A stretch of DNA of 30,055 nt from a virus: positions 1-30,055 of IMG/VR virus record IMGVR_UViG_3300032220_000468; one strand, given 5' to 3'. Both the position numbers and the translations under genes were made by a program. Below are positions 1-30,055 of the stretch, piece after piece; the stretch's first letter is position 1, and every line of letters starts with the position of its first letter. The notes below the pieces were generated by a model. That model did not search any database and had not been told where the DNA came from. It saw nothing but the letters and a program-made list of their open reading frames with translations.

Positions 1-123
1 ACTCCAACGAACACACCTACCAATACTGCTTCACCAACTATCACACCAACACAAACACAGACGAACACACCGACTATGACGAAAACTCCTACGAACACGC
101 CAACCCCTTCATCTACACCACCA
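1..123. repeat. Terminal direct repeat, left copy (circular junction)
   Basis: Bases 1-123 are identical to 29933-30055, as seen by direct comparison. This is most simply the overlap left when a circular or terminally redundant phage genome is assembled into one linear contig. The unique length is then 29,932 bp. The repeat lies inside a Thr-Pro coding tract of an adhesin gene, so it is coding sequence and not a typical packaging terminus. Confidence 0.93.
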
Positions 124-819
124 CCTGATACTCCATTAGCATTAGGTGCTTTATGGTGGATTGACTTTACTGATGCTTCAACTTTATCAATTCTTGGTGG
201 AAATAAAGTTGCTGTTGCTACAGATAAAATTGGTGGAGTTCAGTTTGCGGCATTTCCTGGCTCAAACGGCCCTCTTTATAACCCAATAGGATATAATGGT
301 GTTAGTGGAACTGCTCAAACAAACGCAACTTATTTAACAAATCCACCAGTTTATTCAGGGTTTTCTAACTATACTTGGTTTGGATATGTGTATGATGATA
401 AAGTTTCTCAAAGAGGAGGAAAAATATTTGTGGGAACAGATGGAGGTAATTGGCCTGGTGGAGCAGCGTTTTCACTTATGATTGACCCTAACCAACCTGG
501 TTTTGTTTGGAGGTTCCAAAATAGAACAGCAGGTGGTGGAGCTATTCAATTAGATACTGATATTACATATTCTGCTTGGACTGCTGTGGCTATGCGTTCT
601 TATTATGACGGAACAAATACTCAATTTGAGGTTTGGGAAAATGGAAGTGTAATATCATCAGGAACTGCTGTTGGTAATATCTATCAAGTATCAAATCCTT
701 ATTTCCAACTGATGTTTGACGGAGGTATAGATTTTAACACAGAACAATTCTTCTTTAATAAAAAACTTACTGACGGACAGATGGCACAGATGTTTAACTA
801 CCTATCAAACAAGTATTGA
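1..819 (+). CDS. C-terminal part of a Thr-Pro-repeat adhesin, continuing from 29414-29932 across the circular junction
   Basis: The frame is open from base 1. The ATG at 76 is an internal Met inside the repeat tract, not a real start. Joined to 29414-29932 the protein is about 445 residues: an N-terminal domain, a Thr-Pro tract, and this C-terminal beta-rich domain of about 230 residues (about 130-819). That domain has the WWIDF, NYTWFGYVY and NGSVISSG segments expected of a LamG/concanavalin-type jelly roll, which often binds sugars. It ends with an FFFNKKLTDGQM-type closing strand and helix, also common in LamG-like domains. The role is inferred: a tail- or head-attached adhesin or receptor-binding protein. 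The domain call is by eye and no binding residues were identified. The portal gene follows after 36 bases. Confidence 0.75.
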   Translation, partial: TPTNTPTNTASPTITPTQTQTNTPTMTKTPTNTPTPSSTPPPDTPLALGALWWIDFTDASTLSILGGNKVAVATDKIGGVQFAAFPGSNGPLYNPIGYNGVSGTAQTNATYLTNPPVYSGFSNYTWFGYVYDDKVSQRGGKIFVGTDGGNWPGGAAFSLMIDPNQPGFVWRFQNRTAGGGAIQLDTDITYSAWTAVAMRSYYDGTNTQFEVWENGSVISSGTAVGNIYQVSNPYFQLMFDGGIDFNTEQFFFNKKLTDGQMAQMFNYLSNKY

Positions 820-840
820 TATGGATAAAACAAAAACTTT

Positions 841-858
841 AGATATTTATTAGTAATG
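841..858 (+). promoter_or_regulatory. GATATTTATTAGTA start-codon element upstream of the portal gene
   Basis: AGATATTTATTAGTAATG runs directly into the portal ATG at 856. The same GATATTTATTAGTA string precedes the starts at 4293, 17131 and 22755, and a variant precedes 10340. It could be a -7 promoter element giving a nearly leaderless mRNA, or an AU-rich translation signal. No TTG lies at the 19-20 base spacing upstream of this copy, so promoter function is less certain here. Confidence 0.5.
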
Positions 859-2001
859 AGCGACAAAAACAAACACGGATTACATATACAGGAGTTTAAT
901 GCTGCGTATGTCCCACAATTTCAAGAGGTCATTAAAAACAAGCCTTGGGTGTTCTACGGAGACGATAATATGTTTCCAAATCACCTTTTAACAAACTATC
1001 AATACTCACCAATTACTCGTGCTTGTGCTAATGCTACGATGTATGGTGTAAAGGGTAAGAACCTTATTGTAAAGGAAGGAGACCCTAATGCTATTGGAAT
1101 GGCAAACAGAAGTGAGACCTTATATGAGGTCTATGAGAAGTGTGTGGTTGATAGGATTATTTTTGGTGGGTTCGCTCTCAACATCGTAAAATCTAACGAT
1201 GGTGGGATTGCTGAAATCTACCATACTGACTTCTCAAGATTGAGAGCAGGTAAAGAGGATATGTTTGGTAATGTTGATACATACTTTTATTCTGTAGATT
1301 GGAAGGGAACACAAATCAATCCTCAAAAATGGAAGCCAGCTGAAATACCAGCCTTTAATATGGTTGGTGAAGACAGCCCATCTCAAATATACTATGTTAA
1401 AAAGTATCAACCGATGATGTCGTATTATCCAGCCCCCGATTGGATTGCTTCTTTAACAACATCTCAATTAGATATAGAGATAAGAACATTTCATCTAAAC
1501 AACACTCAAAACTCTATGATGCCAAGTATGTCTGTGAGTTTTACAAATGGTGTCCCGAGTGAAGAAGAGAGAGATATTTTGATGAGACAATTAGAAGCCA
1601 AATATACCTCAAGTAATAATGCGGGTAAGATTTTTCTTTTCTTTAGCGAGAACCCCGAGACGGCCCCAATCATCGCACCTATACCAAACAACGCAAGTGA
1701 TGCTTGGTATTCCAATATGGCACCACAGATAGACCAAACGATTTTAACAGCGTGGGGTATATCATCACCTATGTTATTGGGTATTAAAACATCAGGACAA
1801 TTAGGAGGTAGAGCAGAAATGTTAGACGCTTACAATTTATTCTTACAGACAAGGATAATTCCAATTCAGGAAGATATGCTTAAGACATTTGAGAAAATCC
1901 TGTTCTTAAAAAATAAACAAACAATCAAATTGGGTATTGAGCAAAACCAAATCTTACCAGACGAGGTTCAAGAACAAATTGATATAGTAAAAGGAATATA
2001 A
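856..2001 (+). CDS. Portal protein
   Basis: This 381-residue protein resembles the phage portal family. The portal is the dodecameric ring at the capsid vertex through which DNA is packaged and to which the tail connects. Visible support includes an N-terminal region with FYGDDNMFPNHLL, a central beta-rich clip/stem-like part, and a C-terminal segment with ILTAWGISSPMLLGI and SGQLGGRAEM. The latter is typical of portals, where a Pro-X-LLG stretch precedes the crown helices. It is somewhat shorter than the usual 400-500 residues. The start at 856 directly follows the GATATTTATTAGTA element. Connector and membrane-protein genes follow with gaps of a few bases, so they are probably cotranscribed. 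The portal lies far from the terminase (9.1-10.3 kb), which is unusual. Confidence 0.82.
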   Translation: MSDKNKHGLHIQEFNAAYVPQFQEVIKNKPWVFYGDDNMFPNHLLTNYQYSPITRACANATMYGVKGKNLIVKEGDPNAIGMANRSETLYEVYEKCVVDRIIFGGFALNIVKSNDGGIAEIYHTDFSRLRAGKEDMFGNVDTYFYSVDWKGTQINPQKWKPAEIPAFNMVGEDSPSQIYYVKKYQPMMSYYPAPDWIASLTTSQLDIEIRTFHLNNTQNSMMPSMSVSFTNGVPSEEERDILMRQLEAKYTSSNNAGKIFLFFSENPETAPIIAPIPNNASDAWYSNMAPQIDQTILTAWGISSPMLLGIKTSGQLGGRAEMLDAYNLFLQTRIIPIQEDMLKTFEKILFLKNKQTIKLGIEQNQILPDEVQEQIDIVKGI

Positions 2002-2004
2002 CGA

Positions 2005-2619
2005 ATGGCAACAGTATTACTTATCAGCGAGACGAAACTAAAGGCATTTACAACGCTAAATCAAAATATAGATATGGCTTTATTGACTTCTTGTATCTAT
2101 ATGTCCCAAGAGCTCGGGCTCCAAACTCTTATCGGGACGCGTGGCTACGACTATTATATGGATTTAGTAAAGTCAGTTCAATTATCAGGTGGGACTATGT
2201 CTCAAGCAGATAGTATTATGTTGAATGATTACATCGCACCATATCTAATTCATAGAGCGTTTTACGAGGCGATGCCAGAGGTTTTCGCAAGAAAAATGAA
2301 TAAATCTATAACGCTGGGTAATACAGAACAAGGAACTTCAATAGACATTAAAGGTATGTCTTACTTGAGAGAAATAGAACAAGGTAGATACGAGTTTTAT
2401 GCTCAAAGATTGATGGATAGAGTGATGGCTTTTCCAAGTCAATATCCCTGGTATTTTAACTATACTCAACAAGACGGGATGCCATCATCATCTCAAACAT
2501 ACTTTGCTGGCATTCACTTCGCTCCTGGTATGAGAAGACCACCAAGAAGAAATGATTGGTATAGAAACTTACCATACTATCAAGGCCCCGAGTATGATGC
2601 TTGTGTTGATTGTAATTAA
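2005..2619 (+). CDS. Head-tail connector (head completion) protein, putative
   Basis: This 204-residue protein starts three bases after the portal stop. It is mostly helical at its N-terminus: an N-terminal segment around LISETKLKAFTTLNQNI, then helices with YMSQELGLQTLIGTRGYDYY and LNDYIAPYLIHRAFYEAMP. This is the general layout of gp6-type connector proteins that add to the portal and close the head. The C-terminal 50 residues are rich in Tyr, Pro and Arg and may be an extended arm. The placement directly after the portal supports the role. The family assignment comes from pattern and position, and I cannot name a domain accession with certainty. Confidence 0.6.
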   Translation: MATVLLISETKLKAFTTLNQNIDMALLTSCIYMSQELGLQTLIGTRGYDYYMDLVKSVQLSGGTMSQADSIMLNDYIAPYLIHRAFYEAMPEVFARKMNKSITLGNTEQGTSIDIKGMSYLREIEQGRYEFYAQRLMDRVMAFPSQYPWYFNYTQQDGMPSSSQTYFAGIHFAPGMRRPPRRNDWYRNLPYYQGPEYDACVDCN

Positions 2620-2627
2620 AAACTGAT

Positions 2628-2885
2628 ATGAACGAAACAATACTACTTTTTTTATCTAACGCTATTACAGGTTTAGCTGGTTGGTTTGTAGGTCGTAAGA
2701 GACAACAAGCCGATACGGACAATCAGGTTCTACGCAACCTTGAAATTGCTGTGGGGTTATACAAGAATATCATAGATGACTTAAAACAAGAGATACACGA
2801 ATTAAACATAAAGATACAGGATTTAGAAAAGAAGGTAGATGAACTACACGCCGAAAATAATAAATTAAAAAGAAACTCAATTTAG
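2628..2885 (+). CDS. Small membrane protein with coiled coil (holin candidate)
   Basis: This 85-residue protein has one N-terminal hydrophobic segment (residues about 4-22: ILLFLSNAITGLAGWFVG) followed by a basic GRKRQQ stop-transfer. The rest is a long amphipathic helix with coiled-coil spacing (about 35-80, LKQEIHELNIKIQDLEKKV). It would sit in the inner membrane with the coiled coil in the cytoplasm. Similar small TM/coiled-coil proteins in Bacteroidota phages are often labelled holins, but no endolysin is visible nearby, so the lysis role is inference. It begins eight bases after the connector gene and is followed one base after its stop by the next gene, so translation is probably coupled. 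Confidence 0.6.
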   Translation: MNETILLFLSNAITGLAGWFVGRKRQQADTDNQVLRNLEIAVGLYKNIIDDLKQEIHELNIKIQDLEKKVDELHAENNKLKRNSI

Positions 2886-2886
2886 A

Positions 2887-3429
2887 ATGCCAATTCCACA
2901 ACCAACTTCAGGACAAGACGAACAAGAATATATTAGTTCTTGTATTAGAGAAATAATCGGTGAGTATGACGCAGAAGGTCAAGCTTACGCAGTATGTAAA
3001 GCAGAATACGACAAGATGTCCGCAACAGAGGACATTACAGACAATATAGACGATGCTGAAACATCGGTAGAACAAGGGTTCAATTACGCAACAAAAGAGA
3101 GTGAGGAGTTTGCTACACTACCTACTACCGATTGTATGGAGAAACACCAATCAGCAGGATACACAGAGAAATATGCTAAAGATGCTTGTTCTTCAAGAAA
3201 ACCTAATGACGGACAACAAGGAGGAGTAGTTGGAATGAGTGCCGAGTTTGGTAGAACAAAGTTTGAGTATCCATCAAAACCAAAGGAGAGCCTAAATGAA
3301 TATATGGGAAGATGTATGGGCGACGCTATGGTTAGAGAAAAGAAGAAGGACAGAGGTGTTCGTGCTGGATTTTGCTACACGCAATATCAACAAAGATACA
3401 TAGCCAATATAGCTATGGGTTGGAAATAG
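2887..3429 (+). CDS. Cysteine-motif phage protein of unknown function
   Basis: This 180-residue protein has no clear function. It contains three related cysteine-pair units. The first is IPQPTSGQDEQEYISSC followed by AYAVCKAEYD (residues about 3-43). The second is a shorter CMEKHQSAGYTEKYAKDAC (about 83-101). The third is LNEYMGRCMGDAMV followed by FCYTQYQQRY (about 136-170). This pattern resembles short motifs attached to prohead proteases and other head proteins of phages, where a Pro-rich start, a Cys-Met or Cys-Ile helix and a second Cys recur. It may form disulfide or metal-linked hairpins. It is the last gene of the portal block; the next gene has its own promoter. Confidence 0.6.
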   Translation: MPIPQPTSGQDEQEYISSCIREIIGEYDAEGQAYAVCKAEYDKMSATEDITDNIDDAETSVEQGFNYATKESEEFATLPTTDCMEKHQSAGYTEKYAKDACSSRKPNDGQQGGVVGMSAEFGRTKFEYPSKPKESLNEYMGRCMGDAMVREKKKDRGVRAGFCYTQYQQRYIANIAMGWK

Positions 3430-3457
3430 TCCTAATTCTCATTTTAAGACCCCTTCC

Positions 3458-3487
3458 TTGACTTGTAATACCATTTTGATACAATTA
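3458..3487 (+). promoter_or_regulatory. Promoter for the zinc-finger gene
   Basis: TTG at 3458-3460, a 19-base spacer, then TACAATTA at 3480-3487. This fits the Bacteroidota pattern of TTG at -33 and TAnn(T/A)TT at -7. Read differently, it is TTGACT-16-TACAAT, close to a classical -35/-10 pair. The gene's ATG is at 3492, so the 5' leader would be zero to a few bases. Confidence 0.6.
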
Positions 3488-3491
3488 CCTT

Positions 3492-3854
3492 ATGAATGAA
3501 TTAGAACCTGTAGAAAAGAAAATATGCCGTTCTTGTGGCGTTGAGAAGCAAACTAAAAGATTTACCAAATTAGCAACAGGTAATAGAGCTGGTGTTTGTA
3601 ATTTGTGTAGGTCATTAGGTAATACCATTAAAGATAAAATTACTAAAAAGGTAAAGCCTAAAAATAATCCATTACAACTTGGCTTCGTTCAATTAAAGGA
3701 TTATGAGAATGCTTACAGATTTCTTGAGAATATAGGATACTCGTTGAAAGAAGATTTACATATTCAATTCTGTAAGAAATACGGACTTACTCCAAATAGT
3801 CCCAAACAAACATTCTTAAATCATTATTCACAAAAAGATTTAGGTCTTGTTTGA
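3492..3854 (+). CDS. Small zinc-finger protein
   Basis: This 120-residue protein has CRSC at residues 12-15 and CNLC at 36-39, a CxxC-N20-CxxC treble-clef or zinc-ribbon pattern with a conserved-looking aromatic (KRFTK) and Gly between the pairs. Such modules are common in phage HNH-related or transcription-associated proteins. No HNH residues follow here. The C-terminal half is lysine-rich and then helical (LQLGFVQLKDYENAYRFL). It could bind DNA, but the target is unknown. It has its own promoter just upstream and ends right where the next promoter (3851) begins. Confidence 0.65.
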   Translation: MNELEPVEKKICRSCGVEKQTKRFTKLATGNRAGVCNLCRSLGNTIKDKITKKVKPKNNPLQLGFVQLKDYENAYRFLENIGYSLKEDLHIQFCKKYGLTPNSPKQTFLNHYSQKDLGLV

Positions 3855-3880
3855 CTTTTCAATTTTTTTTTATATTTATT
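3851..3880 (+). promoter_or_regulatory. Promoter for the structured leader region
   Basis: TTGACTTTT at 3851-3859 overlaps the stop of the zinc-finger gene. With a 19-base spacer it is followed by TATTTATT at 3873-3880. The TTGACTTTT part is shared with promoters at 4259, 5525, 5842 and, on the reverse strand, 5478. The predicted start near 3886 falls at the base of a perfect 9-bp hairpin. Confidence 0.6.
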
Positions 3881-3883
3881 GTT

Positions 3884-4178
3884 ATAGAATAATGGGCGGA
3901 AACATAACACTTGCGTTATTCTATTACGACTTACAAGGGGATAATTTACATTAAAAAGTCAGCACCAGCACAAAGGAAGAAGGTGTATAGTAAATAGGTT
4001 GAAGGGTCAATCTAAAGTTGCTTCCAAGTTATAGTTTCCCTTGATACTATAATACTCCCAGTCAAGTAAGTAATGACTACGAGTGTGTTATTCTGTAGTG
4101 AAAACTATGGGATAAGCACTCACATATCAACCCGTAAGTAAATAACCTTCGGTAATAAGAATTAGATTAGCAACTGGT
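3884..4178 (+). ncRNA. Candidate structured RNA / leader region
   Basis: About 295 bases hold no gene beyond one 20-codon ORF (3892-3954). Complementary segments seen by eye: 3884-3892 with 3916-3924 (9 bp, perfect); 3928-3932 with 3956-3960 (GACTT/AAGTC); 3997-4002 with 4127-4132 (GGTTGA/TCAACC). The last pair encloses 4029-4035 with 4046-4052 (7 bp), 4060-4064 with 4074-4078 (5 bp), and a long hairpin at 4081-4121 (about 16 pairs including GU, with one bulge). Together these suggest a multibranched RNA just downstream of a promoter. No match to tRNA, tmRNA, hammerhead or a group I core was recognised. It could be a regulatory leader, a free ncRNA or an origin. Base pairing was judged by eye only. 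Confidence 0.45.
3892..3954 (+). CDS. Possible 20-residue leader peptide
   Basis: An ATG at 3892 opens a 20-codon frame (MGGNITLALFYYDLQGDNLH) ending in TAA at 3952. Its start codon lies at the stem-loop boundary of the 3884-3924 hairpin, so the hairpin could hide or present it. No ribosome-binding sequence is seen. It may be a leader peptide or just a chance ORF. Confidence 0.25.
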   Translation: MGGNITLALFYYDLQGDNLH

Positions 4179-4262
4179 ATGGAATTAGATATATTAGCAT
4201 TAGAAATATTTATAGGTTATTTTATAGCAGTTTTATTAGTAAGAAAAAAAAGAGATAATTGA
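4179..4262 (+). CDS. Putative 27-residue single-span membrane peptide
   Basis: ATG at 4179 to TGA at 4260-4262 encodes 27 residues: acidic MELD, a hydrophobic run of about 18 residues (ILALEIFIGYFIAVLLV), then a strongly basic tail RKKRDN. This is a well-formed one-pass inner-membrane peptide with a positive-inside C-terminus. It directly follows the structured region, and its stop overlaps the next promoter (TTG at 4259). Small phage membrane peptides of this shape act as holin-like, antiholin or host-modulating factors; the function here is unknown. Confidence 0.45.
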   Translation: MELDILALEIFIGYFIAVLLVRKKRDN

Positions 4263-4289
4263 CTTTTTAATATTTTTTTGATATTTATT
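4259..4289 (+). promoter_or_regulatory. Promoter with the GATATTTATTAGTA element, for the gene at 4293
   Basis: TTGACTTTTT starts at 4259. TATTTATT at 4282-4289 follows TTG after 20 bases, and the ATG is at 4293. Both the early TTGACTTTT box and the start-codon element GATATTTATTAGTA (4280-4293) are present. If the -7 box is right, the transcript would be leaderless or almost so. Confidence 0.55.
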
Positions 4290-4292
4290 AGT

Positions 4293-4517
4293 ATGAAACA
4301 GAAAACACATAAGGTTATTGATTGTAAGTTGATTAAAGTTGAAAAATTATTTAACCAAACAAAACCAAATAAGTTTTTTTATAACATTACTCTTGAAGAA
4401 ATGGATGAACCATTACTACTTGAAACAGAACAAGAAATACAGCCAGGCCTAATAGGTCAAAAGATAAAATACAAACTCAACGAAGAGAATGAAGTAAGTG
4501 AGTTTGAGTTGATTTAA
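4293..4517 (+). CDS. Hypothetical 74-residue protein
   Basis: I chose the ATG at 4293, directly behind the GATATTTATTAGTA element, over a TTG 15 bases upstream that lies within the promoter. The product is 74 residues with an alternating beta-like pattern (HKVIDCKLIKVEKLF, FFYNITLEEM, GQKIKYKLNEENEVSEFEL), suggesting a small all-beta fold such as an OB-like or SH3-like barrel. No family was recognised. A strong terminator follows seven bases after the stop, so it ends a transcription unit. Confidence 0.6.
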   Translation: MKQKTHKVIDCKLIKVEKLFNQTKPNKFFYNITLEEMDEPLLLETEQEIQPGLIGQKIKYKLNEENEVSEFELI

Positions 4518-4523
4518 CATATT

Positions 4524-4598
4524 GAGAGGGGGTTTTTTACAATTCTAATATTGTTCCCATTATTCTATTATTCTATTATTATCCCCCTCTCTTTTTTT
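4524..4598 (+). terminator. Rho-independent terminator with a long loop
   Basis: GAGAGGGGG (4524-4532) pairs perfectly with CCCCCTCTC (4583-4591), followed at once by seven T residues (4592-4598). The loop is 50 bases and AT-only apart from a few bases, with a repeated ATTCTATT unit. The stem and U-tract are textbook; the long loop is not. The next gene starts at 4607, nine bases after the T-tract. Confidence 0.75.
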
Positions 4599-4606
4599 AT
4601 TCTAAT

Positions 4607-4969
4607 ATGGAAAGACAATCGTTATTACCATTACTTGAGAGTGTTGTAAGAGATAATCCTACATATAAGTTTCCAATAGAAACTATCAATAAGGAACTTG
4701 TATCCTTATTCCTGAACCCATTAGAGTTTGATTACTTTACTATACAGAGTTATAGAAAGTTAAAGAGAGAGTTTGGTGATACACTTGCTCACATATTCCT
4801 TTCAACATTAGAATTAAAGTTGAACCTAAAGGAGAGAGACATTTATACTCTATCAACACAGGAGTATCAGGCAGAGATAGAAAACTTCATAACTACTATG
4901 GAAAATCTATACATTACCAAAGTCAATAAGAAGTCAAGTGATGGTGAGATGATGTCGGCTATGGCTTAA
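4607..4969 (+). CDS. Hypothetical helical protein, 120 residues
   Basis: No family was recognised. The protein looks largely alpha-helical, with KFPIETINKELVSLFLN, IQSYRKLKREFGDTLAHIFL and LSTQEYQAEIENFITTMEN segments and no Cys. It starts at an ATG nine bases beyond the terminator T-tract, and I see no clear promoter of its own. It may depend on readthrough or on a start within the terminator loop region. Its last 11 bases overlap the 3' end of the reverse-strand gene at 4959-5159, a convergent overlap. Confidence 0.55.
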   Translation: MERQSLLPLLESVVRDNPTYKFPIETINKELVSLFLNPLEFDYFTIQSYRKLKREFGDTLAHIFLSTLELKLNLKERDIYTLSTQEYQAEIENFITTMENLYITKVNKKSSDGEMMSAMA

Positions 4970-5159
4970 GTTCCTTGTGAGCCTCAATTACCATTCTCAA
5001 TTTTTCTGCTACTCGTCTGTATCCAACCATTTCAGGACATTCATTTAGAATATCAATACAAGCGTTGTGTAGGATTTTCACATCCTGTAGATACAAGGTC
5101 ATATCTACATAATCATAATTCGTGTTAGGGTCTAATAATATCGGTTTCATATTTTTCAT
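4959..5159 (-). CDS. Hypothetical reverse-strand protein, about 63-66 residues
   Basis: This is one of only two likely reverse-strand genes. An ATG further upstream (5219) would read through the promoter. The better starts are ATG at 5159 (MKNMKPILL, nearly leaderless) or ATG at 5150 (MKPILLDPNT). The product has a helical C-terminal half with two Cys (LHNACIDILNECPEMVGYRRVAEKLRMVIEAH divided over two helices). No family was recognised. The promoter at 5165-5196 is the best Bacteroidota-type promoter in the window. Its 3' end overlaps the convergent forward gene by 11 bases. Confidence 0.6.
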   Translation of the reverse strand: MKNMKPILLDPNTNYDYVDMTLYLQDVKILHNACIDILNECPEMVGYRRVAEKLRMVIEAHKELKP

Positions 5160-5164
5160 TTTTA

Positions 5165-5196
5165 CAAAGGTAGGGATTAGTTTAATAACAGCCAAA
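5165..5196 (-). promoter_or_regulatory. Bacteroidota-type promoter, reverse strand
   Basis: Read on the minus strand: TTTG (5196-5193), 20 bases, then TACCTTTG (5172-5165). This is an exact match to the TTTG / TAnnTTTG consensus known for the Bacteroidota primary sigma factor. It is strong evidence for the host phylum and for expression of the gene at 4959-5159. Confidence 0.72.
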
Positions 5197-5200
5197 TAAA

Positions 5201-5428
5201 TTATGAACCTATAATCCACACTTCATCAGCATTCCAATTTATTTTTTTAGTTGCTTCAACAACATAGTCAGTATAGTCGTGTAATGGACTATCAACTTTA
5301 TTTTTCTTTAATACCTTGTGAAGATACTTTGTTCTCTCTTCGTCATTCTCAAACTCAAATTGTGTCTTGAAACACATTACTACTGGGTAGTCAATAAAAA
5401 TCTCTGTGTAAGTTTTGTTCTTTTTCAT
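5201..5428 (-). CDS. Hypothetical reverse-strand protein, 75 residues
   Basis: The product is 75 residues: a beta-like start (KKNKTYTEIFIDYPVVMCF), a charged helix (FENDEERTKYLHKVLKKNK), then DYTDYVVEATKKINWNADEVWIIG. The alternating beta-alpha-beta pattern suggests a small ferredoxin-like or anti-CRISPR/regulator-like fold, but no family was recognised. The ATG is at 5428 behind its own promoter (5449-5478). It is transcribed divergently from the gene at 5571, and its stop lies within the upstream region of the second reverse gene. Confidence 0.62.
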   Translation of the reverse strand: MKKNKTYTEIFIDYPVVMCFKTQFEFENDEERTKYLHKVLKKNKVDSPLHDYTDYVVEATKKINWNADEVWIIGS

Positions 5429-5448
5429 ATCTTTTTGTTTTTCTATTA

Positions 5449-5478
5449 CAAATGTAAGTCAAACTATACAAAAGTCAA
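5449..5478 (-). promoter_or_regulatory. Promoter of the reverse-strand gene at 5201-5428, with the TTGACTTTTGTA box
   Basis: On the minus strand, TTG (5478-5476), 19 bases, then TACATTTG (5456-5449) fits the host consensus exactly. The upstream part reads TTGACTTTTGTA (5478-5467), the same 12 bases found on the plus strand at 5525 and 5842. The two promoters here are divergent, 47 bases apart. Confidence 0.7.
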
Positions 5479-5520
5479 TACCCACAACAAAAAAAAATAA
5501 AAAAAAATATTTTACCTGTA

Positions 5521-5554
5521 GGACTTGACTTTTGTAGATGTTGTGTTATATTTT
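5521..5554 (+). promoter_or_regulatory. Promoter for the gene at 5571, with the TTGACTTTTGTA box
   Basis: TTG (5525-5527), 19 bases, TATATTTT (5547-5554). The 16 bases GGACTTGACTTTTGTA (5521-5536) recur exactly at 5838-5853. The ATG at 5571 comes after a 16-base stretch containing AAGGA, one of few Shine-Dalgarno-like sequences in the window. Confidence 0.68.
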
Positions 5555-5570
5555 AGAAAAAGGAACTAAT

Positions 5571-5828
5571 ATGAAATTGAAACAATATGTAAAACTTTGG
5601 GGTAAATGTCTAATACCTTCTACAAAAAAAGATGACGGACACTACAATATGGGTATTATCTGTGAGCCTGATAATTCTTCTGTTGTAGATGGAAATGGTT
5701 TGACCTATGAAATGATGGGTAGAAGAATAAGAGTTTATGATTGTGAAAATGGAACATACGGCAATTACAGATTGGATAGTATCAGGAAGTTTAACAAAGA
5801 ATATATTTTAGAAAAAAATAAAAAATAA
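5571..5828 (+). CDS. Hypothetical 85-residue protein
   Basis: The start at 5571 is chosen because an earlier in-frame ATG (5538) lies between the two promoter boxes. The product begins MKLKQYVKLWGKCL and has a repeated Gly/Tyr beta pattern (GLTYEMMGRRIRVYDCENGTYGNYRLDS split over two strands), suggesting a small beta-barrel. It has three Cys at about residues 13, 31 and 58. No family was recognised. It is the first gene of a run of small forward genes, and the next one has a nearly identical promoter. Confidence 0.62.
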   Translation: MKLKQYVKLWGKCLIPSTKKDDGHYNMGIICEPDNSSVVDGNGLTYEMMGRRIRVYDCENGTYGNYRLDSIRKFNKEYILEKNKK

Positions 5829-5837
5829 TTTAGTGTG

Positions 5838-5871
5838 GGACTTGACTTTTGTATATCTTGTGTTATAATTA
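5838..5871 (+). promoter_or_regulatory. Promoter for the gene run starting at 5905, with the TTGACTTTTGTA box
   Basis: TTG (5842-5844), 19 bases, TATAATTA (5864-5871). It shares GGACTTGACTTTTGTA with the copy at 5521, and TTGTGTTATA as the later part. Read as a classical promoter it is TTGACT-16-TATAAT, a perfect -10. The transcript would have a leader of about 30 bases containing GAAGGAAC. Confidence 0.7.
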
Positions 5872-5904
5872 GTATAGAAGGAACAAAAAACACCTTATAG
5901 AAAA

Positions 5905-6153
5905 ATGGAAAATCAAACTTACACAATCGGTCAAACATTCAATCCTGGTAAAAACAACAGAAACGAATATCTAACATCTGTAAAACTTACAGACATCCAA
6001 CCTTGTAAATACGGAGGAAACAAATATAAGATGACTTGGTATAGCAAACACGAGATGAACGACGGAACATTCAAGAAATCTCAACGCTCTTGTTGGATGA
6101 ACGGAGCATCAACAATCACTATGTATCTTGAAGAAGGATGGATTGCTCTATAA
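5905..6153 (+). CDS. Hypothetical 82-residue protein
   Basis: No family was recognised. The sequence alternates polar beta segments (QTYTIGQTFNPG, EYLTSVKLTDIQPC, GGNKYKMTWYSKHEM, SQRSCWMNGASTITMYLEEGW), consistent with a compact beta-sheet protein. It is the first gene after the strong promoter at 5838-5871 and is followed by further small genes with gaps of 8-21 bases, so it heads a likely early operon. Confidence 0.6.
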   Translation: MENQTYTIGQTFNPGKNNRNEYLTSVKLTDIQPCKYGGNKYKMTWYSKHEMNDGTFKKSQRSCWMNGASTITMYLEEGWIAL

Positions 6154-6163
6154 AAATAATAAT

Positions 6164-6352
6164 ATGAAAAACTTACTAATCAGCGGAAATACTCTACAAG
6201 AGTGGGACATAGAAGAAGTCCTAACCAATAAGGTTAAATCAAAAGACCAAACAATCTGTGATATGATACAGAGTGATTGGGACAATACCATATCAAGATG
6301 TGGTATGACTTATCTTGAGATAGAACAATTCAACAACACATATAATCAATAA
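6164..6352 (+). CDS. Hypothetical 62-residue protein
   Basis: I use ATG 6164, ten bases after the previous stop, instead of an in-frame ATG at 6128 that overlaps the previous gene. The product begins MKNLLISGNTLQEWDIEEVL, with a small acidic helical region and CGMTYLEIEQFNNTYNQ at the end. The final segment resembles a short dimerisation or recognition helix. No family was recognised. Confidence 0.55.
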   Translation: MKNLLISGNTLQEWDIEEVLTNKVKSKDQTICDMIQSDWDNTISRCGMTYLEIEQFNNTYNQ

Positions 6353-6373
6353 ACAAAATAAAAAATAGAACAA

Positions 6374-6622
6374 ATGGAAACAAGAGAATTAGAACAAAAG
6401 AAAGACGCACTAACAAGAGCGTTATGGGAAGCGTATAACACATTAAATGAGTTATACAATCCACTACAAATCAATTCAATCAAGAAAAAGATTGATGATG
6501 AAATGAATAACTATGGTTATGAAGACCTTGAATATGAAGACAGGGCTTGGAGTAATAGAGTTATAGAAGCAATCAAAGATGTTGATAAAAAAAGAGAGGA
6601 ACTATTAAAATTAGCATTCTAA
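6374..6622 (+). CDS. Hypothetical coiled-coil protein, 82 residues
   Basis: The product is 82 residues, highly charged, and almost wholly helical: ELEQKKDALTRALWEAYNTL at the N-terminus and NRVIEAIKDVDKKREELLKL at the C-terminus, joined by an acidic YGYEDLEYEDRAW stretch. It probably forms a helical hairpin. Function unknown. It sits in the same direction and spacing as its neighbours. Confidence 0.55.
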   Translation: METRELEQKKDALTRALWEAYNTLNELYNPLQINSIKKKIDDEMNNYGYEDLEYEDRAWSNRVIEAIKDVDKKREELLKLAF

Positions 6623-6631
6623 TATAAACTT

Positions 6632-6793
6632 ATGGGAGCACTAAAACAATACCATAACGACTATCTATCAGCAGAGGACTTTGACCTTATGTTTGATGAT
6701 GAATACGAACTATGGTTAGAGAACCATAAAGTAGAAAAAGAAGAATACGAACAAGCCATCGGTGATGGAATAAATCAAAATTATTGTAATTAA
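6632..6793 (+). CDS. Hypothetical acidic 53-residue protein
   Basis: ATG 6632 to TAA 6791-6793 gives 53 residues, very acidic (FDLMFDDEYELWLENHKVEK), ending QAIGDGINQNYCN. It lies in a perfectly spaced slot between the coiled-coil gene and the HNH gene, which starts one base after this stop. The acidic helical character recalls small phage proteins that mimic DNA or inhibit host enzymes, but there is no direct evidence. Confidence 0.5.
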   Translation: MGALKQYHNDYLSAEDFDLMFDDEYELWLENHKVEKEEYEQAIGDGINQNYCN

Positions 6794-6794
6794 A

Positions 6795-7328
6795 ATGAAT
6801 AACGAACAAGAAATATGGAAACAAATACCGATGTATCCAACATACGCAGCATCCAATCTCGGTAGGATAAAGAACATCAAGAAGGATAAGATAATGACCC
6901 AATCACCAAATGATGTGAATAGAGATTATCAAAAGGTATGTATCTCTTACAGGAACAAACCTTACACAAAGAAAGTATCCCGTCTTGTATGGTCGGCATT
7001 CAACGATTGTGAGTGTGAGCTTACCATCAATCATATTGACGGAGACCCTCTAAACAACAACATAAATAATCTTGAATGTATAAGTAATCAGGAGAATTGC
7101 GCGAAGAAGAATATTTATAGGAAGAGGATAAACAAATATAACCTTGATGATGATATGCGTAGGGACATACTAATATCTTACCTGACTAAAGAAAAGTCAG
7201 TATGGGTATTGGCACACGAATACAAAATCCCAAGCAATTATCTCTATACAACTTTTAAGAGACAAAGTTGGAACCACTTATGTTGGAACAACGATACAAT
7301 CAATACAGAGAACTCGCAAGAAAAATAA
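6795..7328 (+). CDS. HNH homing-type endonuclease with NUMOD4 domain
   Basis: This 177-residue protein has a NUMOD4-type start (EIWKQIPMYPTYAASNLGRI, residues about 6-25), then VSRLVWSAF (61-69), then the HNH core NHIDGDPLNNNINNLECIS (79-97). The His-80, the Asn cluster and the downstream NQENC fit the beta-beta-alpha-metal fold that nicks or cuts DNA. A C-terminal HTH-like segment (VWVLAHEYKIPSNYLYTTFK) would give sequence recognition. Such genes are usually free-standing selfish elements, or help packaging or gene conversion in phages. It starts one base after the previous stop, and its 3' end overlaps the sigma-like gene by 49 bases. Confidence 0.85.
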   Translation: MNNEQEIWKQIPMYPTYAASNLGRIKNIKKDKIMTQSPNDVNRDYQKVCISYRNKPYTKKVSRLVWSAFNDCECELTINHIDGDPLNNNINNLECISNQENCAKKNIYRKRINKYNLDDDMRRDILISYLTKEKSVWVLAHEYKIPSNYLYTTFKRQSWNHLCWNNDTINTENSQEK

Positions 7329-7774
7329 CCAAAGGTGATGAGAGGCATATAGACCTATTACACGACATTCTTATTCAACTTGAAACAAACGAGAAATGGA
7401 ATAACTTACAGACACCAGAAGAACAATTATATTTTCTTACCCGCACAATCACAAACCAATTCTACTCCAATAACTCAAAGTTCCAAAGAACATACAGAAA
7501 GTTTAATAGTCAGGTTATAGATATACCAGAGGTAGAAGATGTCCCCTATCAAGACAGACCAAGCATAGAATGGTTAAACAAATTACTTGATAAAGAATTA
7601 AAGAACAATCCCGAAAACTGGTATAATGTGGGGTTATTCAGGATGTATATGGAGCATAGAAAGATTGAACCAATACATAAGAAAACTAAAATACCACGAT
7701 ACTCAATAAGAAACACAATAAACGAAATGAAGTCGTGGGTTAAAATAAAATGGATTGAAGAATGGGAAAAGTAA
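7280..7774 (+). CDS. Sigma-70/ECF-like protein
   Basis: This 164-residue protein uses ATG 7280; a TTG at 7268 is also possible. The N-terminal part, LARKITKGDERHIDLLHDIL then YFLTRTITNQFYSNNS, resembles sigma region 2. That region has a helix carrying DLL-D and a second helix with a Phe/Tyr-rich core. The C-terminal part (PIHKKTKIPRYSIRNTINEMKS) resembles the region-4 HTH. Small proteins of this shape are frequent in Bacteroidota phages upstream of the terminase. It could direct RNA polymerase to late promoters, such as the GATATTTATTAGTA sites. Key promoter-recognition residues cannot be confirmed by eye. It overlaps both neighbours (49 and 13 bases). Confidence 0.6.
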   Translation: MLEQRYNQYRELARKITKGDERHIDLLHDILIQLETNEKWNNLQTPEEQLYFLTRTITNQFYSNNSKFQRTYRKFNSQVIDIPEVEDVPYQDRPSIEWLNKLLDKELKNNPENWYNVGLFRMYMEHRKIEPIHKKTKIPRYSIRNTINEMKSWVKIKWIEEWEK

Positions 7775-7986
7775 AATTAGATAAGAACGATGTTATACTC
7801 ATCAAAGACCTATGTGCGAACACCAGTCTATTAGATAGAGAAATAGCAGAGATGTTCGGTGTATCAAGAAAACACATAAACTCAATAAGAAACGAAACAC
7901 GCTGGAATTATGAATACGGAAAAGACACAGACGACGCAAACAGAAGAGCAATCGAACGAGCAGTTATTCTTCACAGAAAAGGATAG
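7762..7986 (+). CDS. Small HTH DNA-binding protein
   Basis: This 74-residue protein carries a homeodomain-like HTH: LDKNDVILIKDLCA, then DREIAEMFGVSRKHINSIRN (residues about 26-45) with the typical IAEMFGVS turn and an SRKHI recognition helix. The same module is often found at the C-terminus of NUMOD/HNH endonucleases, so it could have come from one, or it may be a separate regulator. It overlaps the sigma-like gene by 13 bases and the next gene by 77, which suggests translational coupling. Confidence 0.68.
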   Translation: MGKVKLDKNDVILIKDLCANTSLLDREIAEMFGVSRKHINSIRNETRWNYEYGKDTDDANRRAIERAVILHRKG

Positions 7987-8281
7987 AGATTGTGAGGAGT
8001 GTGATAAAGAGAAAGAAGTTCAACTATCATTTGGATTATCAACAAGAGAAGAGTGGGATAAAGTAATGAAGTTAAAACTAAAGTATGGACTAACAAGACA
8101 AGAGATGGATTACATATACGGGTTCTATAATAGAGAGTTAAAACAAAATAAGTCGCCAGGTTGTGGTAAATGTTTCGTCAATATCTGTAAAAATCTTGAT
8201 AAAAGATATTCTACGCTAATAAATGATGAGAATAATGAATATCTTTCACCAAATTATGGGGGTAAAATCCGTATAAAGTAA
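7910..8281 (+). CDS. Hypothetical Cys-containing protein upstream of the terminase module
   Basis: This 123-residue protein begins with a polar, Thr/Gln/Glu-rich tail (TEKTQTTQTEEQSNEQ). It then has CEEC (about 28-31), a helical middle (TREEWDKVMKLKLKYGLTRQ), and CGKCFVNIC (about 85-93) before an RYSTLIND helix. The Cys pairs could bind one metal ion. I recall similar proteins near terminase genes in Bacteroidota phages but cannot name a function. The long overlap with the HTH gene (7910-7986) is notable; a later start is possible but would lose the first Cys pair. Confidence 0.55.
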   Translation: MNTEKTQTTQTEEQSNEQLFFTEKDRDCEECDKEKEVQLSFGLSTREEWDKVMKLKLKYGLTRQEMDYIYGFYNRELKQNKSPGCGKCFVNICKNLDKRYSTLINDENNEYLSPNYGGKIRIK

Positions 8282-8437
8282 GGGTAAGAAAAACTGATTG
8301 GTTGATTTTTCATTTTTAATAATTGGGGGAGTTGTAATCTTTTTACTTCTTCCCCATATTTATTTATAGGGAATTGATATTATTTTTAATTTATGGAACA
8401 TTATTTAATACCCTAACTAATAAAACACAAATGACTT
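8282..8437 (+). other. Intergenic region between early and packaging modules
   Basis: These 156 bases have no credible gene; the only ATG frame is seven codons long. They hold a strong hairpin (8324-8356) followed by an ATATTTATTTATAG stretch, which resembles the start-codon element but is not adjacent to a start. The packaging genes then start at 8438 behind an A-rich leader. This is probably a transcription boundary. Confidence 0.5.
8324..8356 (+). terminator. Hairpin, probable terminator or attenuator
   Basis: TGGGGGAG (8324-8331) pairs with CTTCCCCA (8349-8356 as CTTCCCCA) over eight pairs including one GU. Within the loop GTAA (8334-8337) can pair with TTAC (8343-8346). The following sequence (TATTTATTTATAG) is AT-rich but has no clean U-run, so it may be a weak terminator or a control point before the packaging genes. 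Confidence 0.5.
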
Positions 8438-8611
8438 ATGGCAAAGAGTAGCAAAAGAGGTGGGGTTAAAGCTCACAACAAAAGAATTAAAAAGAGAAAC
8501 GAGATATTCACACATATAGAATACCTCAAGAAAAAGATTATTGAAGAAGCAAAAGAACGATATATTCAAGAACAACAAAATAAAGACCAAATTAAAATAC
8601 AAATAAAATGA
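8438..8611 (+). CDS. Small basic protein preceding the small terminase
   Basis: This 57-residue protein begins MAKSSKRGGVKAHNKRIKKR, a strongly basic disordered arm, followed by a charged helix (EYLKKKIIEEAKERYIQEQQ). It probably binds nucleic acid and may assist packaging or regulation. Its TGA overlaps the ATG of the small terminase (ATGA at 8608-8611), a sign of translational coupling and a good argument that it is real. Confidence 0.65.
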   Translation: MAKSSKRGGVKAHNKRIKKRNEIFTHIEYLKKKIIEEAKERYIQEQQNKDQIKIQIK

Positions 8612-9072
8612 CGGACATAATAATTCCTGATGATGAATTACCAATAGAACCATTAGCCCCAAGACCAGCGGGGAGACCAAAGGGTTCATTCTCAAAAAGA
8701 ATGACTGATGTGGAGAAAAGAACATTCATCAACAACGCAGCAAGAGAGATACTTGAAAACCACCTATCCTATAACGAGTTCGTAAAGTATTGTAAGGACA
8801 CATCCAATATGTCTAAATCACAAGCGAACGAGTATTGGACTAAAGTGTGGGTATTACTCAAGAAGAAGTTTGAGTTAGAGAAGGACAAACTAATCCTTAA
8901 ACACACACAGAAGTATTGGGACATATACGAGCAATCCTTGATGTCTAATGACTATACCAACGCAAGACAATCACTAAATGATTTAGCGAAACTACAGGGT
9001 CTAAATGAACCTGATAAAGTCCATATAACAGGGACATCAATTAAATTGAACTTCGGGGAACCAAGTGAATAA
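8608..9072 (+). CDS. terS: Terminase small subunit, putative
   Basis: This 154-residue protein sits immediately before and overlaps the large terminase by eight bases. It has a Pro-rich start with a PRPAGRPKGSFSKRM AT-hook-like basic segment (about 19-32). An HTH-like helical part follows (FINNAAREILENHLSYNEFV, then MSKSQANEYWTKVW), then an oligomerisation helix and a closing segment NDLAKLQGLNEPDK. That last part is typical of small terminases, where a short Leu-Gln-Gly-Leu region precedes the C-terminal tail. Its expected job is recognising phage DNA and loading the large subunit. The call rests on synteny and this pattern. Confidence 0.72.
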   Translation: MTDIIIPDDELPIEPLAPRPAGRPKGSFSKRMTDVEKRTFINNAAREILENHLSYNEFVKYCKDTSNMSKSQANEYWTKVWVLLKKKFELEKDKLILKHTQKYWDIYEQSLMSNDYTNARQSLNDLAKLQGLNEPDKVHITGTSIKLNFGEPSE

Positions 9073-10303
9073 AGAAATAACAGTTCAGGGATTTACCCCG
9101 ACCATAAAACAGAAGGAGATTATAGATGCGTGTTTATCAAAGAACATCAAGTATATCGTCGGTTGTTTTGGGAGACAGGCGGGTAAATCATTTACAGCGA
9201 TGAACCTATTACTCAAGTGGGCATTAGAGGATAATAACTCTGTGTCTATGTGGGTCTCACCAGTATATTCACAAGCAAAAAAAGTATTCACAGAACTTAC
9301 CAACACAATCGCAGGAACATCACTTACCAAGTCAATCAATAAGAGCGAACTAACCATCACATTCATCAACGGGTCAGTAATCTATTTTAGGTCAGGAGAA
9401 CGAGAGGATACTTTAAGAGGATACACCTTGAACTATCTTGTAGTAGATGAAGCAGCATACATCAAAGACGAAGTATGGAACACAGTATTACGACCAACAG
9501 TATTGGTGAATGGTAAGAAGGTATTATTCATCTCAACACCAAAGGGACGGAACTGGTTTTACAATCTTGCGATGAGAGGTATGAGTGATGAATACCCCAC
9601 ATACAAAACATTCTACGCTACATCTTTTGATACACCATTCATTACCGCAGAAGAGTTGGAAGAAGCAAAGTTGTCCCTACCTGAAACAATATACAAACAG
9701 GAGATATTAGCAGAGTTCATAGATGATGGTGGGGAAGTATTCGGTTCATTAAAGAATTGTTGTGTGTTAGACCATTACCCTAACTATGACCCATCCAAAA
9801 AGTATTACGCAGGATTGGACTTTGGAAGACAGAATGACTACACAGTTCTTTTGATACTGAATAGTGAAGGTGAGGTAGTTGATTTTTACAGAGAGAGACA
9901 GAAGAGTTGGGACATCATCATTAGTGAGGTTGTGGTAAAGTTAAAGAAGTGGAGACCAGTATGTTTCGCAGAGGTGAATAGTATAGGTGATGTCTTATAC
10001 GAACAGATTAAAAAACAATACCCCTCCGTTCAACCATTCATTACGAGTAATGATAGTAAGCAGAACCTGATAGAAGATTTGATTATGGGTATGAACGAGA
10101 GCAAATTAAAACTACCCACACAGGAACTCAATACAGACCTATACAAGGAGTTAAGCGTTTTTACATACGAATACTCACCCAAGTCAAGAAAGGTCAAGTA
10201 TGGGTCTCCCAGCGGGTTTCACGATGATACAGTAATATCCCTTGCTTTATCATTCCATTCGTTCAAGAAAAAAGCAACATACGGAACCTATGTGGTAAGG
10301 TAA
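9065..10303 (+). CDS. terL: Terminase large subunit (ATPase/nuclease)
   Basis: This 412-residue protein drives DNA into the prohead by ATP hydrolysis and cuts concatemers. Visible motifs: Walker A GRQAGKS (36-42); Walker B LVVDEA with D128/E129; coupling motif STP (157-159). The RNase H-like nuclease acids are D252 (GLDFGRQND), E303 (FAEVNS) and D387/D388 (GFHDDT). All motor and nuclease residues are present, so it should be active. It starts at GTG 9065, overlapping the small terminase by eight bases. This is the firmest identification in the window. Confidence 0.96.
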   Translation: MNKEITVQGFTPTIKQKEIIDACLSKNIKYIVGCFGRQAGKSFTAMNLLLKWALEDNNSVSMWVSPVYSQAKKVFTELTNTIAGTSLTKSINKSELTITFINGSVIYFRSGEREDTLRGYTLNYLVVDEAAYIKDEVWNTVLRPTVLVNGKKVLFISTPKGRNWFYNLAMRGMSDEYPTYKTFYATSFDTPFITAEELEEAKLSLPETIYKQEILAEFIDDGGEVFGSLKNCCVLDHYPNYDPSKKYYAGLDFGRQNDYTVLLILNSEGEVVDFYRERQKSWDIIISEVVVKLKKWRPVCFAEVNSIGDVLYEQIKKQYPSVQPFITSNDSKQNLIEDLIMGMNESKLKLPTQELNTDLYKELSVFTYEYSPKSRKVKYGSPSGFHDDTVISLALSFHSFKKKATYGTYVVR

Positions 10304-10328
10304 AGTTGTGGATAAAAAAAACAAAAAA

Positions 10329-10342
10329 GATATTTATTTATG
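10329..10342 (+). promoter_or_regulatory. GATATTTATT start-codon element, variant
   Basis: GATATTTATTTATG ends in the ATG at 10340. A TTG lies at 10306-10308, 22 bases before TATTTATT, a slightly long spacing for the Bacteroidota promoter. It may start the neck/tail transcription unit after the terminase. Confidence 0.42.
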
Positions 10343-11032
10343 ATGAAGTTTAATTACAAAGGAAAAGAATACCAAGTTGAAGAACCCACCGTTGAGATGT
10401 GGTCTAAACTAACTCTATTACAAGAATGGACTGATGAGAGAGAGTTTTGCCTAAAGTTATTATCATTCATAACAGGACTTACCGAAGAGGAAATTGAGAA
10501 TAGTGATTATATGGAGGTAGTCAAATTATCCACAGAAATATCCACTTTTCTAAACCAAGATGGGGATAAGTTCTACAACGAGTTCAGTTTCAACAATAAA
10601 AACTACAGATTTCTTGATTTACCCAATTTAACATTCGGTGAGTTTATAGACATAGACACATACCTAACCAAAGAACCCCACGAAAAGAAAAAGGATATGC
10701 CATTACTAATGGCTATGTTATATCGTGAGGTAGATGAGAAAGGAAATTACAAACCTTACAACTCAAAAGAATTACAACTCAAAGCCGAAGAGTTCAAGAA
10801 ACTTCCAGTCAAATATGTTCGTGGTTCTACCAATTTTTTTTTTCATTTAGGGAAAACCTTATCAGGCAATTTTCAGGCCTCTTTTTGGGTCAAGTTGAGA
10901 TTGACGATAAAGATGCTTTGGATACTCGTGAAGTTCGTTCCTTTGATAAGTTTTGGGGTTGGTTCGCTACTCTTGTTTCGCTGGCGAACGAAGACATTAC
11001 AAAAATTGAAGAAATTACTACATATCCGTTAG
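10340..11032 (+). CDS. Neck/tail protein, zero frame (possible tail assembly chaperone)
   Basis: This zero-frame ORF is 230 residues. Roughly the first 168-180 look real: YKGKEYQVEEPTVEMWSKLT, then an acidic helical core, NYRFLDLPNLTFGEFIDID, and KLPVKYVRGSTNFFF. The tail after that (LRLTIKMLWILVKFVPLISF) looks like out-of-frame shadow. The -1 frame instead is clearly coding from about 10885 to 11127. So the gene needs a -1 frameshift, as in the G/GT tail assembly chaperones of long-tailed phages, or the assembly is one base short in the 10-T run. The small, acidic, non-conserved character fits a chaperone, but the tape measure gene is 9 kb away, which is atypical. The function is uncertain. 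Confidence 0.6.
   Translation: MMKFNYKGKEYQVEEPTVEMWSKLTLLQEWTDEREFCLKLLSFITGLTEEEIENSDYMEVVKLSTEISTFLNQDGDKFYNEFSFNNKNYRFLDLPNLTFGEFIDIDTYLTKEPHEKKKDMPLLMAMLYREVDEKGNYKPYNSKELQLKAEEFKKLPVKYVRGSTNFFFHLGKTLSGNFQASFWVKLRLTIKMLWILVKFVPLISFGVGSLLLFRWRTKTLQKLKKLLHIR
10834..10843 (+). other. Ten-T run: candidate -1 frameshift site or indel
   Basis: In the zero frame the run is read AAT TTT TTT TTT CAT, so T TTT TTT is an ideal slippery heptamer for -1 slippage. Slipping here continues for 94 residues to 11127. A second, weaker candidate is the five-T run at 10882-10886. One extra T at 10834-10843 would equally restore the frame. Confidence 0.6.
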
Positions 11033-11127
11033 TATTCGTCCTCAACTATTTATCATATAGTAAGGACATCAACGACATAAGAAGAAGAGACGCACAGAAA
11101 CAACAACAACAAATGAAAAACAGATAA
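10843..11127 (+). CDS. Frameshifted C-terminal part of the gene at 10340
   Basis: This is the -1 frame relative to the gene at 10340. From about 10885 the frame is convincingly coding (GQVEIDDKDALDTREVRSFD, then WGWFATLVSLANEDITKIEE, then a Gln/Arg-rich end). It has typical acidic/hydrophobic spacing and GAN-type codons, while the zero frame has none. With slippage in the T run the full product is about 262 residues. The GWF...LA..DITK.EE pattern recalls proteins I associate with Bacteroidota phages, where both halves belong to one polypeptide. An independent internal start (GTG or TTG near 10885) is less likely. The next gene starts at 11129. Confidence 0.65.
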   Translation, partial: SFRENLIRQFSGLFLGQVEIDDKDALDTREVRSFDKFWGWFATLVSLANEDITKIEEITTYPLVFVLNYLSYSKDINDIRRRDAQKQQQQMKNR

Positions 11128-11128
11128 T

Positions 11129-11677
11129 ATGGCAAACGCAGTAGGCTACTATAATTTTAAGAAGATAATGGATTTGTTGAGACAATTAGCAGATTACCAC
11201 GAACAAATACAATCGTGGGGATTTGGTGATGTAGAACAACTTATCTATCAAACAGAGATGAGGTTGAAACAAGACAACACACAAATCAATCAAGCCCCAT
11301 TCTATCCTGCTATGTGGGTTATACCTGAATTAGCAAGAACCGATGGTAAAGAAACAACCTATGAGTTTAACATACTCATAATGGATATACAAAATCTTAA
11401 AAACTTTGATAATGAGTTAGACACCTATAGTGATACATTAGATATTCTAAAGGATGTAATAGCTCAATTAAAATACGCAACAGGTATGGAATGTTATTGC
11501 CAGTTGGATATAGATTATCCTATTGATATGACCCCATTTGGTGAGGCTTACGATGACTTTGTAAATGGATGGAGTGGTAGGATTAGATTGAGAGTTCCTG
11601 ACGCTATAAACAGGTGTATTGCTCCTTATGCGGAGTTCCCACCTTGTGATAATAATAGTGATGGAGCAAGCAACTAA
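11129..11677 (+). CDS. Tail terminator / tail completion protein, putative
   Basis: This 182-residue protein starts one base after the previous stop. An N-terminal helix (NFKKIMDLLRQLADYHEQI) is followed by a beta-rich part with AMWVIPELARTDGKETTYEF, NILIMDIQNL, a helix (TLDILKDVIAQLKYA), and a strand/loop QLDIDYPIDMTPFGEAYDD before GRIRLRVPD. This alpha-beta layout matches phage tail terminator/neck proteins that cap the tail tube. The C-terminal tail has Cys and Asn. It lies next to an HK97-gp10-like gene, the usual neck neighbourhood. The assignment is by layout and position. Confidence 0.55.
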   Translation: MANAVGYYNFKKIMDLLRQLADYHEQIQSWGFGDVEQLIYQTEMRLKQDNTQINQAPFYPAMWVIPELARTDGKETTYEFNILIMDIQNLKNFDNELDTYSDTLDILKDVIAQLKYATGMECYCQLDIDYPIDMTPFGEAYDDFVNGWSGRIRLRVPDAINRCIAPYAEFPPCDNNSDGASN

Positions 11678-12233
11678 ATATCAATTCTATTCGTTCCAAC
11701 AAATACCACAACCAAACTTTGATGCGGCTATGGAGGAACTTGCTGCCAAGTTTCAAGAAGCACTCAAAACCAATTTAGCAAAACCATATCCATACGCACC
11801 AGGATTTTTCGGTCAAAAACCAAAAAAAGGTATTAGGGATATGAAGAAGAAAACAGGTAATCTATACAACTCCATAAATGTTTCATTTGACCCCGAGACA
11901 AATAAAATGAAGGTTAAAATGTTGGACTATTGGAGGAATGTAAATGATGGAAGACAACCAGGAAAATATGTCCCACTCAAGCCATTAGAAAAATGGATTA
12001 GAAACAAAGGATTAAACAGAGATACAAAAGGTAGATTTAAGAAGTTTAATATAAAAGGAATAGCAGCAGCAATATCCAAGTCAATTAAAGAGAATGGTAT
12101 TCAACCAACAAACTTCTATGATGATAGTTTTGATGTCTTTATTAAAGAGTTTAATAAACCTGATGGGCCTGCTTCTCAACTTGGAATGGACTTACAAACC
12201 TTCCTAATTAAAATAATTCAACAACCAGAATAA
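11661..12233 (+). CDS. HK97-gp10-like neck/tail completion protein
   Basis: I take ATG 11661 (MEQATKYQFY), which overlaps the previous gene by 17 bases. An in-frame ATG at 11619 would add an implausible hydrophobic start. The 190-residue product carries the gp10-like hallmark: DMKKKTGNLYNSINVSFD (the loop with TGNLxxSI), then MLDYWRNVNDGRQPGKYVPL and a KPLEKWIRNKG helix, all in the family's order. These proteins connect the head to the tail tube. A basic middle (RFKKFNIKGIAAAISKSIKE) follows, then an ordinary helical end. Confidence 0.75.
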   Translation: MEQATKYQFYSFQQIPQPNFDAAMEELAAKFQEALKTNLAKPYPYAPGFFGQKPKKGIRDMKKKTGNLYNSINVSFDPETNKMKVKMLDYWRNVNDGRQPGKYVPLKPLEKWIRNKGLNRDTKGRFKKFNIKGIAAAISKSIKENGIQPTNFYDDSFDVFIKEFNKPDGPASQLGMDLQTFLIKIIQQPE

Positions 12234-12234
12234 T

Positions 12235-13845
12235 ATGAGCGTAATAATAAATGTAGAACAATCACCTCTAACTATTACTCCAAGTAATGGTGAGCACATC
12301 TACACAATATCATCAACAGGATACACACTACAAAACTTCAAGTTCATCATAGACATCTATTTTAGACCTGATAGTATCAACTTTTCAGGCACCCCACAAC
12401 CAACAGCAAGATTAAAGGTTCGTCCTAATTCTTATGGTAAAGCAATCGTTGAGGTGATGGAGATTGTAAGAACATTCCTTAAAGCCAATCCTCGTTTCTC
12501 GGGGACAACATATCCGTATCTAAACTTTGTAGCACAGGAGAACTCAATTCTAACGATGAGTGATGCCACGAATACAAGAACCTTAAATGCGTTTAACATA
12601 TACGGGGGTAATAACTTGAGTGCTACTGTTCCTGTATTGTTCCACGCGGAGCAATATGTGGTAAAGGTGGGCTGTGAGTATGAGGACACAGCCCAAAACG
12701 CAATCATTACAGATATGGACTTGTTAGCGGAATACCAACCAGCCCCAATCAACATATTCCCTGGTGTGGATAATAAACTTATTCCATCACCTTACCTATC
12801 AGGAGCAACATTAGGTTCAGGTTATACACAATCACCTAACTTCTTCCAAGTAGATAATCAGTCGTGGTATTACTATGACTTGTTTAGATACATCTATCAA
12901 CAAGGAGAGGACACAACTTGTGGGCCTCGTGAGTTATTAAACGCTGCTGGTAGAGTGTATCAAACAATATCACAAGATGGTTTCGTATCACAGAAGGTAA
13001 GAAGAAGACAACACCATCCAGGTTGTCCTATTGTTATAACATTTTTGGACGGGGAAAACGACTATTTTAACAACCAAACTTCAAGGGTAGTGGTAAGAGG
13101 TGCTGATATTCAAGGAGAAAACTACACTTATTCAGCATATACCGCAAATGTATCAACAGGATTTACAAACAACTATGATATATGGAAGAACGCTGTGTTC
13201 TATATGCCGTATAACATTACCCAATCAGGAACAAATGTAATACCTCAAGATTGCCAGAAATTATGTTTCTATCTAACATCAGGTAGTGATATGAACTTCT
13301 CGGCAAGAACAAGTGAGATACTTGAGTTCTATATGGAAGACCCCGATTGTATAAACCAGCCAATACATCTGCTTTGGATGAATGGACGCGGTATGTGGGA
13401 CACTTACACATTCGGTAAGAAATCTACAAAGACATTCCAAGTAGATAGAAAAGAATACAGACAAGAGAGTTCATTAGACAAAGCATTTTATTCAAGGGGT
13501 TCATCACAAAGAGGTATAACAGTATTCGACCAAAACGCTACTTACATAACAGAATGTATGAGTGATTATATGACCCAAGCAGATACAGTTATTGTTGAGG
13601 AGATATTCAACTCACCTGAAGTGTATATCATAGAAGGTATAACAGACCCTGTAAATCCTTGTATAGAACACGGCATAAATGACTGCCAGAGTTGTTTAGG
13701 TGAGATAAGACAATACCAATACCTATTACCTGTTGTATTAGACAACAAAGAGTTAAAGAGATATCAAAGACAATATCAAAAGATATTCCAATACACATTT
13801 AGCTTGAAATATGCTGATGTTAAACGATACAGAACACAAGGATAA
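12235..13845 (+). CDS. Large tail/baseplate-like structural protein
   Basis: This 536-residue protein has no exact name from me. Its N-terminal third is beta-rich, resembling tail or baseplate jelly-roll modules (HIYTISSTGYTLQNFKFIID, then ARLKVRPNSYGKAIVEV). A central motif PIHLLWMNGRGMWDTYTFGK and DRKEYRQESS recalls a W-N/G-x-G-x-W-D-x-(F/Y)-x-F pattern I associate with tail proteins of Bacteroidota and crAss-like phages. Its C-terminus has a Cys-rich HGINDCQSCLGEIRQYQYLL segment. It lies between the neck genes and an even larger tail protein, and probably belongs to the distal tail or hub. Confidence 0.6.
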   Translation: MSVIINVEQSPLTITPSNGEHIYTISSTGYTLQNFKFIIDIYFRPDSINFSGTPQPTARLKVRPNSYGKAIVEVMEIVRTFLKANPRFSGTTYPYLNFVAQENSILTMSDATNTRTLNAFNIYGGNNLSATVPVLFHAEQYVVKVGCEYEDTAQNAIITDMDLLAEYQPAPINIFPGVDNKLIPSPYLSGATLGSGYTQSPNFFQVDNQSWYYYDLFRYIYQQGEDTTCGPRELLNAAGRVYQTISQDGFVSQKVRRRQHHPGCPIVITFLDGENDYFNNQTSRVVVRGADIQGENYTYSAYTANVSTGFTNNYDIWKNAVFYMPYNITQSGTNVIPQDCQKLCFYLTSGSDMNFSARTSEILEFYMEDPDCINQPIHLLWMNGRGMWDTYTFGKKSTKTFQVDRKEYRQESSLDKAFYSRGSSQRGITVFDQNATYITECMSDYMTQADTVIVEEIFNSPEVYIIEGITDPVNPCIEHGINDCQSCLGEIRQYQYLLPVVLDNKELKRYQRQYQKIFQYTFSLKYADVKRYRTQG

Positions 13846-13848
13846 TTT

Positions 13849-16800
13849 ATGGGATTACAAATACGAACTTATGTAAATGGCAACCAAGAGTTTATTGAAC
13901 TTTATGGTAATGAAGAAATTGATATGGAAGTATCCTTCGCAGAGATACAGGACATCACCAAAAAGAATAGTGCCTTTACCAAAGAGTTTAAGGTTCCTGG
14001 CTCAAAGAATAACAACCTTATATTCAATTACTTCTTTGACCTAAACCAAACATTTACAGATTGGAACCCCAAGAAGAAGTTTGAGGCAGACCTTATCTAT
14101 GATGGTTATGAGATTTATAACGGGTATGTAAGATTGAATAGTGTATCTATCAACAAAATAGAAAAGGTCTATTCTATAACCTTCTATTCAGCGGTGGGAG
14201 ACCTTGTAGCAAACATCGGTGATAAAGCATTATGTAATGTTGATACGAGTTCATTAAATCACTCACTTTACGAACCAAGTTTTGCCCAAAGTTTATTTTT
14301 TGACCCATCATTACATAACCCTATTGCTTACAATCTTGCTAATCCAACAACTCCTATAGAACTAAACCCAATCAATACAGGTAAGGTTCAGTATATTTTA
14401 GGACAAAGAGGTTATGATTATACTGGTTCTACTTTTCAAGACATTAGAGATATAAATGTAGCCAACACACCATTATTAGATTTCTCTGGTAATACACCAG
14501 GGTTTTTTGATTTTTCTGGAACCCCGCTCATATCATCGTATCTTATTCCTTCTATTAGGACAAGAACATTATATGAACTTATAGTCAATCAAGCAGGATA
14601 TTTTATTGAGAGTGATTTTTTTGATACTGACTACTTCGGTAGATATTACATACCTTTATCGTTTAATACGGAGCAACCATTTATGGCTCAAGCAGCCGCT
14701 TATAAATATAAGTGGGTAAATACATCGGGTGAGACAAACTCATATCCAAAACTCGTAGAAAACTTTACAGCAGCAACAACTGGTAATACAAATTGGTTTA
14801 AGACCGAAGTCATAGTTGAAGAAAACCTTGACTTTAACCCTCTTGAATATTCAACATATTCTGCTACAACTTTAACAGCGAATGAATTGACTTATATGTT
14901 TGCTCTACCACAGAGCAACGGGGAACCTTATACTTTTCAGGCAAAAATAAAAGCCACTTCTGCTGCTACTTTTGGAACATTTCCATTTGTGTATAGTGGT
15001 GGAACATTTCAATTATGGAAATATAAACAAAATACAATCCCATTAAAAGCTGAACTGATAGGCAGCGTAAATTACCCCGTCAATTTAGCAGCATCTGGTT
15101 TAACAGTCCAAACCACACTTACAGGAAAAACAACATCAGCAGGTTCATTATATGGGACAGATTTATATTTTTTATCATATACAAAAACACCTGGATTACC
15201 ATTTTATGTAGTGGAGGCATCATTTGAGATACTCTATTCTCCTGTGGTTTTACCATATACTATTGAACTCTATAAGGAGATGGCTTGCGACCAAAAACAA
15301 ATTGACTTTATTACAAACATCAATAAGACATTTAATCTTGTTGTTATAGAACATCCCACCAAAACAAAGACACTCATAATTGAACCTATGGTTGATTATA
15401 TCGGTAAAGGTGAATTACTTGATTGGACTAATAAAGTTGATTATGATGGAACACAAAACATTTACCCGACAACAAATCTTATCAGCGGAACAATCTTTGC
15501 TTCCAATAAAGCAGATAAAGATTACATCAACACAGAATATACAAAAAGAAGTAATAAGATATTCGGTCAAAACCAATTTGACCTCAACATAGATTACAAA
15601 AATCAAACAACAAATCTTACACAAACATTAGGACAGAATACGGATTATTACTTGAATGCTTCAGGTGATACAAACATCGCCTTACCTTGTTATTTTATCA
15701 CAAAGGAGAACAACAATAATGGTATATCTACCTTTGAGTATAGACCATTCCGTTCCATACCGAGACAGACATTTATGTCCGTATCAATACCAACAGGTAA
15801 TACTTTAACTGGCCCATTTTTCTACAGATACGCAGGGACAAACAATCCATTTACAGTTATTGGTTTAACTGCGATGGGGACATTCCCGAACTTTAATCGT
15901 AATACAACATATCCATTTGCTATTGATGATTTTTCACATTATACAATCTATGATAGTAGTAATGTTTTTACAAGTGATGAGATTGTTTATCCAACTTTAG
16001 AGAACCAATACGACAGATACTACAAAGATTATATTGATGATTTAACTGATGATGAGAACAAGATTTATCAGGTAAGTATGTATCTAACGCCTTGGGAAGT
16101 TGCTGGTCTTTACTTCAACGAAACCATAATGATAAAGAACACAAAGTTCAGGATAAATAAAATATCAGGACTATCACTTCTTACTCCTGGTATGTGTAAT
16201 GTTGAGTTGGTAAAACTTACAAGAGATTACACCCCAACTCCTGTATTATTCTATGATTTAATTAGTTGTGATGGCTCTTGTGATGTGATACATACGAATA
16301 CAGATTTAGTGTATCCATTATGGGCTTTTGAGGGTCAGTATGTAGATATTTACAAAGGCCCATTAAACGACCCACCTTATGAAGATATTGAGAGATATAA
16401 AGTTGTAAGAACAGAATACAACGAAGCTTACACATACGAAATACCTTACTTTGATATTTACAGAACTCAAACATTTAATTATTACATCTATTGGGATTAT
16501 GCTGTGTATAACTCTTGTTCTGCTACAACACCGACTTTTAGATTAGAACCATTTAAGGATGAAATAACAACAGCATTTACGGGGACTTGTGTTTCTATGA
16601 CTATTACAAATACAGGTGATACATCAAGCACATTCCAATTCCAATACTGCGATGGTATTGATGGTAGTTGGACGCTTGACCCATCAAGTGCTATAACCAT
16701 TTGTGGATTGTATGCGTCATTCCAAACAACAGGATTTACATATTGTATTAGTTCATTTACACCTTGTGTAAGTTGGACGCCTTTACCGACACCCACTCCT

Positions 16801-17112
16801 ACTAATACTCCAGGTCTCTCACCGAGCCCTACAAGAACACCCACTCAAACACCAGGATTATCACCCACACCTTCAATAACACCGAGCCCTACACCATCGG
16901 GTATTGATTGTAGGATAAACACGATACTCAATATTACCGAAACAGGTTATATCAAATACACCTTATGTAATGGAACACAACAATACGCATTTGTTTCAAC
17001 ATTAGGTTCTTACACGATTACCGCTTGTATTCAGGCGAGTAGTGTTCTACCTGGTTTTCCTTTTGCTGATGTTGCGGTATTTACCATAACCAGTAATGGA
17101 ACTTCTTGTTAA
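13849..17112 (+). CDS. Large tail hub / baseplate protein with C-terminal Thr-Pro tract
   Basis: This 1087-residue protein starts three bases after the previous gene. The start MGLQIRTYVNGNQEFIELYG followed by SAFTKEFKVPGSKNNNLIF and YDGYEIYNGYVRLNSVSINK matches the opening of large hub-like tail proteins in Bacteroidota phages, where K..FTK.. .PG.K.N is recurrent. The rest is long, beta-rich and Tyr/Asn/Thr-rich, as in phage baseplate or fibre-anchor proteins. Residues about 980-1019 form a Thr-Pro tract (PTPTPTNTPGLSPSPTRTPT type), followed by a 68-residue Cys-containing terminal domain. It is probably the central hub from which the next repeat-bearing proteins project. Confident as tail structural, less so as hub. 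Confidence 0.65.
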   Translation: MGLQIRTYVNGNQEFIELYGNEEIDMEVSFAEIQDITKKNSAFTKEFKVPGSKNNNLIFNYFFDLNQTFTDWNPKKKFEADLIYDGYEIYNGYVRLNSVSINKIEKVYSITFYSAVGDLVANIGDKALCNVDTSSLNHSLYEPSFAQSLFFDPSLHNPIAYNLANPTTPIELNPINTGKVQYILGQRGYDYTGSTFQDIRDINVANTPLLDFSGNTPGFFDFSGTPLISSYLIPSIRTRTLYELIVNQAGYFIESDFFDTDYFGRYYIPLSFNTEQPFMAQAAAYKYKWVNTSGETNSYPKLVENFTAATTGNTNWFKTEVIVEENLDFNPLEYSTYSATTLTANELTYMFALPQSNGEPYTFQAKIKATSAATFGTFPFVYSGGTFQLWKYKQNTIPLKAELIGSVNYPVNLAASGLTVQTTLTGKTTSAGSLYGTDLYFLSYTKTPGLPFYVVEASFEILYSPVVLPYTIELYKEMACDQKQIDFITNINKTFNLVVIEHPTKTKTLIIEPMVDYIGKGELLDWTNKVDYDGTQNIYPTTNLISGTIFASNKADKDYINTEYTKRSNKIFGQNQFDLNIDYKNQTTNLTQTLGQNTDYYLNASGDTNIALPCYFITKENNNNGISTFEYRPFRSIPRQTFMSVSIPTGNTLTGPFFYRYAGTNNPFTVIGLTAMGTFPNFNRNTTYPFAIDDFSHYTIYDSSNVFTSDEIVYPTLENQYDRYYKDYIDDLTDDENKIYQVSMYLTPWEVAGLYFNETIMIKNTKFRINKISGLSLLTPGMCNVELVKLTRDYTPTPVLFYDLISCDGSCDVIHTNTDLVYPLWAFEGQYVDIYKGPLNDPPYEDIERYKVVRTEYNEAYTYEIPYFDIYRTQTFNYYIYWDYAVYNSCSATTPTFRLEPFKDEITTAFTGTCVSMTITNTGDTSSTFQFQYCDGIDGSWTLDPSSAITICGLYASFQTTGFTYCISSFTPCVSWTPLPTPTPTNTPGLSPSPTRTPTQTPGLSPTPSITPSPTPSGIDCRINTILNITETGYIKYTLCNGTQQYAFVSTLGSYTITACIQASSVLPGFPFADVAVFTITSNGTSC

Positions 17113-17116
17113 AACC

Positions 17117-17133
17117 GATATTTATTAGTAATG
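17117..17133 (+). promoter_or_regulatory. GATATTTATTAGTA start-codon element
   Basis: GATATTTATTAGTAATG (17117-17133) runs into the ATG at 17131, identical to the copy before the portal gene. No TTG lies 19-20 bases before TATTTATT, so promoter function is uncertain. Confidence 0.48.
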
Positions 17134-17658
17134 GCATTTAGATACACTCCCACTCCCACTCCAAGTGTTAGTCCCACGATAAGTTTAACTCCTTCAATCA
17201 CACCGACGAACACACCGACTGGAACAGTATGTCCTGGTTTAACACCTACTATGACCCCAAGTCAAACTGCCACCCAAACAATCACACCTACTAACACATC
17301 AACTCAAATAACCCCAACACAAACAAGCACAAACACACCCACACCGACTATTGAAAGTGGTGTCTTATATGTTTATGCGAAGTTTAGAAATGCTGAAAAT
17401 GTTTTACAATATCAAATCAACTATGGTTCGTATAATGTTCTTGGAAATATTGATAGTTTAACTTGCCAGTATATTTATACAATCACAGGTTTATCGGTTG
17501 GTGATACTGTGTATTTCACGACTTATGGAGGATGTGTTTTAGCACTTGATACACCACCTGCTGATTGTCCTAACTCTGGATTTGCTTGCGACCAAACTTA
17601 TATTTGGACGGGTAATGATTATGTTTATATTACTGTTGATGGTAGTATATGTTGCTAA
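17131..17658 (+). CDS. Thr-Pro-repeat surface protein, 175 residues
   Basis: A short N-terminus (MAFRYTPTPTPSVSPTISLT) leads straight into a Thr-Pro tract (residues about 5-72). This is followed by a C-terminal domain of about 100 residues with a beta-sandwich-like pattern (GVLYVYAKFRNAENVLQYQI, IYTITGLSVGDTVYFTTYGG) and five Cys (at about 112, 136, 146, 150 and the final CC). The domain resembles fibronectin-type-III-like phage decoration modules. It has no signal peptide. Likely a tail- or capsid-bound adhesin or spacer, inferred from the shared tract and position between two tail genes. Confidence 0.62.
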   Translation: MAFRYTPTPTPSVSPTISLTPSITPTNTPTGTVCPGLTPTMTPSQTATQTITPTNTSTQITPTQTSTNTPTPTIESGVLYVYAKFRNAENVLQYQINYGSYNVLGNIDSLTCQYIYTITGLSVGDTVYFTTYGGCVLALDTPPADCPNSGFACDQTYIWTGNDYVYITVDGSICC

Positions 17659-17670
17659 AATAAAATTATA

Positions 17671-20139
17671 GTGATTAGATTTAGAATAACGCAAACTCCA
17701 AGTAATACGGCTACGAACACGCCAACCAATACAGCGTCTAATACCGAATGCCCTACCACTCCCACAACAACTCCAACTCCAAGCACAACTCCAATTTGTC
17801 TTCAAGGAACAGGTTTAACAGCATCATCAGTTGTTAAACTTGTAAGTTCTGGTTCAACTGCTTATATTGGAGCGTTTGGTGCTACTGAATATAACGGGAC
17901 ACCAATATCAAACTTCTTTAGTATCAATCAAAATGGTTCTTTATCATTATCAGCCGCTTCAGTCAATTCTCAAGTAAGCGAAATATTGCTACAAACGGAC
18001 GGAAAAACTATGATTGGAGGCTCATTTACTACTGTGGAGGGTGTTTCAAGAAATAGTATTGCCAGAATGAATGCTGATGGAACATTAGACACGACATTTA
18101 TTGTAGGAACAGGTTTTGGTGGAGTTGTTAGTTCAATTCAATCTATAGCCAAAAATAGTAGTGGTGATTATTTTGTGGGTGGTTTATTCTCATCATATAG
18201 TGGTGTTGCTCGTAATAATATCATCAAACTTAAATCAAATGGTTCCGTTGATAATACTTTTTCAGTTGGAGCAGGGGTAAATACTTTAGTCCAATCTATT
18301 TTAGTTCAACCTGACGATAAAGTTATTCTTGCTGGTTGGTTCGTATCATATAGTTCAACAACAGCGAATAGAATAGTTAGGTTAAATACTAATGGGACAA
18401 TAGACAATACATTTAATTCAGGAACTGGATTTAATAATGATGTGTGGGACGCAATAACACAACCTGACGGAAAAATAGTTTGTGTTGGTAGTTTTGGTTC
18501 ATATAACGGAACTTCTGTTGATAGAATGGTTAGGTTAAACTCGGGTGGAACAATAGATACAAGTTTTACAAGTTTAGGATTTAATAATTTAATTACAGAT
18601 GTCGCAATTGATGTTGATGGAAACTATATTGTTGCTGGTTATTTCACAACCTATAATGGAATAACTCAAAATAGAATAGTTAAATTAAATCCTGATGGAA
18701 CATTATTTGCTGGATGGAATAGTGGAAGTGGTATTCCAACACAAGCACAGAGAGCATTAGCAACTTTTCCTGATAAAAAAATTATTGTTGGTGGGCCTAG
18801 TAATCAAACATACAACGGATATATTGCGAGTGAATTATTCTTGTTAAACGAGTATGGAACATTCATAAATTGTAATGTAATTCCAATCACACCTACGAGA
18901 ACTCCCACCGCAACACCTACACCTGAACCAAGTGTTGAAATTACACCAACTAATACTGCCACACCTACTACCACCCCAACGCAAACTACAAGTTCTACTA
19001 TTGGAGCTACTCCAACTAACACACAGACAAGCACTCCTACGATTACACAAACACAAACTAATACAGAAACTCCTACTAATACACCAAGTATAACTGCGAC
19101 ACAAACACAAACAAACACACCCACTTCAACTTCTCCTGTAATCACACCAACTATTACAAGCACTCCTACAACCACTCCTACAAATACTTCTACACAAACA
19201 CAGACAAACACACCGACTTCAACCTCTCCTGTAATTACACCAACTAATACTGCGACTAATACAGAAACTCCTACTCCAAGTATTACCGCATCACAAACGC
19301 AAACACAGACCAATACAGGAACTCCTACTAACACACCAACACAGACGAATACAGACACTCCAACGAGCACGCCTACAAATACATCTACCCAAACAGGAAC
19401 TCCTGAAATTACCCCATCTATGACCCAAACAAACACATCTACAGCAACTCCAACAAGCACCTCAACTTGTAGCAATTACAATATTGAAGGCGCACCATCT
19501 ATTGATGCGGAGTGGATAGAATGTGATGGAACACCTAATTCAGGAACTATTACCACATCAATAGTTGTTTGTGCTCAAACAGGTAGTGTTTATCAAACAG
19601 GAGGAGCAGGAAATATAATACAACTTGGAGCTTGTTTTAGTATAACACCAACTCCAAGTATGACGCAAACAAGCACTCCACCAATAACACCAACAAACAC
19701 TCCTACTAATACCGCTACTATGACGAACACACCAACAAATACATCAACTAACACAAGCACTCCAACAAACACTCCTACTGGCACCCCACCAGTTGAAGAA
19801 TGTTCTTTTGTAGTTGTGAATACTCAACCATCATTAGATATTCCAATTTATGATGTTTATGTAAATGGGGTTCAAGTGGTTTATTCATCAGGTGGTAATT
19901 GGACTATAACTCCAAGTAATTCACCAGGAACATTTACAACATCTCAAACAGGAAATACTCAAACCGTAGCAGTTTATTACTCATCAAACATAGCAGGACA
20001 AAGAATAGAAATATTAGATTGTGATGAAATAACCCAATGCCAGAACATAAACCCTGGTGGAGGTATTGCGACCTTTACTAATGTTGTAATAAGATGTGGA
20101 TGTTATTGGAGTATAAATGGATATGATGGAACTTGTTAA
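17671..20139 (+). CDS. Delta-60-repeat beta-propeller adhesin with Thr-Pro linkers
   Basis: This 822-residue protein starts at GTG 17671. Order: short start; Thr-Pro tract (8-44); beta-propeller (about 48-405); long Thr-Pro tract (about 403-599); Cys domain [20 protein letters not shown] (599-660); second Thr-Pro tract (660-707); C-terminal domain [13 protein letters not shown]...[14 protein letters not shown] (708-822). The propeller has six to seven blades of the delta-60 pattern, such as [17 protein letters not shown] followed by [16 protein letters not shown] and [15 protein letters not shown]. That family is found in secreted bacterial and phage adhesins and is likely a receptor- or glycan-binding platform. 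The tracts probably hold the domains apart. The product is one of the most likely host-recognition proteins here. Confidence 0.78.
18880..19467 (+). repeat. Long Thr-Pro coding repeat tract
   Basis: About 590 bases encode a near-continuous run of Thr, Pro, Asn, Gln and Ser ([15 protein letters not shown]-type). Codons for the same residues vary (ACA, ACT, ACC, ACG; CCA, CCT, CCC), so the protein sequence, not the DNA, appears conserved. A 59-base unit recurs imperfectly at 19099-19157 and 19192-19250, encoding [14 protein letters not shown]. Its opposite strand reads as long Val/Gly open frames, which are shadows. Confidence 0.85.
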
Positions 20140-20193
20140 AGATGATTTAGAGACGAATTATGACCGCTTAAACTAAAAACGATATTTTATATT

Positions 20194-20370
20194 ATGACGA
20201 CAGAGAAGATTGAAATTACAGAAGATAATGACCTAATAGAACCTATTAGTGATTTAAGGTCAGCCTTGAACCGAGAAATGATTACTCGTGATAATTTCCA
20301 CAGGTTCTATAATCAATTAAAAAACTTACCAGAGTTTTTTGAGATTGCTAAAAAAAGAGTTAAAGAGTAA
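20194..20370 (+). CDS. Small acidic protein directly before the tape measure
   Basis: ATG 20194 to TAA 20368-20370 encodes 58 residues (MTTEKIEITEDNDLIEPISD start, then FHRFYNQLKNLPEFFEIAKK). Its stop overlaps the tape measure ATG by one base (TAATG), so translation is coupled. Its position and small, acidic, helical character are those of tail assembly chaperones, but the length is short, and another gene (10340) shows the frameshift that marks that family. Function unknown. Confidence 0.62.
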   Translation: MTTEKIEITEDNDLIEPISDLRSALNREMITRDNFHRFYNQLKNLPEFFEIAKKRVKE

Positions 20371-22715
20371 TGGCAAAGACACAAGAGATAGATGTAAAAA
20401 TCAAAGCGATACTTGACGCAGGCCCCACCATCGCTGGACTGAAGGAACTTAAAAAACTCCAAAGAGAAGTAGGTAGTGAAACTGCTAGTTTTAAGCAAGC
20501 GGAACAAGGGATACTTGATTTTAGTGATAGTATCAAAACCGCTAAAGGACAATCACAAGATTTAGTAGATAGTTTAGCTTCAACACCAGGCCCTATTGGA
20601 ATGTTGGCAAGAGGATACGACCAACTTACTTCTTCAACTAACAAATGGGGACTTGCTTGGAAGGCTACAGGTATTGGAATACTTGTTGCTTTAGTAGGTC
20701 AATTAGTTATGGCCTTCACATCTAATGAAAAGGCGATGAAGAAGTTGGAACCTGTTATGATTGCTTTTGAGCAGATATTAGGTGGTATATTCGCAGCACT
20801 TGAACCTGTATTTGATGTATTTGTAGATTTGGTAATGTGGGTTATGCCTGGTCTCCAAAAAGCAATAGGTGGATTATACACAGCATTTTTTACATTAGGT
20901 TCATTTCTTAAAAACTTTTTTTTAGTTCAGTTTAAGTTAGCTCAATCATTCGGTAAAGTATTAAAAGGTATATTCACACTTGATTTTGATACAATCAAAG
21001 AAGGTTTTACAGATGGTTTAGGTGCTCTAAAAGATGGTGTAAATAATGTTATAGATGATACTAAAAATGCTTGGGGTAGATATAATGATGGATTAGGTGA
21101 AACAACCAAAACTCAAAAGAAAAATCTTAAAGAACAGGGGGACGACCAAAAAAAGTTTTTAGACGAACAAAAGGCAAGATATGAGAGTGCTGAAAAAGCA
21201 AGACAAGCCGATTTAGATAAGGCTAAAGCCATAGCATTATCGGGAGCTAAAACAGAACAAGAGAAATTAGCGATAGAGAAAAAGTATGCTGAAGATACTT
21301 ACAACTCAAAGAAAAAATTATTAGAAGACCAACAAAAATTATATCCTAAAGGGTCAAAGGAATATAATGACTACATAACTCAACTTACAGCACTTGACGC
21401 TGACTACATCAATAAGAAGACAGAGTTTAGAAACAAAGACAAAGAACAAGAGAAGAAGGATTTTGATGAGAGTGTTAAAGCAGCACAAGACGCAAACAAA
21501 AGGAAGATTGATGACCTTACCGCAACATTCAACTTACAAAAAGAGAAGTATGGTGAGAACTCAAAAGAAGCAAGAGCAGCACAGGATGCGATATTCGCAG
21601 CACAGGCTCAAGGGTTAGAAAACGAGAAGAAACTTTATGAGGGTAAGAAGGAACTTACCAAAGAAGAAATCGCACGAGTTGAGGAAATCAAAGTTGCTCA
21701 ATCAAACCTTACCGCAATAGTCCAAACTGAAAACGAAAAAAGAATAAAGGCAGATATAGATGCTGCCATCAAAAAGAGTGAGCTTGAAAAATCCATAAGA
21801 GATAAAGGATTTGAGGATAGAATGAAAGCTGCAGAAGGTGATTTTGCAGAACAAGAAAGAATACTTACAGCAAAAAAAGAAGCTGATGCTAAATATTATG
21901 CAGAACAAGAATTATTATTAGCAAATAATATTGAAAAACTAGCAGAATTAAACGGTAAAAAAATTGCCGATGCTGCTAAACTTGTTGAAGATGAAAAAGC
22001 ATTAGAAGAAAAAAGATTAGCCTTTAAGTTAAATACCCTTGATAAGATTATAGCGGTTGCAGGTGCTGAAAGTGATGTTGGTAAAGCAGCTTTAGTTGCT
22101 AAACAACTTTTATTAGCCAAAGAGCTATTTTTAGAAGTCCAAAAAACAATTACTTTTTCAACACAGGCTGCTGCTCGTTCAGTTGTCGCTGTTGCTGAAG
22201 GAACTGCTCAAACAGCTAAAGTAGGATTTCCACAAAATATTCCATTATTGATTGGATATGCGGCGCAAGCTGTAGGTATTATTACAGCTATTATGTCCGC
22301 AGTAAAGGCAGCAAAAGGAAGTGCTCCTTCCGCAGATACTGGAACACAACAAAAAACATCAGGGACAGGAGTTCCAAAACCAAGAGGTATGGCAACAGGT
22401 GGTTTTGTATCAGGAATAGGAGGCCCTAAAAGTGATTTAATACCTGCTATGTTGAGTAATGGAGAGAGTGTAATAAACGCACAATCTACCTCTATGTTTA
22501 GACCATTACTATCATCAATCAACGAGATAGGTGGTGGTAGAAGATTTGCTGAAGGTGGATTATCTGTAGGTTCATTTAGTCAAAGCCAATCTTTATCACA
22601 ATTACAAATGATGATGAATACACAACAAACACCAATCAAAACTTATGTGGTTGCGAGTGAAATGTCTAACCAACAAATGATGGATAGAAATATTAAAACT
22701 CGTTCTACACTATAA
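20370..22715 (+). CDS. Tape measure protein
   Basis: This 781-residue protein sets tail length and fills the tail lumen before DNA ejection. Support: hydrophobic segments at about 97-116 (WKATGIGILVALVGQLVMAF region) and 138-175. A long charged coiled coil follows from about 230 to 600 with Lys/Glu/Gln repeats. A second hydrophobic run (LLIGYAAQAVGIITAIMSAV) precedes the C-terminal block GGFVSGIGGPKSDLIPAMLS followed by NGESVINAQ, a near-universal ending of phage tape measures. At roughly 0.15 nm per residue the tail would be near 115-120 nm, as inferred from length. Confidence 0.88.
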   Translation: MAKTQEIDVKIKAILDAGPTIAGLKELKKLQREVGSETASFKQAEQGILDFSDSIKTAKGQSQDLVDSLASTPGPIGMLARGYDQLTSSTNKWGLAWKATGIGILVALVGQLVMAFTSNEKAMKKLEPVMIAFEQILGGIFAALEPVFDVFVDLVMWVMPGLQKAIGGLYTAFFTLGSFLKNFFLVQFKLAQSFGKVLKGIFTLDFDTIKEGFTDGLGALKDGVNNVIDDTKNAWGRYNDGLGETTKTQKKNLKEQGDDQKKFLDEQKARYESAEKARQADLDKAKAIALSGAKTEQEKLAIEKKYAEDTYNSKKKLLEDQQKLYPKGSKEYNDYITQLTALDADYINKKTEFRNKDKEQEKKDFDESVKAAQDANKRKIDDLTATFNLQKEKYGENSKEARAAQDAIFAAQAQGLENEKKLYEGKKELTKEEIARVEEIKVAQSNLTAIVQTENEKRIKADIDAAIKKSELEKSIRDKGFEDRMKAAEGDFAEQERILTAKKEADAKYYAEQELLLANNIEKLAELNGKKIADAAKLVEDEKALEEKRLAFKLNTLDKIIAVAGAESDVGKAALVAKQLLLAKELFLEVQKTITFSTQAAARSVVAVAEGTAQTAKVGFPQNIPLLIGYAAQAVGIITAIMSAVKAAKGSAPSADTGTQQKTSGTGVPKPRGMATGGFVSGIGGPKSDLIPAMLSNGESVINAQSTSMFRPLLSSINEIGGGRRFAEGGLSVGSFSQSQSLSQLQMMMNTQQTPIKTYVVASEMSNQQMMDRNIKTRSTL

Positions 22716-22719
22716 AAGA

Positions 22720-22749
22720 TTGAACTTATTAAAAAAATTGATATTTATT
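22720..22749 (+). promoter_or_regulatory. Promoter for the head module, with GATATTTATTAGTA element
   Basis: TTG (22720-22722), exactly 19 bases, then TATTTATT (22742-22749), with the ATG at 22755. The -7 element is part of GATATTTATTAGTA (22740-22753). This copy of the start-codon element has the host-type TTG at the right spacing and is the best evidence that the element is a promoter. Transcription would start within a few bases of the ATG. Confidence 0.6.
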
Positions 22750-22754
22750 AGTAT

Positions 22755-24611
22755 ATGACCCCTAAAATAATTGAACTTATCATTCAGGACGGAGATGACG
22801 AAGCAGGGTTAGATGGTATTGCGTTGGTAGAAATGCCAGCACACGAAGCAAACTTTGAGTATTTTAATCAGGAACAAGAAACACCTTGTGAGGACGGCAA
22901 ATGTTCTCACTATATTCTTGCTGACGAACAAATACCACAAGTAATCCAAATGTTTCACGCTTACGGAGAACCACAAGGGTTTCTTGAAAAAGAAGGTTGG
23001 GAAATAACTGCGGTAAAGCCAGTTGGAAAACAAGAGTTCCAAATAATCTCTAATCCCAATTTACCATCAGCACAGGACACTCCTGATGTTAGATTTAGAT
23101 ACAAGTATGTAGGCCCAAAAGATGACTTAAACAGAACATTCTGTGCTGAAATGATGGATGCTCGTAGAGTATTCCGTATTGAAGACATTATGGAAATGAG
23201 TAATCGTTCAGTAAATGAAGTTGGGCCTGATGGTTATGATATTTTTACTTGGAGGGGTTCGTATAACTGTCGTCATAGATGGGTTCAACTTGTGTATCAA
23301 AGAACAGGTAGAATTGTAAATAACGATAAAGTTGATACAGGTGTTGAAGATGAAGACAATATGCCAGGGCCTGATACAAGAACAACTGCTACAATCGCTG
23401 CGGGTAATACCCCACCGAGAGTAGGCTTCGCAGCATCAAATCCTGATGTTAGTGCGTTGTCCCCTTATGTAGAACAAATCAAAAAGCCAGTTAAAAAACC
23501 TGTCCTTGCTTCATTACCTCTTTTTGAGAAACAAGAAGACGCTGAAGCAATCGCTATGTTGATTGGTTGTGAAGGTTCCCACGAACATTCTTACGGAGAC
23601 AAGAAATTATTTATGCCTTGTAAGGCTCATCCTAAAGACCAAACAAGTTATATCACAGACGAAGATGAAGACCCTGATGATGTGGGTGGTAGTGATAATC
23701 CTATGGAAAATTATAGTTTAGAGGACGCTTGTTGGCCTGGCTATGAGGCTATAGGTCTCAAGGATAATGGAGACCCTAATTGTGTCCCTGAAAAGATGGC
23801 AATTGAGATGATGAAGGAAGAGTTCCAATCTTACGATGACTACCCATCATCAGTTAAAGGTAATGCTTGTAAAGCCATCAAGTGGAAAGAAGAATATGGA
23901 GACGAAGTTAAAGGTATGACCCAAGTAGGTTGGATTAGAGCCAATCAATTATGTAAGGGTGAGAAGATAAGTGAAGAAACAATTGCCAGAATGTCTGGTT
24001 TCCAAAGACATAAAAAGAATAGCGAAGTAGCACCTGAATACAAGGATACGCCTTGGAAAGATAAGGGTTATGTTGCTTGGTTAGGATGGGGTGGAACAAC
24101 AGGAATAAATTGGGCAGCAGACAAATTACAATCCATTAGAAACGAGATGAGTTTTTCAGTATTTTCTGTGGAGGAAAGAATGGTTGTAGGAGCTGCGATG
24201 GTTCCTGATAAAATGATTATTAGAAGAAATGAAATAACGGGTGAAATATACTATGTGTATTTTACAGCCGAGACAATAAAGAAACTTCAACAAAAGTTTA
24301 TGATTGAAAAATTATTAGACAAAACAAATGTTGAGCACGGACGAAAGTTTCTAAACGGAGTATCTGTGGTTGAAAGTTGGATAGTTGATGACCCAGAACA
24401 CGATAAACAACAAGTATTCGGTATGTCTTATCCAAAAGGAACCTGGATGTGTTCTATGAAGATAGAGGACGACGCCATTTGGCAAAAAATCAAAGAAGGT
24501 AAGTTGAATGGATATTCCGTTCAAGGATACTTTTTAGAGAAAGCCAAGTTCAATACAGACAACATTAAAATACTTGGTGAAATCAAAGACATCCTAAAAC
24601 AAACACTATGA
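22755..24611 (+). CDS. Three-domain head protein with XkdF-like prohead protease
   Basis: This 618-residue protein is a fusion. Residues about 113-182 (FRYKYVGPKDDLNRTFCAEM, then MEMSNRSVNE, then GSYNCRHRWV) resemble the Mu-gpF/SPP1-gp7 C-terminal region of head morphogenesis proteins. Residues about 318-460 (SLEDACWPGYEAIG, SVKGNACKAIKWKEEYG, GWIRANQLCKGE, AWLGWGGTTGINWAADKL) resemble a head-associated domain often linked to proteases. Residues about 466-597 are XkdF-like serine protease: VFSVEERMVVGAAMVPDKMI, then NVEHGR with candidate His-528 and NGYSVQGYF with candidate Ser-588. The protease would mature the scaffold or capsid. It overlaps the scaffold gene by four bases (ATGA). A GATATTTATTAGTA promoter element lies directly upstream. 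Confidence 0.78.
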   Translation: MTPKIIELIIQDGDDEAGLDGIALVEMPAHEANFEYFNQEQETPCEDGKCSHYILADEQIPQVIQMFHAYGEPQGFLEKEGWEITAVKPVGKQEFQIISNPNLPSAQDTPDVRFRYKYVGPKDDLNRTFCAEMMDARRVFRIEDIMEMSNRSVNEVGPDGYDIFTWRGSYNCRHRWVQLVYQRTGRIVNNDKVDTGVEDEDNMPGPDTRTTATIAAGNTPPRVGFAASNPDVSALSPYVEQIKKPVKKPVLASLPLFEKQEDAEAIAMLIGCEGSHEHSYGDKKLFMPCKAHPKDQTSYITDEDEDPDDVGGSDNPMENYSLEDACWPGYEAIGLKDNGDPNCVPEKMAIEMMKEEFQSYDDYPSSVKGNACKAIKWKEEYGDEVKGMTQVGWIRANQLCKGEKISEETIARMSGFQRHKKNSEVAPEYKDTPWKDKGYVAWLGWGGTTGINWAADKLQSIRNEMSFSVFSVEERMVVGAAMVPDKMIIRRNEITGEIYYVYFTAETIKKLQQKFMIEKLLDKTNVEHGRKFLNGVSVVESWIVDDPEHDKQQVFGMSYPKGTWMCSMKIEDDAIWQKIKEGKLNGYSVQGYFLEKAKFNTDNIKILGEIKDILKQTL

Positions 24612-25387
24612 ATTACCAAGACGCTATAAGAAAAATCAATAAACTACTTGGCTTGTATAAGTTCAACTCGTATAAAATCAAAGAAAATGGTAATGAAATC
24701 ATTACTGAAGGTGATTTATCGGTGGGAGAACCTATTTATATCATAAATAAAGACGGACAAATCCCAGCACCTGATGGTGAGTTTGAGTTAGATGATACAA
24801 CCAAAATAACAATCAAGGACGGAGTAGTCCAAAAAATAAATTACGACAATATGGAACAAAAACAAAACTTCGTAGAAGCTATGTTAAAAGATGGCACAGT
24901 AGTAAAATCCCCAACATTTGATGTCGGTGAGGAAGTTAAAATTGTTAGTCCTGATGGAGCAGAACAACCAGCACCCGATGGTGAGCACGAGTTAAAACTC
25001 AAAGACACAGAAGGTAAGGAAGTGCTAATCAAGATTATCACTAAAGACGGAAAAATCACCGAGAGAGAAAATGTTGAACTCTCACAACCAGATATGGAAG
25101 AAGTTGAAGAAGAGATGGGAATGACTACACCAGGTCTATCTCAAGGCAACGACAATATGGAAGGTTTCAAGAAAGAAATTATGGCTGTGTTAGGCGAAAT
25201 CAAAGACAAGATTGACGCTGTAGTAGCAGACCAAGAAGAAATGAAAAAGAAGGTCTCCAAGTTCGCTAAAGAACCAGCGGGAGAACCTTTAAGAATGGCT
25301 AAAAACCAAATACAAACTGAATTAAACCAAGCGAAGGATGATTACATCTCTCAATTAGTTTCTATCAGGCAAGGTTCTAAAAAATAA
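24608..25387 (+). CDS. Scaffolding-like protein with tandem internal repeat
   Basis: This 259-residue, strongly acidic protein has two repeats. One has VGEPIYIINKDG and PAPDGEFEL (about 33-75); the other has VGEEVKIVSPDG and PAPDGEHEL (about 95-150). A helical C-terminal half follows (GFKKEIMAVLGEIKDKIDAV, then EEMKKKVSKF), ending in a basic tail. Its acidic helical nature and position between the protease and the major capsid gene fit a scaffold degraded by the protease. The PAPDGE repeats look like small beta modules and may hold the capsid protein or be a decoration. It starts by ATGA overlap. Confidence 0.68.
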   Translation: MNYQDAIRKINKLLGLYKFNSYKIKENGNEIITEGDLSVGEPIYIINKDGQIPAPDGEFELDDTTKITIKDGVVQKINYDNMEQKQNFVEAMLKDGTVVKSPTFDVGEEVKIVSPDGAEQPAPDGEHELKLKDTEGKEVLIKIITKDGKITERENVELSQPDMEEVEEEMGMTTPGLSQGNDNMEGFKKEIMAVLGEIKDKIDAVVADQEEMKKKVSKFAKEPAGEPLRMAKNQIQTELNQAKDDYISQLVSIRQGSKK

Positions 25388-25417
25388 AATAAATTAAAAA
25401 AACAAAAATTAAAAGTT
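25388..25417 (+). promoter_or_regulatory. A-rich leader of the major capsid gene
   Basis: The 30 bases before the ATG at 25418 are almost all A and T and include AAAAATTAAAAGTTATG, with no Shine-Dalgarno motif. The gene at 26405 has a closely similar leader. Such A-rich leaders support strong translation in Bacteroidota. Confidence 0.5.
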
Positions 25418-26362
25418 ATGGCAAACAAAAAATACGACTTCAATTTTAATTTATCATCTTTATCTACTTACACAGATGAAGTTGGTGGTGAATTGATTAG
25501 ACGCGCAATTTTGGAAAGCGAAACAATTAAGCTGATTAAGGTTCAACCTGGGGTGAAGGGGAGCCAAGCGATAAATCTGCTTAACTCAAATCTTGAAGTT
25601 CAAGATGGAACGTGCGGATGGTCTCCCAGCGGAAGCACCATTTACACACAAAGAGACATCACAGTATGTCAGTATAAAGTAAATGAAACATTATGTCCTG
25701 CGGACTTAAACAACTACTGGTTAGGTCAATTACTAACTCCTGGTTCTACACCAGAGACAGTTCCTTTTGAGCAGCAAATCAGCGAATTGAAGGTGGCACA
25801 GATTTCACAATATGTAGAAAACCAAATCTGGGGTGCTTCTTCAGCGACAACTTGTTTTTCAGGTTTCAAGGAATTAGTGGCACAACAAGGAACAGGAACT
25901 ACAACGGTGACTGGCGGTATTGTAGTGACTGGGCAAACAGCAATTACTTCAACTACAGCATTAGCTCAAATTGATAATTTAATTGAAGCAATCCCTGATG
26001 ATGTTGTAAATAGAACTGACTGGGTTGTGTTTATGTCTCACGCAAACTATAGAAAATATTTAATCAACTATAGAACAGCAAACTACTACCACTTCAATCC
26101 TGAAGGGTCTTATGAAGAGTTCAAGACATTCCATCCCGCAACAAATATATTGGTTCATCCAGTAGGGGGGTTATTGAATAGCAATCTTGTAGTATTGATG
26201 AACGCAGGCTACGCAGTGGCAGGAGTTGATTTAATGAGCGATATGGATACATTAAAAATGTTCTACAGCGTTGATTTTGACGAGGTAAGATTGAGAAGTA
26301 ATTTCAAGATAGGCGTTCAGCTTGCTTGGCCTAACTTCGTAATCACGAACGGCTTAACATAA
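25418..26362 (+). CDS. Major capsid protein
   Basis: This 314-residue protein is of the HK97-like capsid type, inferred from position after the protease and scaffold and from its general pattern. An N-terminal helix (TYTDEVGGELIRRAILESET) is followed by beta-rich SQAINLLNSNLEVQDGTCGW. Then come YCHFNPEGSYEEFKTFHP-like loops (residues YYHFNPEGSYEEFKTFHPAT here) and a closing DEVRLRSNFKIGVQLAWPNF strand. The length is usual for the family. The A-rich leader suggests high expression. I see no cleavage site that can be assigned with confidence. Confidence 0.82.
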   Translation: MANKKYDFNFNLSSLSTYTDEVGGELIRRAILESETIKLIKVQPGVKGSQAINLLNSNLEVQDGTCGWSPSGSTIYTQRDITVCQYKVNETLCPADLNNYWLGQLLTPGSTPETVPFEQQISELKVAQISQYVENQIWGASSATTCFSGFKELVAQQGTGTTTVTGGIVVTGQTAITSTTALAQIDNLIEAIPDDVVNRTDWVVFMSHANYRKYLINYRTANYYHFNPEGSYEEFKTFHPATNILVHPVGGLLNSNLVVLMNAGYAVAGVDLMSDMDTLKMFYSVDFDEVRLRSNFKIGVQLAWPNFVITNGLT

Positions 26363-26379
26363 ATAAACGGACTTGAAAA

Positions 26380-26392
26380 GTCAAAAAATTAA
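26380..26392 (+). other. Small hairpin between capsid and next gene
   Basis: GACTT-GAA-AAGTC (26380-26392) can form a five-pair hairpin followed by AAAAAATT. It is too short to be a firm terminator; it may modestly stabilise the capsid mRNA or reduce readthrough. Confidence 0.3.
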
Positions 26393-26404
26393 AAAACAAA
26401 AGTT

Positions 26405-26950
26405 ATGAGTTTTTCATCTTGTTTTACGAGTAGTAATATATGTAAAGGTTGTAGGGACGCAGTAGGTGGTATTAAATCCGCCTATGTAGTTGCTGGTTGC
26501 GTGACTGGCATTACAGAAAACGCAGACCAAGAAATCCTTACTGTAGGCGCTACAGGTGGAACTGTATATCAGTTCCAAGTTGAAAAGAATACATCAAACT
26601 TTGTTGAGACAATCCAAGCGAGTTTAGAAAATGGAACCGTGGTAGTAAATCAAATTGTAAATCTTGTTTTCTTGAAATTACAACAATCTACACGAAACCA
26701 AATTAAACTCTTGGCTCAAAATACCAACTTAAAGGTATTTGTTGAGACAAATGAAGGTGATATTTTTTATTTAGGCGAAGATTTTGGTCTCGCTTTACAA
26801 ACATCAACAGCTGAAACTGGAACTGCTTTCGCAGACAGATACGGATATACTGTTGTATTAGAGGGATTTGAGAAATATATGGCTAAAAAATTAGCTGGTT
26901 CTTTACAATCTACTTTAGTAGGACTTTCTTTATCAAGTTGTCCTTGTTAA
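26405..26950 (+). CDS. Major tail (tube) protein, putative
   Basis: This 181-residue protein follows the capsid gene. It opens with Cys-containing SSCFTSSNICKGCRDAVGG. It then shows the beta pattern of tail-tube folds: VEKNTSNFVETIQASLENGT, VVNQIVNLVFLKLQQSTRNQ, LKVFVETNEGDIFYLGEDFG, and a closing ADRYGYTVVLEGFEKYM. The last of these corresponds to the YT.T..G.E ending of many tube proteins. The family is inferred from layout. An alternative is a capsid decoration protein. It ends in CPC, giving several Cys that could form disulfides. The leader matches that of the capsid gene, suggesting it is also made in large amounts. Confidence 0.5.
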   Translation: MSFSSCFTSSNICKGCRDAVGGIKSAYVVAGCVTGITENADQEILTVGATGGTVYQFQVEKNTSNFVETIQASLENGTVVVNQIVNLVFLKLQQSTRNQIKLLAQNTNLKVFVETNEGDIFYLGEDFGLALQTSTAETGTAFADRYGYTVVLEGFEKYMAKKLAGSLQSTLVGLSLSSCPC

Positions 26951-26958
26951 AAATAATA

Positions 26959-26988
26959 AAGGGAATGTTCCACGCGGAGCATTCCCTT
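26959..26988 (+). terminator. Rho-independent-type terminator after the head genes
   Basis: A perfect 13-pair stem (one GU) joins 26959-26971 to 26976-26988 around a four-base ACGC loop. This is the strongest hairpin in the window. It is followed by ATTTAGCC and not by a long U-run. It separates the head genes from the adhesin genes and probably ends or dampens capsid transcription. Confidence 0.72.
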
Positions 26989-27008
26989 ATTTAGCCACTC
27001 AAAAAATT

Positions 27009-28307
27009 ATGGGTAAAAATATAGACAAAAGAGTATGGGGAGTTTTAGGAAAACAACAAACCTATTATTCACCACAGAAACAAGTTGAAGGTAAAACTAA
27101 AACTCCGTTGAATGCTAATGCGTTTGATAGTTGGGATGTGAAGAGGTCAAGGTTCAAGCGTATTGATGGATATAATGTTAGTGATGCCGCACAACAAGGA
27201 GGAGTAGTTCCACAAGTTGCCAATATCACTCCCACTCCCACTCCTACTATTACTCAAACTAGCACTCCAACTAACACCCCTACTCCAAGTTTTACTCCTA
27301 CACAAACACAGACCAACACACCCACACCGACATCTACACCTGAAATTGATTGTATATGGAGTTTAACAGATGAGTTATGGGAAAATAATAGTAATCTTTG
27401 GAATGTATGCCAACCAGTAATTACGCCCACACCTACTAACACACAAACAAACACATCCACTCCTACTAACACACAAACAAACACATCCACTCCTACTAAC
27501 ACACCTACTCCTTCTACAACACCACCAGCAAGTGGAACAAGTGAAGCACAAACTTATTTAAGAGCCGTAGTTGATGCTGGTGGCACAGGCATTACTTCAA
27601 CAGTATCAGCCGCAACAATAACATTATTTACATCATTAGTTTCTAATAATTTATGGGACAAACTTATTGCCTTCTATCCTATCTTGGGTGGTAATAGTTC
27701 AGGTTGTAAGTTTAATGGTAAAAACCCTGTTGATACAAACGCAGGATATAGATTAGTATTTAATGGTGGTTGGACTTTTAACTCATTAGGTGCTACTTCT
27801 AATGGAACAAATGCTTATGCTAATACATTCTTATCAGCCTCAACAATTACTCCATTAAACTCACAACACTTAAGCCTTTATATGGCTAATAATAGTGTTC
27901 CTTCTGGAGTAAGTAGGAGTTTTGGTGGAGCAAATGGTGGTGGTGGTTTATTTAGTATTGGGATACAATCAACATCATACTATTATTGGGGTGCGAGTGA
28001 TAATGGGCAGTCAAGTTTTTCAACAGCCAATAGTCAGGGTAATCTTTTAACAACCGCCAACTCAACATCATCAAGTTTATTGTATAGAAATGGAACTCAA
28101 ATATTTACCACAGTAAATGATAATGGAAAGTCAATACCATATTCAGTTTATATTGGAGCATATAATAATGCGGGGACACCAGCACAATATTACGCTAATC
28201 AATATAGATTTTCAACAATAGGGTATGGTTTATCAGCAGCACAAGTATCAACATTATCAACAATCATAAACACTTTCCAAACAACATTATCAAGAAACAC
28301 ATATTAG
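27009..28307 (+). CDS. Thr-Pro-repeat adhesin with C-terminal LamG-like domain
   Basis: This 432-residue protein has a unique N-terminus of about 74 residues (DKRVWGVLGKQQTYYSPQ, then FDSWDVKRSRFKRIDGYN), presumably the attachment to the particle. A Thr-Pro tract (about 75-111) follows, then a 27-residue Cys/Trp insert (EIDCIWSLTDELWENNSNLW), a second tract (about 138-174) and a C-terminal domain of about 255 residues. That domain has YLRAVVDAGGTG, then the FNGKNPVDTNAGYRLVFNGG and SIGIQSTSYYYWGASDNGQS segments of a LamG-like jelly roll. It shares architecture with the junction-spanning gene, suggesting paralogous adhesins. The tract contains an exact 30-base tandem repeat (27432-27491). Confidence 0.72.
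   Translation: MGKNIDKRVWGVLGKQQTYYSPQKQVEGKTKTPLNANAFDSWDVKRSRFKRIDGYNVSDAAQQGGVVPQVANITPTPTPTITQTSTPTNTPTPSFTPTQTQTNTPTPTSTPEIDCIWSLTDELWENNSNLWNVCQPVITPTPTNTQTNTSTPTNTQTNTSTPTNTPTPSTTPPASGTSEAQTYLRAVVDAGGTGITSTVSAATITLFTSLVSNNLWDKLIAFYPILGGNSSGCKFNGKNPVDTNAGYRLVFNGGWTFNSLGATSNGTNAYANTFLSASTITPLNSQHLSLYMANNSVPSGVSRSFGGANGGGGLFSIGIQSTSYYYWGASDNGQSSFSTANSQGNLLTTANSTSSSLLYRNGTQIFTTVNDNGKSIPYSVYIGAYNNAGTPAQYYANQYRFSTIGYGLSAAQVSTLSTIINTFQTTLSRNTY
27432..27504 (+). repeat. Exact 30-base tandem repeat in a Thr-Pro tract
   Basis: A 30-base unit (27432-27461, 27462-27491) encoding PTNTQTNTST is repeated exactly, with a further 13 bases of a third copy (27492-27504). Exact identity, unlike the diverged tracts elsewhere, points to a recent duplication by slippage or recombination. 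Confidence 0.85.
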
Positions 28308-28308
28308 T

Positions 28309-28548
28309 ATGGCAGAATTAGTAGCGATTTTAACAATCAATCAAAAGGATAGTTTGGTAGGACAATTAGTTTGTCCTGATGTTTATTTTAATCCAACATT
28401 AGATGTAAATGAGAATTGGTTTATATCACAAGAAGAAATAAATACTTCAATCTATCCAGAACACGATTGGATTAAAGATTTAACCTTATCGGTATATGCT
28501 GGGCCTTATGTCCCACCTCAACCAATATCAGGTTCAACAATAAATTAA
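28309..28548 (+). CDS. Small conserved-looking phage protein, 79 residues
   Basis: The 79 residues begin MAELVAILTINQKDSLVGQL and continue with CPDVYFNPTLDVNENWFISQ and a Pro-rich end. The first half resembles small proteins I have seen among Bacteroidota phage structural genes (the LVAILT...Q.LVGQL...YFNP pattern). The function is unknown. It starts one base after the previous stop, inside the adhesin cluster, so it may be a fibre-associated factor or chaperone. Confidence 0.58.
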   Translation: MAELVAILTINQKDSLVGQLVCPDVYFNPTLDVNENWFISQEEINTSIYPEHDWIKDLTLSVYAGPYVPPQPISGSTIN

Positions 28549-28565
28549 AACAAAAAAATAACTAT

Positions 28566-29351
28566 ATGTCTAATTTAACAGGACAACAAATCAATCAAAC
28601 ATATCCAGGTTTATTAAACTTGGCAACATCAACAACAGGTATAACAGAAAACTTACAAGCCATCCAAGACGGATTAGGTAATAATACAGGACTTCGTATT
28701 ACTGAAAATCAATTAGAAGTTCCAAACATACAAGGTTTCGTTCCGTTAAAGGGACAATACTACGGGGCAGGTTTTTCTAACTTATCCTCAACCCAAATGG
28801 CATCAGGAACACAAAATATTATTATCGCAGCACCATTTATAGATAAGGCAGTATTTAGTTATTCCGCTTTAACCTATAACTTGATAAGTGGAACATCAAC
28901 AAGTGATACTTGTGAAGCGGCGATTTATACTTCACAAATGATAAATCCTTATGGATTATTTCCAAGTGAGCCCATCATTTCTGGACTAACAATTACAACA
29001 ACTGGTTCAACAGGACAAAAAACAGTTGTATTTCCATCAAATATATCTATGAGTGGATATGGTGGAGGACTATATTGGGTTGTATTCAAGGTTTCTAATG
29101 GTGGGGTTCAACCAACAGTTAGATTTGGTGCTGGTGCGTTAGCAAATATACAAGGACAATACGGAATGTTCCAAACACTAACTACTAACCAATATAGTAA
29201 TACTTTAAGAATACAACCTTCGTGGCAGGTATTTTCAGGTCAAACAACCTTTGATAATCCTTTTGGAACTGATTTAGTATCAAAACAATCAACAACATCA
29301 TCAATAGCAGGTTCTGCTTTAGGTATGATATTACACACAGTAGATGCTTAA
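28566..29351 (+). CDS. Tail fibre or structural protein, putative
   Basis: This 261-residue protein begins LTGQQINQTYPGLLNLATST and ITENLQAIQDGLGNNTGLRI, a start pattern seen in phage tail fibres and other virion proteins of Bacteroidota phages (DTY.GLL.L....TGIT..LQ...DG.GN.T). The remainder is beta-rich and Gly/Ser/Thr-rich (VFPSNISMSGYGGGLYWVVF), as expected for a trimeric fibre or surface domain. No enzyme motif is visible. It lacks the Thr-Pro tract of its neighbours. Confidence 0.62.
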   Translation: MSNLTGQQINQTYPGLLNLATSTTGITENLQAIQDGLGNNTGLRITENQLEVPNIQGFVPLKGQYYGAGFSNLSSTQMASGTQNIIIAAPFIDKAVFSYSALTYNLISGTSTSDTCEAAIYTSQMINPYGLFPSEPIISGLTITTTGSTGQKTVVFPSNISMSGYGGGLYWVVFKVSNGGVQPTVRFGAGALANIQGQYGMFQTLTTNQYSNTLRIQPSWQVFSGQTTFDNPFGTDLVSKQSTTSSIAGSALGMILHTVDA

Positions 29352-29352
29352 T

Positions 29353-29427
29353 ATGAATATACTTTTCATATTGATTGACGATAAACTTGACGCACATTAC
29401 ATAATCAGCGAGAATGCTAATAATTAG
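29353..29427 (+). CDS. Possible 24-residue peptide before the adhesin
   Basis: ATG 29353 to TAG 29425-29427 encodes MNILFILIDDKLDAHYIISE plus four more residues. It begins one base after the previous stop and overlaps the start of the adhesin at 29414 by 14 bases, so it could couple translation of that gene. It is too short to judge and may be chance. Confidence 0.28.
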   Translation: MNILFILIDDKLDAHYIISENANN

Positions 29428-30055
29428 AAAAAATGTTGTAAATAATTTAATAGCGACTGTGTCTATGAATAAGACGCTGCCTAACCCTTATTATCTTTTT
29501 TCATTCCAACACATAGCATCAAAGGAGAGAATAAGTTTTATCCCTCAAGTTATTACAAGTAATGTTAGATACGATAAGTTTAGATTTGTTGAAGCTCCAA
29601 CGACTAATTTATCTGCGACACCACCTGAAGTTTATTTTGAGTATTTGGGTCAAATGTATTATTCCATCTATGAGCAGGTGTCTCCTACCAATACAAATAT
29701 AGATTTAGCCTACAACAAATTAGAGAGTGGTAGAGCTTGGTTGATTGTTGGTGATGATAATACCCAAGAATGTTTCTTTGAGCCTTACATTTCTAATGAT
29801 GAGGATTTCGCACAAGTTATTTATGTAAGTGAAGAAGAGGAAGCTTGCCAACAACCACTTACACCTAATATCACACCGACTAACACTCCAACTCCAAGTA
29901 TCACACCAACTAATACAGCCACTCCTACAAGCACTCCAACGAACACACCTACCAATACTGCTTCACCAACTATCACACCAACACAAACACAGACGAACAC
30001 ACCGACTATGACGAAAACTCCTACGAACACGCCAACCCCTTCATCTACACCACCA
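29414..30055 (+). CDS. N-terminal part of the junction-spanning Thr-Pro adhesin
   Basis: ATG 29414 begins MLIIRKNVVNNLIATVSMNK and runs open to the window end; the frame matches base 1 of the window (codon phase agrees after subtracting 29,932). The N-terminal domain of about 150 residues (LPNPYYLFSFQHIASKERIS, then YFEYLGQMYYSIYEQVSPTN, then LESGRAWLIVGDD) resembles a small beta-sandwich found at the start of structural proteins in Bacteroidota phages. A Thr-Pro tract begins near 29863 and continues at 1-128. With the part at 1-819 the full protein is about 445 residues. Confidence 0.78.
   Translation, partial: MLIIRKNVVNNLIATVSMNKTLPNPYYLFSFQHIASKERISFIPQVITSNVRYDKFRFVEAPTTNLSATPPEVYFEYLGQMYYSIYEQVSPTNTNIDLAYNKLESGRAWLIVGDDNTQECFFEPYISNDEDFAQVIYVSEEEEACQQPLTPNITPTNTPTPSITPTNTATPTSTPTNTPTNTASPTITPTQTQTNTPTMTKTPTNTPTPSSTPP
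29933..30055. repeat. Terminal direct repeat, right copy
   Basis: Identical to 1-123. When the window is circularised these 123 bases should be counted once. Confidence 0.93.

Follow-up and report, generated by a model that had tools for sequence, protein, structure and literature searches.

What is encoded by positions 3884 to 4178 of this phage genome, a stretch for which a first-pass annotation, made from the letters of the DNA, had proposed a conserved RNA fold in place of a gene? We addressed this question in the window, i.e., the whole stretch of 30,055 bases that was analyzed. The window contains portal, terminase, and tape-measure genes, and it carries a 123-base direct terminal repeat (positions 1-123 and 29933-30055), so the window is probably complete, as the map of a circularly permuted phage or as a circular assembly. 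Named phages, searched in 50,697 records, had no DNA similarity to positions 3500-4700, and close relatives of the terminase were found only among uncultivated viral contigs, with distant ones elsewhere. Assignment of a host through those terminase relatives was uninformative, as the matches were only 26-31% identical and came from mixed phyla. The sole hint regarding the host, which we infer tentatively, is a Bacteroidota-like promoter.

Other parts of the window have features of their own. Several proteins contain long Thr-Pro-Asn-rich (TPTNTPT) repeats, which are similar to one another and run across the contig ends (1-820, 16900-17800, 18800-19500, 27100-27600, and 29800-30055). A homing-type HNH endonuclease with a NUMOD4 motif is encoded at 6795-7328, and imperfect direct copies (85%) surround promoter-like CTTGACTTTTGT motifs at 5494-5553 and 5812-5870, a repeat that is also repeated in relatives.

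A conserved fold with two pseudoknots

The proposal that the region lacks a credible gene was borne out. Open reading frames of at least 20 amino acids within 3884-4178 were limited to unremarkable ones of 22-35 amino acids, and coding in the RNA region is ruled out by the indels and helix replacements seen among relatives. Folding was better than chance when compared with shuffled controls, both for 3884-4178 (z = -2.33) and for 3990-4140 (z = -4.22; 0 of 200 shuffles equal). Furthermore, a conserved fold received strong support from covariation. In an alignment of 13 sequences (A5), 26 of the 34 pairs in the core spanning helices P2 to P6 had changed on both sides, with 98% of cells paired, and an alignment of 10 sequences (A3) had two-sided changes at 23/34 pairs; the fold read by hand agrees with both counts. 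The A5 covariation score was 0.468 versus 0.150 in shuffles (reached by 0/500), and when the partner was moved by one column, pairing fell to 36-37%. A5 was fitted to P3-P6 and not to P2 or the pseudoknot helix PK, yet the latter two pair in 100% of cells. The same alignment contains 18 G-U cells and 0 A-C cells, which indicates that selection has acted on the plus-strand RNA and not on DNA or the opposite strand. Judged by these sequence comparisons, a structured phage RNA at approximately 3884-4138 on the plus strand is real.

The RNA, all of whose elements lie on the plus strand, begins with a terminal hairpin, P1 (3884-3894/3914-3924), with a conserved loop (GGCGG..ACACTTG) on a stem that takes several distinct sequences among relatives. 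Compensatory changes were found at 7/8 of its scored pairs, a count made on an imperfect alignment. The hairpin is thus present and covarying at the predicted start, as had been suggested, but it comprises 11 bp and not 9. Next, P2 pairs GACTT (3928-3932) with AAGTC (3956-3960), with compensatory changes at four of five pairs, and encloses a loop that contains the conserved ACaAGGGGATA along with the 5' strand of P3. The latter helix forms a pseudoknot with P2 by joining ATTTAC (3944-3949) to GTAAAT (3990-3995); all six pairs are compensatory, all cells are paired (100%), and A5 contains eight different sequences for it. Between the P3 strands lies the hairpin P4 (CACC, 3963-3966; GGTG, 3982-3985) with the loop AGCACAAAGGAAGAA and variants CACC/GGTG, CATC/GATG, and GACT/AGTC (3/4 pairs compensatory). 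Its loop enters the second pseudoknot, PK, in which GGAAG (3975-3979) pairs with CTTCC (4021-4025); here too the variants are compensatory (GGAAG/CTTCC, GAGAG/CTCTC, and GAAAG/CTTTC, with GGGAG/TTCCC in L235).

Local hairpins make up most of the remainder. P5 (AGGTTGA/TCAATCT, 3996-4013) and P6 (GTTATAG/CTATAAT, 4028-4053, loop TTTCCCTTGATA) have compensatory changes at 5/7 and 6/7 pairs, respectively. P7 (AGTCA/TGACT, 4060-4078) is tentative, coming from the minimum free energy (MFE) fold; it is variable in sequence and, by eye, is swapped for other hairpins in L117 and L156. The predicted long hairpin of about 16 pairs is present as P8 (4081-4121), which has 17 pairs in the fold; according to a hand alignment, which is less rigorous, four relatives (L113, L117, L043, and L156) carry wholly different yet paired stems. 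A conserved 3' segment, ACTCAC plus CAACCCGTAAG (4117-4138; alignments A1 and A2), marks roughly where the conserved RNA ends. Complementarity is suggestive of pairing between the GGGG and either CCTCCC or AACCCG near the RNA 3' end, while for a candidate pairing of the P1 loop with J6-8 (ACTTG/CAAGT) no covariation was seen by eye.

The overall architecture differs from the one first proposed, which was purely nested and closed by a six-pair stem (3997-4002/4127-4132). Although this stem retains 6/6 or 5/6 pairs in the window and near relatives, it is without compensatory change and is broken in L043, L117, and L156, where 2/6, 3/6, and 4/6 pairs are left, respectively. In addition, it competes for the same bases with P5, the covarying local alternative. 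We therefore rejected the nested MFE fold with its long-range closing stem, which lacks covariation, in favor of the fold containing two pseudoknots.

The promoters placed on both sides of the region were recovered as promoter-like sites. The upstream one (3850-3881, plus strand), which consists of TTTGACTTTT, a spacer, and TATATTTATTG, is conserved ahead of the RNA in almost every relative and resembles what we take to be the Bacteroidota type (-33 TTTG/-7 TAnnTTTG). The second, of the same type by motif match, is located at 4259-4289 on the plus strand, before the open reading frame at 4311-4517. Matches to TTGAYTTTT-N-TATTTATT number two in the 30-kb window versus 0.01 expected, the one before the RNA lying at 3851-3880. 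In 13 relatives, a -7-like TATTTAT box ends 3-9 nt before P1, and this near-fixed spacing suggests that P1 is at, or a few bases from, the expected 5' end. At the other end, a hairpin or inverted repeat with a T-run, with no open reading frame directly there, was seen by eye 3' of the RNA in L117/L151, L043, and L156; these hairpins are not scored by the terminator scanner, which requires three G-C pairs and short loops. The window has no evident terminator between the RNA and the peptide gene that follows, and the same holds for several relatives, so that cotranscription of RNA and peptide is likely there.

Distribution among viral records

The RNA is found in about 20 viral records. An exact 21-base seed recovered five, and searches with hidden Markov models, patterns, and covariance models brought the number to 19 besides the window, including one that is 99.98% identical to it. 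The weakest accepted members had core matches of 80-93 bits. Collapsed to distinct sequences, the records number about a dozen (window/L003, L004, L112, L118, L120, L113, L043, L117, L156, L169, L171, L175, and L235). Six other candidates (L155, L238, and the weak covariance model matches L023, L026, L095, and L132) were at chance level or apparently coding and were not counted, and contigs of bacterial genomes had no match to the pattern of the RNA motif.

Two of the carriers are distant phages, L235, whose portal is 38% identical, and L156, whose portal is 28% identical and whose genome has another layout. In L156, the RNA is on the minus strand, in a different gene order and at another position, upstream of the packaging genes; in L152, it is displaced by approximately 3 kb in the downstream direction. 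Conversely, whole-record searches did not find the RNA in relatives whose portal and terminase genes are closely related and whose records span 12-32 kb, five of them at 27-32 kb, although such records are possibly incomplete. The sole match to the RNA model among them, in a 27.9-kb record, was at chance level (14.9 bits).

Comparison with the Betaproteobacteria-1 RNA

Whether the RNA is new, as had been thought, depends on how strictly a family is defined. It is outside all Rfam thresholds: the window had no match at or below threshold, and none of the 13 relatives had one at threshold. At the same time, it resembles a remote relative of RF02932, the Betaproteobacteria-1 RNA, which is typed in Rfam as "Gene; sRNA" and is named by no paper in the literature that we searched. 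The resemblance came to light in L156, whose match to RF02932 scored 28.9 bits, with an E value of 6e-4 against the whole of Rfam and of 7e-6 against this family alone. L156 aligned with both the P1 (GGnCGG..CAGC-type loop) and the P2 (CUGuGGGaaA loop) of RF02932. Because a chance match of the same region to rli43 (22.4 bits; cutoff, 100) had an E value of 0.0018, values of 1e-3 are no proof by themselves, and we sought true RF02932 RNAs for comparison. BLAST with the RF02932 consensus gave nothing convincing, and the proteobacterial replicons tried before Cupriavidus metallidurans had no RF02932 above the cutoff. A megaplasmid of that species yielded two, at 94.9 and 80.7 bits.

The two kinds of RNA share the order P1, P2a, P3a, P2b, P4, P3b, PK. 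In both, the P1 loop has the form G-N-CGG..(C/U)(A/U)G and is closed by G-C, and the P2 loop presents GGGG-A beside P3a, with CUGuGGG..A as the Rfam form. A P3 equivalent, ggugc in the P2 loop with gcacc after P4, can be read from the RF02932 consensus as well as from either Cupriavidus copy, even though it is unannotated in the Rfam model. The equivalent of PK is annotated there (cuAGc/GgCUgg, joining the P4 loop and the segment that follows P3b), and the phage helix GGAAG/CTTCC, with its compensatory variants, occupies the same place. There are also differences. The phage RNA has the additional hairpin P5 between P3b and PK, its P4 loop reads AGCACAAAG..AGAA versus GGCGAAG in RF02932, and its carriers are AT-rich phages as opposed to betaproteobacterial replicons.

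In the reverse direction, a covariance model of nine phage RNAs from which L156 had been excluded (R2) found L156 at 62.9 bits. When R2 was applied to the 3.1-kb Cupriavidus loci, the best match in each was the RF02932 RNA, with P1, P2, and P4 in register, but the scores were low (12.1 and 11.5 bits; E, 0.26 and 0.36); P1 and P2 of L275 and L277 were aligned in register, without mispairs in L275. The Cupriavidus RNAs were not found by the R1 model, nor did R2 find anything in a scan of the whole megaplasmid under strict filters. A double-pseudoknot descriptor fits nine tested RNAs from both groups and had four other matches in 552 kb on both strands; since it was written after both RNAs had been seen, it gauges how rare the arrangement is and does not count as an independent discovery.

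Common ancestry of the phage RNA and RF02932 is likely. The phage RNA is not a strict member of the family, as the window had no match and L156 reached 28.9 bits of a gathering cutoff of 49.4. Our best reading is that it represents a phage-borne branch or variant of a Betaproteobacteria-1-like class, for which it supplies about a dozen distinct new sequences that can be used in fixing the RF02932 fold, including the two pseudoknots.

In L280, an RF02932 RNA near 8353 lies approximately 1.3 kb from the Gabija gene GajA (5225-7021; E, 1e-249), and in L279, the distance between an RF02932 RNA near 8500 and a weak candidate for PDC-S02 (5963-7123; E, 3e-6) is approximately 1.4 kb. That both Cupriavidus copies are near defense-like genes is a weak hint of a role in conflict, two loci being an anecdote.

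Possible roles and a swap-prone locus

Of the roles that had been suggested for the region, namely a free noncoding RNA, a leader, and an origin, the first is favored. Specifically, we lean toward a discrete, trans-acting phage noncoding RNA of approximately 255-270 nt, belonging to the Betaproteobacteria-1-like class and perhaps having a role in phage-host conflict. Transcription would start at P1, just 3' of the RNA's own promoter, and yield a compact body held by two pseudoknots (P2/P3 and P4 loop/PK) and followed by hairpins P5, P6, and P8, the conserved entity being the plus-strand RNA. Residing in a swap-prone cassette in only some close relatives, it would be an accessory factor that presumably acts in trans. 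We would guess that it binds a protein or ribonucleoprotein (RNP) belonging either to the host or to a competing element and that the most likely setting is conflict with the host, in the form of counterdefense or host takeover. This guess comes from the patchy, accessory distribution, the compact fold, in which many loop bases are conserved, and the proximity of the Cupriavidus RNAs to defense-like genes. A more ambitious idea, which we regard as rather doubtful, is that the phage and Betaproteobacteria-1 RNAs are two branches of one mobile-element double-pseudoknot class that moves between phages and defense-rich islands, with a protein of host or phage as its direct target in immunity or counterimmunity.

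It is improbable that the RNA serves instead as a cis-acting leader (riboswitch or attenuator) for the 27-residue membrane-type peptide encoded at 4179-4262 on the plus strand, outside the RNA, and for downstream genes. A short membrane-type open reading frame does lie directly 3' in the window, L003, L004, L112, L118, L120, L169/L171, and L175, with the window having no terminator in between. Yet the consistent linkage to a peptide gene that is expected of a cis-regulatory leader is not seen among the relatives: at least five genomes (L093, L099, L101, L108, and L137) have the peptide but lack the RNA, the RNA without an adjacent peptide occurs in L043, L151/L152, and L156, and L113 has a 106-amino-acid open reading frame between the two. 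This double dissociation makes a leader role unlikely, and the next gene, at 4311, has its own promoter. Considerably less probable still is a replication origin, a primer RNA, or a packaging RNA like the pRNA of phi29, even if the locus is intergenic and structured and the RNA is upstream of packaging genes in L156. The phi29 pRNA, likewise phage encoded and structured, is required for packaging, and an RNA of that kind would be kept wherever the terminase is kept. The RNA described here, however, is missing from close relatives that share the gene order as well as the structural and terminase genes, an absence that speaks against any obligatory origin or packaging role; its position and orientation vary between lineages, and its pairing is RNA-like and strand specific.

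Two further explanations concern how a free RNA would work. One is base pairing with host mRNAs as a phage small RNA, which would agree with a free-standing small transcript and with the "Gene; sRNA" type of RF02932 but is unlikely given that most of the conserved bases are in helices or pseudoknots, leaving no evident long single-stranded seed, and that a globular pseudoknotted fold is better suited to binding a protein or RNP. The other is an undescribed self-processing ribozyme with an active site made from the conserved unpaired P1 loop, GGGGAUA, AGCACAAAG, and AAAGUUG. As in known small ribozymes, numerous unpaired positions are invariant and the core is pseudoknotted, but the sequence bears no sign of a site for cleavage or splicing, none of the known ribozyme families gave a match, and protein binding explains the conserved loops equally well, so we consider this improbable, too. 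Covariance models of described ribozymes, riboswitches, and tmRNA had no match, and neither tRNA nor tmRNA was found.

Among other structured RNAs, GOLLD and ROOL often occur in phages. Along with OLE, these belong to the ornate large structured bacterial RNAs that were found by covariation and whose role is unresolved (PMC12286853). All three are far larger than the phage RNA, and the Rfam searches here detected none of the three. ToxI is a short tandem-repeat pseudoknot RNA. Its phage counterpart, the pseudo-ToxI of phiTE, sets a precedent for a phage RNA that escapes defense by RNA mimicry (PMC3475682). The present RNA, unlike ToxI, is without repeats, and a target of mimicry is only hypothetical in this case. 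If a conflict role is true, the RNA would join the few structured phage RNAs known to have such a role. The small genome of the phage makes the RNA simple to delete.

The locus itself is a swap site. Between a zinc-ribbon open reading frame (3492-3854) and the one starting at 4311 (3854-4311 in the window), syntenic intervals in relatives hold RNAs or different small open reading frames over approximately 0.3-1 kb. Given that the RNA alternates there with at least one more RNA that is clearly structured, the locus may be a source of phage effector RNAs. One such RNA, RNA-B, is approximately 120 nt long and takes the same place in relatives without the first RNA (L127:8937-9056, L137:442-561, L097:3303-3419, L106:9025-9139, L128:4644-4759, L103:5469-5581, L125:4872-4985, and L122:9125-9235); it was found in none of the loci carrying the first RNA. 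Its 5' ACCACxxxx pairs with xxxxGTGGT in the loop of a terminator hairpin (GGAGAAC/GTTCTCC plus a T-run), with compensatory changes that are obvious by eye. Adjoining RNA-B is a third element, RNA-C, of approximately 190 nt, which is almost invariant across genomes with differing flanks (L097:3422-3609, L103:5585-5772, L105:4723-4910, L106:9140-9327, L108:6091-6273, and L125:4987-5170) and in which a deletion of 1 base in L108 speaks against a coding sequence.
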